The translations under genes and the position numbers were made by a program. From NCBI GenBank assembly GCA_028719885.1, contig JAQYLT010000039.1, forward strand, positions 36,472 through 100,471: 64,000 nt of DNA. Direction: 5' to 3'. The DNA comes from Bacillota bacterium. Lineage in GTDB: Bacteria > Bacillota > Clostridia > Oscillospirales > Oscillospiraceae. Within the stretch, counting starts at the first letter, position 1. Each line of letters starts with the position of its first letter. Positions 1 through 64,000 of the stretch are shown piece after piece. The notes under the pieces are model-generated. The model saw nothing but the letters and a program-made list of their open reading frames with translations, searched no databases and was not told the origin of the DNA.

Positions 1-514
1 CGGTTACCTTCTCGATGACCATGTTCACCAGGCCGTCGCCGGGGGCGAAGAGCTGGAGGGCCAGGCTGGAGATGATAACCCAGGAAAGGAAGTGGGGCAT
101 GTAAGCGATGGTCTGAACTGCCTTTTTAAACCGGGGAAAAGGCAGCTCGTTGAGGATCAGCGCGAAGATGATGGGGGCAGGGAAGCCCACCAGCAGATCC
201 AGCAAATTCAGCTTGATGGTGTTTCGCAGAGCCAGGCGGAAGTCCTTGCTGCTGAAAGCCTTGATGAAATACTCGAAGCCGTGGTTTTTGGCCAGGGGCA
301 TCTCCCAGACACTCATGTTCAGCTTGTACTTCTTGAACGCGATCTGAATGTAAATCATGGGCGCGTATTTGAATACCAGCAGATACAGCAGCGGGAGCGC
401 CAGCAGCGCATAGAGCTGCCAGTATCGTTTGATATAGGGGCCGAAATCGCCATGCTTCTTGCGGAGCGCAAGCTCGGATTCTGGGCCCGGCTTTGTATTT
501 GTTAATTTTGCCAT
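1..514 (-). CDS. ABC transporter permease, LplB/sugar type (3' truncated by window edge)
   Basis: Reverse-strand reading MAKLTNTKPGPESELALRKKHGDFGPYIKRYWQLYALLALPLLYLLVFKYAPMIYIQIAFKKYKL...FGFPAPIIFALILNEL matches LplB-type permeases; ATG at 514. Confidence 0.85.
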   Translation of the reverse strand, partial: MAKLTNTKPGPESELALRKKHGDFGPYIKRYWQLYALLALPLLYLLVFKYAPMIYIQIAFKKYKLNMSVWEMPLAKNHGFEYFIKAFSSKDFRLALRNTIKLNLLDLLVGFPAPIIFALILNELPFPRFKKAVQTIAYMPHFLSWVIISSLALQLFAPGDGLVNMVIEKVT

Positions 515-820
515 TGCCGACCTCCTGTACGTGGTAGTTTCTTGTGCTATTATACCAGCGCGTAGAGGATGATTCTTACCAAATATTGCTGTCTTTGCTT
601 TCATTAATTGCTATTTTACACATATTATTCATTTTCTTACAAAAATATTTGCTGCATATTGCAAGGAATTTGAGAATGTGATATAGTATCTATGGTAAAT
701 ATATCGACATTTTCACCTGATTTCTCCGGGTTTTTGACGGTTCTTCCAAAAACAGCCACTTTCTTCCGGGGCAATATTTGCACAATCCGTTTGCCATCAG
801 AACAGCAGGGAGGTAGCCCC

Positions 821-1810
821 ATGACACAGCCTCTGAAAAACGCCATCCCCTACACCATCGGCCAGGAAATGCTGGACCAGTTCCTTGCCCGGCAGAGCAA
901 GGTCAACTATGTCCGCTCCATTTCCGGCAATCTGGAGTCCGTGGAGTTCCAGCCTAATTCCAGCCTGCGCCTGTGGTACAACAACACCATGCTGTCCTAC
1001 GACCCTCACTGGCACAGCGCCTATGAGATGATCGTGCCCATCGAGGGAAACTATCTGGTGAACGTCTGCGGCCAGACCTTTGACCTGGCCCCAGGGGATA
1101 TTTTTCTCATTCCCGGCGGCGAGCCCCACTCCCTCAAGGCCCCCGCCCGGGGCGGCAGATTCATTTTCCTGTTTGAGTTTGACCAGATTCTTGCCATCAA
1201 GGGAGCGTCCTATCTGGCCTCCTGCATGGCAAAGCCGCTGCTCATCAACCGGAGCACCTGCCCCGCCATCTACGCCGAGGAGGCGGACCTGTTCGGGCGC
1301 ATCTGCTGGGAATACCTCCACGACGACAGCCTGCGGGACATCAGCGTGTATTCCCAGCTGCTGACCATATTCCTGAATTACGGAAAGTACCGCCTTTCCT
1401 CCGAGAGCAGCCCCTCCATGCTGCAGCTGCCCCATTCCAGCCAGCGCAACTACGCGGAGCGGTTCGAGGCGGTGTTCGACTATCTGGACCGGCATTTTGC
1501 TGAGGACCTGACCCTGGAGGATGCCGCCGCCGTGGCCGGGTTCTCTAAATTCCACTTTTCCAGAACCTTTAAGCAGCTGTCCGGCTGCAATTTCTACGAA
1601 TACCTCTGCCATCGGCGGATTAAGACCTCCGAGACGCTGCTGATGAAGCCGGGGCTGTCCATCTCTCAAATTGCGCTGCAGTCCGGCTTCTCCAGCGTAT
1701 CCACCTTTAACCGTACCTTTAAAAAGCTGAAAGGCTGCACCCCCACCCAGTACCGGGGCATGTTCCAGGTCCGCCTGGATGATCACGATCAAGGAGAGCA
1801 TGTGAAATGA
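821..1810 (+). CDS. AraC family transcriptional regulator (cupin + HTH)
   Basis: N-terminal cupin-like WHSAYEMIVPIEG...PGDIFLIPGGEPHS; C-terminal AraC HTH (LEDAAAVAGFSKFHFSRTFKQLSGCNFYEYL); RBS before ATG 821. Confidence 0.9.
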   Translation: MTQPLKNAIPYTIGQEMLDQFLARQSKVNYVRSISGNLESVEFQPNSSLRLWYNNTMLSYDPHWHSAYEMIVPIEGNYLVNVCGQTFDLAPGDIFLIPGGEPHSLKAPARGGRFIFLFEFDQILAIKGASYLASCMAKPLLINRSTCPAIYAEEADLFGRICWEYLHDDSLRDISVYSQLLTIFLNYGKYRLSSESSPSMLQLPHSSQRNYAERFEAVFDYLDRHFAEDLTLEDAAAVAGFSKFHFSRTFKQLSGCNFYEYLCHRRIKTSETLLMKPGLSISQIALQSGFSSVSTFNRTFKKLKGCTPTQYRGMFQVRLDDHDQGEHVK

Positions 1811-2568
1811 AAACCAAGGAAATCTCTGAAAACGCCACCCCCCAGGAGCGGAAAAAAGGCATCCTGCGGATGTTTGAGCTGCTGGACCGGGACAGCGGCA
1901 AATTCTTCAAGGCCGGAGCCCTTTCTCTGGCGGCGCTGCTGCCCTTTTTCATCACCGTGGCCTTTGCCCTGGCCACCGGGGCGCCGGGGCTGCTGCTGGG
2001 CTGCATCCCCACAGGTATGCTGGCGGCGCCTGCCGTGGCGGCGGTGGCGGACACGGTGATGCGAAGCCTGCGGGACGAGGTGGGTTGGTGGTTCTGGGAC
2101 ACCTACAAAAAGGCCTGGAAGCGGAATGCCCGGTCCACCCTGCTGCCGGGAGCCGTGTTTGGACCGGTGGTGGGACTGTACCTTTATTTATTATATTTCA
2201 TCTCCCAACTGGCTGACCCCACCCGGGAATTCTGGCTGCTGTTTGTGGGGCTGCTGGTGATCACCGGCGTCACGCAGTTTTACCTGCCCATGCTGGTGTG
2301 CATGGAGCTGCCCGGCAGAGTACTGCTGCGGAACTGCTTTGTGCTGTTTTTCTGCCACCCCATCAAAAGCCTGCTGGCAGCCCTGCTCCAGCTGATCTAT
2401 TACGGGGTGATGCTGATCTGGTTCCCTCTCACCGCCGTGATTCTGGTGCTCACCAGCACCTGGCTGCCCATGCTCATGGCTGATGTGCTGCTGTACCCGG
2501 CTCTGGACCAGCATTTTAACCTCACCGCCGTGTATGAGAAATTGCAGCGGGACCAATGGGGCGGCTGA
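1807..2568 (+). CDS. DUF624 (YesL-like) membrane protein
   Basis: Multi-TM ORF with PTGMLAAPAVAAVADTVMRSLRDE motif; overlaps the AraC stop. Confidence 0.7.
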   Translation: MKTKEISENATPQERKKGILRMFELLDRDSGKFFKAGALSLAALLPFFITVAFALATGAPGLLLGCIPTGMLAAPAVAAVADTVMRSLRDEVGWWFWDTYKKAWKRNARSTLLPGAVFGPVVGLYLYLLYFISQLADPTREFWLLFVGLLVITGVTQFYLPMLVCMELPGRVLLRNCFVLFFCHPIKSLLAALLQLIYYGVMLIWFPLTAVILVLTSTWLPMLMADVLLYPALDQHFNLTAVYEKLQRDQWGG

Positions 2569-2599
2569 GCCCCAAAGCATTCCAAGGGAGGAATTACCA

Positions 2600-3022
2600 T
2601 TGAAAAAACGTATTAAATTGCTTGCGGGGGCTGCGGCGCTGCTGCTGCTCACCGGCTGCGGCGGGCGGGGAGAGGCCGATCAAGCCCAGGCCACCGAAGC
2701 CACCTACCGGCAGATCAGCCAGGAGGAGGCGGCGGAGATCATGAACACACAGGGGGATTTCCTGCTGCTGGATGTCCGCACCCAGGCGGAATTTGAAGAT
2801 CGCCACATCCCCGGGGCCATCTGCATTCCCAACGAGACCATCGGCACCGGAGAAATCCCGGAGCTGCCGGACAAAAATCAGCGGATTCTGGTCTACTGCC
2901 GCAGCGGCAACCGGAGCAAGCAGGCCGCCGAAAAGCTGGCGAGGCTGGGCTACACCAACGTTCTGGAATTCGGCGGCATCAACACCTGGACGGGAGAAAC
3001 CGTCTCCGGCAGTGAGGGCTAG
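2600..3022 (+). CDS. Rhodanese-like lipoprotein
   Basis: TTG start, lipobox LLTGCGG, rhodanese motif DVRTQAEFEDRHIPGAICIPNETI...VYCRSGNRS. Confidence 0.85.
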   Translation: MKKRIKLLAGAAALLLLTGCGGRGEADQAQATEATYRQISQEEAAEIMNTQGDFLLLDVRTQAEFEDRHIPGAICIPNETIGTGEIPELPDKNQRILVYCRSGNRSKQAAEKLARLGYTNVLEFGGINTWTGETVSGSEG

Positions 3023-3090
3023 TATGACGGCCACCCGGATGTATATTCTCTCCATGGTGATTTTCGGCACCCTATAGAAATAGAGAAAAA

Positions 3091-3119
3091 CGATACCCCC
3101 TGCCGAAGCAGGGGGTATC
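3091..3119. terminator. Bidirectional hairpin terminator
   Basis: GATACCCCCTGC-CGAA-GCAGGGGGTATC between convergent genes. Confidence 0.8.
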
Positions 3120-3134
3120 GTAATATGGAATCTG

Positions 3135-3803
3135 TTATTTCACGGTTTTCTCCCGCCATTTTTGGTTGGCGGTGGCGGTGAACTGGTTACGCAGGGTGAC
3201 GGAGCCGTCGTCGTTGAGCACCAGCCAGAGCATGTCCGAATCCAGGGGCCGCAGTCCGCCCCGGGCCTGGGTGTCCAGCACATTCAGAGCCATGGCGTAG
3301 GTTCCGGCGGAGTAGGGGGCGTTTTCGTCATAGCCCTGCCACTGGTTTGGCCGGGCGATTTCATCCAGCAGACTCTGGCCGTAGCCGTTGGCTCGGTCCT
3401 CCGAACGGTTGATGGCCACCCACATGATGATGGTCTTCACATTGTCGGACCGGCCTGCGCCCACACTGTCCGCCAGTCTGGCCAGGGCGGCGGCCTCTTC
3501 GTTGACGGGCTCCTGGGTGGGCTCGGTCTGCTCTTCCGTGGGTTGGGTCTCCACGGCGGAAATATCCGGTGTGGGGTCCTGAACGGCGGGATCCTGCTTC
3601 TTTCCCGGCAGCAGTGCCAGGATGAGAATCAGCAAAAGCAGCGGCGACCAGAGGCGAATATCATAGTACCACCGCACATCCTGGCCCAAATGGGTGAGAA
3701 AAGCGGGGAGGGGAATGGCCTTTTTCCGCCTGGGCCGTCTTCTCCTGGGAATCGGCTCCTGTTGGACCTGCTGTTTGGATTCTTCGCTGCGAATATCATC
3801 CAT
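3135..3803 (-). CDS. Hypothetical single-pass membrane protein
   Basis: Pro/Glu-rich region after a TM (LWSPLLLLILILALLPG); RBS before MDDIRSEES. Confidence 0.6.
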   Translation of the reverse strand: MDDIRSEESKQQVQQEPIPRRRRPRRKKAIPLPAFLTHLGQDVRWYYDIRLWSPLLLLILILALLPGKKQDPAVQDPTPDISAVETQPTEEQTEPTQEPVNEEAAALARLADSVGAGRSDNVKTIIMWVAINRSEDRANGYGQSLLDEIARPNQWQGYDENAPYSAGTYAMALNVLDTQARGGLRPLDSDMLWLVLNDDGSVTLRNQFTATANQKWREKTVK

Positions 3804-4052
3804 AGATATCATCTCCTTCTGTTTTCGCTCCGGGGCTGCAAATCCCGGCAATTTTCTTCGGTTTTCATTATATCAACCCAGGGGGGAATAGTGGGTCGAA
3901 TTTTCTGGGCAGTCAGAATTTTCCTCTTACGACGATATTATAACATATTGCTTCAAAAAAGTCAATTTTTCTTCTAATTTTCATAGTTATGTCAACTTTT
4001 CTTAACAATTATGTAAACGGTGCAACCTGAAACCCTGGGGAAGACCATGAAT

Positions 4053-4312
4053 ATCCTCCCGGCAAATTGGAATTTGTCGGTATGTGATCGTAGGGAACGG
4101 ATTTATCCGTTCCGCCTGGCATCATTTTTGGGTGGTACGTTGAATGGCAGCAGGTTGGATGAAACTGTAGGGAATGGGCTTGCTCATTCCATCGGCGAAG
4201 CCGCCCGCCTGGTGTGTCCAACATTTTTCCATTCAACGCACCGACACAAAACCGTTACCGGGCGGAATGCATGAATGCATTCCCTACGAGCACATACCTA
4301 CAAATTCCGGTC
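4053..4312. repeat. Palindromic-module repeat element, copy 1 (subtype A)
   Basis: Hairpin modules at 4090-4113, 4167-4190 and 4264-4287; outer arms AATTTGTCGGTATGTGATCGTAGGG / CCCTACGAGCACATACCTACAAATT are inverted repeats. Confidence 0.85.
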
Positions 4313-4504
4313 TTCCGGATTACTGCGTTTAACCGACATCCGCGTCACATTTTTCCCCGGGGGGCATTTAACTGGGGGAAATTTTTGAAAAAATGTGTGG
4401 TTTTTGGGGAATTCTGTGGAAAGAGCTGTTGCATTCACCCGGTTCCTATGATATCATACCGTTGCTAATTTATGCCATTCAGGATGGTAACAAGGAGAGA
4501 GTAT

Positions 4505-6400
4505 ATGAAAACAAAACGACTGATCAGCCTGTTGCTGGTGCTTGTCATGGCGGCAGTGCTGTTCGCCGGATGCAGCAAGGAAAAGGAGAGCGGCAAGGCC
4601 TCCGATGGGAAAATCTCCATCAGCATGTATCTGTGGGACCGCTCCATGCTCAAGGAGCTGAGCCCCTGGCTGGAAGAGAAATTCCCCAACATTGAATTCA
4701 CCTTTATCCAGAGCTTCAATACCATGGAATACTACAAGGACCTGATGGCCCGGGGCGAGACCATGCCGGATATCATCACCTGTCGGCGGTTCTCCCTGAA
4801 CGACGCGGCTCCCCTGTCTGAATATCTGATGGATCTGAGCGGATCCGAGGTGGCCGGCACCTTCTACTCCAGCTACCTGGAAGTGAACCGGGAGACCAGC
4901 GGTGCCATCCGCTGGCTGCCCATGTGCGCCGAGGTGGACTGCACCATGGCCAACAAGGACCTGTTTGACCAGTACGGCATCCCCCTGCCCACCAATTACG
5001 AGGAATTCGTTGCCGCCATCGACGCTTTCGAGGCGGTGGGCATCAAGGGGTATCAGACCGACTGGGACTATGACTACACCTGTCTGGAGACCATGCAGGG
5101 CTGTGCCATCCCCGAGCTGATGAGCCTGGAGGGTACCCAGTGGCGCATGGAGTATGAGAGTGAGACCGAGGAGGAGCAGGTGGGTCTGGACGATACCGTC
5201 TGGCCCAAAGTGTTTGAGAAATATGAGCAGTTCCTGAAAGACGTCCGCTTTGAGCAGGGGGATGAGGAGCTGAGGTTCAGCGAGGTCATGGAGCCCTACT
5301 TCGAGGGCAAGACCGCCATGGTCCGCAACACGGCAGCTCTGGCAGACAACATCACGCAGGAGAGGGGCACTAGGAGCGTCATCCTGCCCTATTTCGGCGA
5401 GACCAGCGACGACAACTGGCTGCTGACCTATCCTATGTGCCAGGTTGCCGTCTCCAAGCAGGTGGAGGAGGACGATGCCAAGCGGGAAGCCGTGATGGAG
5501 GTTCTGCTGGCCATCTTCAGCGAGGAGGGCCAGAAGCACGTGGCCGCCGGCACCTCCGTGCTGTCCTACAACAAGGAAGTGAAGATCAACCCCACCCCCG
5601 CCCTGGAGTATGTGCAGGACTGCATCGACAGAAACCACCTGTATATGCGTCTGGCCTCCACGGAGGTGTTCTCCATCTCCCAGGACGTGGGCCACAGGAT
5701 GATGACCGGGGAGTATGACGCCCAGGCCGCCTATGACGCCTTCGACCAGCGCATCACCGACTTTAAGGACCCGGACGCTGTGGAAGTGATGTTCACCCAG
5801 GAGACCGGCTACTCCAACGACTTCACCGAACACGGCAGCGCTGCGGCATCCTCCCTGATGAACACCATCCGTGCCTCCATGGAGGCGGACATGGCCATCG
5901 GCTTCTCTCCCACGGTCAGCACCTCCATCTATGCCGGGGACTACACCCTCCAGCAGGCCAAGTGGGTGCTCACCGCCCGGAATTCCATCTATCAGGGGGA
6001 ATACTCCGGCGAGGAAGTCTGGCGGTTCATGGACTGGCTGGTGAATGTGAAGGAGGACGGCTCCAACCCCATCTGCCACCGCAACCTGATGCCCGTCACC
6101 AGCGGTCTGGAATACACCGTCACCGAGTATGAGCGGGGCAAGTTCCGGCTGGAGGACGTCACCGTGAACGGGGAGCCGCTGGACAAAACCGGTACCTACA
6201 CCCTGCTGCTGGTGGGTGCGGACACCTTCCTGGAGCATGAGACCTTCTGCAACTGCCCCATGCCCGCCGACCTGAAAGAGAAGCGCCAGGCCTATCTGGT
6301 GAGCGACTTCTCCAGCCAGGAGTGTATGCAGGAGGCACTCGAAAAGACCCGGCAGTTCCTGGAACCCACGGAGTATGTGACCATTCGTCAGGGAAAATAA
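4505..6400 (+). CDS. Extracellular solute-binding lipoprotein with 5'-nucleotidase-C-like C-terminal region
   Basis: Lipobox VLFAGCSKEK; SBP family 1 body; C-terminal SGLEYTVTEYERGKFRLEDVTVNGEPLDKTGTYTLLLVGADTF resembles 5_nucleotid_C. Confidence 0.8.
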   Translation: MKTKRLISLLLVLVMAAVLFAGCSKEKESGKASDGKISISMYLWDRSMLKELSPWLEEKFPNIEFTFIQSFNTMEYYKDLMARGETMPDIITCRRFSLNDAAPLSEYLMDLSGSEVAGTFYSSYLEVNRETSGAIRWLPMCAEVDCTMANKDLFDQYGIPLPTNYEEFVAAIDAFEAVGIKGYQTDWDYDYTCLETMQGCAIPELMSLEGTQWRMEYESETEEEQVGLDDTVWPKVFEKYEQFLKDVRFEQGDEELRFSEVMEPYFEGKTAMVRNTAALADNITQERGTRSVILPYFGETSDDNWLLTYPMCQVAVSKQVEEDDAKREAVMEVLLAIFSEEGQKHVAAGTSVLSYNKEVKINPTPALEYVQDCIDRNHLYMRLASTEVFSISQDVGHRMMTGEYDAQAAYDAFDQRITDFKDPDAVEVMFTQETGYSNDFTEHGSAAASSLMNTIRASMEADMAIGFSPTVSTSIYAGDYTLQQAKWVLTARNSIYQGEYSGEEVWRFMDWLVNVKEDGSNPICHRNLMPVTSGLEYTVTEYERGKFRLEDVTVNGEPLDKTGTYTLLLVGADTFLEHETFCNCPMPADLKEKRQAYLVSDFSSQECMQEALEKTRQFLEPTEYVTIRQGK

Positions 6401-6434
6401 GAAGCCAAAATAATCTAGAGAGGAGGGCTGTGCC

Positions 6435-8942
6435 GTGAAAAAACGTTTGATTGCTTTGCTGCTGGTACTTGTGTTGGCAGCAGGGCTGGTCTGGGCGGGT
6501 TTTGCCTACTTTGACTTTGTTTCCCGGACAATATTTGATGAGAGCACCGCCCACCTGACGGAAATTTTTCATCAGGCAAACCAGCAACTCTATAATCTGG
6601 TTTCCGTCAACTGGAGCCGGATGCGGATGTGGGCACCCTATATTGAAAAAACGCAGAGCGACGAGGAGATCGTCGCCTATGTGAAACAGGCACGGGAGGA
6701 GAGCAATTTCACCGATTTCTATTTCATCTCCCGGGACGGCGAGTATATCACGTTGTCAGGGGGCAGGGGCTATCTGGATCTGCGGGATCAGCTCCCGACC
6801 CTGGTCCTGGAAAATCAGCCCATCGTAGTCAACTCCGTTGTCCCGGACAAGCCGGAGATTATGGTGTTTGCCATTCCCACCGAGCGGGGCAGCTTCCGGG
6901 GCTTTGATTACGAGGCCATCGCCATTACATTTAACAACTCGGATATGGTGGGGGCATTGAAGATCTCTGCTTTTAACGGTCAAGCCAGCACCTATGCGGT
7001 TCTGCCCGACGGACGCATTGCCGTGGACAACAGCAGCGAGGCTATGGCCAGCATCCACAATCTCTTTGTTCTGCTGGAGGAATCGGAAAGTCTGACCGAC
7101 GAACAGATCACTGCTATGCAGCAGGACTTTCTGTCCGGCAATTCCGGTTCGCTGCTGTTCAAAATCAACGGTGACTCCAATTATCTGGTGTATGAGTCCG
7201 CCAATTTTCAAAACTGGACTGTTGTGGGTATTGTGCCGGCCGATGTGGTCAACTCCAGTATGAACGAACTTCAGGCCACCACGATATCCGTGGTCTCAGC
7301 AATTACCATTGCTATGGCTGTTATGCTTCTGCTGCTGGTTATCCAGCAGAACCGGCAGAAGCTGAAGCAGAAAGACAAGCAGCTGCTGGCCCGGGACGCG
7401 CTGTTCTCCAAGCTGTCCATCAACGTGGACGATGTGTTCCTGATGGCGGATGCCAAGGATCTGCAGGTGGAATATGTAAGCCCCAACATCGAAAAGCTGG
7501 TGGGCATCCCGGCGGAAACGGTTTCCCAGGATATCCATGAAATCGAGCAGCTCATCCAGTCGGACGAAACGGTTCACATTCTGGACCAGCTGTCCTCCAT
7601 TCAGCCCGGTGAGCAGCAGGAGTGGAACCGGGAGTACATCCACCAGCAGACCGGTGAGAAGCTGTGGTTCCGGGTGGTGGCTTTCTGCACGGATATTCAG
7701 GGTGAGAAAAAATACATCCTGGACCTGTCGGACCGGACCAAGGATAAACAGATCAATCAGCGGCTGGAGGAGCTGGTCCGTGTTGCGGAGAACGCCAACC
7801 AAGCCAAGACCACCTTCCTGAATAACATGTCCCATGACATCCGCACCCCCATGAATGCCATCATCGGCTTTACCAACATTGCCATGAAGCAGAATCCCAA
7901 GCCGGAGGTCGCGGAGTGTCTGAAAAAGATCATCAGCAGCTCCGAGCATCTGCTGTCGCTCATCAACGATGTTTTGGACATCAGCCGTATTGAGAGCGGT
8001 AAGATCAAATACCTGCCTACCCCGGTGGATATCAACACCGTGGCTGAAACGGTGCAGAACATCATGCACGGCTTCCTGACCAACCGGAGCATCGACTTCC
8101 AAGCCAGGCTGGAAAAGCCGGAGACGCCCTATGTGCTGGCCGATGCCGTCCGCATCCGGGAGGTTCTGGTGAATATTCTGGGCAACGCTGTGAAATTCAC
8201 CGAGGACGGCGGCAAAATCACCTTTGAAGTCAATTATCTCCCCGGCAATGATGAAAAGCACATGACGGTCCGCTACCGCGTCAGTGATACCGGCGTGGGC
8301 ATGTCCGAGGAATTTGTGGACCGCATTTTCGACGAATTCTCCCAGGAGACCAACAGCGCCCGGACCCAGTACAAGGGCACCGGCCTGGGCATGGCCATCA
8401 CCAAGCGCTATGTGGACCTGATGGGCGGCACCATCCTGGTGGAAAGCAAAAAAGGAGTGGGCTCCACCTTTACCGTGGATATCCCCCTGGAGCTCACCGA
8501 CGGTGCACAGGTCCAGAGCCAGGAGCTTCCCGTGGGGGAGGCCAGCTTCCAGGGCGTGCGGGTGCTGCTGGCGGAGGACAACGACCTGAACGCGGAAATC
8601 GCCATGGTCCAGCTGGAGGAATTGGGCATTCAGGTGACCAGAGTCACCAACGGCAAGGAGGCGGTGGAATGCTTTGCCAAGAACCCGCCGGAGAGCTTCG
8701 ACCTGATCTTTATGGATGTGATGATGCCGGAGCTCAACGGCTACCAGGCCACGGCGGCAATCCGCAGCCTGAACGACCGGCCGGATGCCGAAAAGATTCC
8801 CGTTATCGCCATGACCGCCAATGCCTTTGCCGAGGATGTGCAGGCCTCTCTGGACGCAGGCATGAACGGCCACGTGGCCAAGCCCATTGTCATGGACGAG
8901 GTGAAAAAGGCCATTTTGAGAAATGTCCACCGCCTGCATTGA
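6435..8942 (+). CDS. Hybrid sensor histidine kinase/response regulator
   Basis: GTG start; extracellular sensor domain between TMs; HisKA NNMSHDIRTPMNAIIGFTNIA; HATPase; receiver LLAEDNDLNAEIA...DLIFMDVMMP. Confidence 0.95.
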   Translation: MKKRLIALLLVLVLAAGLVWAGFAYFDFVSRTIFDESTAHLTEIFHQANQQLYNLVSVNWSRMRMWAPYIEKTQSDEEIVAYVKQAREESNFTDFYFISRDGEYITLSGGRGYLDLRDQLPTLVLENQPIVVNSVVPDKPEIMVFAIPTERGSFRGFDYEAIAITFNNSDMVGALKISAFNGQASTYAVLPDGRIAVDNSSEAMASIHNLFVLLEESESLTDEQITAMQQDFLSGNSGSLLFKINGDSNYLVYESANFQNWTVVGIVPADVVNSSMNELQATTISVVSAITIAMAVMLLLLVIQQNRQKLKQKDKQLLARDALFSKLSINVDDVFLMADAKDLQVEYVSPNIEKLVGIPAETVSQDIHEIEQLIQSDETVHILDQLSSIQPGEQQEWNREYIHQQTGEKLWFRVVAFCTDIQGEKKYILDLSDRTKDKQINQRLEELVRVAENANQAKTTFLNNMSHDIRTPMNAIIGFTNIAMKQNPKPEVAECLKKIISSSEHLLSLINDVLDISRIESGKIKYLPTPVDINTVAETVQNIMHGFLTNRSIDFQARLEKPETPYVLADAVRIREVLVNILGNAVKFTEDGGKITFEVNYLPGNDEKHMTVRYRVSDTGVGMSEEFVDRIFDEFSQETNSARTQYKGTGLGMAITKRYVDLMGGTILVESKKGVGSTFTVDIPLELTDGAQVQSQELPVGEASFQGVRVLLAEDNDLNAEIAMVQLEELGIQVTRVTNGKEAVECFAKNPPESFDLIFMDVMMPELNGYQATAAIRSLNDRPDAEKIPVIAMTANAFAEDVQASLDAGMNGHVAKPIVMDEVKKAILRNVHRLH

Positions 8943-8952
8943 TCCCTTTTCC

Positions 8953-9001
8953 CCATAAACAATCAACCCTCCGCTTTGGGCGGAGGGTTGATTGTTTATG
9001 G
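8953..9001. terminator. Long perfect inverted repeat, likely bidirectional terminator
   Basis: CCATAAACAATCAACCCTCCGC-TTTGG-GCGGAGGGTTGATTGTTTATGG: 22-bp perfect stem. Confidence 0.75.
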
Positions 9002-9041
9002 CCACCATACAGGCGGTGGCATTGTTTTATGCTTGGGCTTT

Positions 9042-9331
9042 TTGTCAAATTTGTGTTTGGCGAGATATTTCGTAGGGAATGCATTCATGCATTCCGCTCT
9101 GGCTGTAAATCGCCGGGAGTTATTGAACCCCAAAAACGTTGTGTTTTGCGTAGGGAACGCATTTATGCGTTCCGAAACGTGGATTAACATCCATGGTTCG
9201 TTGGGTGGTAACAGGTTCCTGTTTTTTTGACATTTTTCCATTCAACATACCCCGGTATAAATGTTACCGAGGCGGAACGCATGAATGCGTTCCCTACGAA
9301 CACATACCGCCAAACACCAATTTGCTGGGTG
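9042..9331. repeat. Palindromic-module repeat element, copy 2 (subtype A)
   Basis: Modules at 9072-9095, 9150-9173, 9274-9297; arms CAAATTTGTGTTTGGCGAGATATTTCGTAGGG and CCCTACGAACACATACCGCCAAACACCAATTTG. Confidence 0.85.
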
Positions 9332-9375
9332 AAACTGATAGACACATTGCTTTTCGAGGCTTCAAAAAGGGACCC

Positions 9376-10965
9376 TTATTTCCGTGCCTTCCGTTTCTTC
9401 CCGTATTCCGCCAGCAGGTAGATCAGGATGCCCAGCCAGCAGAGGGCCAAAGCGGCCAGCAGCGCCACAGAGGCGGCGGGCAGGGGACCCAGGTCCCGGG
9501 ATTGGGCCTGCTCCTGGGGGGTGATCTGGTCCAGATGGTAGAGGGCGGCGGTATCGGAATAGAGCTTCTGGAAGAAGGCATCGTCCACGGTCTGCTTCCG
9601 GCGGATGGATTTCACCACCGTCTCGATCAGCTCCCCGGCGGCGGACCGGAGAGAGGCGGAGCCGTTGAACACCGGGGTGACAAAGGTTTTGTCCGGATTC
9701 TGAAGCAGCAGCTTGGCGGCCTGGAGCTTCACCTCATAGTGATCCGTGCCATCCTCCCCCTCCCGGGAGAGGTATTCCTGATATTCCGGGCTCTGCTGGG
9801 CCTTGGAGGTGACGGGCACATAGCCTTCGGTGCAGGAGTAGCTGATCTGCACCTCGTTGCTCAGAAGATACTGCATGAACAGCCACGAGGCCAGCACCTC
9901 CTGGGGGTCCTCCTTGTTAAAAAGACAGATGGAGGGGCCCTGGGAGATCATGCTGATGTTCTCCGTGTCAAACTGGGGAATGGGCAGCACGGCGGTTTCA
10001 AATTCCACCAGGGCATCCTCGCTGATGTCCAGCAGGGGGGCGTGGCTGCCCATCCAGGTGGCGCCGGCGGTGGAGTCGATGGCGAAGATGCACTGCCCGG
10101 CGTTGAGGAAATTGGCGGGGTAGCTGGAAATCTTAAAGGTGGAAAAGGCGCCGGTTTTTACATGGCCGGCGATTTCCTCCAGCAGAGACTTTGTGGTGTC
10201 GTTGAAGATCAGGACGTTCCCCGCGGAATCCGAGTAGCCCGCGTCCAGCTGGTGCAGCATCTGAATCATCATGTTGTCCGTGGACTTGTAGATAAAGGGA
10301 ATCAGCACCTTCTGCCCGTTGACTTTAAAGGTCCCGTCATCGTTTTTCGCCATGGCCGCCTCGCTGACCTGCCAGACAAAATCCCAGGTCATCACCTCCG
10401 GCAGCTCAAAGCCCAGCTTTTCCACAAAGGTCTTGTTCACATAACACGCCTCGGTGGAGCGCATATAGGGCAGGGCGTACTGGTGGCCTCCAAAGCTGCA
10501 TTCCGCCAGGAACTCCGGGATGATTTCATCCTTTTTGGGGGAATCGAACCGTACCTGGCTGCCGCCCAGACCAAAGCGGCTGTCCACCATCAGCTCATCC
10601 AGGGGAACCACAATATTTTCGCCGGTGAGGTAGGTGGCGATATGATCGGGATAGGTGATGCATACATTGGGAGTGGTTCCAGTAGAGATGTTGGTGATCA
10701 CATCGTTGTAAATCCGGCTGTAGTCGGTGTACAGCCGCATATTCACGGTGATGTTGGGATAAATTTCCTGAAAATCAGCAATGGCCTTTCTATAGATGTC
10801 TGCCTGGGTCACATTGGTATCGTTTTTGGCCCAGAAGGTGATTTCAAACTGCCGCCCGGTGTCCAGTTCCGACGGAATCTCAAAGGACAGCCGATCCCGG
10901 GCGCCGTGGCAGCCGGAGAGGGTGAGCATCAGCAGAGCCAGCAGGGCAAACAGAAGCTTTTTCAT
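9376..10965 (-). CDS. Extracellular solute-binding lipoprotein with C-terminal TM segment
   Basis: MKKLLFALLALLMLTLSGCHG lipobox; SBP body; C-term PAASVALLAALALCWLGILIYLLAEYGKKRKARK. Confidence 0.85.
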   Translation of the reverse strand: MKKLLFALLALLMLTLSGCHGARDRLSFEIPSELDTGRQFEITFWAKNDTNVTQADIYRKAIADFQEIYPNITVNMRLYTDYSRIYNDVITNISTGTTPNVCITYPDHIATYLTGENIVVPLDELMVDSRFGLGGSQVRFDSPKKDEIIPEFLAECSFGGHQYALPYMRSTEACYVNKTFVEKLGFELPEVMTWDFVWQVSEAAMAKNDDGTFKVNGQKVLIPFIYKSTDNMMIQMLHQLDAGYSDSAGNVLIFNDTTKSLLEEIAGHVKTGAFSTFKISSYPANFLNAGQCIFAIDSTAGATWMGSHAPLLDISEDALVEFETAVLPIPQFDTENISMISQGPSICLFNKEDPQEVLASWLFMQYLLSNEVQISYSCTEGYVPVTSKAQQSPEYQEYLSREGEDGTDHYEVKLQAAKLLLQNPDKTFVTPVFNGSASLRSAAGELIETVVKSIRRKQTVDDAFFQKLYSDTAALYHLDQITPQEQAQSRDLGPLPAASVALLAALALCWLGILIYLLAEYGKKRKARK

Positions 10966-11834
10966 CCCTTGGTGCCTCCTCTGGCCACACCGGCCATGAT
11001 TTTTTTGTGGAAAATGAGAAACAGCAGGATCAGCGGCAGGGAGATGACCACCACTGCCGCCATCATGGCGGGGATGTTCTCCCGACCGAAGCCGTTTTCC
11101 CGGATTTCCTGAATGCCAACCGACACCAGGAAGAGGTTGGGGTCGGTGGTAACCAGCCGGGGCCAGACATAGCTGTTCCAACATTCAATCACCTTGAGAA
11201 TGGTCACGGTGACAATGGTGGGCTGGCAGATGGGGATCATCACCTTCCAGAGGTATTTCAGGTCTGAGGTGCCGTCCACCTTGGCGGCGTAGTACAATTC
11301 GTCGGGAATCTGGGAGAAATTCTCTTTTAACAGATAGATATAGAACACCGAGGTCACCGAGGGCAGAATCAACCCTAAGAAGGTGTTCCGCAGCTGGGCA
11401 TTGGTGATGGTGACGTAGTTGGTGATCACCACCAGCTCGTTTGGAATCATCATCAGGGAGAGAAACACGGTGAAGGCCAGTTCCTTGCCCCGGAAGTTCA
11501 GCCGGGCAAAGGCAAAGGCCGCCAGTACCGTCACCACCAGCATGATACCGGTGGTGAGCAGGGTGAAAATGACGGTGTTCAGGAAATACCGCGCCAGAGG
11601 CACCGCCCGGAAAGCATCCACATAGTTTTGCAGGGTGGGGTTCAGGGTGAAGAGCTTGGGCACGTACTCGGCATTGTAGCTGCCGTAGCTTTTTACGGAG
11701 GTCAGCAGCATCCAGTAAAAGGGGAAGAGCACCATCAGCGCCCAGAAAATCAGCAGGGCATACACGCAGGCCTTCCAGGCGCCGCTGCCCAGCCTATGCA
11801 GGGTTTGTCTGTTCTTATCCATGGGCCACCTCAC
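10962..11834 (-). CDS. Carbohydrate ABC transporter permease (MalG-like)
   Basis: EAA-like loop DELYYAAKVDGTSDLKYLWKVMIPICQP. Confidence 0.9.
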   Translation of the reverse strand: MRWPMDKNRQTLHRLGSGAWKACVYALLIFWALMVLFPFYWMLLTSVKSYGSYNAEYVPKLFTLNPTLQNYVDAFRAVPLARYFLNTVIFTLLTTGIMLVVTVLAAFAFARLNFRGKELAFTVFLSLMMIPNELVVITNYVTITNAQLRNTFLGLILPSVTSVFYIYLLKENFSQIPDELYYAAKVDGTSDLKYLWKVMIPICQPTIVTVTILKVIECWNSYVWPRLVTTDPNLFLVSVGIQEIRENGFGRENIPAMMAAVVVISLPLILLFLIFHKKIMAGVARGGTKG

Positions 11835-12724
11835 ACATAATGCACATGCTTCTTGCTGACCAGTAGATTGATGCAGGTGATGGTCAGCACAATGGAAAAC
11901 AGGATGATGGCGGCGGCAGAGGCATAGGAGGGGTAGCCGCCGGAGCTGCCGTAGAGCATATCGTAGACATAGCCCACGATGGTGTTCATCTGGGCGTTGT
12001 TCAGGTTCACGCCGAACAGGGCCACCGCATCGCTGTAGGCCTTGAAAGCGCCGATAAAGCCGGTGATGATCAGGTAAAAAATGGACGGGGAGATCATGGG
12101 CAGGGTGATCCGGGTGAAAATCCGCAGCTTTGGCGTGCCGTCCACCCGGGCGGCGTTGTAGTAGGTCTCATTCACCGAGGCCAGGGCGCTGGTGAGAATC
12201 AGGATTTTAAAGGGCATGACAATCCAAACCGTGTAGAAGCAAAGCACAAACATCTTCGCCCAGTAGGGCCCGTCGATGAAGTCCACCGGGGTCATGCCGA
12301 AGGCGCCAAGCAGCAGATTCACCAGGCCATCGGAATAGGGGGTCTTTTTGAATAGAATCATGAACACCAGGCCCACTGCCAAGGTGTTGGTCACATAGGG
12401 CAGGAAGAAAACCGTCTGAAACAGGTTCTTCAGCTTCCGGATGGAGCTGAGGGCCAGGGAGATCAGCAGCGCCAGTCCGGTGGACACCGGCACGGTGATG
12501 ATCACCAGAATAAAGGTGTTTTTCAGGGCCTGGAGGAAGTAGGGGTCGTGGAGCACATAGGAGAAATTAAAGCTTCCCACGCCGGAATAGGTCTGGGAGG
12601 CGAAATTGAATTCCTCCTCCACGGAGTAGATGAATACATCAATCAGGGGATACACCATGAAAATCCCCAAAAACAGGCAGGCGGGCAGCAGATACAGCCA
12701 GCCCTTTTTGCTTTTGTATTCCAT
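11831..12724 (-). CDS. Sugar ABC transporter permease (MalF-like)
   Basis: NETYYNAARVDGTPKLRIFTRITLPMISP EAA loop; multi-TM. Confidence 0.9.
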   Translation of the reverse strand: MEYKSKKGWLYLLPACLFLGIFMVYPLIDVFIYSVEEEFNFASQTYSGVGSFNFSYVLHDPYFLQALKNTFILVIITVPVSTGLALLISLALSSIRKLKNLFQTVFFLPYVTNTLAVGLVFMILFKKTPYSDGLVNLLLGAFGMTPVDFIDGPYWAKMFVLCFYTVWIVMPFKILILTSALASVNETYYNAARVDGTPKLRIFTRITLPMISPSIFYLIITGFIGAFKAYSDAVALFGVNLNNAQMNTIVGYVYDMLYGSSGGYPSYASAAAIILFSIVLTITCINLLVSKKHVHYV

Positions 12725-12733
12725 GGCCGCCCC

Positions 12734-13834
12734 CTATTCTGCCTGGAAGCGAATCCGCTCTTCGGTTTCCGGGTGGAACAGCAGCACCTTTTCCGGCTTT
12801 AAACGGAAGCGAACGGTCTCCTGCTCCCGGCGCACCCCGGCGTCAGAGGCGATGATGGAGCGGATGGCCGCCCCCTGGAAGGCGGGGTGGGTGGATACCA
12901 CAGTGATGTCCCGGCCCATTACCTCCACATTCACCATGGAGCAGCACAGGCCGCCCGCCTCGTCGGGGATGAAGCCCTCGGGCCGGACGCCCACAATGAC
13001 CGCTCCGTCCGCCACGCCGGACAGGCTTAATACCGCATCGTCACCCAAGAGCAGCTTGCCGCCCTGGACCCGTCCGGAGAAGATGTTGATGGGGGGATTG
13101 CCCAGGAATTTGGCCACGAACAGGTTGATGGGGTCGTCGTAAACCTCCTGGGGCCTGCCGGTCTGGTGGACCACACCGGCCTTCATCACCACGATGCAGT
13201 CGGAGATGCTCATGGCCTCCTCCTGGTCATGGGTGACGAAAATGGTGGTGATGCCGGTCTTTTTCTGGATGCGCCGGATTTCCTCCCGGGTTTGCAGCCG
13301 GAGCCGGGCATCCAAATTAGAAAGGGGCTCGTCCAGCAGCAGCACCCGGGGCATTTTCACCAGCGCCCGGGCGATGGCCACCCGCTGCTGCTGGCCGCCG
13401 GAGAGCTCGCTGGGCTTGCGCTCCATGAGCTGATCGATCTGCACCAGCTTCGCAGCCTCCGCCGCCCTGCGGAGCATTTCCTCCTTGCTCAGCTTGTCCT
13501 TTCCCTTTAAATTTTCCAGGGGGAACAGAATGTTCTGCTGCACCGTCAGGTGGGGGTACAGGGCATAGTTTTGGAATACCAGACCCACGCCCCGCTTTTC
13601 CGCCGGAAGCTCTGTCACATCGTCGTCACCGAAGAACACCTTTCCGGAGGTAGGCTTCTGCAGTCCGGAGATCATATACAGGGTGGTGCTTTTGCCGCAG
13701 CCCGAGGGACCCAGCAAGCCCACCAGCTTGCCATCGGGAATTTCAAAATTGAAACGGTCTACGGCCACCGTGTCCGCGCCGCCCTTTTTTCGGCTGGGAA
13801 ATACCTTGGTCAGGCCTTTTAACAGAACTTTCAT
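12734..13834 (-). CDS. Sugar ABC transporter ATP-binding protein (UgpC/MsmK family)
   Basis: Walker A GPSGCGKST, signature LSGGQQQRVAIARAL, Walker B VLLLDEPLSNLD, C-terminal TOBE-like region. Confidence 0.95.
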   Translation of the reverse strand: MKVLLKGLTKVFPSRKKGGADTVAVDRFNFEIPDGKLVGLLGPSGCGKSTTLYMISGLQKPTSGKVFFGDDDVTELPAEKRGVGLVFQNYALYPHLTVQQNILFPLENLKGKDKLSKEEMLRRAAEAAKLVQIDQLMERKPSELSGGQQQRVAIARALVKMPRVLLLDEPLSNLDARLRLQTREEIRRIQKKTGITTIFVTHDQEEAMSISDCIVVMKAGVVHQTGRPQEVYDDPINLFVAKFLGNPPINIFSGRVQGGKLLLGDDAVLSLSGVADGAVIVGVRPEGFIPDEAGGLCCSMVNVEVMGRDITVVSTHPAFQGAAIRSIIASDAGVRREQETVRFRLKPEKVLLFHPETEERIRFQAE

Positions 13835-14023
13835 GATCTTTCTTCCCTTTCTGAGGTTTGAGAATCATTATACTCCGCCCCGGCAGTCAGCGCAAGGAAA
13901 AATTGGGAAAAATATCGCCCGTTCCCGATTCTTTCCGCCCCCATCCCCCCAAGCCCGATTGACAAGCGGGGCAAATATGATAAAATAGGACAAAGATGCA
14001 ATTTTGTGCATATCCGTCTGGCT

Positions 14024-14228
14024 CAAATTGGAATTTGGTGGTATGTGTTCGTAGGGAACGGATTTATCCGTTCCGAAATGTCAATTACCATCCAGGGCTT
14101 GTTGGATGGTAACGGGTTCCTGTTTTTTAACATTTTTCCATTCAATATTTTTCGATAAAAACGCTACCGAGGCGGAATGCATAAATGCATTCCCTACGAA
14201 ACATCTCGTCAAGCACTAATTTGCCTGT
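14024..14228. repeat. Palindromic-module repeat element, copy 3 (subtype A)
   Basis: Modules 14051-14074 and 14174-14197; arms CAAATTGGAATTTGGTGG... / ...CGTCAAGCACTAATTTG. Confidence 0.85.
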
Positions 14229-14254
14229 TTGCTGATAAAAAGGGAGGGGTTCCT

Positions 14255-15862
14255 TTGGCAAAGCAACATAACCGGGGTTCAAGGTCTGGCTTCGCTGCAC
14301 TGGTAGCGGTGATTGGGGTGCTGGTTCTGCTTTTGGCAGCCGGCTGCGCCTTTCTGCTGACCCACTACACCTGGGCGGCGGGGGGCCTGCGGGAAAAAGG
14401 CGCGGCCTATATGGACTTACGGGGAGAGGAACTCTCCATGGAGGACTTCCGGGAGCTGACGAAAAAATTCCCGGACTGCCAGATTCTTTGGGACGTTCCC
14501 TTTCAGGGCTTCCGCGTTTCCTCCGATGCCAATGAGCTCACCATTTCCGACCTGACCGGGGCGGATTGTCAGGCGTTGGAATACCTGCCCGATCTGACCC
14601 GCCTGATTGCACTCCACTGCCAGGATGATGAGGCGGTGGAGGCCTTTGCGGCCCGGCATCCGGAGTGCCGGGTGAGCTACCCGATCCCCATTGAGGATGA
14701 GCACTTCCCCAGTGATGCCGCTGCAATCACCATTGCGGATGCCGACGTGGCCCAGCTGGAACAGGTGCTGCATCTTTTCGACAATTTGGCCCAGGTGACA
14801 CTTACTGGCAGAATTCCCGGCGAAGCGGAAATGGATGATCTGATTGCCACGTTCCCGGATATCTTCTTCCTGTGGCCGGTTCCTGTTGGGAATACCACTG
14901 TGGACAGCAGTGCAGTCCAACTGGATTTGCAGGGAGAAGCGCTGGACTATCCGGAAATTGCCAAGCTGCTGAAATGGATGCCCAGGCTCACCTGGGTGAA
15001 TCTGCTGGGCTGCTCCCTCACCGATGACCAGGTGCTTCAGCTGGCCGCCGACTACCCCAACTGCCGCTTCCTCTGGGAGCTGGAAATCAACGGCCAGAGC
15101 TGCCGGACGGATGCGGAGGAACTGGACCTCTCCGGCTGGCAGGTGGGCAGCAGTCAGGCGGTGGAAAAATTGCTTCCCTGCTTCTTCAACTTGAAGCGGG
15201 TCATCATGTGTGACTGCGGCCTGGACGATGAAACCATGGACGAGCTGAACCAGCGGTACGAGGACATCCGCTTCATCTGGACCGTTTACATCAAGGACGT
15301 CCCCATCCGCACCGACGCCAAGTGGTTCTATCCCTTTAAATACCAAAAGGACATGGTGGTGGGGGAGGAGGACCTGTATCCCCTGCGCTACTGCGTGGAC
15401 ATGGAGGCCATCGACATCGGCCACATGACCACGGTGGAAACCTGCGACTGGGTGGCCTATATGCCGAACCTCAAGTACCTGATTATTGTGGAGACGGCCA
15501 TCACCGATATCTCTCCCCTGGCGAATCTGAAAAATCTGGTATTTCTGGAGATATTTACCACAAAGATCACAGATTATTCCCCCCTGCTGGGCTGCACAGC
15601 CTTGGAAGACCTGAACCTGGGCCAGACCTACGGGGACCCGGAGCCCATTTTGCAAATGACCTGGCTGAAAAATTTGTGGTGGAGCGGCATCGAGGGCACC
15701 TACGGCCTGCCCTGCTCCGACGCTCCCCAGCGGCTGCGGGAGGCCCTGCCCAACACCAATATGAAATTCAATCTGGAAACGCCCAACGTGAACAACGGCT
15801 GGCGGCAGTTGGAGAACTACTACGCCATGCGGGATTTGATGGATGTTTTTTATCTCAGCTGA
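14255..15862 (+). CDS. Leucine-rich-repeat-like membrane-anchored protein
   Basis: TTG start after GGGAGGGG; N-terminal TM (FAALVAVIGVLVLLLAAGCAFLL); LRR-like units (LTWVNLLGCSLTDDQVLQLAADYPNCRFLWELEI). The first 26 codons of the longer ORF (14177) are repeat-derived. Confidence 0.7.
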   Translation: MAKQHNRGSRSGFAALVAVIGVLVLLLAAGCAFLLTHYTWAAGGLREKGAAYMDLRGEELSMEDFRELTKKFPDCQILWDVPFQGFRVSSDANELTISDLTGADCQALEYLPDLTRLIALHCQDDEAVEAFAARHPECRVSYPIPIEDEHFPSDAAAITIADADVAQLEQVLHLFDNLAQVTLTGRIPGEAEMDDLIATFPDIFFLWPVPVGNTTVDSSAVQLDLQGEALDYPEIAKLLKWMPRLTWVNLLGCSLTDDQVLQLAADYPNCRFLWELEINGQSCRTDAEELDLSGWQVGSSQAVEKLLPCFFNLKRVIMCDCGLDDETMDELNQRYEDIRFIWTVYIKDVPIRTDAKWFYPFKYQKDMVVGEEDLYPLRYCVDMEAIDIGHMTTVETCDWVAYMPNLKYLIIVETAITDISPLANLKNLVFLEIFTTKITDYSPLLGCTALEDLNLGQTYGDPEPILQMTWLKNLWWSGIEGTYGLPCSDAPQRLREALPNTNMKFNLETPNVNNGWRQLENYYAMRDLMDVFYLS

Positions 15863-15894
15863 TTTCTCTGTTACCCTGAAAGAAGGATGAATCC

Positions 15895-18114
15895 ATGAAT
15901 GAATTGCTTCAAAAACTGAAAAGTGACAACAAGTATTTTCTCCCCGGGCTGATTGTGGCGGCCCTGGTGGTGGCGCTGCTGCTGTGGGCGGTGACGGTTC
16001 GCATGATCGTCCCAGCCAACCGGTATGCCCAGGCGGAGCGTCTGCTGGAAAGCGGCCGTTTTGCCGATGCCGCCGCGGCTTTCGAGGCCCTGGGGGAATA
16101 CTCCGACGCGGCGGAACGCTGCCGTCAGGCGAAGTACGCCCAGGCGGAGGAGCTGATGGCCCAGGGCCGGTTTGAGGAAGCTGTCTCCGCCTTTAAAGCC
16201 CTGGGAGATTACAGCGACGCGGAGGACCGGATTCAGGACGTGCGCTATGCCCGGGCGGAGGAGCTGCTGGCCCAGGGAAAATACGAGGAGGCCGCAGCGG
16301 CCTTTCACGCCCTGGGGGACTACGCCGACGCCTACGACCGGGTTCAGGCCACCCGCTATGCCAATGCCGAGGCATTGCTTGCAATGGGCAAGTATGACGA
16401 CGCCGAGGCCGCCTTCGAGGCCCTGACCGGCTACAGCGATGCCCGGGAGCGTGCCAAGCAGGTGCGCTACCAAAAGGCGGAGACCCACCTGGAGGCAGGC
16501 CGGTACGACGAGGCGGAGCAGGCCTTCACCGCCCTGGGGGAATATGCCGACGCTCCCCAGCGGGCCGCCCAGGTGCGGCTGGAAAAGGCCTATGTGGAGG
16601 CCGCCGCTTTGACGGAAAAGGGAGAGTACAGCCAGGCCGTTTCCATCTATCAGTCCCTGGGAGACTATAAGGATTCCGCTGATCTGGCCCTGGCCGCCCA
16701 GTACGCCGATGCGGACCGGGAATTCCAAAACAGTAACTACGACCGGGCGGAGGAATTGTTCCTTGCCCTGGGAGAATATCAGGACGCCGCCGACCGGCTG
16801 GACCAGGTGCGGCAGACCCGCTCTACCATGCTCTACGGCCAGGCGGAGGACCTTTTGGAGGCGGGGGAATATGCCGATGCCCTGGCTTTGTTCCAGCAGC
16901 TTGGCGATTTCGAGGACGCCCCCCAGCGGGTGCTGGAAACCAATTACCGCTGGGCCCGGACCTGCTATGACCAGGGGGATTACGACCAGGCGGAAGCCCT
17001 GTTTGTGAGCCTGGGGGACTATGAGGATGCCGCCCAGCTGGCCGCCGATGTCCGCAACAGCCGTCTGTTCCACACTGCCCAGCGGGACTCCGCCCACCAG
17101 CGCAAGGCCATCGCCGCCGGAAGTGCCCTGTCCGCCGCGGTGCGGGAGAACGGCACCGTGGTGTATGCGGGGGACGGCAAGCAGACCATCGCGGACTGCG
17201 CTACCTGGCGGGATGTGTTCGCCCTGGACGCGGGCTCCAATCACCTCGTTGGCCTGAAATCCGACGGCACCGCCGTGGCGGCGGGGTACAACAAATACGG
17301 CCAGTGCGACGTATCCGATTGGACGGATCTGGTTTCCGTGTCCGCCGGTGCCAACCACACTGTTGGACTGAAAGCCGACGGCACCGTGGTGGCGGTGGGC
17401 TACAACAAGGACGGCCAGTGTGACGTGGGCAACTGGAAGGACATCGTGGCCATTGCCGCCGGCGGCTATCACACCGTGGGCCTGCGGGCGGACGGCACCG
17501 TCATGGCGGTGGGTGAGAATTCCAACGGCCAGTGCGACGTGTCGGAGTGGGCCAACATCACCGGCATTGCCGCCGGGTTCGATCACACCGTGGGCCTGCG
17601 GAGCAATGGCACCGTGGTGGCGGTGGGGGCCAACGGAAACGGGAAATGCGACGTTTCCCAGTGGCGGGACATTGTCACCGTGGACGGCGGCTTTGACCAC
17701 ACCGTTGGTCTCAAGGCCGACGGCACCGTGGTGGCCACCGGCTTCATCCTCTATGGCGCCTGCGATGTGTCCGGCTGGACGGACATTACGGAGATTGTCT
17801 GCGGCGACGACCACACCCTTGGCCTGAAGGCCGACGGCACCGTGGTGGCCACCGGCAGCAACAGCAAGGGCCAGTGCCAGGTGTCCGGCTGGGCCAATAT
17901 CCGGGTGGGCGGCGAGTCGGATTCGGCCATCGCCCAAGCCACAACCCCTCCTGAAACGGAACCAACCGAGCAGGCTATGCAGCCCACAGAGGAAATGATC
18001 CCCACGGAGGAAATGATCCCCACAGAGGAAGTCCTGCCCACAGAGGAAGTGCTGGAGCCCGCCGCGGAAGCCGTTCCCATGGAGGAAAGCACCCAGGCGG
18101 CCTCCCTGGAATGA
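15895..18114 (+). CDS. TM-anchored protein with helical TPR-like repeats, RCC1-type propeller repeats and PTEE tail
   Basis: About nine 37-aa units (YAQAEELMAQGRFEEAVSAFKALGDYSDAEDR), about seven 39-aa RCC1 units (GLKADGTVVAVGYNKDGQCDVGNWKDIVAIAAGGYHTV), tail IPTEEMIPTEEVLPTEEV. Confidence 0.85.
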   Translation: MNELLQKLKSDNKYFLPGLIVAALVVALLLWAVTVRMIVPANRYAQAERLLESGRFADAAAAFEALGEYSDAAERCRQAKYAQAEELMAQGRFEEAVSAFKALGDYSDAEDRIQDVRYARAEELLAQGKYEEAAAAFHALGDYADAYDRVQATRYANAEALLAMGKYDDAEAAFEALTGYSDARERAKQVRYQKAETHLEAGRYDEAEQAFTALGEYADAPQRAAQVRLEKAYVEAAALTEKGEYSQAVSIYQSLGDYKDSADLALAAQYADADREFQNSNYDRAEELFLALGEYQDAADRLDQVRQTRSTMLYGQAEDLLEAGEYADALALFQQLGDFEDAPQRVLETNYRWARTCYDQGDYDQAEALFVSLGDYEDAAQLAADVRNSRLFHTAQRDSAHQRKAIAAGSALSAAVRENGTVVYAGDGKQTIADCATWRDVFALDAGSNHLVGLKSDGTAVAAGYNKYGQCDVSDWTDLVSVSAGANHTVGLKADGTVVAVGYNKDGQCDVGNWKDIVAIAAGGYHTVGLRADGTVMAVGENSNGQCDVSEWANITGIAAGFDHTVGLRSNGTVVAVGANGNGKCDVSQWRDIVTVDGGFDHTVGLKADGTVVATGFILYGACDVSGWTDITEIVCGDDHTLGLKADGTVVATGSNSKGQCQVSGWANIRVGGESDSAIAQATTPPETEPTEQAMQPTEEMIPTEEMIPTEEVLPTEEVLEPAAEAVPMEESTQAASLE

Positions 18115-18123
18115 TCTCAATTC

Positions 18124-18545
18124 AGGTTGTCGCCTTTCAGCAGCATAAGGGGCGTTAATTTAATTAAGATATCAGCCAGTCGTGTGCGTAGGGAACGGAT
18201 TTATCCGTTCCGAAGGGCTGATGAACATCCGTGGTTCGTTGAACGGGGAATGGTCCGTCAACACCAAGGAAATGGGCTTGCTCATTCCGTCGGCGAAGCC
18301 GCTTTTTCGGATGTTTTTATCACAAATTTGGCTGGATATTCGGATAACTTGACCCTTTGTCAAATAATTGGGTTCGGTAATTCCGCTTCGCGGTCGGAAC
18401 GGATAAATCCGTTCCCTACGAAAAGAATCAACATTTTCCCATTCAACGCACCGGCGCAAAACCATTACCCAGGCGGAATGCATAAATGCATTCCCTACGA
18501 ATCGTTCGTTAACAAAAGGACAATTATGCTGCAGGAACCGATAAT
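18124..18545. repeat. Palindromic-module repeat element, copy 4 (subtype B)
   Basis: Modules 18188-18211, 18268-18288, 18396-18419, 18475-18498; ends CAGCAGCATAAGGGGCG / GGACAATTATGCTGCAGGAACCGATAATG. Confidence 0.85.
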
Positions 18546-18583
18546 GAAAATTCCGATTTCGATTACAAAAGAGGATGATACCC

Positions 18584-20020
18584 ATGAAAAAACAGGCTTT
18601 CAATCCCTATCTGCCCAGCTATGAATATGTGCCCGATGGGGAGCCCCGGGTCTTTGGGGACCGGGTTTATGTCTACGGCAGCCATGACCGGTTCAACGGG
18701 GACGCTTTCTGCGTGAACGACTATGTGTGCTGGTCCGCTCCGGTGGAGGAGCTGGGAGACTGGCGCTATGAGGGGGTCATCTACCCCACCAACCGGGACC
18801 CCATGAATCCCGACGGAAAAATGCAGCTCTTTGCCCCGGACCTGGTTCAGGGGCCGGATGGGCGGTATTATTTGTACTATTCCCTCAACGGCTCCACGGT
18901 GGTGTCCGTTGCGGTGTGCGACACCCCTGCCGGAGATTTCCAGTTCTATGGCTATGTGCAGCGGCCCGACGGCACCCCCTACGGCGCCCGGGAGGGGGAT
19001 GTGAGCTGCTTTGACCCCGGTGTGCTGGTGGAGGGAAACAGGGTGTATCTCTACACCGGCTTCGCCCCTGGCCCCGGCTGGCTGTATGAGCTTCTCAGCA
19101 AATCCAACCGGCGGATGGAGGGCGCCTACTGCACGGAGCTTGAGCCGGACATGCTTACGGTGCGCCGGGAACCGGTGCTCGTTGCCCCCAGCGTGTGGAA
19201 TCAGCAGGGCACCGGCTTTGAGGGCCACGCCTTTTTCGAGGCCAGCAGCATCCGAAAAATCGGGAATCTCTATTACTTCGTCTATTCCTCCATCCTCAGC
19301 CATGAGCTGTGCTATGCCGTCAGTAAATTTCCGGACCGGGACTTCCGCTTCGGCGGCACTCTGGTGAGCATCGGCGACATCGGCCTCAACGGAAATCAGG
19401 TGGCAACCAACTACACCGGCAACACCCACGGCGGCATGGTGGAGCTTGGTGGCCAGTGGTACATCTTCTACCACCGGCAGACCAACAAGCAGTGCTGCTG
19501 CCGCCAGGGCTGCGCCGAGGCCATCACCATCCTGCCCGACGGCTCCATTCCCCAGGTGGAAATCACCAGCTGCGGCCTGAACGGAGGCCCCCTGGCGCTT
19601 CCCAATCGATATGAGGCCAGAATCGCCTGCAACCTGGGCTTCCGGGAGGAAAGCTTCGGCTATGTGGCGGTGCGGGAGCCGGACAAGGCCCATCCCTATT
19701 TCACCCAGAGCGGCGGCGACCGGGAGGATCACCCCGACCAGTACATTGCCAATCTGTCCCACGGTGCCTGGTGCGGCTTTAAATACTTTGCTTTCTCCGG
19801 CCAGGAGCGAATCTCCGTCACAGCCCGGGGAGACGCCCGGGGCAGCCTGCTGGTCTCCACCGAAAAGGACGGCCCCACCCTTTCCTGTATTCCCATTTCC
19901 CCCTCGGAAAGCTGGCAGGAATTCACAGCTCCCCTTTCTCCGCTCCATGGCAAGCTGCCGCTGTTCCTGACGTTCCAGGGAACCGGCGCCATGGACCTGT
20001 TTGAGCTTTCCATTGACTGA
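18584..20020 (+). CDS. Glycoside hydrolase family 43-like protein
   Basis: MKKQAFNPYLPSYEYVPDGEPRVFGDRVYVYGSHDRF...APDLVQGPDGRYYLYYS...FEASSIRKIGNLYYFVYSS. Confidence 0.9.
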   Translation: MKKQAFNPYLPSYEYVPDGEPRVFGDRVYVYGSHDRFNGDAFCVNDYVCWSAPVEELGDWRYEGVIYPTNRDPMNPDGKMQLFAPDLVQGPDGRYYLYYSLNGSTVVSVAVCDTPAGDFQFYGYVQRPDGTPYGAREGDVSCFDPGVLVEGNRVYLYTGFAPGPGWLYELLSKSNRRMEGAYCTELEPDMLTVRREPVLVAPSVWNQQGTGFEGHAFFEASSIRKIGNLYYFVYSSILSHELCYAVSKFPDRDFRFGGTLVSIGDIGLNGNQVATNYTGNTHGGMVELGGQWYIFYHRQTNKQCCCRQGCAEAITILPDGSIPQVEITSCGLNGGPLALPNRYEARIACNLGFREESFGYVAVREPDKAHPYFTQSGGDREDHPDQYIANLSHGAWCGFKYFAFSGQERISVTARGDARGSLLVSTEKDGPTLSCIPISPSESWQEFTAPLSPLHGKLPLFLTFQGTGAMDLFELSID

Positions 20021-20045
20021 TACACAAACCAAGGAGGACAAAACC

Positions 20046-21230
20046 ATGATTTACAGCGATTTTCAAAAGGAAAAGCTGTCCCTGCTGGGCTTTGGAGCCA
20101 TGCGGCTGCCCTGCCTGGCAGACGGCTCCATCGACGAGGCCCAGGTGGCGGAAATGGTTGCCATGGCCATGGATGCCGGGGTGAACTATTTTGACACCGC
20201 CTACCCCTACCACGGCGGCCAGTCCGAACGGGTGATGGGCCGGGTGCTGAAAGCCTATCCCCGGGAGCGCTACAACCTGGCCACCAAGTACCCCGGCCAT
20301 CAGATTCTCAGCGACGGCTACGACCCCGCCGAAATCTTTGAAGAGCAGCTGGAAAAATGCGGCGTGGACTATTTTGACTATTATCTGCTGCACAATGTGA
20401 ATGAAAAGTCCATGGAGGTGTACATGGACCCCCAGTGGGGCATCGTGGACTATTTCAAGGAGCAGAAGCGTCTGGGCCGGATTCGCCATCTGGGCTTTTC
20501 CAGCCACGCCCAGGTGGAGGGCCTGGAAAAATTCCTGGACTACTGCGGCGCGGACATGGAGTTCTGCCAGATTCAGCTGAACTATATGGACTGGACCCTG
20601 CAGCGGGCAAAGGAAAAATATGAGCTGCTCACCGCCAGGAATATCCCCGTCTGGGTGATGGAGCCGGTGCGCGGCGGCATGCTGGCAGCCCTCAGCGAAG
20701 AAAACACCGCCAAACTGAAGGCCATCCGCCCGAAAGCCTCCACCGCCTCCTGGGGCTTCCGGTTCCTCCAGGGGCTGCCCAATGTGAAAATGGTCCTCAG
20801 CGGCATGTCCAACAAGGAGCAGATGGCGGATAACCTGGCCACCTTTGCCAAGCAGGATGCCCTGAGCGGGGAGGAAACAAATCTGCTGCTCTCCATTGCC
20901 CAGAGCATGATGGACCTCATCCCCTGCACCGGCTGCCGCTACTGCTGCGAGGGCTGCCCCAAGGGCCTGGACATCCCTGCGCTGCTGGCGGTGTTCAACG
21001 AGCTGCGGGTGAGCCCCACCGTCAACGCTGCCATGCGGGTGGAGTTCCTGCCGGAAGAGAAGAAGCCCACCGCCTGCATCGCCTGCGGCAAATGCGCCAG
21101 AAGCTGCCCCCAGAACATCGACATTCCCGGGGAGCTGAAAAAGCTGGCGGAAAAGCTCACCACCATCCCCAGCTGGGCGGAGACCTGCCGCCAGCGAGAG
21201 GAAGCCGCCAAGGCGGGAAAGAAAAAGTAA
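20046..21230 (+). CDS. Aldo/keto reductase with C-terminal 4Fe-4S binding domain
   Basis: LGFGAMRLP...FDTAYPYHGGQSE; C-terminal CTGCRYCCEGCPKGLDIP and CIACGKCARSCPQNIDIP. Confidence 0.93.
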   Translation: MIYSDFQKEKLSLLGFGAMRLPCLADGSIDEAQVAEMVAMAMDAGVNYFDTAYPYHGGQSERVMGRVLKAYPRERYNLATKYPGHQILSDGYDPAEIFEEQLEKCGVDYFDYYLLHNVNEKSMEVYMDPQWGIVDYFKEQKRLGRIRHLGFSSHAQVEGLEKFLDYCGADMEFCQIQLNYMDWTLQRAKEKYELLTARNIPVWVMEPVRGGMLAALSEENTAKLKAIRPKASTASWGFRFLQGLPNVKMVLSGMSNKEQMADNLATFAKQDALSGEETNLLLSIAQSMMDLIPCTGCRYCCEGCPKGLDIPALLAVFNELRVSPTVNAAMRVEFLPEEKKPTACIACGKCARSCPQNIDIPGELKKLAEKLTTIPSWAETCRQREEAAKAGKKK

Positions 21231-21317
21231 TTTTTTTGCAAAAAAAACATCCCCCCGGGGGGCTTAAAATCTGCTTTCTGGTCTGTTATAATCCTCTCAT
21301 TCTAGAAAAAGAGGTGC

Positions 21318-22373
21318 ATGAAGATGCATATGGCAGATGCGCTGCTGGCTCCCGCCGTTGCCGCCACCATGTACGCCGCCTCTGCGGTGACTGTTGGCGC
21401 TTCCGTGAGGACCCTGAAAAAAGATGAAGCCACCGAAAAGCTGCCCACCATGGCAGTGACCTCCGCCCTGGTTTTCGCCGGGCAGATGATCAACTATACC
21501 ATCCCCGGCACCGGTTCCTCCGGCCACCTGTGCGGCGGCATGCTGCTCACCGCCCTGCTGGGGCCCCAGGCGGGCTTTTTGTCCATGACCGTGATCCTTG
21601 CCATCCAGGCCCTGTTCTTTGCCGACGGCGGACTGCTGGCCCTGGGGGCGAACTGCTGGAACATGGCCTTCTACGGCTGCTTTGTGGGCTACTACCTGCT
21701 ATGGCGGCCCATTATGACGGGAAAGCTCTTTGGCAGGCTGGGAATGCGGACAAAGATCATCCTGGCCAGTGTGCTGGGCTGCGTGATCACGCTGCAGCTG
21801 GGCGCTTTCTCCGTGGTGCTGGAAACCAGCGCCTCCGGCATCACCGAGCTGCCCTTTGGCGCTTTTGTGGGCGTGATGCAGCCCATTCATCTGGCCATCG
21901 GCCTGGTGGAGGGACTGATTACCTCCGCGGTGCTGGTGTTTGTGTATGAGGCCCGGCCGGAGCTTTTGATGGATGTAAGCGCACAGGCAGGCCGGGGCAG
22001 ATGCTCCCTGAAAACCACCCTGGTGATTCTGGCGGTGGTGGTGGCCATTGTGGGCGGCGGACTGAGCCTGTTTGCCAGCTCCAATCCCGACGGCCTGGAG
22101 TGGTCCATGTTCGGAAATTCCGAGGCGGGCTACAGTGAAAACATGGGCCTGGACGAGGAAGACTACGGCGTTTCCAGCGGCGCGGCGGAGGTAGCCGGCT
22201 CCATTCAGGAGAAAACCGCTTTCCTGCCGGACTATGGCTTCGCCGGAAGCGACAGCGTGGTGGGCACCTCGGTGTCCGGTCTGCTGGGCTCCGCCATTGT
22301 GGCCGCTGTGGTTGCCGTGATCTGCATGGGCGGCGGCTTCTTCCGCAGAAAAAAAGCGGGTGCAAAAGCGTAG
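21318..22373 (+). CDS. cbiM: ECF-type cobalt/nickel transporter S component, CbiM fused to PDGLE (CbiN/NikN-like) domain
   Basis: MHMADALLAPAVA N-terminus, SGHLCGGMLLTALLGPQAGF motif; C-terminal SSNPDGLEWSMFG. Confidence 0.9.
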   Translation: MKMHMADALLAPAVAATMYAASAVTVGASVRTLKKDEATEKLPTMAVTSALVFAGQMINYTIPGTGSSGHLCGGMLLTALLGPQAGFLSMTVILAIQALFFADGGLLALGANCWNMAFYGCFVGYYLLWRPIMTGKLFGRLGMRTKIILASVLGCVITLQLGAFSVVLETSASGITELPFGAFVGVMQPIHLAIGLVEGLITSAVLVFVYEARPELLMDVSAQAGRGRCSLKTTLVILAVVVAIVGGGLSLFASSNPDGLEWSMFGNSEAGYSENMGLDEEDYGVSSGAAEVAGSIQEKTAFLPDYGFAGSDSVVGTSVSGLLGSAIVAAVVAVICMGGGFFRRKKAGAKA

Positions 22374-22389
22374 AATATGTGATATGATA

Positions 22390-22416
22390 TCGGAGGTACC
22401 ATTTTGGTGCCTCCGA
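22390..22416 (+). terminator. Hairpin between cbiM and cbiQ (attenuator/terminator-like)
   Basis: TCGGAGGTACC-ATTTT-GGTGCCTCCGA with one G.U pair. Confidence 0.5.
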
Positions 22417-22440
22417 TTCCTTTTGAAATGAGGTTGTTTC

Positions 22441-23244
22441 ATGGATCAGATTACCCGAGCCCATGTGGAGCTGCGGGAGATGGATGCCCTGGCGGCGGAG
22501 GATTCTCCGGTCCACCGGCTCCATCCTCTGTGTAAGCTCCTGGTGACCGTTTTCTATATTGCTGCCGTGGTGTCCTTTCCCAAGTACGATTTCTCCGCCC
22601 TGGCGGTGATGGTGCTGTATCCGGTGCTGCTGTTTCAAGCGGCGGGGATCCCGGTGGGGCTCTGCTTCTACCGGCTGCGGATCGTGCTGCCCCTGGTGTG
22701 CGCCGTGGGCTTGGTGAATCCCTTTCTGGACCACACGCCCCTGCTGCGGCTGGGGGGCCTCACCGTCACCGGGGGCTGGGTCTCCATGGTGACGCTGATG
22801 ATGAAAGGTGTATTCTCCCTGATGGCTTCCTTTCTGCTCATCGCCACCACCCCCATGGATTCCATCTGCGCCGCCCTGCGGAAGCTCCATGTGCCGGGGA
22901 TTCTGGTGACATTGCTGCTGCTGACCTACCGCTACATCGGGGTGCTGATGGAGCAGGTGGCGGTGATGACCGACGCCTATCGTCTCCGGGCGCCGGGGCA
23001 AAAGGGGCTGCATATCTCCGCTTGGGGCTCCTTTCTGGGTCAGCTGCTGCTGCGGAGCATGGACCGGGCGGAGGAGCTCTATGGCAGCATGCAGCTCCGG
23101 GGCTTCCGGGGGGAGTACCACTACGCCCGGCTGGATGGCCTGAAATGGAAGGACTGGGTGTTTGGGGCGGTGTGCCTGGGCCTGTTTGCCGCCGCCCGAT
23201 GGGTGAATATCCCCGCACTGCTGGGGAGCTTGTTTGTGAGGTAA
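22441..23244 (+). CDS. cbiQ: ECF transporter transmembrane component CbiQ
   Basis: SPVHRLHPLCKLLVTVFYIAAVVSF...SMDRAEELYGSMQLRGFRGEY. Confidence 0.88.
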   Translation: MDQITRAHVELREMDALAAEDSPVHRLHPLCKLLVTVFYIAAVVSFPKYDFSALAVMVLYPVLLFQAAGIPVGLCFYRLRIVLPLVCAVGLVNPFLDHTPLLRLGGLTVTGGWVSMVTLMMKGVFSLMASFLLIATTPMDSICAALRKLHVPGILVTLLLLTYRYIGVLMEQVAVMTDAYRLRAPGQKGLHISAWGSFLGQLLLRSMDRAEELYGSMQLRGFRGEYHYARLDGLKWKDWVFGAVCLGLFAAARWVNIPALLGSLFVR

Positions 23245-23248
23245 TACC

Positions 23249-23983
23249 ATGATTGAATTTCGGAATGTATCCTTTTCCTATGATCGCCAGCAGCCGGTGG
23301 TGGAGGGGCTGAGCTTCTCCATCCGAAAGGGGGAGTCCGTGGGGCTCATCGGCGCCAATGGAGCGGGCAAATCCACCATCATGAAGCTGCTGCTGGGTCT
23401 GCTTTCCGGCGACGGGCAGATTCTGGTGGACGGACTGGAGCTGAATAAGAAGAATCTGGCCGCCGTCCGGCAGAAAATCGGCTTTGTCCTCCAGGATTCG
23501 GACAATCAGATGTTCATGCCCACGGTTTATGAGGATATGTGCTTCGGCCCCCTGAACTATGGCCTGAGCCGGGAGGAAACCGACGCCCGGGTGGACGCGG
23601 TGCTGAAAAGTCTGGGCATTGAAAAGCTGAAGCACTGCTACAACCACAAAATCTCCGGCGGCGAAAAGCGCATGGCCGCCATCGCCACCATTCTGGCCAT
23701 GGAGCCGGAGGCCATCCTAATGGACGAGCCCTCCACCGCCCTGGACCCGGTGAACCGGCGCACCGTCATCAACACCATCCGTCGGCTGCCCCAGACCAAG
23801 CTCATCGCCTCTCATGATCTGGATATGATTCTGGATACCTGCCAGCGGGTGATTCTCCTGTCCAGGGGAAAAATCGTGGCCGACGGGCCGGTGGAGGAAA
23901 TTCTCTATAACCGGGAGCTGCTGGAGGGAAACCGCATGGAGCTGCCTTTCTGCCTGCAAGGGCGGCGAGAGAATTACCGGTAA
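23249..23983 (+). CDS. cbiO: ECF transporter ATP-binding protein CbiO
   Basis: GANGAGKSTIMK; GFVLQDSDNQMFMPTVYEDMCFGP; SGGEKRMAAIATILAMEPEAILMDEPS. Confidence 0.93.
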   Translation: MIEFRNVSFSYDRQQPVVEGLSFSIRKGESVGLIGANGAGKSTIMKLLLGLLSGDGQILVDGLELNKKNLAAVRQKIGFVLQDSDNQMFMPTVYEDMCFGPLNYGLSREETDARVDAVLKSLGIEKLKHCYNHKISGGEKRMAAIATILAMEPEAILMDEPSTALDPVNRRTVINTIRRLPQTKLIASHDLDMILDTCQRVILLSRGKIVADGPVEEILYNRELLEGNRMELPFCLQGRRENYR

Positions 23984-24030
23984 TGGAGGCGCGGCGTTGG
24001 TGAAGATATAAGATACAAGATATCCCTGTT

Positions 24031-24214
24031 GCGTCGTTTTCGTAGGGAATGCATTCATGCATTCCGCAATCATCGTTCACCGTTTCCGTTCAACGTATCA
24101 CGGTTGTCAAATGGGCGTTTCGGAACGCATAAATGCGTTCCCTACGAACACAATGGGACAAATACCGTTCATTCACGAAAGCATTATAAAGCTGCGTAAA
24201 ACCGATCACCAAAA
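24031..24214. repeat. Palindromic-module repeat element, copy 5 (short, subtype B right end)
   Basis: Modules 24042-24065 and 24122-24145; right end GCATTATAAAGCTGCGTAAAACCGATCACC. Confidence 0.8.
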
Positions 24215-24248
24215 CATGATCTTATAAAAGCAATAAGGGGCTGAGTCA

Positions 24249-25859
24249 ATGGAAATGATCAAGGTATTCATCACCGAGGATGAAAGCATCGTCCGGGAGG
24301 GCCTGCGGGACATTGTGCCCTGGGAGAAATACGGCTTTGAATTCGTGGGCGACGCCCCCGATGGGGAAATCGCCCTGCCCCTGATTCGCAAGCTCAAGCC
24401 CGATGTGCTGATTACGGACATTAAAATGCCCTTTATGGACGGCCTGGCCCTGAGCAGCATCGTCAGCCGGGAGCTGCCGGATACCAAAATCATCATTCTC
24501 AGCGGCTACAGCGACTTTGAGTACGCCCGGCAGGCCATCGCCTTAAAGGTGGACCAGTACCTGCTCAAGCCCATCACCAAGGCGGCCATTTTGAAGGCCC
24601 TGGAGCTGACCCGGGAGAAAATTCAGGAGGAGCGGGAGCAGAAGGACTACCTGCGCCGGTTCGAGCAGGATACCAAAAAATACGAGAGCTTCTCCCGCCG
24701 GGCCTTTTTCGAGCGGCTGGTGGAGGGCTCCCTGTCCGTGCAGCAGATCTATGAGGAGGCCGACCGGCTGAACCTGGACCTGAACGCCGACGGCTATAAT
24801 TTCGTGATTTTCACCGTCCAGTCCACCGACGAGAGCAGCTATTCCGAGACGGCGGCGGTGACCCTGGATGGGCTGCTGGACTATTTCCTCCGCTACCCCG
24901 GCTATATTCTGTTCCGCAGCGGTCTATTGTCCTATGCGGCGCTGATTATGGGCGACGCAGAGAACCTGACGGAACGGACAAACCGGGCCCTGGACATCAT
25001 CCAGCGACGCTGCGGCAGCGCCCAGGAGCAGCTGAACTGGTACGCCGCCGTGGGAGAGCCCACCGACCGGCTCAGCGGGCTGGCCCAGTGCTACAAGGAT
25101 GCCAGCCATGTGCTTGCCTACCGGCATCTTTTGCCCCAGACCCATGTGTTCCGGGCGGAAATGCTCCACGCCGAGGCGGCGGACAACGGCGCCGCCTGCC
25201 TGGAAACCCTGGACCCGGGAAAGCTGGACCCCATGGTCATCCGCAATTTCCTGCAAACGGGCACCCCGGAGGAAATCCAGGCCTTTGCCCAGGAATATCT
25301 GTCCAACCTGGGGGGCGCGGAGCGGTCGCTGCTGTTCAGGCACTACATCATGATGTCCCTGCGAATCAACGCGGAGCTGTGTTTGCAGCAGCTGGGGTGC
25401 CAGCAGGAGGATTTTTCCGGCCTGCCCCAGCCGGAGGTGAACCTGCCTGCCTCCAAAATGGAGGAATACATGGTATCGCTTCTCACGGAGGCCCTGCGGC
25501 TGCGGGATTTGAAGAGCCAGCAGGAGAGCAGCGACATTCTCAGCAGCGCCATCCGCTACATGGAAAAGCACTACACCGATGAGAACCTGTCCCTCAACTC
25601 CGTGGCCCAGGCCATCAACATCAGCGCCAACTATCTCAGCGCCCTGTTCAGTCAGAAAATGGGAGTATCCTTTGTGGAGTATCTCACTCAAAAGCGGATG
25701 AACCGGGCCAAGCAGCTCTTGCAGCGCACCAACATGCGCTCCAGCGAAATTGCCTATGAGGTGGGCTACCGGGATCCCCGGTATTTCTCCTTTGTCTTCC
25801 GGAAAACCCAGGGCTGCACCCCCAGGGCCTTCCGCAGCGGAGAAACGGAGGAAGAATGA
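24249..25859 (+). CDS. YesN-type response regulator (receiver + AraC HTH)
   Basis: MIKVFITEDESIVREGLRDIVPWEKYGFEFVGDAPDGEIAL...DVLITDIKMPFMDG; C-terminal AraC HTH. Confidence 0.95.
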   Translation: MEMIKVFITEDESIVREGLRDIVPWEKYGFEFVGDAPDGEIALPLIRKLKPDVLITDIKMPFMDGLALSSIVSRELPDTKIIILSGYSDFEYARQAIALKVDQYLLKPITKAAILKALELTREKIQEEREQKDYLRRFEQDTKKYESFSRRAFFERLVEGSLSVQQIYEEADRLNLDLNADGYNFVIFTVQSTDESSYSETAAVTLDGLLDYFLRYPGYILFRSGLLSYAALIMGDAENLTERTNRALDIIQRRCGSAQEQLNWYAAVGEPTDRLSGLAQCYKDASHVLAYRHLLPQTHVFRAEMLHAEAADNGAACLETLDPGKLDPMVIRNFLQTGTPEEIQAFAQEYLSNLGGAERSLLFRHYIMMSLRINAELCLQQLGCQQEDFSGLPQPEVNLPASKMEEYMVSLLTEALRLRDLKSQQESSDILSSAIRYMEKHYTDENLSLNSVAQAINISANYLSALFSQKMGVSFVEYLTQKRMNRAKQLLQRTNMRSSEIAYEVGYRDPRYFSFVFRKTQGCTPRAFRSGETEEE

Positions 25860-27289
25860 AACACCGATTTTTTCGTGATTCCAACTCCATCGCCGGAAAG
25901 CTCTATGGCCTGATCCTGAACATTTTCGTGCCCATGGTGCTGCTGGCGGCGGTGATTCTCTTTCTGTTCGTCAACAATAACCTGCGCTATGCCAGTCTCA
26001 CCGGCAACATCACCACCGCCTCTCAATTCAACCAGAACTTCAAGGCCGATGTGGATTTGAAGATGTATTATTACGTCAGCGGCTCCGCCCAGACCCTGCC
26101 GGAGGAGGAAATTGAAACTGCCCGCACCCTGGCGCAGACCCTGGTTACCAATTCCGCCACCCCGGACAGCCGCCGGGCTGCCCTTAGCGTTTTGGAGCTC
26201 TGCGACAGCCTCACGGCCAGCATCCAGCGGATTCAGAACACCCAGGGCTACGATTTGCGGATGGAGCAGTTGGAAACCAATATCTATGTCATCACCCAAT
26301 TGATTGAGGAATACATGTATACCTATCTCTACCACGAGGCGGGCCAGCTGGCGGCGCTGCAGCAGCGGCTGAACCGGATGCTGGTGGTGGAGCTGCTGGC
26401 GGTGCTGGTGTGCATGGTGGGGGTCATGGCCCTGGCTTTGCGCCGGGCGGTCCGCACCAGCCGGAGCATCACCGACCCCATTGACGCATTGTTCCGCCGG
26501 GTAGGGGAGATCGGCCGGGGGGACCTGACGGAGAAGCCCCCGGTGCAGGCGGAGGACCCCAAGCTGTCGGTGCTGGGGGCGGGCATTGAGGAAATGACCG
26601 TCCGACTGAACCGGCAGATCGAACTGAACCGGCAGGAGCAGATTCGGCTGCGGGGCATCGAGCTGTCCCTGCTCCAGGCCCAGATCAACCCCCATTTTCT
26701 CTACAATACCCTGGATGCGATTGTCTGGCTCATTGAAACCGGAAAAAATGAGCAGGCGGAGGAAATGGTCACCAGCCTGTCCACCTATTTCCGCTCCTTC
26801 CTCAGCAACGGCCAGGACATTGTCACCATGGACCGGGAGGAACAGCACATCCGCAGCTATCTGGAAATTCAGCAGGTGCGATACAAGGACATTCTGGATT
26901 ACGACATTCAGATTGACCCCGCCATCGGCGACTGCCTGATTCCCAAAATGACCCTGCAGCCCCTGGTGGAAAACGCCATCTATCATGGCATCAAGCCCAA
27001 GCGGGGCAAGGGGCTGATTTCCGTCACCGGGGAAAGAAATCAGGACCGGGTGACCATCCGGGTGGCGGACACCGGCGCGGGAATGGACCCGCCGGAGCTG
27101 GAGACTCTGCGCCGTCAGCTGGAAAACGACGAGGCCACCGGCTTCGGCCTGGTGTCCTCCTATAAACGGCTCCGACTGATGTACGGGGCGGACTGCGAAT
27201 TTACCATTGAAAGCCAGCGGGGCGTGGGCACCGCCATCACCATCCGAATTCCATTCCGAAAGGAGCAGACCCATGAAGAAATTGCTTAG
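25856..27289 (+). CDS. YesM/LytS-type sensor histidine kinase
   Basis: HAMP, His_kinase motif LQAQINPHFLYNTLDAI, HATPase VENAIYHGIKPK...VADTGAGM. Confidence 0.95.
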   Translation: MKHRFFRDSNSIAGKLYGLILNIFVPMVLLAAVILFLFVNNNLRYASLTGNITTASQFNQNFKADVDLKMYYYVSGSAQTLPEEEIETARTLAQTLVTNSATPDSRRAALSVLELCDSLTASIQRIQNTQGYDLRMEQLETNIYVITQLIEEYMYTYLYHEAGQLAALQQRLNRMLVVELLAVLVCMVGVMALALRRAVRTSRSITDPIDALFRRVGEIGRGDLTEKPPVQAEDPKLSVLGAGIEEMTVRLNRQIELNRQEQIRLRGIELSLLQAQINPHFLYNTLDAIVWLIETGKNEQAEEMVTSLSTYFRSFLSNGQDIVTMDREEQHIRSYLEIQQVRYKDILDYDIQIDPAIGDCLIPKMTLQPLVENAIYHGIKPKRGKGLISVTGERNQDRVTIRVADTGAGMDPPELETLRRQLENDEATGFGLVSSYKRLRLMYGADCEFTIESQRGVGTAITIRIPFRKEQTHEEIA

Positions 27290-28241
27290 CCTGCTGCTGC
27301 CGCTTCTGCTGCTGCTTTCCGGCTGCGGCAGCCAGCCCCCTCAGGTGCCCCAGCTGACCCGGGTGGGCTTTTCCCAGCTGGGGGCGGAGTCCGACTGGCG
27401 AGTGGCAAACACCGCCTCCATGATGGAATCCCTCAGCGAGGAAAACGGCTATGAGCTGCTCTACGAAAACGCCAAGCAGCGGCAGGCCAATCAGCTGGCC
27501 GCGGTGCGGAACTTCATTGTCCAGGGGGTAGACATTATCGTTATCGCCCCCCTGGAGGAAACCGGCTGGGATGCGGTGCTGCAGGAGGCGAAGAACGCAG
27601 ATATTCCGGTGCTGATTGTGGACCGGGAGGTGGCAGTGGAGGATACGGAGCTCTACCTGACCCAAATCGGCTCCGACTTTCTCACCGAGGGGCTCCAGGC
27701 GGTGCACTGGCTGGAGGAAACCCTGAAGCAGCGGGAGGAACCTGTGAACATCCTCCACATCCAGGGCACCTACGGCGCCACTGCCCAGCTGCTGCGGACC
27801 AAGGCCATTGAGGACGCGGTGGATGCCCATGAAAACTGGCGCTTTGCCGGGCAGCTGTCCGGAGATTTCACCGAGTCCAAGGGCTATGAGGTGGTGCGGG
27901 ATTTCCTGGCGGAGCACCGGGACATTGATGTGATCTACAGCGAAAACGACAACATGACCTTCGGCGCTATGCGGGCCCTGGACGAGGCGGGCATCCGCTA
28001 CGGCCTGGATGGGGATGTGATCATCGTCTCCTTTGACGCTGTTCACCGTGCCCTGGAGCAGTGCATGGCTGGAAAAATCAACCTCTGCGTGGAGTGCAAT
28101 CCCCTCCACGGGCCCCGGGTGGACGAGCTGATCCAGCAGTATCTGGCAGGCCAGGCCATTCCCAAGCAGATTTTTGTGGAAGAACAGGTGTTCACCCCGG
28201 ATATGCTCACGGCGGAGCTGATTGCAGCCCGGGCGTATTGA
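27273..28241 (+). CDS. Periplasmic-binding-protein-like (YtfQ-type) lipoprotein
   Basis: LLLLLSGCGS lipobox; paralogous to the SBP at 36,841-37,821 (RVGFSQLGAESDWRVANT vs VIGFAQVGHESDWRAANT). Confidence 0.92.
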   Translation: MKKLLSLLLPLLLLLSGCGSQPPQVPQLTRVGFSQLGAESDWRVANTASMMESLSEENGYELLYENAKQRQANQLAAVRNFIVQGVDIIVIAPLEETGWDAVLQEAKNADIPVLIVDREVAVEDTELYLTQIGSDFLTEGLQAVHWLEETLKQREEPVNILHIQGTYGATAQLLRTKAIEDAVDAHENWRFAGQLSGDFTESKGYEVVRDFLAEHRDIDVIYSENDNMTFGAMRALDEAGIRYGLDGDVIIVSFDAVHRALEQCMAGKINLCVECNPLHGPRVDELIQQYLAGQAIPKQIFVEEQVFTPDMLTAELIAARAY

Positions 28242-28254
28242 GGGAGGGAAGCCC

Positions 28255-28620
28255 ATGACGCTGAAAGAACGGGCCGCCAACCTGAAACGGGATATTCCGG
28301 CGGTATTCCTGGCGCTGAAATCCAAAAAAACGCCCCTTTTTGCAAAAATCCTGGCGGCAGTTACCGTGGCCTATGCCCTGTCGCCCATCGACCTGATTCC
28401 GGATTTTATTCCGGTGCTGGGGTATCTGGATGATGTGCTCCTGCTGCCCGGCCTGGTGGCCCTGACCCTCCGGCTGATTCCTCAGGAGGTGCTGGCGGAA
28501 TGCCGGGAAAAAGCCCAGGGCATGTGGCAGGGGGGACGGCCGAAGAAGTGGTACTACGCCCTGCCCATCCTGATTTTCTGGTGCCTGGTCCTGCTGGTGA
28601 TTTTGAAAGGGATTTTTTAG
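28255..28620 (+). CDS. YkvA/DUF1232 family membrane protein
   Basis: AYALSPIDLIPDFIPVLGYLDDVLLLPGLVALTLRLIP. Confidence 0.9.
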   Translation: MTLKERAANLKRDIPAVFLALKSKKTPLFAKILAAVTVAYALSPIDLIPDFIPVLGYLDDVLLLPGLVALTLRLIPQEVLAECREKAQGMWQGGRPKKWYYALPILIFWCLVLLVILKGIF

Positions 28621-28763
28621 GGAAACGGCGGCTTTTATGGTTTTTCCCCTTGCTTTTTCTCCCAATCGCCGTTACAATGGCCTTATCATACCGCGACAGA
28701 TTGACTGGATAGGAATTTCATCTTATCCGGTCTTTCTCTGTGCGGATTACATGGGAGGTTGCT

Positions 28764-30128
28764 ATGGCATCCAAACGACTGAAAAAGGACACCTTTTATT
28801 CCGAGCTCATGCGCCTGGTGGTGCCCATCGCGGTGCAGAGCTTCATGCTGGCGCTGGTCAGCGTCACCGACGCGGTGATGCTGGGGCGGCTGGACCAGCA
28901 ATCCATGGCCTCGGTATCCCAGGCGGGCAATGTGCAGTTCTTCCTCAGCCTGCTGGTAACCGGCTTCAGCATCGGCGTGGGCATTATGGCCGCCCAGTAC
29001 TGGGGCAAGGGCGACGGCAAATCCATTGAGAAAATCGCCCCCACCGGGCTGAAAATCATTCTCCTGCTGGGAGGCGCGGTGACCCTGGCGGCCCTGGTCA
29101 TCCCCACCACCCTGATGTCCATTCTCACCAGCGACCAGGAGCTCATTCCCCTGGGGGCGGAGTATCTGCGGGTGGTGGCTCCCTCCTATTTCCTCTGCGG
29201 CATCACCCAGGTGTATTTCGCCCTGCTGAAAAACACCGGCCACACCACCGAGAGCTCCACCATCAGCTCCGTGGCCGTGGTGGTGAACATCGTTCTCAAT
29301 GCCATTTTCATCTTCGGCCTGTTGGGCTTCCCCGCCATGGGCATCCGGGGCGCGGCCCTGGCCACGGTGATCGCCCGGCTGGTGGAGCTGGTGATGGCCG
29401 TGGTGGTGAACCGGCGCAAGGGCAATGTGCAGCTGCGCTGGAACTGGCTGTTTAAAAAGGCGGATAGGCTGCTCTATCAGGATTTCCTCCGCTACACCAT
29501 GCCGGTGATCGGCGCCAGTCTGGTTTGGGGCATCGCCTACATGTCCTATTCCGTGGTGCTGGGCCACATGGACGGTGACGCCGTTGCCGCCAATTCCATC
29601 ACCTCCGTGGCCAAGAGCCTGATTTCCTGCCTGATTCGGGGCGTGGGCGGCGGCGCGGGCATCATGATCGGCAACCTGCTGGGAGCCAATCTGCTGGACA
29701 AGGCCAAATCCTATGCCCTGCGGCTGACCAAGCTCTCCGCCGTGGTGGGCATCGCCACGGGACTGCTGCTGGTGGCCCTGACGCCGGTGATTATGAGCAT
29801 CACCCAGCTGACCCCCCAGGCCGCCTCCTATCTGAAAATCATGATCGTCTTTACCGGGCTGAACATCGCGGCTCAGTCGGTGAACCATGTGGTGCTGGAT
29901 GGCATTTTCGGCGCTGGCGGCGATGCCAAGTTCGATATGAACACCAATATCATCTTCATGTGGTGCATCTGTGTCCCCCTGAGCCTGATGGCCGCCTTCT
30001 GGTGGAACCTCCCCGCTCCCGTGGTGTTCTGCCTGTGCAACATGGACGAGATCATCAAGCTGCCAGTGGTATTCCACCACTACCGCAAGTACATCTGGCT
30101 GAGAAATATCACAAGAGAGGTGGCATAA
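28764..30128 (+). CDS. MATE family efflux transporter
   Basis: 12-TM ORF; TDAVMLGRLDQQSMASVSQAGNVQFF...GVGIMAAQYWGKGD. Confidence 0.92.
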   Translation: MASKRLKKDTFYSELMRLVVPIAVQSFMLALVSVTDAVMLGRLDQQSMASVSQAGNVQFFLSLLVTGFSIGVGIMAAQYWGKGDGKSIEKIAPTGLKIILLLGGAVTLAALVIPTTLMSILTSDQELIPLGAEYLRVVAPSYFLCGITQVYFALLKNTGHTTESSTISSVAVVVNIVLNAIFIFGLLGFPAMGIRGAALATVIARLVELVMAVVVNRRKGNVQLRWNWLFKKADRLLYQDFLRYTMPVIGASLVWGIAYMSYSVVLGHMDGDAVAANSITSVAKSLISCLIRGVGGGAGIMIGNLLGANLLDKAKSYALRLTKLSAVVGIATGLLLVALTPVIMSITQLTPQAASYLKIMIVFTGLNIAAQSVNHVVLDGIFGAGGDAKFDMNTNIIFMWCICVPLSLMAAFWWNLPAPVVFCLCNMDEIIKLPVVFHHYRKYIWLRNITREVA

Positions 30129-30145
30129 CCCCCCCATATCCTTCC

Positions 30146-30170
30146 TTGGCGCCCCCCAAGGGGGCGCCAA
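30146..30170. terminator. Strong hairpin terminator after MATE gene
   Basis: TTGGCGCCCCC-CAA-GGGGGCGCCAA. Confidence 0.7.
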
Positions 30171-30179
30171 ATTCTGATT

Positions 30180-30512
30180 CCGGTTATGGGCTATCAGCAG
30201 CATAATTGTGCTTTTGAAACGTAACGGCCCCTACTAGCTTGTTACAACTAAAACTAGGTGTTTTCCGTAGGGCGGGTGGCTTGCCCCCGCCGCACAGCAC
30301 AATCTTAAATCTTCGGATTGCCAATGTGAAAAGGGAACCCTCCCCGTTCTTGTTGGATGTTTATCTGATCGGTATGTTATCGCGGCGGCGGGGGACAGCC
30401 AGGCGCCCGACGATATAAAACATTAAATTGATGACATTGTCCCAATGGGGAGGGCAAGGAGTGGGGCGTTAATCGACGATACGCTTTTTATTTGTAACCG
30501 ATGGTTCATAAA
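30180..30512. repeat. Divergent GC-rich member of the same repeat family (copy 8)
   Basis: CAGCAGCATAATTGTGCTTTTG left end matches the copy 4 end (18/19 over CAGCATAATTGTSCTTTTG); module GTAGGGCGGGTGGCTTGCCCCCGCC at 30267-30291; right end CGATACGC...GTAACCGAT. Confidence 0.6.
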
Positions 30513-30572
30513 TTATTTACGGAATTTCTCATTTTGGGGCTTGCTTTTTCTTCGAGTCTGCGTTATTATATG

Positions 30573-30599
30573 TTAGCACTCAGGAGTTAAGAGTGCTAA
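30573..30599 (+). promoter_or_regulatory. CIRCE operator (HrcA binding site)
   Basis: TTAGCACTC-AGGAGTTAA-GAGTGCTAA, the canonical CIRCE with 9-nt spacer. Confidence 0.97.
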
Positions 30600-30664
30600 C
30601 GATGTAGATATTTGCAAATCCCCCGGGATTCGCAGTCTAAATAATTGTTTTTGGAGGAAGTATT

Positions 30665-32589
<1,925 letters not shown>

Positions 32590-32604
32590 TACCTCCTAAT
32601 TTTT

Positions 32605-32636
32605 CAGGGACACCCTCGGGTGTCCCTGATTTTTTC
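32605..32636 (+). terminator. Rho-independent terminator of groESL
   Basis: CAGGGACACC-CTC-GGGTGTCCCTG followed by ATTTTTTC. Confidence 0.9.
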
Positions 32637-32643
32637 TTTGTGC

Positions 32644-33034
32644 ATATCGGTTTCACTCAGCATAAGGAGCGTTTACCGAATTTTCGTAGGGAACGCATTT
32701 ATGCGTTCCAATAGGTAACGATTTTTGGGCGGTACGTTGAATGGTACACTTTCCGGTGTTTGCGTAGGGAACGGATTTATCCGTTCCGAAAGGTTCGATG
32801 ATCACCGCAGTTCGTTGAGTGGCATTTGGGGGAACATATTATCGGCGTTTTACCATTTATCCAACCGATTTTGAAACGATATGGGGAGTGGAACGGATAA
32901 ATCCGTTCCCTACGAAAAGAATCAACATTTTTCCATTCAACATACCCTGATAAAGACGTTACCAAGCGGAATGCATAAATGCATTCCCTACGAAACGTTA
33001 ATCCGATAAAGAACAATACTGCTGACTAAAACCG
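32644..33034. repeat. Palindromic-module repeat element, copy 6 (subtype B, four modules)
   Basis: Modules 32686-32709, 32764-32787, 32890-32913, 32968-32991; ends TATCGGTTTCACTCAGCATAAGGAGCG / GCTGACTAAAACCGATAAGC. Confidence 0.88.
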
Positions 33035-33090
33035 ATAAGCACATTTTTCTTTGTGGTCGAATGGGTGGATCATATTCCAACCGACATAAA

Positions 33091-33127
33091 AAGAGGCTGC
33101 CTCGTTGCATGAACGGGGCAGCCTCTT
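33091..33127 (-). terminator. Terminator of sugar ABC operon
   Basis: AAGAGGCTGCC ... GGCAGCCTCTT inverted repeat just downstream of the minus-strand stop. Confidence 0.85.
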
Positions 33128-33138
33128 GAAATGAGTAA

Positions 33139-34161
33139 TCAGTCCTTTTTCCGGAACCGGGCGAAGATGGCCTGGAGGACAATGAAGAAGCACAGCAGAA
33201 TGGCGGTGACCACGTTGGGCCAGGCGGAGCTGAGCTTGCCGTTGAATTTCACCAGGCTGGAGATGGTGCCGTTGATCAGCACGCCGAAGAAGGAGCCGAT
33301 CACGTTGCCCACACCGCCGGTGAGCAGGGTGCCGCCGATGACGGCGGAGGAGATGGCGTCCATTTCCAGTCCCAGGGCCTGCCGGGTGGTGCCGCACATG
33401 GTGTTCAGCACGTAGCAGATGGCGCCGATGGAGGTGAGGAAGGAGCACATCACATGGGCCTTAAACCGGGTCTTTTTCACATCCAGACCCATCAGTGCCG
33501 CACTCTGCTGGTTGCCGCCCACGGCATAGAGGCTGCGGCCAAACTTGGTATAGCGCAGGATGAGGAAGGTGGCAATCAGCACCACCAGAGCGATGATGAC
33601 ATAAATGGACACGTTGGGCACCATCAGCTTGCCCTTTTTGTTCAGATAAGCGCCGATTTCAAAGGGCATGTTGAACTTCATGGTGGAGAGCTTGCTCATC
33701 AGCGGGCTCTTGGTAATGGAAACCTGCTGGGTGGAGATCACCGCCGTCATGCCCCGGGCGAAGAACATGCCTGCCATGGTGACGATAAAGGGCTGGATTT
33801 CCAGATAGCCGATGAAATAGCCCTGTACCAGGCCGAACACCAGGCCGATCACCAGCATCAGCGGCAGAAGCACCACCGCAGGCAGCCCCCATTCCTCCAC
33901 GCCCACTGCCATGAACATGCACTCCATGGCAATCAGCGCACCAACGGAAATATCGATACCGCCGGTGATCATCACGGCCGTCATGCCGCAGACCACGCAG
34001 ATCAGACCCGCGTTGTTTTTCAGAATGTCCAGGAACACCTGGAGCTTGGTGAAGCCCTTATCCGCATAGGCCACGCAGCCGGAGATATACATGGCCGCAA
34101 ACAGCAAAATGGTGAGCATCAGGAGAATGGAATTGCTGTTCATTCTTTTCTTTTTCATCAT
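33139..34161 (-). CDS. Sugar ABC transporter permease (YjfF-like)
   Basis: MMKKKRMNSNSILLMLTILLFAAMYI...GGIDISVGALIAMECMFMAVGVEEWGLP; BPD_transp_2-type. Confidence 0.9.
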   Translation of the reverse strand: MMKKKRMNSNSILLMLTILLFAAMYISGCVAYADKGFTKLQVFLDILKNNAGLICVVCGMTAVMITGGIDISVGALIAMECMFMAVGVEEWGLPAVVLLPLMLVIGLVFGLVQGYFIGYLEIQPFIVTMAGMFFARGMTAVISTQQVSITKSPLMSKLSTMKFNMPFEIGAYLNKKGKLMVPNVSIYVIIALVVLIATFLILRYTKFGRSLYAVGGNQQSAALMGLDVKKTRFKAHVMCSFLTSIGAICYVLNTMCGTTRQALGLEMDAISSAVIGGTLLTGGVGNVIGSFFGVLINGTISSLVKFNGKLSSAWPNVVTAILLCFFIVLQAIFARFRKKD

Positions 34162-35231
34162 GCATGCACCTCCACACTGCTCTGAGCCAGCTTGGCAGCC
34201 TTGCGCTTTTTCATATAGGCCTTTACCACAGGGGACTGGATGGTGACAATGGCGATGACGATGATGGCCTTGAACACCGGTGCCTGGGCTGAGGAGACAC
34301 CCAGCGCGTACAGCGTGGTGGTGATGGCCTGGATGGTATAGGCGCCGATGATGGAGCCGGACAGCCGGAACTTGCCGCCGCCCAGGCTGTTGCCACCCAG
34401 GGCCACCGCCAGAATGGCGTCCATTTCCAGGTTCAGGCCGATGTTGTTGGTATCGGCGGAGTAGATACGGCTGGTGGCCATAATGCCCGCGATGCCGGCA
34501 AACAGGCCGCAGACCACATAGCACAGGAAAATGATGGCGGCGGACTTATAGCCGGAGATGCGGGCCGCGTCCTTGTTGATGCCCACGGCCTGCACATAGG
34601 TGCCCAGGGCGGTGAATTTCAGCACCAGGGCAGTGACCAGCACACAGGCAGCGGTGATCAGCAGGGGAGTGGGGAAAATCCAGGTGTAGCCGCCGAACAT
34701 CTTAAAGCTCTCCACGTTGATGTAGACGATGGCGCTGTTGCACAGCAGCAGGCCGATGGCCCGTCCGGCGGAGAAGAGAATCAGGGTTGCCACCATGGGC
34801 TGAATTTTCAGGAACGCCACCAGGAAGCCGTTGAAAGCGCCGCACAGGCAGGCGGTGAGAACGCCCGCCAGCACGCCCACCCAAAGGGGAACGGCGTAGC
34901 TGTTCACGTTCACGTTGCCGAAGCCCGCCAGCAGCACACAGCACACGCCGCCGGCCAGGGACATGACGGAGCCCACGGAGATATCGGTACCGGCGGAGGC
35001 GGAAACCACCAGGGTCATGCCGATGGCCAGGATGGCGGCCTCGCTGCCCCGGTTGAGGATGTCAATCAGCCGGCCATAGAGGATGCCCTGGCTGTTGATG
35101 GAAATGGTGAAGAAATTATAGAATGGATTCCCGTGGGCCACATCGTAGATGATGTTGATCAGCATCACCAGCACCATGGAGAACAGCGGCAGAAACAGCT
35201 GCTTCTGGGTGACTTTTTTCAATGTTGTCAT
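34158..35231 (-). CDS. Sugar ABC transporter permease (YtfT-like)
   Basis: GMTLVVSASAGTDISVGSVMSLAGGVCCVLL; BPD_transp_2-type. Confidence 0.9.
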   Translation of the reverse strand: MTTLKKVTQKQLFLPLFSMVLVMLINIIYDVAHGNPFYNFFTISINSQGILYGRLIDILNRGSEAAILAIGMTLVVSASAGTDISVGSVMSLAGGVCCVLLAGFGNVNVNSYAVPLWVGVLAGVLTACLCGAFNGFLVAFLKIQPMVATLILFSAGRAIGLLLCNSAIVYINVESFKMFGGYTWIFPTPLLITAACVLVTALVLKFTALGTYVQAVGINKDAARISGYKSAAIIFLCYVVCGLFAGIAGIMATSRIYSADTNNIGLNLEMDAILAVALGGNSLGGGKFRLSGSIIGAYTIQAITTTLYALGVSSAQAPVFKAIIVIAIVTIQSPVVKAYMKKRKAAKLAQSSVEVHA

Positions 35232-35235
35232 CTGC

Positions 35236-36741
35236 TTATCCCTCCGCGATGGTCTTCATAACCATCTCCTGTGTCATCTCGCCGCTGAGCTCGCCCACCT
35301 TGGCCCCGTCCCGCAGGACGGCCAGGCGGTTGCAGGTGCGGAGCATCTCTTCAATTTCCGAGGAGATGAACAGCACGCCCTTGCCCTCCTGGGCCAGCTT
35401 GATTACCAGCTTCTGAATTTCGGTTTTGGTGCCCACGTCGATGCCGCGGGTGGGCTCGTCCAGAATCAGGAAATCCGGGTCGGTGGCCAGCCAGCGGGCG
35501 ATGATCACCTTTTGCTGGTTGCCGCCGGAGAGCTGCTTGACGGGAGTCTCCCGGCTGGCGGTTTTGATTTGCAGCAGCTCGATGAAGTGATCGGCGATTT
35601 CCTCCTGCTCCTTCATGGGAATCAGCTTGGTGATGCCCCGGCGGGCCTGCATGGCCAGGATGATGTTCTCCCGCACACTCAGGTCGCCGATGATGCCCTC
35701 GGCCTTCCGGTCGTCGGGCAGCATGCCCATGCCCAGATTCATGGCGTCGATGGGGTGCTTGATATGTACATCCTTTCCCTTTACCCGCAGGGTGCCGGTC
35801 TGGGCCTTGTCCGCGCCGTAGATGGCCCGGGCCAGCTCACTGCGGCCGGAGCCCAGCAGACCTGTCAGGCCGATGACCTCGCCCCGGGCCAGCTCCAGAT
35901 CAAAGGGCTTGATCTTGCCGGCGTGGCTCAGTCCCTTGGCATCGATGAGGGTTTCGGTGCCGCTGTGGAGGCCCCCTTCGGGCTTGATGGAGGCCAGATC
36001 GTCGAAGTCCTTGCCCATCATGGCGGCAATCAGCTTCACCCGGGGCAGCTCCGCGATGGGATACTCGCCCACCAGCTGCCCGTTACGCAGCACGGTGATC
36101 CGGTCGCAGACGGCATAAACCTGCTCCAAAAAGTGGGTGACGAAGATGATGCCAACGCCCCGGTCTCGGAGCTGGCGCATCAGGTTGAAGAGCTTCTCCA
36201 CCTCGGTATCGTCCAGGGAGGAGGTGGGCTCGTCCAAAATCAGCACCTTGCATTCCATATCCACCGCCCGGGCGATGGCGATCATCTGCTGCAATGCAAG
36301 GGAATATTCATCCAAATTCCGGGTGACATCCACCGGAAGATTCATCTCGTTCATCAGCTTCTGCGCCCGCTTCACCATTTCCCGGCGATTGACGGTGTGC
36401 AGCTTGGTCATCGGCTCCCGGCCGATGAAAAGGTTCTCTGCCACGCTCAGATTGGGGCAGAGGTTGACTTCCTGGTACACGGTAGAAATACCCCGCTTCT
36501 GAGCCTCCAGGGTATTGCGGTTTTTAATGGCCTCTTCAATGCCCTCAATGTGAATTTCACCGGCATCGAAATTATTTACACCGGTGAGGCATTTAATCAA
36601 CGTGGATTTCCCCGCGCCATTTTCGCCCATCAGTGCGTGGATTTCTCCTCTTCGCAGTGTGAAATCCACGTGGTCCAGCGCCTTTACGCCGGGGAAGGTC
36701 ATCGTGATGCCTCGCATCGTCAGAACAACCTGATTCTCCAT
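35236..36741 (-). CDS. Sugar ABC transporter ATP-binding protein with tandem ATPase domains (YtfR/MglA type)
   Basis: GENGAGKSTLIKCLTGV and second ABC domain QLSGGNQQKVIIARWLATDPDFLILDEPTRGIDVGTK. Confidence 0.95.
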   Translation of the reverse strand: MENQVVLTMRGITMTFPGVKALDHVDFTLRRGEIHALMGENGAGKSTLIKCLTGVNNFDAGEIHIEGIEEAIKNRNTLEAQKRGISTVYQEVNLCPNLSVAENLFIGREPMTKLHTVNRREMVKRAQKLMNEMNLPVDVTRNLDEYSLALQQMIAIARAVDMECKVLILDEPTSSLDDTEVEKLFNLMRQLRDRGVGIIFVTHFLEQVYAVCDRITVLRNGQLVGEYPIAELPRVKLIAAMMGKDFDDLASIKPEGGLHSGTETLIDAKGLSHAGKIKPFDLELARGEVIGLTGLLGSGRSELARAIYGADKAQTGTLRVKGKDVHIKHPIDAMNLGMGMLPDDRKAEGIIGDLSVRENIILAMQARRGITKLIPMKEQEEIADHFIELLQIKTASRETPVKQLSGGNQQKVIIARWLATDPDFLILDEPTRGIDVGTKTEIQKLVIKLAQEGKGVLFISSEIEEMLRTCNRLAVLRDGAKVGELSGEMTQEMVMKTIAEG

Positions 36742-36840
36742 CCACTTTCCACGTCCTTTCTGGATTGTCTCGATTGGCACATATGCCGAAAGGAAGAGGC
36801 CAAAATGGCCCCTTCCCTTTCAGTGATTTACATCAAAATC

Positions 36841-37821
36841 TTAGTAGGCGCGGCCGTCCAGGATTTCCTGAGTCATGGTCTGAGCCAGCTCGGAAGTGAT
36901 GCCAGGAGCCACAAAGGCTTCATCGGGAACGATGGTCACGTCGGGAATCTCTTCGCCAGCCTGAATCTTGGCAATGATGTCCATGACACCGGCAGCCTGC
37001 AGGGGGTTGCACTCCACGTTGCAGTTGATCTTGCCGGCCAGGGTACGGGTCAGGCCTTCCTTGGTGGCGTCGAAGGAGATGATGATGACGTCGCCGTCAA
37101 CACCGTAGGTAACGCCGGCAGCGTCCATGGCGTCCATGGCACCGTAGGCTTCGTTATCGTTCTGGCAGACAACCACGTTGAACTGACCAGCGTAGGACTT
37201 CAGGTAGGACTCCATGACTTCCTGGCCGCCAGCCTGGGTGAAGTCACCGCTCTGGCTGTCCAGAATCTTCCACTCGGAATGCTCGTCGGCAACCTTGTTG
37301 AAGCCGGTGGTACGGCCCAGGGTAGCGGAAGCGCCCACGGAGCCTTCAATCACCAGGATGTTGGCATCCTTGCCGTCCAGGTACTCAGCCAGCCACAGAC
37401 CGGCGGTCTCGCCTTCCAGAGCGGTATCGGTGCCCAGGAAAGTGGTGTACAGTTCGGGGTCGGCGGAAACGGTACGGTCAGCGATGATCACGGGGATACC
37501 AGCTTCCTGAGCTTCCTGCAGGACGACTTCCCAGCCGGCTTCCTGCACGGGGCAGATGACGATGTAGTCAACTTCCTGCTGGATGAAGCTGCGGACGGCT
37601 TCCATCTGAGCAGCGTGGTCGTTGTCGGCGTCCACAAAAATCAGCTCGTAGCCGTTCTCTTCGGTGAAGGTGGTCTGATAGTCGTTGGTGTTGGCAGCAC
37701 GCCAGTCGGATTCGTGACCGACCTGAGCAAAGCCGATGACCACATTGTCCTCAGCCATGGCGGGGGCGCACAGGGCGACAGCAATCAGCAGCGCCAGCAT
37801 GCAAGCGATAAGTTTCTTCAT
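36841..37821 (-). CDS. Sugar ABC transporter substrate-binding protein (YtfQ-like)
   Basis: Signal peptide; VIGFAQVGHESDWRAANTNDYQTTF; first gene of the operon. Confidence 0.93.
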   Translation of the reverse strand: MKKLIACMLALLIAVALCAPAMAEDNVVIGFAQVGHESDWRAANTNDYQTTFTEENGYELIFVDADNDHAAQMEAVRSFIQQEVDYIVICPVQEAGWEVVLQEAQEAGIPVIIADRTVSADPELYTTFLGTDTALEGETAGLWLAEYLDGKDANILVIEGSVGASATLGRTTGFNKVADEHSEWKILDSQSGDFTQAGGQEVMESYLKSYAGQFNVVVCQNDNEAYGAMDAMDAAGVTYGVDGDVIIISFDATKEGLTRTLAGKINCNVECNPLQAAGVMDIIAKIQAGEEIPDVTIVPDEAFVAPGITSELAQTMTQEILDGRAY

Positions 37822-38269
37822 GGGATTACCTCTTTCCATAAATTTTTGATTTGCCCACGGCGTGTGGGCTTCTGCTCATATAAAAGCACAAAAACCGGCG
37901 TTCGTCAACGGATTCTCCGTGGATAAAAACAAAACTGTGATTCTGAATAAATACCATTTTAGAGGAATCAAACAAAAAACCGTACAACTTTTCTGAAACC
38001 TTGCTAATTGACAGAGCAATGGTGAATATTTTATGATAAGGATACTGAAATTTTCGGATTTGCCTGATTTCTGTTTCTTTTCCCTGGAAAGCAATCTGCT
38101 GTGCAAGCGGGGGAAAAGGTGCGTTTTTTTGGGATGCGTTTTTTGAAAGAGTAAAATTTTTGTATTCTTTTATAGAAACTACACAATTTTTCATCGTTTG
38201 GCAGGACAGAAATTGAAATATTTCGACAATGATTCCGGTTCCTGCCCCATCATGGAAAGGAGCGTTTTT

Positions 38270-39313
38270 ATGGCTGCCAAGTATCTTGTGATTGCTCAGG
38301 AGCTGGAGCGGCAGCTGCGCCGGGGACTGCCGGAGGGGCAGAAGCTCCCCACCGAGGCCGCCCTTTGCAGGCAATATGAATGCAGCCGGCAAACCGTCCG
38401 CTCCGCCCTGGCCATTCTGGAGGAAAAGGGGCTGATCCACCGCCGGCAGGGCAGCGGCTCCTATCCCACCCAGGCTGCGGTGAAAACCAGCCGGCAGATT
38501 GCCCTGGTGCTGGCCGATCAGGAGGAATACCTCTCTCCCACTGTGGTGCGGGAGGCCCGGAAGGCCGCCTCCCAGGCGGGGTTCACCCTCTCCTGCCTGG
38601 AAACCGGCGGCGACAGGCAGGAGGAGGCAGTGCTGCTGGAAAGGCTGCTGCGCCAGCGCCCGGCGGGGATTATCCTGGAGCCCATCACCGATGCATTGGG
38701 CTGCTTCCATTGGGAGCTGCTTTCCAAGCTTCGGGCCGCCGGAATCCCCCTGGTTTGGCTGAACGGCCGGTATGACACCCAGTCCCCGGCGGTGCTCCTG
38801 GACGAATCCATGGGCGCCGGACTGCTGATGGGCCGCCTGGCCTCCGGCGAGCACCGGCGGGTTGGGGCGATTTTACAGAGTGACGATTCCCGGGGGGCCC
38901 AGCGGTTCCGGCTGCTCTGCCGCAGTGCCGGGGAGCTGGGAATCCGGCTGTCTGACGAAAACTGCCTGTGGTATTCCCAGCAGGAGCGCCTGCGGCTGCT
39001 GGAGGGGGACGATACGCTGCTTCGGCGGTTCCAAAGCAGCTACCGCCGGGACTGCTCCGCCGTGGTCTGCTTCAGCGATGAAATTGCCTACCGGCTGCAA
39101 AAGCATCTGCTGGCCATTCACGCTCCCATGAGCATTGTCAGCTACGACAACAGCTACCTGGCCGCTTTCCAGGATGCCGCCCTCACCACCCTGGGCTTGG
39201 ACGGCGGAAGCCCCGGCAGCCAGGCGGTGCAGCTGATTTTGGAGCAGATAGAGGGGCGCCCCACGGCGGATGTATTGCTGCCCTGCCGCCTCTACCCCCG
39301 AAAAAGCGGATAA
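38270..39313 (+). CDS. GntR-type HTH with LacI-type effector domain (AraR-like) transcriptional regulator
   Basis: GntR wHTH (LPTEAALCRQYECSRQTVRSALAILEEKGLIHRRQGSG) followed by PBP-like domain; divergent from the sugar ABC operon. Confidence 0.9.
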   Translation: MAAKYLVIAQELERQLRRGLPEGQKLPTEAALCRQYECSRQTVRSALAILEEKGLIHRRQGSGSYPTQAAVKTSRQIALVLADQEEYLSPTVVREARKAASQAGFTLSCLETGGDRQEEAVLLERLLRQRPAGIILEPITDALGCFHWELLSKLRAAGIPLVWLNGRYDTQSPAVLLDESMGAGLLMGRLASGEHRRVGAILQSDDSRGAQRFRLLCRSAGELGIRLSDENCLWYSQQERLRLLEGDDTLLRRFQSSYRRDCSAVVCFSDEIAYRLQKHLLAIHAPMSIVSYDNSYLAAFQDAALTTLGLDGGSPGSQAVQLILEQIEGRPTADVLLPCRLYPRKSG

Positions 39314-39339
39314 GAGGTTTCATTCCACGGGAAATACTA

Positions 39340-39650
39340 TGTGATTATCGGTCTATCGCAGCATCAGAAGCGTTTACCGAATTTTCGTAGGGAATGCATT
39401 TATGCATTCCGAAAGGTAACGATTTTGGGGCGGTACGTTGAATGGCATTTGGGGGAACATATTATCGGCGTTTTACCATTTATCCAACCGAGTTTGAAAC
39501 AATAAGGGAAGTGGAACGGATAAATCCGTTCCCTACGAAAAGAATCAACATTTTTCCATTCAATATACCCTAATAAAAACGTTACCGGGGCGGAATGTAT
39601 CAATGCATTCCCTACGAATCGTTTGTTAACAAAAGCATAATTAAGCTATA
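39340..39650. repeat. Palindromic-module repeat element, copy 7 (subtype B, three modules)
   Basis: Modules 39387-39410, 39513-39536, 39592-39615; near-identical flanks to copy 6. Confidence 0.88.
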
Positions 39651-39654
39651 ATAT

Positions 39655-39775
39655 GATAAATATGTTGAGGTGTCAATGGGAACCGCTTGTTTTGGCGGTT
39701 CCCATTCTCTTTTTTTGTGCTCCTGCCAGAACGCTTTCAGGTCTGCATTTTTGATGCCTGTGATTGACACGAAAA
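39655..39775 (-). pseudogene. Remnant of a TfoX C-terminal-domain gene 3' end with its terminator
   Basis: Minus-strand reading VSITGIKNADLKAFWQEHKK aligns to GVKKTGLPDAVKADLKAFYQEHKL of the intact gene at 49,876; GGGAACCGC hairpin also shared. Confidence 0.65.
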
Positions 39776-39844
39776 GAGCCCATCTCAAAGCTTAACACAA
39801 AATTCATGAACTGTTCACGGATTTTCGCCAAAAAATGACATAAT

Positions 39845-39857
39845 CTAACAGGGTTAG
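39845..39857. promoter_or_regulatory. Candidate MarR autoregulatory operator
   Basis: CTAAC-AGG-GTTAG inverted repeat overlapping the putative -10 region upstream of the MarR gene. Confidence 0.4.
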
Positions 39858-39879
39858 CAAAATGGAAGGAGCATGGACG

Positions 39880-40326
39880 ATGGCAACGAAAACGCAGGTT
39901 GAAGAGGTGTTTGAAAAGATACAAGGGGTTTGTCCTGCGGACTTTTTCAATCTGATTAATGATACCAAATCGGGCATGGCGGCAGTTCTTCGCCTGCTGA
40001 GTGAATCCGGCGGAATGGCAACAGCAGGTAAAATCAGTGCTGAATTGAATGTCAGTACCGCCAGAGTCGCTGTTTTGCTGAAGAAAATGGCCGCAAAGGA
40101 CCTGATTACCAAAGAAAAAGGCGCTCTTGACGGTCGCATTACGGTTGTGAAACTGACAGAGTTGGGAGAGGAAACCGTTTCAAGACTAAAGGAGGAAATC
40201 TTCCGGCAAATCGGCTCTGTCATTGATGGGATTGGTGAAGAAAGGCTGTGTGAATTTCTTGCTGTTTTAGGTGAAATCAAGACGATCATTCATCAGTCCG
40301 ATCATTCCGGGATAGAGCTGAAATAA
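39880..40326 (+). CDS. MarR family transcriptional regulator
   Basis: wHTH GGMATAGKISAELNVSTARVAVLLKKMAAKDLITKEKGALDGRITVVKLTELGEE. Confidence 0.85.
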   Translation: MATKTQVEEVFEKIQGVCPADFFNLINDTKSGMAAVLRLLSESGGMATAGKISAELNVSTARVAVLLKKMAAKDLITKEKGALDGRITVVKLTELGEETVSRLKEEIFRQIGSVIDGIGEERLCEFLAVLGEIKTIIHQSDHSGIELK

Positions 40327-40370
40327 AAATGGCAGACAACCCAAAAGTACGAATCAAAAAAGGATAGATT

Positions 40371-43300
40371 ATGAAAACATATAATTCAGGTATTGATATT
40401 GGCTCAACCACAGTGAAATTGGTTGTGCTGGATGAAAATGATCAGATTGTTTTTGGTCAGTACCGACGCCATCACGCCAAGACCCAGCAGACCCTGGCTG
40501 CGCTTTTGAAAGAGGCCAGGGAGCAGCTGGGAGACTGCATCCTGCAGCCCAAAATCACCGGCTCCGGGGCCATCAATCTGGGGAAGGCCATGAACATCGG
40601 CTTTGTCCAGGAAGTTGTCGCCGTGGCAACGGCACTGCGCGCTGTGGCGCCCCAGACGGATGTGGCCATTGAGCTGGGGGGTGAGGATGCAAAAATCATC
40701 TATTTTAAGGGCGGCCTGGAGGAACGGATGAACGGCGTCTGCGCCGGCGGCACCGGCTCCTTCATCGACCAGATGGCAGCCCTTTTGCAGACAGATGCCC
40801 CGGGCCTCAATGAAGCGGCGAAGGATTACCAAAAGGTCTACCCCATTGCCGCCCGGTGCGGGGTATTTGCCAAAACCGACATTCAGCCCCTGATCAACGA
40901 GGGCGCCACCCGGGCGGACCTGGCGGCATCCATTTTTCAGGCGGTGGTGAACCAGACCATCTCGGGTCTCGCCTGCGGCAAGCCCATAAGGGGCACCGTC
41001 GCTTTTCTGGGCGGCCCCCTGCACTTCCTGACGGAGCTGAAAGCCGCTTTTATCCGTACCCTGAAGCTGACCGAGGAAACCACCGTGGACCCGGAAAACT
41101 CCCACCTCTTTGCCGCCATGGGCGCGGCGCTGGAGGCCGGGGATGCCGAGGGCGTGGCTTTGGGCCAGCTGATTGAACGGCTGGAACAGGGCGTGGCGGT
41201 AAGCTTTGAAATGCCCCGCTTGGAACCCCTGTTCCGGGATGAGCTGGAATACGCTGAATTTCAGTGTCGCCACAGCCGGGCGGTGGTACGCAAGGAGGAG
41301 CTGGAAACCTATCACGGGGACTGTTTCCTGGGCATCGATGCCGGCTCCACCACCACCAAGCTGGCCCTGATCGGCGGGGACGGCCAACTACTCTACCATT
41401 TCTACCGGGGCAATCAGGGAAACCCCATCCAAACAGCCCAGCTTGCCGTTGCGGAGCTGAAGCGGCTGCTGCCGCAGGGCGCGAGGATCGTCCGGGCCTG
41501 TTCCACCGGCTACGGTGAAGCGCTCTTAAAAGCCGCCTTCTCTCTGGACGAGGGGGTGGTGGAGACCATTGCCCACTGTACTGCCGCCGCTTTCTTCGAC
41601 AAGGACGTGGACTGTGTGCTGGATATCGGCGGGCAGGACATGAAGTGCATCAAGCTGAAAAACGGAACCGTGGACACCATTCTTCTCAACGAAGCCTGTT
41701 CCTCCGGCTGCGGCTCTTTTATTGAAAATTTCGCCACCAGTCTGGGCTTTACCGCCGAGGAATTCGCGAAAGAGGCCCTGTTTGCCAAGGCTCCCGTGGA
41801 TTTGGGCACCCGCTGCACGGTGTTCATGAACTCCAACGTGAAGCAGGCCCAGAAGGAGGGGGCATCGGTTTCCGACATCTCCGCTGGGCTTGCCTATTCC
41901 GTCATCAAAAACGCCCTGTACAAGGTCATCAAGCTGGCATCCCCGGAAGATCTTGGCAAGCATATCGTGGTGCAGGGCGGCACCTTCCACAATCAGGCGG
42001 TGCTGCGCTCCTTTGAGAAAATTGCCGGCGTGGACGCTACCTGCCCGGATATCTCCGGCCTGATGGGGGCTTTTGGCGCTGCCCTGGTGGCCCGGAGCCA
42101 TTACGCGGGGCAGGAAACCAGTATGCTTTCCCTGGACGACATTTTGAATCTCTCCTACTGCTCCTCTTCTGTGCGCTGCGGCGGCTGCTCCAACAACTGT
42201 ATGCTTACCGTGAACAAGTTTCCCGGGGGCAGAAAGCACATCAGCGGCAATCGCTGCGAAAAAGGCGCCGGGGGTGGTGACAAGGAGAAGAAGGCCCCCA
42301 ATCTGGTGCTCTATAAGCGTCAGCGGCTGTTTGACTACCCGCCGCTCCCCGAATCGGAAGCCCCCCGGGGCATCATCGGCATTCCAAGAGTGCTGAATAT
42401 GTACGAAAACTACCCATTCTGGGCCACCTTCTTCAAGGATCTGGGCTTCCGGGTGGTGCTCTCTCCTTTCTCCACCCGCAAAATCTATGAAAAGGGTATG
42501 GAGTCGATTCCGTCCGAATCGGAGTGCTATCCTGCCAAGCTGGCCCACGGCCATGTCCAGTGGCTCATTGATCAGGGCATCAAGACCATTTTCCACCCCT
42601 GCGTGTTCTATGAGCATCAGGAGACGAAGCAGGCCCAGAACCACTACAACTGTCCCATCGTGGTGTCCTACGCGGAGAACCTGAAAAACAACGTGGAGGC
42701 CATCAGCGATGGCGACGTGCATTACATCCGTCCGTTCATCGCCTTTACCAGCGAGAAGACCGCCGCCGACCGGCTGGTGAAAACCGCCGCCGAAGAGTGG
42801 AATATCCCCGCAAGGGAAGTCCGTGCCGCGGTCCATCAGGCGTGGCTGGAACAGCAGCGGGCCAAGGCCGATATCCGTGCCGAGGGCAAACGCCTGCTTT
42901 CGGAAATGGAAGAAAAGGGCGGGCGGGGCATTGTCCTGGCGGGCCGACCCTATCACATCGACCCGGAGATCAACCACGGCATTCCCGAGCTGATCTCGTC
43001 CTACGGCCTGACGGTATTCACCGAGGACAGCCTGCCCATTGACTTTGAGCCGGAGCGGCCCATTCGTGTGGTTGACCAGTGGGTGTACCATTCCAGGCTT
43101 TACAGCGCGGCCCAGTTTGTGTCCCAGCGGGATGATCTGGAGCTGATTCAGCTGAACTCCTTTGGCTGCGGCCTGGACGCCGTCACCACCGATCAGGTGA
43201 GCGAGATCCTGGAAAAGAGCAACAAGCTGTACACGCTTCTGAAAATCGACGAGGTGAACAATCTGGGGGCTGTTCGCATTCGCATCCGCTCCCTCCTGGC

Positions 43301-44612
43301 CGCCATGGATATGCGCCGGGAGAAGCACATTACGGCCCAGCCCACTTCCATCACCTATGAGCGTAAAACGTTTACCAAAGAAATGTTCCGGCAAGGCTAC
43401 ACCATTCTGGCGCCCCAGATGAGCCCCATTCACTTTGACCTTCTGGAACCGGTGGTCCGCAAGCATGGCTACAACCTTGTCCTGCTGGATAACGACAACC
43501 GGCAGGCCATCGATACCGGCCTGAAATTTGTCAATAACGACGCCTGCTTCCCCTCCATCACCGTGGTGGGCCAGATTATGCAGGCCATACTCTCCGGCAA
43601 GTACGACACGGACCACTTGGCGGTGATGATGACCCAGACCGGCGGCTGCTGCCGGGCCAGCAACTATGTAGCCTTTATCCGCCGTGCCCTGGAAAAGGCA
43701 GGTCTCAGCCAGATCCCAGTGATTTCCCTGAACGCCAACGGCATGGAGAAGAACGAGGGCTTCCACCTGTCCCCAGGGCTGCTGAAGGATATGGTCAAGG
43801 CCGTGGTTTACGGCGACCTGCTGATGCGCTGCCTGTACCGGGTGCGGCCCTATGAGCTGACCCCCGGCTCCGCCAACGCCCTGCATCACCAGTGGCGGGA
43901 CATCTGCATTCAGGAGCTCACCGGCAGCGGACCCCACCGGGAGTACAAGGAGCTGTGCACGCAGATTGTGGAAGCATTCGACCATTTCCCCATGGACGAG
44001 CGCATCAGAAAGCCGAGAGTTGGTATTGTGGGGGAGATTTTGGTCAAATACATGCCCCTGGCAAACAATCACCTGGTGGAGCTGCTGGAGCGGGAGGGGG
44101 CGGAGGCTGTGGTGCCCGATCTGATGGACTTTTTGAACTACAGCTTCTACAACGGCAAGTACAAAACCGAGTTCCTGGGCGCGAAGAAGAGCAGCGACCT
44201 GGTGGCGGACTCTGCCATTATGCTGCTGCGCCAGATTCGCAAGCCGGCGTTGGAGGCTTTGGAAAAGTCCAAACGGTTCGTTGCCCCCATGCCCATTGAG
44301 GAAATCGCGGAGCAGACCAAGCCTTTCCTGTCCATCGGCAACCAGTATGGCGAGGGTTGGTTCCTCACGGGAGAGATGATCGAGCTCATCAAGACCGGGG
44401 TGCCCAACATCGTGTGCATCCAGCCCTTTGCGTGTCTGCCCAATCATGTGGTGGGCAAGGGGGTCATCAAGGCCCTGAAAAAGGCCTACCCCCAGGCCAA
44501 TATCGCCGCCGTGGACTATGACCCCGGCGCCAGCGAGGTCAACCAGCTCAATCGCATCAAGCTGATGCTGTCAGCCGCAAAGGAGAATGAGAAGTATCCC
44601 GCCATGGCGTGA
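40371..44612 (+). CDS. 2-hydroxyacyl-CoA dehydratase activase-type protein (double BadF/BcrAD ATPase + DUF2229)
   Basis: Two ASKHA domains (GIDIGSTTVKLVVLDEND; GIDAGSTTTKLALIGGDG), CAGGTGSFIDQMA, ACSSGCGSFIENFA; 1413 aa. Confidence 0.92.
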   Translation: MKTYNSGIDIGSTTVKLVVLDENDQIVFGQYRRHHAKTQQTLAALLKEAREQLGDCILQPKITGSGAINLGKAMNIGFVQEVVAVATALRAVAPQTDVAIELGGEDAKIIYFKGGLEERMNGVCAGGTGSFIDQMAALLQTDAPGLNEAAKDYQKVYPIAARCGVFAKTDIQPLINEGATRADLAASIFQAVVNQTISGLACGKPIRGTVAFLGGPLHFLTELKAAFIRTLKLTEETTVDPENSHLFAAMGAALEAGDAEGVALGQLIERLEQGVAVSFEMPRLEPLFRDELEYAEFQCRHSRAVVRKEELETYHGDCFLGIDAGSTTTKLALIGGDGQLLYHFYRGNQGNPIQTAQLAVAELKRLLPQGARIVRACSTGYGEALLKAAFSLDEGVVETIAHCTAAAFFDKDVDCVLDIGGQDMKCIKLKNGTVDTILLNEACSSGCGSFIENFATSLGFTAEEFAKEALFAKAPVDLGTRCTVFMNSNVKQAQKEGASVSDISAGLAYSVIKNALYKVIKLASPEDLGKHIVVQGGTFHNQAVLRSFEKIAGVDATCPDISGLMGAFGAALVARSHYAGQETSMLSLDDILNLSYCSSSVRCGGCSNNCMLTVNKFPGGRKHISGNRCEKGAGGGDKEKKAPNLVLYKRQRLFDYPPLPESEAPRGIIGIPRVLNMYENYPFWATFFKDLGFRVVLSPFSTRKIYEKGMESIPSESECYPAKLAHGHVQWLIDQGIKTIFHPCVFYEHQETKQAQNHYNCPIVVSYAENLKNNVEAISDGDVHYIRPFIAFTSEKTAADRLVKTAAEEWNIPAREVRAAVHQAWLEQQRAKADIRAEGKRLLSEMEEKGGRGIVLAGRPYHIDPEINHGIPELISSYGLTVFTEDSLPIDFEPERPIRVVDQWVYHSRLYSAAQFVSQRDDLELIQLNSFGCGLDAVTTDQVSEILEKSNKLYTLLKIDEVNNLGAVRIRIRSLLAAMDMRREKHITAQPTSITYERKTFTKEMFRQGYTILAPQMSPIHFDLLEPVVRKHGYNLVLLDNDNRQAIDTGLKFVNNDACFPSITVVGQIMQAILSGKYDTDHLAVMMTQTGGCCRASNYVAFIRRALEKAGLSQIPVISLNANGMEKNEGFHLSPGLLKDMVKAVVYGDLLMRCLYRVRPYELTPGSANALHHQWRDICIQELTGSGPHREYKELCTQIVEAFDHFPMDERIRKPRVGIVGEILVKYMPLANNHLVELLEREGAEAVVPDLMDFLNYSFYNGKYKTEFLGAKKSSDLVADSAIMLLRQIRKPALEALEKSKRFVAPMPIEEIAEQTKPFLSIGNQYGEGWFLTGEMIELIKTGVPNIVCIQPFACLPNHVVGKGVIKALKKAYPQANIAAVDYDPGASEVNQLNRIKLMLSAAKENEKYPAMA

Positions 44613-44729
44613 ACGGCTTGCCTTTGATCATCGGGACGGCAGCGATTACCCGGCAGAGCTTGGGCCGGAAGAATGGCGAGATCATCCCCAAAAAGAAACG
44701 GAGCGAGACGCATGTCCCACTCCAAATAG

Positions 44730-45722
44730 TTATTTGATTTTCTTGCTGGAAACCGCCAGAACGGCTGTGCAGAGGATATTGGGCAGTACCGCAAAGAAAC
44801 TGGGGGCAATTTGTGCTAATGTTTGTGTTAAGATGCGTACGCGGCCTCGACTTAACGCCTTCAGCAAATATTGCAGATGAAAACCAAAATCAGCACCATT
44901 CACATATCTGGAAATCGTTCCTGCCAGATTGCGCGATGCCTCTGATGCCGTTGCTGTGTTGGCCAATACAGTGTAGCCAATGATGGATGCAATTTGCAGA
45001 ATGAAAAGCACCAGACAAATGAGAAATACGGTCTTAGTAACAGCTTTCTTTTTCTTTCCTGCAAATGCCGCAAACAAACACAGACACGGAATCACCAGTG
45101 CCAGAAGATACCGAACAGAATACCGGCGAATTACCAACCGAAAAGGCAAGGCACTGGAATTGTAAAGCCAGATAAAAGAAAGCAAAACAGATGCGAGGGA
45201 AATAAAACCAATCACCATCATCCAACGGCTTCGTTTGTTAATGATTTTTTCTTTTCTTGCACGCTCCTGCGCTGCTTCAATTGCCTCTTTTTCCGCTTCT
45301 GCGCGCTGCACTTCCTCTATCACTTCTTTTGGAGCTTCCTTTGCGATGGAAACAGCAGCGGGGGTGAACACTTCATGGTCAGCAAATACAACAGAAAGGA
45401 TTTCCACGCTGAAAGCGCGGGTGGTTGCGTCCGGCAAATAGATGGGCTTGCTTTGACCAAATTCTTCGCCCGCCGCCACAGACAAATCAAGATAAGAAAA
45501 GGAATCCATGCCAGCCAGGGGGCAGCCTGCGGTGTCGCAGGCATTCACCTTTACCTTAACGGATTGGATGGCTTTTTGTGAAATGTTTCGGAATTTCAGC
45601 TGTGCCAGAACCTTTCCGGTCTGGTTGTCTTTCAGCAATGCGCCCGCCGCAATCAACACGGGGGAACCCTCCGTGTATAAATTGGTCGGGAGGGAAAACA
45701 GCCGGGAATAGCGTTCGCTCAT
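44730..45722 (-). CDS. Hypothetical multi-TM protein
   Basis: Conserved-looking N-terminal globular domain (VLAQLKFRNISQKAIQSVKVKVNACD) then several TMs. Confidence 0.6.
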   Translation of the reverse strand: MSERYSRLFSLPTNLYTEGSPVLIAAGALLKDNQTGKVLAQLKFRNISQKAIQSVKVKVNACDTAGCPLAGMDSFSYLDLSVAAGEEFGQSKPIYLPDATTRAFSVEILSVVFADHEVFTPAAVSIAKEAPKEVIEEVQRAEAEKEAIEAAQERARKEKIINKRSRWMMVIGFISLASVLLSFIWLYNSSALPFRLVIRRYSVRYLLALVIPCLCLFAAFAGKKKKAVTKTVFLICLVLFILQIASIIGYTVLANTATASEASRNLAGTISRYVNGADFGFHLQYLLKALSRGRVRILTQTLAQIAPSFFAVLPNILCTAVLAVSSKKIK

Positions 45723-45737
45723 ATTTGTGCGGCCTCC

Positions 45738-45962
45738 TTACAGCGGGGGAAGCTCGTCATTTGCTTCCACTTTCGCGCTTGCCCGGTTGGGGAGAGCGAT
45801 CACCAGCAGATAGCCAACCATGCCCAGGAAGAAACAAATCCAGAGGTATTTTTTCCCGGAATAGCCTTTTTCCCGTGCCGCAAAATAGAATTCTCTTGCA
45901 ATCAGATAATCAATCCAAAGCGCAATGGCACAAGCGACAATACTGACAATCAAAATTTCCAT
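45738..45962 (-). CDS. Small hypothetical membrane protein
   Basis: MEILIVSIVACAIALWIDYLIAREFYFAAREKGYSGKKYLWICFFLGMVGYLLVIALPN. Confidence 0.6.
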   Translation of the reverse strand: MEILIVSIVACAIALWIDYLIAREFYFAAREKGYSGKKYLWICFFLGMVGYLLVIALPNRASAKVEANDELPPL

Positions 45963-46042
45963 AATTCCGCTTGCGAACCATGTCGTCCACCAAGGTCTTC
46001 TGTTGCAGATCGGGTGAGTGAAACGGTTCTGATTCGGCAGAG

Positions 46043-46498
46043 TCAGGGCTGAATGACGACCTTTTGGGCGGACAGATTTTTGCCTTCCACCGTCAGAATC
46101 GCCAGCGCAATTTCCTGGTCGAATCGGCGCTTGCCGCAACTGCCGGGATTCAGCCAGAGCCGCCCGTCAATTACCTGCTCAAAATACTTGTGGGAGTGCC
46201 CGAAGATCACTGCGTCGATGCTGGTTAGGTCTTTGGGGACTTCCTTTTTGTTGTGCACCAGAAAGAACCGGCAGTCCTCAATCTGGAAGGTCAACGTTGC
46301 GGAGATATGCTCTGCCCACTCCTTGTCGTTGTTGCCCCGGACTACATAAACCGGAGCTATTTCTTTCAGCCGGTCGATGATTTCCGGCTTGTTGATGTCG
46401 CCGCCGTGGATGATGGCGTCACAGCCAGAAATGGCGGACAGCACCTCCGGGCGGAGCAACCCATGGGTGTCGGAAAGGACAGCGATTCGTTTTGCCAT
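46043..46498 (-). CDS. YfcE/MJ0936-type metallophosphodiesterase
   Basis: MAKRIAVLSDTHG...IIHGGDI...VRGNND...FGHSHK...LNPGSCGKRRF. Confidence 0.92.
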   Translation of the reverse strand: MAKRIAVLSDTHGLLRPEVLSAISGCDAIIHGGDINKPEIIDRLKEIAPVYVVRGNNDKEWAEHISATLTFQIEDCRFFLVHNKKEVPKDLTSIDAVIFGHSHKYFEQVIDGRLWLNPGSCGKRRFDQEIALAILTVEGKNLSAQKVVIQP

Positions 46499-46502
46499 TC
46501 GT

Positions 46503-47018
46503 TTACTCCTCTTTCTGTCTGCCAATCTGTTCGGCTGGGATTCCTGAATCGTCTTTCATGACGATTGCGCGCCAAGCATCATGTGCGGCAATGTATTCGA
46601 TGACTTCTAATGGAGACATTTTCCGATTGCGAAACTGCACGTGAGACTTTGCGTAATCTCCCGTCTGAAAATTGATTTTTACGCTGCTTTCATGGTAGAG
46701 CGTAATTGCGCTCTGGTGATAATCAAAGCACCAATCGGAAAGTTGTGTTGTAATAATGACGGATTGATATAGAAAACGGTGCTGAAAGCCGTGAGCGGCG
46801 CATCCATCCGAGATTGTCTGCCGCAATTTCTGTTCCGCGTGTTTTCTGCAGAGTTCGGCGGAGGCTTTTTTACCGATTACCCTTGTGAAATTCGTTCTTT
46901 CCTTGCAGATGGTGCATTCAAAGGAAAAGACTTCTCCTAATTCAGGGTAGGGCTCTGATGAAAACGCAATCTGTTTCCTAGTACTGCATCTGAGACACTC
47001 ACATTCATAATGACGCAT
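46503..47018 (-). CDS. Hypothetical zinc-ribbon-like protein
   Basis: CECLRC and CTICKE Cys pairs. Confidence 0.5.
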   Translation of the reverse strand: MRHYECECLRCSTRKQIAFSSEPYPELGEVFSFECTICKERTNFTRVIGKKASAELCRKHAEQKLRQTISDGCAAHGFQHRFLYQSVIITTQLSDWCFDYHQSAITLYHESSVKINFQTGDYAKSHVQFRNRKMSPLEVIEYIAAHDAWRAIVMKDDSGIPAEQIGRQKEE

Positions 47019-47026
47019 AGCTTCGC

Positions 47027-47353
47027 TTACTTCTTCCTGTTTTCCCCAAGCAGGAAGCCTAAATATTCCTGGAGTTCCGGGCTGAATTCTTTCAGATCAT
47101 CCCGCGTAATGGCGCCATCCCGCAGCAGACTCGTAAGCTGTATGGGCATGTCTCTTCTTCGTAATTGAACGATCACACCAGGGCTGCGTTTATCTTGATA
47201 TATTCGCTTTTCCAATTCCCAGAATTTGTCGGAGGCTTTTCCCTCTGAGCTTAAAATTTGAATGTATTCCTTGTTCAGCCGTTCCATATAGGCTTCCTGC
47301 CAATCGGGAAGTTTCGAGCGGAACAGATTCCAATCCTCTTTGGAAAAATCCAT
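47027..47353 (-). CDS. Hypothetical protein
   Basis: MDFSKEDWNLFRSKLPDWQEAYMERLNKEYIQIL; helical; in operon-like array. Confidence 0.55.
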   Translation of the reverse strand: MDFSKEDWNLFRSKLPDWQEAYMERLNKEYIQILSSEGKASDKFWELEKRIYQDKRSPGVIVQLRRRDMPIQLTSLLRDGAITRDDLKEFSPELQEYLGFLLGENRKK

Positions 47354-47355
47354 AA

Positions 47356-47895
47356 TTACACCTCCTTTCCCAGACAATAAGCTTTTTCCATCACATCCGG
47401 ATGATTCACCGCGTCCTTCGGGTCGCCGATTTCCGGACCTGCTACCAGCCCGCAGAGCTTCGCCTTGGGGAAGCAGTCTACCCAGCCCTGCAAGCCGTTG
47501 TAGGCTTTTTCAAAGGTGGCGTCCCCGCCATCGGCAGCCGTGGCGATCATGTAAACCTCCCGGAAGGCATAGTCCGACTCATACAGGGGATTCATGCGAT
47601 CCAGCAGGGTCTTCATCTGGCCGCTCATCTCGTAGTAATAGATGGGCGTGGCGAAAACCAGAACATCCGCCCGGCGCAGCTTCTCCATGATTTCCGGAGC
47701 GTCATCCTTCTGAACGCATTTCCCGGTTTTAATACAGGAAAGGCAGCCGATGCAGTATTGGATTTTCTTGCCCTTCAGGCTGAGCAGTTCCACATGGTTG
47801 CCCGCTTCCTCCGCACCTCTGGCGCACTCCTTTGCCAGCAGTTCGGAATTGCTGCCGCCTCTGAGACTGGTAGAAATAATCAAAACATTTTTCAT
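47356..47895 (-). CDS. Flavodoxin/NADPH-dependent FMN reductase family protein
   Basis: MKNVLIISTSLRGGSNSELLAKECARGAEEAGNHVEL...ATPIYYYEMSGQMKTLLDRMNPLY. Confidence 0.9.
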   Translation of the reverse strand: MKNVLIISTSLRGGSNSELLAKECARGAEEAGNHVELLSLKGKKIQYCIGCLSCIKTGKCVQKDDAPEIMEKLRRADVLVFATPIYYYEMSGQMKTLLDRMNPLYESDYAFREVYMIATAADGGDATFEKAYNGLQGWVDCFPKAKLCGLVAGPEIGDPKDAVNHPDVMEKAYCLGKEV

Positions 47896-47941
47896 AATAT
47901 TTGCTCCTTTTTATATGTTAATGACGCAGATTCGATATCTA

Positions 47942-48646
47942 TTAGGGGTTCAGCGTCCAGCCGTTGTCGCCGTGGTAGATCATCAGCCGGGTCTGACCGC
48001 CATCAATGCAGATGTTCTCGCCGGTGATGAAACCGGCTTTGTCGGAAGCCAGGAACAGCACCATGTTGGCGATGTCCAGCGGATTGCCCACACGACCGGC
48101 AGGCTGCTGGATGGCGTCGGGGCCTTCGTAGACGGTATAGGCGGTGTCAATCCAGCCGGGGGAGATGGAGTTGACCCGCACCTTTCCGGCGAAGCTGACT
48201 GCCAGCGCATGGGTCAGAGCGGAGATTCCGCCCTTGGCAGCGGTGTAGCTCTCACTCTGGGGCTGGCTCATCCGATCCCGGGAGGAAGAGATGTTGATGA
48301 TGCTGCTCCCCGGGGCAAAGTAAGGCGCAAACAGCTTGCTCAGATAGAAAGGCGCGGTAACGCCGATTGCCATGGACTGCTGGAACTGCTCATAGGTGCA
48401 TTCGTCGATGCCCAGAAAGAGGGGCGGTGCGTTGTTCACCAGCACATCCACCCGACCATATTTCCCGATGACTGTCCGGGCAAAGTCCTCCAGCGTGGCC
48501 TTGTCGGCGAGATCGCCTACATAGTGGGCACCTTCTGCCCGGTCAATGACGCATACATGGGCGCCGTTTTTCTGAAATTCCTCAGCGATACACTCGCCGA
48601 TGCCATTGGCACCGCCGGTGATGACGATTACTTTATCCTGGAACAT
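47942..48646 (-). CDS. Short-chain dehydrogenase/reductase
   Basis: VIVITGGANGIGECIAEEF...NNAPP...SESYTAAKGGISALTHALAV...GQTRLM. Confidence 0.92.
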   Translation of the reverse strand: MFQDKVIVITGGANGIGECIAEEFQKNGAHVCVIDRAEGAHYVGDLADKATLEDFARTVIGKYGRVDVLVNNAPPLFLGIDECTYEQFQQSMAIGVTAPFYLSKLFAPYFAPGSSIINISSSRDRMSQPQSESYTAAKGGISALTHALAVSFAGKVRVNSISPGWIDTAYTVYEGPDAIQQPAGRVGNPLDIANMVLFLASDKAGFITGENICIDGGQTRLMIYHGDNGWTLNP

Positions 48647-48775
48647 AGCTATCCTCCTACAAGAGTCGTTGCCTGTGTGTAGTGCTTGAGAACATGATAA
48701 CACAAACAATCCCGAAAAGCTATTGACATTAAAAAATCATTTCGCTACGATTACAGCAGAGCGTCAAGGGGGCGT

Positions 48776-49573
48776 GTGTATATGGACGGAAACCTGTATC
48801 CAATGATATTCGAGCGGAAATCCTTTCATCTATTCAAGGATGTTGGAAGTATCCGTCAGGAGGAATTGTCTCAAATCGAAGATTTCTTCTGCAGGTGCAA
48901 GCCGCTGCTCCCGGAGATTCCCGTGGAAATGAAAATCGTTCCGGCGGCAGAAACTACCTGCAAGCGGGGGCAGGAATACTGTATCCTGCTCTACAGTGAA
49001 AAGCAGGAGGGGTATCTTCCCAACATCGGATATATTGGACAGCAGTTGGATCTGATGCTGGCATCTATGAACATTGGCACCCTCTGGTTTGGTATCGGGA
49101 AGACGGAAGTGGGGAGTGCATCCGGGCTTGACTTTGTCATCATGCTGGCCATTGCCAAGGTGGAGGAAACCGCCTTTCGGAAGGATATGTTCAAGAGCAA
49201 GCGAAAACCGCTGGAGGAAATCTGGACCCACGACCATTACCACAGCATTGCCCAGATTGCGCGGTTTGCCCCCAGCGCCTGCAATACCCAGCCATGGATT
49301 GTGGCCAGTGGGGAGCGGGAACTGAAGGTTTACCGCTATCAAAAACCCGGCAAGCGGGGCATCATGCCCGCAGACAAGGTAAGCTGGTATAACCGAATCG
49401 ACATTGGCATTTTCCTCCTGTTTCTGGAAGTCTGCATGGAGCATGAGGGCCTAGCCTTTGAACGGACGCTGTTCGCGGATCCCCGGGAGGAAGAGAAAAC
49501 CTTGGTCGCGGTTTATGCAGTAAAATTAAAAAAGCCCCAACCGGGGCGTAATGCAAAAAGAAATAACCCTTGA
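48776..49573 (+). CDS. Nitroreductase family protein
   Basis: ERKSFHLFKDVG...PSACNTQPWIVASGERELKVYR. Confidence 0.8.
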   Translation: MYMDGNLYPMIFERKSFHLFKDVGSIRQEELSQIEDFFCRCKPLLPEIPVEMKIVPAAETTCKRGQEYCILLYSEKQEGYLPNIGYIGQQLDLMLASMNIGTLWFGIGKTEVGSASGLDFVIMLAIAKVEETAFRKDMFKSKRKPLEEIWTHDHYHSIAQIARFAPSACNTQPWIVASGERELKVYRYQKPGKRGIMPADKVSWYNRIDIGIFLLFLEVCMEHEGLAFERTLFADPREEEKTLVAVYAVKLKKPQPGRNAKRNNP

Positions 49574-49609
49574 TCTATCGACTAATCACTTCGACGATCA
49601 AGGGTTATT
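49562..49609. terminator. Inverted-repeat terminator after nitroreductase
   Basis: AATAACCCTTGATC ... GATCAAGGGTTATT. Confidence 0.7.
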
Positions 49610-49875
49610 CCTTTTCAAAGGTGGGTTCCATCTGTGGTTAACCTCGCTTTCTTCGGATTTGGAGATTACTTAGTACATTGGACTCACTCCTTTTTTGTAT
49701 CTTCATAATAACGCAGGTTTTCCTGTTTTGCAAGATGGGATGATTCACAAGAATGCGCGACAAAAGTTGGAGAAACTGAGAATGGACATTGAGGCGCAAA
49801 TATGGTATACTGGATATGTTGGTGTGCAAATGGGAACCGCTTTTGGGCGGCTCTCATTTTTTGCACTCCGATTTT

Positions 49876-50133
49876 TTATAGCTTGTGTTCCTGATAGAAC
49901 GCTTTCAGGTCTGCCTTCACCGCATCCGGAAGCCCTGTTTTCTTGACACCTTGAATCGCACCCTCCAAAGCCAGCAGGCGATGGATGCAGGCAGACGGAT
50001 CGATTTCCTGAATTTTCAGCCACGCGGCTTTGGCTCCAACTTGCCGCAGAGCTTCCGGGGTTTCAATTCCCACCTGAGTCAGCTGCGTTTCCACAGCCTT
50101 GCCGATGTTCGGCAGCTTCGATTGTACTCCCAT
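49876..50133 (-). CDS. TfoX C-terminal-domain (helix-hairpin-helix) protein
   Basis: MGVQSKLPNIGKAVETQLTQVGIETPEALRQVGAKAAWLKI...LKAFYQEHKL. Confidence 0.85.
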   Translation of the reverse strand: MGVQSKLPNIGKAVETQLTQVGIETPEALRQVGAKAAWLKIQEIDPSACIHRLLALEGAIQGVKKTGLPDAVKADLKAFYQEHKL

Positions 50134-50339
50134 TTGAATACCTCCCGTTTGTACCGCTCGGATTCCGGGCGGTTCTTTTTTTGCCCACATTGCGTGGGTG
50201 CTTCTTCAAACCTAACGACAGTATACCGCAAATTCCGAGCCGGCACAATTCATCTCCAACCTTCGATACTTGCTACTATTCACAAATATTGCCTGGGAAT
50301 TTTGTTCAACCATACAAAAATGAAAAAGTTTTGTATCAG

Positions 50340-50880
50340 ACCCGGACAAAACTGCGTTTTCGCTGCCTACCAATTGAGGGGACTTTTACAAAACTGATAA
50401 CACTGTCTGAAGGAGGTTCATAAAATATTTACATTTCAAGCGGGACAAAATCGCTTTTTCGCTGCCTAGTAAGTGAGAGAAAAAATTTTCTTGAGAATTG
50501 AGTTCCGTTTTTCGTCTTCTTTGCAACAGTGGTATTATGAGGGACTTTTCTAAGGGCGGCAGGGGATGCAAAAAAATTTTTGAAAGCAAATGAGAAAAAA
50601 GGAGGGGCTTTGCTACAGTGTATCTATGAGGGGGTAATAAAGAAATTCAAATTCATTTGAGCGTTTTGGGTGTTCCGTGTCCTAGTGTAATTATGAAGGG
50701 ACATTTCTGGACGGCGAGAAAAATTTTTCTGCGAGTGAGACTTTCAGGCTTCGCGTGTCCTAGTGTTATTGATGAGGGGACTTTTTAAGGGTGGTGAAAA
50801 ATATTTTTTGAGGTAAGTGAGAAAAACGGGGCTTCCGTGTCCTAGTGTTATTTATGAAGGGATTTTTTTAGAACAGGTCA
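50340..50880 (+). repeat. Degenerate direct-repeat array at left of element 1
   Basis: Recurring TTCCGTGTCCTAGTGTTATTNATGARGGGACTTTTT...GAAAAATTTTT...AAGTGAGA units, plus GGACAAAA-TGCNTTTTCGCTGCCTA pair at ~50342 and ~50443. Confidence 0.7.
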
Positions 50881-50904
50881 GCAAAGAAACGAAAGGAGAG
50901 GCCT

Positions 50905-51093
50905 ATGCCGAGAATGAGCAAGAAACTGAAACACGAATGGTCGCTGTTCCTGAACCACCGGGGACGGCGCTGCTACAACAGCTTGTGCAGGCGGTGCATC
51001 CACAGCTGCAAGCAGAGCTTTCGTGCCACCGTGGTAGAGTGCCCGCGGTATTTTTCCAAGCGGGCAGTTGGGAGGGAGGATTATTATGCGTAA
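50905..51093 (+). CDS. Small Cys/Arg-rich mobile-element protein
   Basis: MPRMSKKLKHEWSLFLNHRGRRCYNSLCRRCIHSCKQSFRATVVECPRYFSKR; located just before mobC. Confidence 0.6.
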   Translation: MPRMSKKLKHEWSLFLNHRGRRCYNSLCRRCIHSCKQSFRATVVECPRYFSKRAVGREDYYA

Positions 51094-51442
51094 ACGAGCA
51101 GAACCGCCAAAGCGAAACCGCACAGAGCAAATCAAATTCTGGGCAACCCCGGAAGAGAAAGACCTGATTCTCCAAAAGATGGAATTGTACGGAACCAGCA
51201 ACATGGGCGCTTATCTTCGCAAGATGGCCATTGACGGCTATGTGATCAAGCTGGAGCTTCCGGAGCTGAAAGAGATGATCCGGCTGCTGGGTATCGCCAA
51301 CAACAACATCAACCAGATTGCCCGTTCCCTCAATTCCACTGGGCGGATTTACGAGGCGGACATTCAGGAGATTCGCGAAAGAGTCGACGGTCTGTACGAC
51401 TATGCAAGAAAGATTCTGGATTCTCTTGCGAAGATTCCTTAA
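51086..51442 (+). CDS. mobC: MobC-like relaxosome protein
   Basis: KRNRTEQIKFWATPEEKDLILQKMELYGTSNMGAYLRKMAIDGYVI...GIANNNINQIARSLNSTGRIYEADI. Confidence 0.88.
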   Translation: MRKRAEPPKRNRTEQIKFWATPEEKDLILQKMELYGTSNMGAYLRKMAIDGYVIKLELPELKEMIRLLGIANNNINQIARSLNSTGRIYEADIQEIRERVDGLYDYARKILDSLAKIP

Positions 51443-51591
51443 GCGCCGGAACGGTGCGCAGCCGCAGATTTTTCTGCGTATCGGGGGATTGGGGGAACCG
51501 CCCCAACAAGCCAGTTCGCAATCTGGGTACCGGGTTGCATTGCTTGCCCCTAGTGAAAACAACATATTTTTATGGAAAGGATATTAAAAAC

Positions 51592-51792
51592 ATGACAAAT
51601 ACTTATACCTCTATCGATCAGCTTCCCATCACCCTCTGCGCCGAAGATGTGGCGCAGGTTCTGGGAATTTCCCGGGCAGGAGCCTACACGCTGATGCACT
51701 CCAAGGGCTTTCCCACCATCCAGATCGGCAAGCGCATGGTTGTTCCCAAGGACAAGCTGCTGGCATGGATGGAAGAACAGAGCGCCGCGTAA
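51592..51792 (+). CDS. Excisionase-type HTH protein
   Basis: LCAEDVAQVLGISRAGAYTLMHSKGFPTIQIGKRMVVPKDKLLAWMEEQ (HTH_17). Confidence 0.85.
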   Translation: MTNTYTSIDQLPITLCAEDVAQVLGISRAGAYTLMHSKGFPTIQIGKRMVVPKDKLLAWMEEQSAA

Positions 51793-51806
51793 GGGAGGGA
51801 GTACCG

Positions 51807-53123
51807 ATGCAAACGACTGAAATTCTGCGAACGGAAGTAAAATTCCGCTTCATCGATTATCTGAAAGCCGCCCAGATTCCCTATTACGAACCCTCCCTCA
51901 CCGTCTGCCCGCATTGCGGGCAGCACGCGCAGGTGGTCGGAGACTTTCTCTGGAACTGCCCCAACTGCGGCAGCAAAGGAGACGTGGTGGACTACGCCAT
52001 GGAAAGCCACGGTTTCCGAAAAACAGCCGATGCCCTCAAGCACGTTTGCCGGGTGCTGGGGGTCAAGATTTGCAGCCTCGACACCATTGCAGCGGACGAG
52101 CTGATGGACATGCAGTTCCCGGACAACCCGGAGCTGATCGAAGGGCTGCTGGGCAAGGGGCTGTATCTTTTGGCGGGTGCTTCCAAGATCGGCAAGTCCT
52201 GGCTGGTGCTGTGGTTGGCCCACTGCGTCAGTCTGGGGCTGCCGGTGTGGGAGCTGAAAACCCGGCAGTGCGGTGTGCTCTACCTGAGCTTGGAGGACAC
52301 CGACCAGCGGCTCCAGCGTCGTCTGGTGGAGGTCACCGGCGGCGAAACCGGAGACCTGACCATCGCCACCGACGCAGAGCTCTTGGGAAGCGGGCTGGAA
52401 GAACAGCTCACCAATTTCCTGAGCGACCACCCGGAGACAAAATTCGTCATCATCGACACCCTGCAAAAAATCCGCCAGCTGAAAGCGGACAGCTACAGCT
52501 ACGCCGGGGACTACGCCACCCTGACGGTGCTGAAGCAAATCGCCGACCGGTTTGACCTGACCATTCTTCTGGTGCATCACACCCGGAAGCAGGAGGCCGA
52601 CGACGCGGTGGACAAAATTTCCGGCACCACCGGGCTAATCGGCTGTGCCGACGGTTCCCTGATTCTGGAAAAAGAAAACCGGCTGGGGACGCAAGGCTCG
52701 CTTACCGTCACCAGCCGGGAGCACCCGGACAAAAAGCTGCTGCTGGATTTTGACCGGGAGAAAAAGATTTGGAAATTCTTAAGCTACGCGGATTCTCAGG
52801 AGGAGGAACCGGAGGATCCAATCCTTGCGGCGGTGGGAATTCTCCTGCAGGACAAGCCTTCGTGGAAGGGGACTGCCACGGAGCTTTTGGAAGCCCTTCT
52901 GAAAATCAATTCCTCGCTTCTTGCCAAGCCCAACTCTCTGGTGCGAAAGCTCAACGCCAAAACCAGAGAGCTGTCCGAACGCTACGGCATCCGCTACTTA
53001 GGGCGACGGGAGGAAAATGTGAAGTATCTGATTCTGGAGAGAATGTCCGATAAGTCCGATACTTCCGATGCAGGGCGGGGTGACTCAGATACCGACCATG
53101 TCGGACATATCGAACAGAGCTGA
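51807..53123 (+). CDS. RepA-like AAA/RecA-type ATPase with N-terminal zinc finger
   Basis: CPHCGQHAQ...CPNCGSKGDVVDYA; Walker A GASKIGKSW; LYLSLEDTDQRLQRR; VIIDTLQKIR. Confidence 0.85.
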   Translation: MQTTEILRTEVKFRFIDYLKAAQIPYYEPSLTVCPHCGQHAQVVGDFLWNCPNCGSKGDVVDYAMESHGFRKTADALKHVCRVLGVKICSLDTIAADELMDMQFPDNPELIEGLLGKGLYLLAGASKIGKSWLVLWLAHCVSLGLPVWELKTRQCGVLYLSLEDTDQRLQRRLVEVTGGETGDLTIATDAELLGSGLEEQLTNFLSDHPETKFVIIDTLQKIRQLKADSYSYAGDYATLTVLKQIADRFDLTILLVHHTRKQEADDAVDKISGTTGLIGCADGSLILEKENRLGTQGSLTVTSREHPDKKLLLDFDREKKIWKFLSYADSQEEEPEDPILAAVGILLQDKPSWKGTATELLEALLKINSSLLAKPNSLVRKLNAKTRELSERYGIRYLGRREENVKYLILERMSDKSDTSDAGRGDSDTDHVGHIEQS

Positions 53124-53134
53124 AAAGAAAATAC

Positions 53135-53163
53135 GGGACAAGCCCACAGCGAGCTTGTCCCGT
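53135..53163. terminator. Bidirectional terminator between RepA and HNH genes
   Basis: CGGGACAAGC ... GCTTGTCCCG. Confidence 0.75.
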
Positions 53164-53167
53164 ACAT

Positions 53168-54391
53168 TCAGTCTGACACCGCAGATTTTTCCTCTTTCCC
53201 ATTCAGGAGAAATTGATTCAAACGCTCAAACTTGGCATGGGTATATTCTTTGGGATCTACCGCATTACTCTCCAAAAGGGCTTTCAGGAGCCATGGGTAC
53301 GAAGTGACTTTGTAGGAATTGTCACAAAATGTGATTTGACGAAAGTTCTCAGTCTTTAACTGGAATTTGTCCTGTTCAATATCCGTATCAAAGTAGAGCA
53401 TAAAGCTGTTCCGGCGAAGTTCAAATTGGGCTGCATCGTGGTAAGTCCTAGCAAGAGATAGCGTATAATCGACACCAAGACGTGATGCGATAAAGTCTGG
53501 CATATCCTTTTTAAGTGACTCTTTTTGAATCGCTTCAGCAATTCGCTTTTCTAAAACAGCTTCGTCTGTGCTGGGGCTTACATTGTAAATATCTGCATAT
53601 ATCAAGGCATACTTATGCCTACGAAGGCGGATTTTCGGAACTGTCCGATCCAACTTTTGGATTAACTGCAGATAGGAATGATAGACCAAGTGTTCGTCAT
53701 CCCAATTGCTGGACAAAAGAACGTAATACTGGAATGTGTTGAAAAGATCAATATAACACCAGAGAGCGCGGTTTTGACTGAACAGAATCAAATTATGATA
53801 GAGCTGAGTTTCTGTTTCAAGTTCCAGATAATGGTCCATTGGATTTAATGCAACAAAGGGCAGCAATGGATAAGTAAATGAAATAGCTGATGGAGACCCT
53901 CCCCCAATTTGGACATTCATCCCATGTTGTAGTTTTTCAGGCGGGATACCACATTCCAATGCATAGTTAAATGCGATCTTACCCATACCACTCCTGAATG
54001 AGTCGTTATCAATGCGAAAATCATACGAAAGGATTGCCCAGTCGAGTTCCTTGACATTCTGTTTGAGCTTTCTACTGAGCTCGGGGCAAGAAGTCACTTT
54101 CCCATCTTTTATTCCAACGTCGTAGATGACTCCGTTATGGATCGCTTTACCTGTGCAAGGAGGCGAAGATTTTCCCTTGTTGGTTTTTGCAAAATTATCG
54201 ATTTGACTGATTATTGGATTGAATGTTTTCGTAAAGGGCACATCGATTAGCTTGCCAACGAGTTCGTTGCAATCCGGGCAACATATGCCAGTAGATTCAT
54301 AGAGACCGCCGAGAGCGTTATGAATGATGTGCTCTTTGCTTGGTGTTGTGATAGGACGACCACAATAAACGCAATGAGTAATGCGATTCAT
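53168..54391 (-). CDS. HNH-type zinc-binding putative endonuclease (cargo gene)
   Basis: CVYCGRPITTPSKEHIIHNALGGLYESTGICCPDCNELVG N-terminal HNH-like core; about 300-aa uncharacterised C-terminus. Confidence 0.7.
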   Translation of the reverse strand: MNRITHCVYCGRPITTPSKEHIIHNALGGLYESTGICCPDCNELVGKLIDVPFTKTFNPIISQIDNFAKTNKGKSSPPCTGKAIHNGVIYDVGIKDGKVTSCPELSRKLKQNVKELDWAILSYDFRIDNDSFRSGMGKIAFNYALECGIPPEKLQHGMNVQIGGGSPSAISFTYPLLPFVALNPMDHYLELETETQLYHNLILFSQNRALWCYIDLFNTFQYYVLLSSNWDDEHLVYHSYLQLIQKLDRTVPKIRLRRHKYALIYADIYNVSPSTDEAVLEKRIAEAIQKESLKKDMPDFIASRLGVDYTLSLARTYHDAAQFELRRNSFMLYFDTDIEQDKFQLKTENFRQITFCDNSYKVTSYPWLLKALLESNAVDPKEYTHAKFERLNQFLLNGKEEKSAVSD

Positions 54392-54506
54392 ATTCCGCAC
54401 CTCCATTTTGAAAATATTATAGCTTACATTCCAAATTCTTTCTATGGGAGAAATTAACAAAAAGAAACTTCTCCGAAAAATTCGGCGAAGTTGTGCCGCC
54501 GCAAAC

Positions 54507-54536
54507 TTTACAAAATAAACCGCCATGCTGTACAAT
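54507..54536 (+). promoter_or_regulatory. Putative sigma-A promoter for integrase
   Basis: TTTACA-N18-TACAAT upstream of the 54,577 ATG. Confidence 0.5.
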
Positions 54537-54576
54537 GACCGTGACGAAACACATTGTGCCAGCGGAAAGGAGTTCA

Positions 54577-55719
54577 ATGGCAAAGAGAAGAACCAACGGC
54601 GAGGGAACCATTCGCCGTAGAAAAAACGGTCGTTGGGAATGCACCATCATGGATGGCTTTCAGTCCAACGGCAAACGAAAATACAAATCCTTTTACGGCG
54701 ATACCCAGGCCGAAGTAAAAAAGAAAATGCAGGCCTACTGCCGGGCAAAGGAGGCGGGACTGCTGTCCGGGATGGATTATTCCTTCCCGGAGTGGGCGGA
54801 CATCTGGTACGACAGCCACCTGGACAACATCAAGCCCACCACCCAGGAAAGCTACAAGTACACCCTGTGCCTGTTGAAAAACGGTTTCTCCCGGCGAAAG
54901 CTGGCGGACATTAAGGCCTACGATGTGGAGCAGCTTCTGAAAAAGCTCCGACGGGAGGGGCGCTCTGATTCCTGCCTTGCCCATTGTCGGGGAATGCTGT
55001 TTCAGATTTTCAACAAGGCCGAGGCCAACGATCTGATCCCCAAGAATCCGGTGCGGTTCGCGGAGAAAATGCGTAAGGGTCCACCCAGTCGGAAGGAAGC
55101 CTTCACAGCTGAAGAAGTCCAGCTTCTCATGGACAACCTTCCCGAAAACCAGATCGGCTGGAGCATCCGGTTGATGCTGGGCACAGGAATGCGTACCCAG
55201 GAGCTGCTGGCTCTGGAACCTCGTCACATTGCGGAGGACGGTTCCACCATCACCATTGAGCAGGCAGTGGTTATGGAGAAGGGCACAGCAAAAATCGGAA
55301 CGCCCAAGTCTTTCGACAGTTACCGCTGCATCCCGGTGCCGGAGAACGTTCGTTACTGTGCCAAACTGCTGCGGGAGACAGACAAGAAGTTCATCTGGGA
55401 GATGCGCAAGCTCAACATGCCCTGCAACCCTTCCACCTTTCGGAAGAAATTTGACGAGGCTGTGAGAAGCGTGGAAGGCGTGCGCCCACTGACGCCCCAC
55501 AGCTGCCGGCACACCTACGTTTCCCAGATGCAGGCATTGGGCGTTGACCTAGCCACCATTCAGAGCATCGTGGGACACGCTGATGTGGATATGACGGTTC
55601 ATTACCTCCACGTTCAGGAGCCTATCCGGCAGGAAGCAATCGGCAAATTTTCCGCCGCGTTTTCAAACCGCCGGAACACGTCTCATCCAGACACATTGGA
55701 CGCATTGGAACCAGCCTAA
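54577..55719 (+). CDS. int: Tyrosine recombinase/integrase (element 1)
   Basis: GTGMRTQELLAL...PHSCRHTYVSQMQALGVDLATIQSIVGHADVDMTVHYLH. Confidence 0.95.
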   Translation: MAKRRTNGEGTIRRRKNGRWECTIMDGFQSNGKRKYKSFYGDTQAEVKKKMQAYCRAKEAGLLSGMDYSFPEWADIWYDSHLDNIKPTTQESYKYTLCLLKNGFSRRKLADIKAYDVEQLLKKLRREGRSDSCLAHCRGMLFQIFNKAEANDLIPKNPVRFAEKMRKGPPSRKEAFTAEEVQLLMDNLPENQIGWSIRLMLGTGMRTQELLALEPRHIAEDGSTITIEQAVVMEKGTAKIGTPKSFDSYRCIPVPENVRYCAKLLRETDKKFIWEMRKLNMPCNPSTFRKKFDEAVRSVEGVRPLTPHSCRHTYVSQMQALGVDLATIQSIVGHADVDMTVHYLHVQEPIRQEAIGKFSAAFSNRRNTSHPDTLDALEPA

Positions 55720-55853
55720 TTCTGGTACAATTCTGGTACGCAAAGTACCGCGAACCGGGGTGTGTCGCCCCGGTTCGTGGAAAGGCTGAAAAGACGGAAA
55801 AACCGCCAAAATGCAAAAGAAAAAGTCCTAAAAACCAATGGTTTTCAGGACTC

Positions 55854-55900
55854 GTGGTGGAGATAAGCGGGATCGAACCGCTGACCTCTTGAATGCCATT
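55854..55900. repeat. Direct repeat (att site), left copy = tRNA-Ala 3' fragment
   Basis: GTGGTGGAGATAAGCGGGATCGAACCGCTGACCTCTTGAATGCCATT, identical to 62985-63031. Confidence 0.95.
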
Positions 55901-56050
55901 TATAACACGCCCATTTTTTATCGTTTAATATCGTTTTGAAAAGTCCTTTATTTGCAACGGCTTTTCCGTTGCTTTTTGATTTTTATGGGGTATCGTTTGG
56001 TATCGTGAAATATGTTTGTTGACACATTCTGTTGACAAAAATGTTGACAA

Positions 56051-57220
56051 TCAACCAAGCACCGCAGCCAAGCCGTCAGCAGCTTTTCGGAGGGTCTCCG
56101 GCGTTGTACCTGCGTAGAATTTGAGTGTGGTTTTTGCATCCTCATGCCCAAGAAAATCCTGCGTATCCTTTATGGATGCCTCACCAGATGCCAACATCAA
56201 AGAGCCGCAAGTGTGGCGCAGATCATGGGGGGATACATCGGGGAGATTATGTGCTTTGACAAAACGAGAGAGCCAACGAGTTGGAGCCGTGGGGAACATG
56301 GGTTGATATATATCCGTTTCAAGTGCGAAGATGTACGCATGGGGGAGCAAAACTGCACCGCATTCCTCTGCCTGTACCTGTTTCCATTCCCGGAGCAGTA
56401 ACAGAGCCGGAGTGGACAGCGGCAGAGTACGGATGGAGTTTTTGCTTTTGGGTGTGCCAACGGTTACGCCTTGCCCAGGAACATAGCCAACGGAGCGATT
56501 GATGCTGATGGTGCATTTCTCAAAATCAATATCCGACCATTGCAGACCGACAACCTCACCACGGCGCAAACCCTCCAGAATTAGGATGGTCATCATGCAC
56601 CGCCACCGCAAGGGAGCATTGTCCAGAGCCGCAAGGAAAACCTTTGCTTGTTCGGGGGTCAAGAAATCAACCTGCTTTGCCTCTGCCTTGATAGGCTTTA
56701 CTTTCCGCATGGGGTCTTTTTCAATGAGATCATGCGTTTCTGCATACTTGAATAGGATTCTCAAAACATTCTGATAGTGCTTTAGGGTGGAGGTGGACAA
56801 CCCCTCTGCCCGGAGGTCATTTAAGAACCGTTCAACATCCACACTCTTGATTGCAGCCAGATCACGGTTGCCAAATCGCTCCACGATGCGACCAGACATA
56901 TTCTTGTAAAATTCCACCGTTGCCGCCTTGTGTTCACCGTTCAGCACATGATTTTTCCACCATATTTCCTCCACGAAATAGCGGAAAGTGTTGCGCTTGA
57001 CAGGGACACGCCCAGAGAGAATATCTTTCTCCCAGTTGTCCGCTTGCCGTTGCATTTCTGCCTCCAGTTTTTTGGGGGTGAGTTTTGCCTCCCTGTCGGA
57101 GAGTTTAACCGTCTTTGTGGCGAACTGCTGCTTGCCCAATTCGTCCCGACCTACACACGCACGGAAACGATAGGAAACAATAACGCCGTCTTTGTTTTTG
57201 TAGGGTGTAATACTTGCCAT
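56051..57220 (-). CDS. int: Tyrosine recombinase/integrase (element 2)
   Basis: MASITPYKNKDGVIVSYRFRACVGRDELGKQ...LEGLRRGEVVGLQWSDIDF...PHDLRHTCGSLMLASG...LGHEDAKTTLKFYA. Confidence 0.95.
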   Translation of the reverse strand: MASITPYKNKDGVIVSYRFRACVGRDELGKQQFATKTVKLSDREAKLTPKKLEAEMQRQADNWEKDILSGRVPVKRNTFRYFVEEIWWKNHVLNGEHKAATVEFYKNMSGRIVERFGNRDLAAIKSVDVERFLNDLRAEGLSTSTLKHYQNVLRILFKYAETHDLIEKDPMRKVKPIKAEAKQVDFLTPEQAKVFLAALDNAPLRWRCMMTILILEGLRRGEVVGLQWSDIDFEKCTISINRSVGYVPGQGVTVGTPKSKNSIRTLPLSTPALLLLREWKQVQAEECGAVLLPHAYIFALETDIYQPMFPTAPTRWLSRFVKAHNLPDVSPHDLRHTCGSLMLASGEASIKDTQDFLGHEDAKTTLKFYAGTTPETLRKAADGLAAVLG

Positions 57221-57385
57221 AGTTGCCGCCTCCTGTTTGATTCTGTACATAGTATATCATTGTTGATAGAGGAAATCAAGAGGTCAAACAAGAAATATTA
57301 TAAAAAAGTTATAAACTTTTATATAATTGTCAACAACTTTTTGAATTACAGGACTCAAATGTTCAAAACAAGAAATAACAAGGGG

Positions 57386-57413
57386 TTGACAAAAATAAAA
57401 AAACGAGTATAAT
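57386..57413 (+). promoter_or_regulatory. Consensus sigma-A promoter
   Basis: TTGACA-N16-TATAAT. Confidence 0.8.
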
Positions 57414-57419
57414 ATCAGT

Positions 57420-57700
57420 AGAATTCAAAAACTGAATAGCACAGTTACCGAGTGCGACCACACGCAAGGAATGAAAAGGCTGTTTGTCTGGAGGCAACGG
57501 ATCAAACAGAAATGCCATTTTTGCAGTACATGGCGGCGGTACCGTTATACCGCTAAAAGAAACTGGAGAGCTTGAGTAAAACGAAGCCCGATGAGAGATA
57601 ACCGTGAATGTGTTATCTCAATAGGCGGTTTTGGGACAGGGTAACGCAAGGATCAGATAGAGGCAATCTGTCTATTTTTGTGTGTCCTGTCGTTTTTTTC
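57420..57700 (+). ncRNA. Putative structured noncoding RNA / leader in element 2
   Basis: Four hairpins: CTGTTTG/CAAACAG (57480/57503), GCGGTA/TACCGC (57536/57548), GAGATAAC/GTTATCTC (57595/57612), GACAGG/CCTGTC + T7 (57635/57686); no convincing ORF. Confidence 0.5.
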
Positions 57701-57778
57701 GTTGTAGGGAGCGACACACAAAGAGTGTGCCGTTCCTTTTTTGTTTTCTAAATCTTATGTGAAAGGAAACGAAAAGAA

Positions 57779-57976
57779 ATGTACAACGATGTAAACAGAA
57801 CGCAAACCCCTCCCCGGATGCTGACCATTCGACAAGTGGCACAGACGGGAATCTTGCCAGAGCATAGCCTCCGGCTGATGGCAAGGGCTGGACAGCTCCC
57901 CTCCATAACTGTTGGAGAAACCAAAAAGATTTTAATCAATTATGATCGTTTGGTTGAACAGTTGCAGCAGCTTTGA
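57779..57976 (+). CDS. Small HTH/excisionase-like protein
   Basis: MLTIRQVAQTGILPEHSLRLMARAGQLPSITVGETKKILINYDRLVEQL. Confidence 0.8.
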   Translation: MYNDVNRTQTPPRMLTIRQVAQTGILPEHSLRLMARAGQLPSITVGETKKILINYDRLVEQLQQL

Positions 57977-57988
57977 GGGGGTGATGAT

Positions 57989-58186
57989 GTGGCAATGAAA
58001 ACAAAGTTAATCACCAGACCGAGCATTGCAGCCAAGTTGATGGCGGCAGGATTCAAGGGAAACCAAACTATCAACCCATGGTCACCCGAAAGAACGGCAT
58101 GGGTATTTGATGCAACGCCGGAGTTTATCGCCGTATTGGAGAAACTGGACACCAGAAAAAAGGGCGGTGATTCCTCTGGCAGGTGA
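57989..58186 (+). CDS. Small hypothetical protein
   Basis: MAMKTKLITRPSIAAKLMAAGFKGNQTINPWSPERTAWVFDATPEFIAVLEKL; DUF5659-like look. Confidence 0.55.
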   Translation: MAMKTKLITRPSIAAKLMAAGFKGNQTINPWSPERTAWVFDATPEFIAVLEKLDTRKKGGDSSGR

Positions 58187-59630
58187 GATCGATTATCAGT
58201 TTGATTTTCTTATTCGGCACATGGGAACGGATGGATATGCAGAGGCTATCAAGAGGGACAATTTCAAAAAGGAAGAATTGTATAACCATGTAAAGTATTG
58301 CGTGGACAACCATCTTGATTGGCGAACAGGTGAACCCATAAGCGAAAAAGCAAGTGACAATCGGGATGCCGTGTATATGTTGCTTGATAAGGAATATAAG
58401 AAAATCAACGGTGAGAAAACATTGGTTGTATGCCGTACTGCATCCAACTTTTTGACAATCCTCCGAAATGACGAACATTTCCGAAATGTGAAATATAACA
58501 CTTTGCGAGGGTTGCCGGAGAAGATCATAAACGGCAAGGCGGTACAATGGACAGATGCAGACGATGCAATTTCACGAACCTATATTGAATCGTGCTATTA
58601 CATATCGAACCGCCAAAAATACGAGGATGCTTTTTGTGAGTTTCAGCACGACCGGGAATATGACCCCATACAGGATCGCATAAATGCGGTTGAGTGGGAT
58701 GGTGTGGCAAGAGTGGAAACCATGCTGCATCGGTGGTTAGGTGCAGAGGATTCCCCATACATTCGGGAATGCTCCCGGCTACTGTTTGCAGGTGGTATCA
58801 ATCGAGCATTCCGACCGGGGGCAAAGTTTGACGATGTTGTTGTATTTGTAGGCAAACAGGGCGGAGGTAAATCCACCTTTGTCCGTTGGCTTGCCCTTGC
58901 TCCAGAGTTATACAGCAGTATCAAAACCATTTCCGGGCAAAAGGGTCTGGAGGGCATACAGGGCAAATGGATAGTGGAAATCGAGGAACTACTTGCGACG
59001 ATGGCAAACGATTATTCCGGCACCAAGAGCGAGGAAAACACCAAGGCATTTATCTCTACTGCATCCGATTTTTACCGAAAGCCTTATGATCGCAGACCTA
59101 CCGACACGCCCAGGCATTGCGTATTCATTGGAACAACCAACCGAGAAACATTCTTGACGGATAAAACTGGCAACCGCCGTTGGTATCCTGTTCGGGTTGA
59201 TGTTGATGGGCGGTGGTTGTATGAGCATGAGGAAGAATGCAAGGCGGATATTCTGCAAGCGTGGGCGGAAATGAAACACGCCTTTGACAATGGTTTATCC
59301 CTTGCCAAACCTGTGGCAGATGTCGCATTGCTGTCCACCATTAAGGAAGAACAGGCGGCAGCAGAGCAGGACGATTGGAGAGAGGGATTGATCGAGCAAT
59401 ATCTGGATGGCAAGGAAAAAGTTTGTTTAATCGAGGTATGGCAAAGGGCATTGTATCCAGATCGCTCCCCATACTACCCCGAAATGTCAAGGCGTGATGC
59501 CTATGCGTTATCGGCTATTATCTGCAACAAAATGGGATGGGTGCGAGGCAATGTGAGCGACTTTGGCGATTATGGCAGACAGAAAAGTTTTTACAAAGAA
59601 CCTCCGAAGATAGACTTTGAACCCCTTTGA
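58107..59630 (+). CDS. VapE-like primase/helicase (virulence-associated E family); true start possibly near 58,168
   Basis: VVVFVGKQGGGKSTFVRWLA; GKWIVEIEELLATM; AFISTASDFYRKPYDRRPTDTPRHCVFIGTTNRETFLTDKTGNRRWYPV. Confidence 0.9.
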   Translation: MMQRRSLSPYWRNWTPEKRAVIPLAGEIDYQFDFLIRHMGTDGYAEAIKRDNFKKEELYNHVKYCVDNHLDWRTGEPISEKASDNRDAVYMLLDKEYKKINGEKTLVVCRTASNFLTILRNDEHFRNVKYNTLRGLPEKIINGKAVQWTDADDAISRTYIESCYYISNRQKYEDAFCEFQHDREYDPIQDRINAVEWDGVARVETMLHRWLGAEDSPYIRECSRLLFAGGINRAFRPGAKFDDVVVFVGKQGGGKSTFVRWLALAPELYSSIKTISGQKGLEGIQGKWIVEIEELLATMANDYSGTKSEENTKAFISTASDFYRKPYDRRPTDTPRHCVFIGTTNRETFLTDKTGNRRWYPVRVDVDGRWLYEHEEECKADILQAWAEMKHAFDNGLSLAKPVADVALLSTIKEEQAAAEQDDWREGLIEQYLDGKEKVCLIEVWQRALYPDRSPYYPEMSRRDAYALSAIICNKMGWVRGNVSDFGDYGRQKSFYKEPPKIDFEPL

Positions 59631-59851
59631 TTGCAACCAAGTCTTGACGGTTGAATGTTGGTTGATACCGATGGTTGACCGAAAAAATGTTGAAACACAA
59701 TGTATTTTTGACCATTTCAACTAAACAACCAAACAACCAAGTATGTAAAAGATTATTTTAGAATTACAGAAAAATAAAAGTCTTGAATATGCGTGGTTGT
59801 TGGTTGTTGGTTGATTGGTTGCACCAAACGAATAGAAAGGAATGATTTATT

Positions 59852-60082
59852 TTGACAGATGCAGCAAAAGAGGCACGCAGGGAATATATGCGTAAATGGA
59901 GAGAGGAAAACCGTCAATCCATCCGTGAGTATAACAGAAACTGGCGAAGAGCCAACCGGGATGCAATGAACCGATATGCAAAAGAGTGGAGGGATGCCAA
60001 CCCTGACAAGGTGAAAGGCTACCGAGAATCGTACTGGGAGCGCAGGGCGGAACAGACCACTTTGGAAGGGGGTGCGGTTTGA
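59852..60082 (+). CDS. Basic protein with four 15-aa tandem repeats
   Basis: REYMRKWREENRQSI/REYNRNWRRANRDAM/NRYAKEWRDANPDKV/KGYRESYWERRAEQT; TTG start. Confidence 0.65.
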   Translation: MTDAAKEARREYMRKWREENRQSIREYNRNWRRANRDAMNRYAKEWRDANPDKVKGYRESYWERRAEQTTLEGGAV

Positions 60083-60243
60083 TGACGAGGACACCGCAAG
60101 AGGCATACCAGATGTTGATTGATATGCAATGCGAAAAAATCCGCCACCTTGAACAGGAAAAGGATCGGCAGCGGAAAGAGATCAACCGCCTAAAGCGGCA
60201 GATTAAGGAAATGGAGAAAAAGCTGAATGCGAAAGCTGATTGA
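60082..60243 (+). CDS. Small coiled-coil protein (53 aa)
   Basis: MTRTPQEAYQMLIDMQCEKIRHLEQEKDRQRKEINRLKRQIKEMEKKLNAKAD; ATGA overlap with upstream ORF. Confidence 0.5.
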   Translation: MTRTPQEAYQMLIDMQCEKIRHLEQEKDRQRKEINRLKRQIKEMEKKLNAKAD

Positions 60244-60287
60244 TTTAATTCGGCGGTTATTTTTGAAAACTGCCACGAAAGAAAGGG

Positions 60288-60662
60288 GTGCCGACGTTGT
60301 CAACGATGAACAACGAGCAGATCATGGCTGCGCTGATTGCGTGCGGAAGTGTTCGGGCTGCTGCCAAGGCTGTAGGATGCAGCGAAACCACGATTCGGTC
60401 AAGGCTGAATGACCCCGATTTTCGCAAGGAATACGAAACCGCAAAAGGTGCGGTGCTGACAGAGGCTTGTGATGCTTTGGGTGCAAGGCTGACCCATGCT
60501 GTCGATGTTCTTGTGGAAGTGTTAGACAATACGGAAAACGCCGCCACGGTGCGAGTATCAGCCGCTGACAGTCTGCTCCGGCATGGCTTGCGGTACATCG
60601 AAATGGGCAACATTCTGCTCCGGCTTGATGCTTTGGAACAGAGAACCAACGGCGAGGGGTGA
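60288..60662 (+). CDS. HTH protein resembling phage terminase small subunit / phBC6A51-type
   Basis: GTG start; IAALIACGSVRAAAKAVGCSETTIRSRLNDPDFRKEYETAKGAVL...AATVRVSAADSLLRHGLRYIE. Confidence 0.65.
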   Translation: MPTLSTMNNEQIMAALIACGSVRAAAKAVGCSETTIRSRLNDPDFRKEYETAKGAVLTEACDALGARLTHAVDVLVEVLDNTENAATVRVSAADSLLRHGLRYIEMGNILLRLDALEQRTNGEG

Positions 60663-60666
60663 CGGA

Positions 60667-60948
60667 ATGAAAGATTATACAAACCGCTTGCAGGTGCTTG
60701 AACGGTTTTTCTGTGTCAAGTCAATTCCTACTTTTGACCAATTCAAAACGAAATGGGCGGAGGCAGACCCTCTTTCCCGGTCTGTTTTGGCAGCATTGGC
60801 AGAAAGCGGAGATTTTGATGGATGGGGCAAATCGTGGAGCCGGTATATGACCGCTGTGCGTGGGTACCTGCTCCAAATGGGGGGGATTGACCCCGATGCA
60901 CAGAGCCTCCGGCAGCTTGCCGCAGAGATGGAGGGGGAATGCTTATGA
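60667..60948 (+). CDS. Hypothetical protein
   Basis: MKDYTNRLQVLERFFCVKSIPTFDQFKTKWAEADPLSRSVLAALAES; tightly packed in element 2 array. Confidence 0.55.
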   Translation: MKDYTNRLQVLERFFCVKSIPTFDQFKTKWAEADPLSRSVLAALAESGDFDGWGKSWSRYMTAVRGYLLQMGGIDPDAQSLRQLAAEMEGECL

Positions 60949-61160
60949 AAACTATTCTTGACCGCCTACAAGCCATGGAACGGCTTATGCCGTCATTGGT
61001 TACGGTTACATATCCCGATGGTACACAGACCGCTGTGGAGGCTCTGAAAGCCTTTGAGATAGCCGTAAATAACAGGAATGCGATATTCTCTGTCCCCAAC
61101 AATCAAGCCATGGAAACCCTTTTGCGAGCCGTGGCGGATGCCGTCGCAGATGATGAATAA
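60945..61160 (+). CDS. Small hypothetical protein
   Basis: MKTILDRLQAMERLMPSLVTVTYPDGTQTAVEALKAFEIAVNN; overlaps the previous stop. Confidence 0.55.
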   Translation: MKTILDRLQAMERLMPSLVTVTYPDGTQTAVEALKAFEIAVNNRNAIFSVPNNQAMETLLRAVADAVADDE

Positions 61161-61175
61161 AGGGAGTTGATAAAG

Positions 61176-61616
61176 ATGGATGAATGGAAAGTTGACGAAC
61201 ACGGAAAACGATACCGGGAAACGGCACCGGGACACCGTGAATATGAAATGACAATCACATTGTCCGGCGGTATTGAAATCCCTGTGTCCCAGTTGGACGA
61301 ATACCACCGCCGTCAAAAAGAGGCGGAAGAAAAACGCCGTCAAGCCGCTTTGGAGGAAATGGAAAACAGACCTGCTCCCCGAAGCTGTCCTTTTATGGAT
61401 GGATGCAATAATACTTGCCGTCGTGAAAAGTGCATGATATTTCTTGATGGCAGATGTAGTATTGCTGTCATTGCCGATGCTACCGGCGCAGAGATCGAAG
61501 AAGCACCGGCAAGGGATAAGAAATGCCCATTTTCAATTTATGGACATTGTGAAAACTGCGCCCTGTATTCTAAAGGTTGCGCCATTGTACGGATTGCAAC
61601 CGCCACCAATAAATGA
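61176..61616 (+). CDS. Cys-rich hypothetical protein
   Basis: CPFMDGCNNTCRREKC and KCPFSIYGHCENCALYSKGC clusters. Confidence 0.6.
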   Translation: MDEWKVDEHGKRYRETAPGHREYEMTITLSGGIEIPVSQLDEYHRRQKEAEEKRRQAALEEMENRPAPRSCPFMDGCNNTCRREKCMIFLDGRCSIAVIADATGAEIEEAPARDKKCPFSIYGHCENCALYSKGCAIVRIATATNK

Positions 61617-61639
61617 TTATGAAATGAGGTTTTGAAAGT

Positions 61640-62275
61640 ATGAGTAAGTTTAGCAGTTATGCAAAGAGAATGAATGAGATTGCAAATGCCACCTTTGCCG
61701 AATACCGGGAAAAGAGTGATGCTGTCAAGTCTGCAGAAAGCAGGTACAGAGCCTATCCGTGGAGGGATGGCGCAGACCCTACCTATTTAGCAAAGAGTGC
61801 CAGGGCAAAGGCTGACCTTGCAGAGGCAAACGCACAGTTTGAGCATTGCCGCCGTCATCTGTTCGAGGAACAGCGGAGAGATGTTGCCGTTATTCGTGCG
61901 GAGTTGGTGGAGGCTTTGAGCAAAGAGTATGCCGCAGACCCCTCCAAAGTGGATATGCAGACTTTGGAACTGCTGCGTAGCGGTATCATGTCCGCCGATG
62001 AATATAGCCGCCTGATTGATGCAGCAGCCTCCAACGGCAATCATACAATGGTGAGGTTGATTGCAAAGAATGCCGCTGACATGGCAGAAAAGGCAACTGA
62101 TGCCGATGTTGCCCGGAGTTATAGACTTGTTTCCCATAGGGGCAAGGGCAACGATGGCAACGAGTATCTGCGAGCCTTTGACTTTTTGGCTGACACCTTT
62201 AACCGCTGCGAGCGAAATTTTGCATTGTCCACCAAATGGGACGAACTGACCTCCCCTGTGGTTGAAAGTTTCTAA
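61640..62275 (+). CDS. Hypothetical helical phage-like protein
   Basis: 211-aa ORF with RBS-like GAGG; MSKFSSYAKRMNEIANATFAEYREKSDAVKSAE. Confidence 0.6.
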   Translation: MSKFSSYAKRMNEIANATFAEYREKSDAVKSAESRYRAYPWRDGADPTYLAKSARAKADLAEANAQFEHCRRHLFEEQRRDVAVIRAELVEALSKEYAADPSKVDMQTLELLRSGIMSADEYSRLIDAAASNGNHTMVRLIAKNAADMAEKATDADVARSYRLVSHRGKGNDGNEYLRAFDFLADTFNRCERNFALSTKWDELTSPVVESF

Positions 62276-62277
62276 CT

Positions 62278-62448
62278 ATGGCGGTTAGTGACAAATTCAT
62301 GAAACGGCAAGCAGAGAATGCCAAGGCTGATGCCCTTGTATGCTTGAACTGCACAAAGTCAGAATGCAATGGATCGGCGCAATGCTTCCGTGAAATGAAA
62401 AAACTATCCCAAAAGAAAAAGGGGCAAACCGATGAAAAAGACACTTGA
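62278..62448 (+). CDS. Small CxxC protein
   Basis: MAVSDKFMKRQAENAKADALVCLNCTKSECNGSAQCFREMKKLSQ. Confidence 0.5.
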   Translation: MAVSDKFMKRQAENAKADALVCLNCTKSECNGSAQCFREMKKLSQKKKGQTDEKDT

Positions 62449-62740
62449 TGCCCGAATGAGGGCAATCGAACACAAGGCGGATATGCTGACAAAGTTTGCA
62501 CCTGTCCATGTTGCAATCCGCAAATCGTTTTTCTATGATGAATTGCCGGAGGAATGGCGTGACCTTTACTGTGAGTATGTCGCCATTGACAGAGCCGTGA
62601 TGGAACACATCATGCTGACGGCTGTGGGTGACCTCCATTTCATTCTTCATGAAATTGAGAAACCTACCCCGGAAGAATTGCAAGAGATTATTGCGTGGGT
62701 AGAATCGAGGGTAAACAATTCGGAGGAATTGGAGACCTAA
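62432..62740 (+). CDS. Hypothetical protein
   Basis: MKKTLDARMRAIEHKADMLTKFAPVHVAIRKSFFYDELPEEWRDLYCEYV; overlaps upstream ORF. Confidence 0.55.
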   Translation: MKKTLDARMRAIEHKADMLTKFAPVHVAIRKSFFYDELPEEWRDLYCEYVAIDRAVMEHIMLTAVGDLHFILHEIEKPTPEELQEIIAWVESRVNNSEELET

Positions 62741-62985
62741 AAAAAGATATTTGCATAGTGCATTCGGCACATGAGTTTCTCCTTTCGGGAAAGCCGTCCA
62801 GTTATCCGCTGGGCGGTTTTTCTGTGCCTTTTGGGTGCTAAAAATCCGATTTGTTGACACTTTTAGTTGACAAAACCCAATTTTGCCGATTTTGGGCGAA
62901 AATCAATTTTGTGTAAAATGTTTGGAATTTTCCTGAAAACAAAGAAAAACACCGCAAACCAAACGGTTTACGGTGTGATTTTCTG

Positions 62986-63061
<76 letters not shown>

Positions 63062-63185
63062 ATATTGCTGACTGCGAGAAATATATTAGCAGAACAGCGG
63101 ACAAATGTCAAGAATAAATATGTCCGCAGAAGCGGATTTCACGAAAATTTTTGCCGAAAGTCCGGAGAAGAAATTCTCCGGGCTT

Positions 63186-63842
63186 TCAGTTATCGCCTCT
63201 GCCGTAATCGTCGTCGAACATATATGTAACGTCCTTTTTGTAGCGGAACTTCTTTTCCTTGCCTTTGAAAAGCCGCACGATGCTGCGGCGATACTCAATC
63301 AGGACGAGCACTCCTATAAGGAGCACAAGATTTCTCACTACCACCGCATCGATGCTCATCACGGCGACGAGGCACATGAACGCCATGGCGATGATCGCCG
63401 ACAGCGACACGTAGCGGCTGACGAGATACACCACCGCGAAAACGATCACGCCCGCAAACGCGACCTCTCCGCTCACAAAAAAGCTGCCGACGGCGACGGC
63501 CAGCAGGCTGGGCTCGCCCCTGAAGCGATAGAGGATGGGGAAATTCGTCCCCAGCACAACGCAGAACAGCGCAAAGGCAAAGCCCACGTCGGCGTGACCG
63601 ACAATGAGCATGAGAAGTCCGCCGATGGATACGGGAATAAGGACTTTAAGAACCTCTACGATCAGCAGCTTGGCTACGCCTTTCCAGCCGTGATGCTTCA
63701 AAAAGCGGGTTATGCCCACGTTATCGCGGCTGTAATTGAGGATGTTCTCGTGAAAAAAGATGTGTGAGGACAGGATAGGCGTGCTCAGACTCCCGAAGGA
63801 GTAGGAAATAAGCGCGGTAAGGCACAGTAAAAAAGCGGTCAT
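63186..63842 (-). CDS. plsY: PlsY-like glycerol-3-phosphate acyltransferase family protein
   Basis: [58 protein letters not shown] resembles PlsY; adjacent to der. Confidence 0.75.
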
Positions 63843-64000
63843 TGCTTATCTCCCTTCTGCCGTATCACCATGCGTATGGGCGTGCCCTCGAGTCCGAAAA
63901 CGGCGCGGATCTGGTTTTCGATATAGCGCTGGTATGAGAAGTGGAACAGCTCGCGGCTGTTGCAGAAGATGACGAAGTTAGGCGGCTTGATGCCGGTCTG
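63839..64000 (-). CDS. der: GTPase Der C-terminus (5' part beyond window)
   Basis: Minus-strand [53 protein letters not shown] matches Der KH-domain end. Confidence 0.9.

What the first reader, a model, noticed from the sequence alone, without database searches (positions are those of the whole stretch)
57386..57700. Candidate structured ncRNA driven by a consensus promoter between the divergent int and xis-like genes of element 2
TTGACA-N16-TATAAT is followed by about 280 nt with no convincing ORF but four clean hairpins: 7-bp CTGTTTG/CAAACAG, 6-bp GCGGTA/TACCGC, 8-bp GAGATAAC/GTTATCTC, and a terminal GACAGG/CCTGTC followed by TTTTTTT. This could be a satellite-encoded regulatory RNA or an attenuated leader of the xis-vapE operon.
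Basis: partly seen in the sequence, partly recalled or inferred. Interest (0 to 1): 0.75.

Follow-up and report, generated by a model that had tools for sequence, protein, structure and literature searches.

The report
Two-terminator RNA switch before satellite genes
A small integrated virus-parasite (satellite) in this bacterium carries, where relatives usually have a repressor protein gene, a folded leader RNA with two successive stop signals that can refold so that neither works, which suggests that RNA folding rather than a repressor holds its excision and replication genes in check.

Summary
In detail: a 12/12 sigma-70 consensus promoter, then a strongly folded noncoding stretch (z = -4.1; -5.8 for the whole leader) ending in a terminator. 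No Rfam family matches. One genuine homolog was found (L004, a rumen Selenomonas MAG contig, again ahead of xis-vapE). The two central domains are barely alignable, but short blocks are nearly unchanged, more so than the xis gene. Those blocks pair in two mutually exclusive ways in both elements. In one state terminators T1 and T2 form. In the other, all four terminator arms are taken up: 5' GAAUAGCRCA with the T2 3' arm, GUUACC with GGUAAC in the T1 5' arm, and the T1 3' arm with the T2 5' arm. The host element is a 7.1-kb satellite (47-bp att repeats, int, xis, VapE, TerS-like) with no recognisable repressor gene; at other loci of this Xis family 18 of 23 upstream genes examined are HTH_3 repressors. 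Best reading: a transcription-attenuation leader of the xis-vapE operon that also releases ~270-320-nt RNAs. Caveats: two sequences only, no classical covariation, no expression data, trigger unknown.

The parts
55854..55900 (+). attL: one copy of the 47-bp direct repeat bounding the satellite (3' part of a tRNA-Ala gene)
   Evidence: perfect 47-nt repeat with 62985-63031
56051..57250 (-). int, tyrosine integrase (399 aa), divergent from the RNA
   Evidence: PF00589 E 5.5e-25
57386..57413 (+). sigma-70 promoter TTGACA-N16-TATAAT of the leader RNA
   Evidence: 12/12 match; promoter to about +5 is 35 of 40 identical in L004
57427..57443 (+). helix I 5' segment (contains GAAUAGCACA); alternative partner of the T2 3' arm and U-tract 57726-57742
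   Evidence: 14 bp in W, 15 bp in L004; duplex with the T2 3' arm reached by under 1% of shuffles in each
57444..57449 (+). helix II 5' segment GUUACC; partner GGUAAC 57640-57645 inside the T1 5' arm
   Evidence: pairing probability 0.98-1.0 in the nascent chain before the T1 3' arm is made, in W and L004
57450..57639 (+). central multibranch domain (hairpins 57480-57509, 57535-57554, 57595-57619), closed by helix II; poorly conserved
   Evidence: folds; 64% identity in aligned columns, 37% with gaps, in L004
57635..57699 (+). terminator T1 (57635-57691 hairpin, T7 57693-57699); inner hairpin 57655-57673 is common to both states
57675..57691 (+). T1 3' arm; alternative (helix III) partner of the T2 5' arm 57707-57724; UUUGUGUGUC 57677-57686 with GACACACAAA 57713-57722
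   Evidence: 10-bp perfect helix reached by 0.7% of shuffles
57707..57742 (+). terminator T2 (hairpin 57707-57736, T6 57737-57742)
   Evidence: all aligned letters identical in L004
57779..57976 (+). xis-like small protein (65 aa), first gene after the leader
   Evidence: 80% identical to the L004 protein; related to HTH_17/excisionase-like proteins only weakly
57989..58186 (+). small ORF (65 aa) between xis and vapE
   Evidence: counterpart L004 2206-2409; no family hit
58107..59630 (+). VapE-type replicative helicase/primase (start codon uncertain)
   Evidence: PF05272 E 1.3e-58; phrog_256 DNA helicase
60288..60662 (+). TerS-like small terminase subunit
   Evidence: phrog_4044 E 1.5e-5; similar proteins in Streptococcus satellite phages Javan292/293/328
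62985..63031 (+). attR: second copy of the 47-bp repeat, inside tRNA-Ala(GGC) 62986-63061

Best explanation
The region is the roughly 340-nt 5' leader of the xis-(orf)-vapE operon of a 7.1-kb phage satellite, and it works as a transcription attenuator with two tandem intrinsic terminators and a built-in antiterminated fold. As the leader is made, 5' GUUACC pairs with GGUAAC and closes the central domain; this is the favoured nascent fold predicted in both elements. If that helix persists when the T1 3' arm emerges, the arm can pair with the T2 5' arm, and the 5' GAAUAGCRCA segment can take the T2 3' arm. Then neither terminator forms and RNA polymerase reads into xis and vapE. If helix II gives way, T1 forms (T2 is the backup), transcription stops and a ~270- or ~320-nt RNA is released; the isolated RNA thermodynamically prefers this OFF state. 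The element has no recognisable Stl/CI-type repressor, so I infer that this leader, or a factor acting on it (perhaps a helper-phage protein or RNA), is what keeps excision and replication off until induction. Shown from sequence: promoter, two terminators, alternative pairings and their preservation in a homolog, missing repressor. Inferred: termination in vivo, direction of the switch, and the trigger.
For: Consensus promoter and two terminators ahead of xis. Fold z -4.1 and -5.8; L004 z -3.3. One homolog with the same order promoter-RNA-T1-T2-xis-orf-vapE. Conservation sits in the pairing blocks: aligned letters of the T1 3' arm and T2 are 100% identical and GGTAAC with flank 9/10, against 76% for the xis CDS, 64% for the central domain and 69% for vapE 5'. 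The same three-helix alternative state is found independently in W and L004; only 1 of 400 shuffles of the 5' segment interacts as well, in each. The one change in the paired GAAUAGCRCA core (A to G) keeps pairing (A-U to G-U). Helix II probability is 0.98-1.0 before the T1 3' arm and about 0 once T1 is complete. No repressor in the element, whereas 18 of 23 upstream genes examined at other loci of this Xis family are HTH_3 proteins.
Against: Only two sequences, so no real covariation; RNAalifold counts no both-sides-changed pair. In the window the alternative state lies about 12 kcal/mol above the terminated state at equilibrium (1.4 in L004), so it must be kinetically trapped or stabilised by a factor. 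When the whole upstream leader is shuffled, about 10% of shuffles interact as strongly, so only the 5' segment test is convincing. The antiterminated fold is also the sort of structure a folding program can find in a 320-nt RNA. The central domain is poorly conserved, which speaks against a conserved ligand. No expression data.
Confidence: 0.58

Rival explanations
1. A stand-alone trans-acting small RNA: the T1-terminated ~270-nt RNA is the functional product (for example acting on helper-phage or satellite transcripts, like the CI RNA of phage P4), T2 is only insulation, and xis has its own control.
For: Strong promoter, strong fold and a strong first terminator. In the terminated state the 5' segments that are free for pairing are the conserved ones.
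Against: No other promoter-like site was found between T2 and xis in the permissive scan, so xis seems to depend on readthrough. Every conserved block has a cis partner, and no trans target was identified. The poorly conserved central domain does not look like a conserved sRNA body.
Confidence: 0.2
2. Antisense-controlled attenuator, as in plasmid pIP501: a countertranscript from the opposite strand of the leader binds the nascent RNA and forces termination.
For: Geometry is alike: pIP501 has a ~300-nt leader ahead of a replication gene controlled by attenuation (PMC4981023); here the promoter-to-SD distance is about 340 nt.
Against: A permissive scan found no good antisense promoter inside the leader in the window; the few weak minus-strand matches lie at its 5' end or differ between the two elements.
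Confidence: 0.08
3. Conservation reflects DNA sites, not RNA: GTGTGTC/GACACAC/CACAC-N5-GTGTG are inverted repeats bound by Xis, Int or a regulator, and the RNA-like pairing is a by-product.
For: The conserved blocks contain nested CACAC/GTGTG inverted repeats; GTTGACAM repeats occur near both att ends and at the -35 of this promoter.
Against: GTGTGTC and GACACAC each occur once on the + strand in the element, in these arms only. T-runs follow both hairpins in both elements. A DNA site does not explain GAAUAGCRCA/UGUGC.GUUC or GUUACC/GGUAAC, which lie 200-300 bp apart.
Confidence: 0.1
4. Ordinary strong promoter followed by fast-evolving sequence and two insulating terminators, with the T1-T2 block recently shared by recombination; the alternative pairing is fortuitous.
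For: The elements do recombine (vapE 3' end 96% identical while the 5' part is about 69%); two homologs cannot exclude it.
Against: Separate conserved blocks (promoter, 5' segment, GGTAAC, T1 3' arm with T2) are interrupted by diverged stretches, which a single short exchange would not give. Fold z scores and 1/400 shuffles.
Confidence: 0.12

Closest known systems
Phage P4 leader / CI RNA immunity
   Same: A satellite whose replication operon is kept off by premature transcription termination in an untranslated leader with competing complementary segments (description in PMC4825925), rather than by a protein repressor.
   Different: P4 uses a processed CI RNA pairing with seqA and seqC. Here the complementarities link the leader's 5' end and two intrinsic terminators in cis. 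No sequence or family relation was found; host group, integrase and excisionase differ.
int-alpA RNA motif (Rfam)
   Same: As recalled, a structured RNA between integrase and a small excisionase/regulator gene in integrative elements.
   Different: No cmscan match of the window up to E 10 or of L004 up to E 1; the downstream protein is not recognised by AlpA models.
Antisense-controlled attenuators of plasmids (pIP501/pAMbeta1; pT181 from memory)
   Same: About 300-nt leader with attenuation ahead of a replication gene (pIP501: PMC4981023).
   Different: Two tandem terminators, excisionase as first gene, and no antisense promoter found.
Gram-positive PICI/SaPI control region (Stl/Rpr repressor)
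   Same: Same genome plan: int on the left, regulatory region, divergent xis, replication gene, TerS (PMC6092414).
   Different: The repressor gene that defines the Gram-positive control region is missing and the leader RNA occupies its place.
Riboswitch-type transcription attenuators
   Same: A multibranch domain closed by a helix that competes with a terminator.
   Different: The central domain is not conserved between the two examples; no ligand-binding family matches in Rfam.

Membership tests
int-alpA RNA motif (Rfam) | match to the family covariance model | tested here: not met
   cmscan of 57250-57800 at E<=10 and of L004 at E<=1 gives no such hit
int-alpA RNA motif (Rfam) | adjacent AlpA-family gene | tested here: not met
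   65-aa protein has no AlpA hit; relatives only weakly HTH_17/excise
Gram-positive PICI | int, divergent xis, replication gene and TerS in conserved order with att sites | tested here: met
   (xis assignment by position and family resemblance only)
Gram-positive PICI | divergent master repressor Rpr/Stl between int and xis | tested here: not met
   no such ORF between 57250 and 57779; no repressor-type Pfam hit in the other element ORFs
Gram-positive PICI | induction and packaging by a helper phage | not testable with these tools
   needs an experiment
Transcription-attenuation leader (general kind) | promoter, untranslated leader, intrinsic terminator before the first gene | tested here: met
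Transcription-attenuation leader (general kind) | mutually exclusive antiterminator pairing conserved in relatives | tested here: inconclusive
   present and preserved in 2 of 2 sequences; too few for covariation
Transcription-attenuation leader (general kind) | regulated readthrough in vivo | not testable with these tools
   no expression data
P4-type CI RNA immunity | trans-acting RNA that promotes termination in the leader | not testable with these tools
   no transcript data; the free segments would if anything block T1/T2 in trans
Antisense-controlled attenuator (pIP501 type) | promoter for a countertranscript inside the leader | tested here: not met
   permissive sigma-70 scan of the minus strand
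Leader-peptide attenuator | translated short ORF with SD in the leader | tested here: not met
   no SD-preceded ORF in the window leader; only TTG candidates inside T1 in L004

The most novel reading that the evidence does not exclude
A lineage of Firmicutes phage satellites has dispensed with the Stl/Rpr master repressor and controls excision and replication by an RNA switch in which one leader disables two consecutive terminators at once, flipped by a helper-phage factor.
Probability: 0.27. Interest if true: 0.78.

Novelty: new variant of a known kind. Interest (0 to 1): 0.55.

Why it matters
How helper phages wake satellites that lack a master repressor is openly unresolved for some groups (PMC10803314 asks how the helper activates the early regulon; PMC6092414 calls a global repressor in Gram-negative PICIs unclear). 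A repressor-less Firmicutes satellite with a bistable, double-terminator leader gives a concrete and testable RNA-level answer. The exact bases to mutate are given by the three conserved pairings.

Tried and rejected
Rfam membership: none; the weak sRNA hits are far below gathering scores. Extra homologs by DNA: phages and plasmids with the window and with L004: none (Borreliella hits are AT-rich promoter-region matches). By Xis in 397 order, 136 genus and 401 family genomes and 22 genomes of the L004 genus, by VapE in 399 phylum genomes and by RNA model R1 in 392 class genomes: only the window itself and L004 carry this RNA. R1's weak hits L200-L202 were read and are ordinary terminators of unrelated genes. 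L002/L003 matched only the promoter and are unrelated genes. IMG/VR patterns gave chance matches: L203 lies in coding DNA, L042 lies in a phage contig with no leader-like context, L204 is an unrelated intergenic inverted repeat. A first hard-constraint folding run was faulty (arms left unpaired altogether) and was replaced. Considered and dropped: leader-peptide attenuation, type III toxin-antitoxin RNA (no repeats, no toxin gene downstream), retron (no reverse transcriptase), antisense attenuation.

Full report
1. The observation. The stretch folds far better than dinucleotide shuffles: z -4.1 for 57420-57700 and -5.8 for 57420-57742. No SD-preceded ORF was found in the leader. No Rfam family matches the window region at E up to 10 in a meaningful way, or the homolog L004 at E up to 1. 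One thing was missed: a second terminator, T2, at 57707-57742, between T1 (57635-57699) and xis.

2. The surroundings. A perfect 47-bp direct repeat, 55854-55900 and 62985-63031, the second copy lying in tRNA-Ala(GGC), bounds a 7.1-kb element. It carries int (PF00589), a 65-aa xis-like protein, a VapE helicase/primase (PF05272) and a TerS-like protein whose relatives include Streptococcus satellite phages. It is a satellite of the PICI kind. Published Gram-positive PICIs keep a divergent repressor (Stl/Rpr) between int and xis (PMC6092414). Of 23 genes examined upstream of xis at other loci of this Xis family, 18 are HTH_3 proteins. Here that place is taken by the RNA, and no other element ORF has a repressor-type domain.

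3. A homolog. Searching with the Xis protein gave one genuine relative, L004 (contig CACZIV010000107.1, labelled Selenomonas ruminantium MAG; a 5.3-kb contig, so binning is not certain). It has the order RNA-T1-T2-xis-orf-vapE. Its int (41% identical) lies upstream on the same strand, so the RNA is conserved although the neighbouring gene is turned round. Conservation is patchy in a telling way. All aligned letters of the T1 3' arm and T2 are identical; GGTAAC with its flank is 9/10; the promoter to about +5 is 35/40. The central domain has 64% identity in aligned columns (37% with gaps, 190 against 117 nt), the T1 inner hairpin 62%, and the xis gene 76%.

4. What the conserved blocks do. Folding with terminator arm-to-arm pairing penalised gives the same second structure in both elements. 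Helix I pairs the 5' segment holding GAAUAGCRCA with the T2 3' arm and its U-tract (14 and 15 bp). Helix II pairs GUUACC with GGUAAC inside the T1 5' arm and closes the central domain. Helix III pairs the T1 3' arm with the T2 5' arm (16 and 15 bp). The inner T1 hairpin is kept in both states. So all four arms of both terminators are accounted for. Only 1 of 400 shuffles of the 5' segment gave as strong an interaction, in each element. Single-pairing tests give 0.8-1% for helix I, 2-5% for helix II and 0.7% for the helix III core. In L004 the only change in the GAAUAGCRCA core keeps pairing as G-U. Before the T1 3' arm is transcribed helix II has probability 0.98-1.0 in both; once T1 is complete it is about 0.

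5. How it probably works. Transcription starts near 57420 (inferred from the -10 box). The nascent leader closes helix II. Whether that helix survives while the T1 3' arm emerges decides the outcome. If it survives, helices III and I can form, neither terminator works and xis-vapE is transcribed. If not, T1 and T2 form and ~270- or ~320-nt RNAs are released. The terminated state is favoured at equilibrium (by 12 kcal/mol in the window, 1.4 in L004), as expected for a quiescent satellite, so an inducer would have to stabilise the nascent fold. The inducer, and the direction of the switch in vivo, are inference. A helper-phage RNA-binding or antitermination factor is my first guess.

6. Limits. 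With two sequences there is no proper covariation. Folding energies are approximate, and when the whole upstream leader is shuffled about 10% of shuffles interact as strongly. The T1-T2 block could have been exchanged by recombination, since vapE plainly was (96% against about 69%), although the conserved blocks are interrupted by diverged stretches. Searches of more than a thousand genomes, of IMG/VR and of phage and plasmid records gave no third member.

7. Comparison. It works most like the P4 satellite, where premature termination in an untranslated leader keeps replication genes off (PMC4825925), and like the ~300-nt attenuated leader of plasmid pIP501 (PMC4981023). It belongs to neither by any test made here. 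It is not the int-alpA motif. I class it as a new variant of a known kind: a transcription-attenuation leader with two coupled terminators, in the seat of a satellite repressor.

Noticed in passing
L016 1360-1500 and L017 1340-1500: Two other Xis-family loci without an adjacent repressor also have a terminator between promoter and xis. Its 5' arm contains a Shine-Dalgarno and a tiny leader ORF (MSG* and MPAGPFCA*), which looks like translation-coupled attenuation.
   Followed up: partly
window 56018-56050, 57327-57334, 57385-57392, 62853-62873: GTTGACAM repeats (8 in the window, 2.65 expected, none of 100 shuffles as many): 3 and 2 copies just inside the two att ends, and two between int and the RNA. 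They may be integrase arm-binding sites, one of them overlapping the -35 of the RNA promoter.
   Followed up: partly
window 59230-59630 vs L004 3453-3853: The 3' part of vapE is 96% identical to the rumen element while the 5' part is about 69% identical: a recombination mosaic between satellites.
   Followed up: no
window 54493-55719 and 55854: Another integrase gene (element 1) ends just left of attL of element 2: two elements lie side by side, but only two copies of the att core were found in the window.
   Followed up: partly
L205 (MT837714.1) 4111-5303: A human-gut phage-collection record has a TerS-like protein followed by a 221-aa protein that resembles the window's 61640-62275 product (by eye): a related satellite lineage with a different left side.
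   Followed up: no
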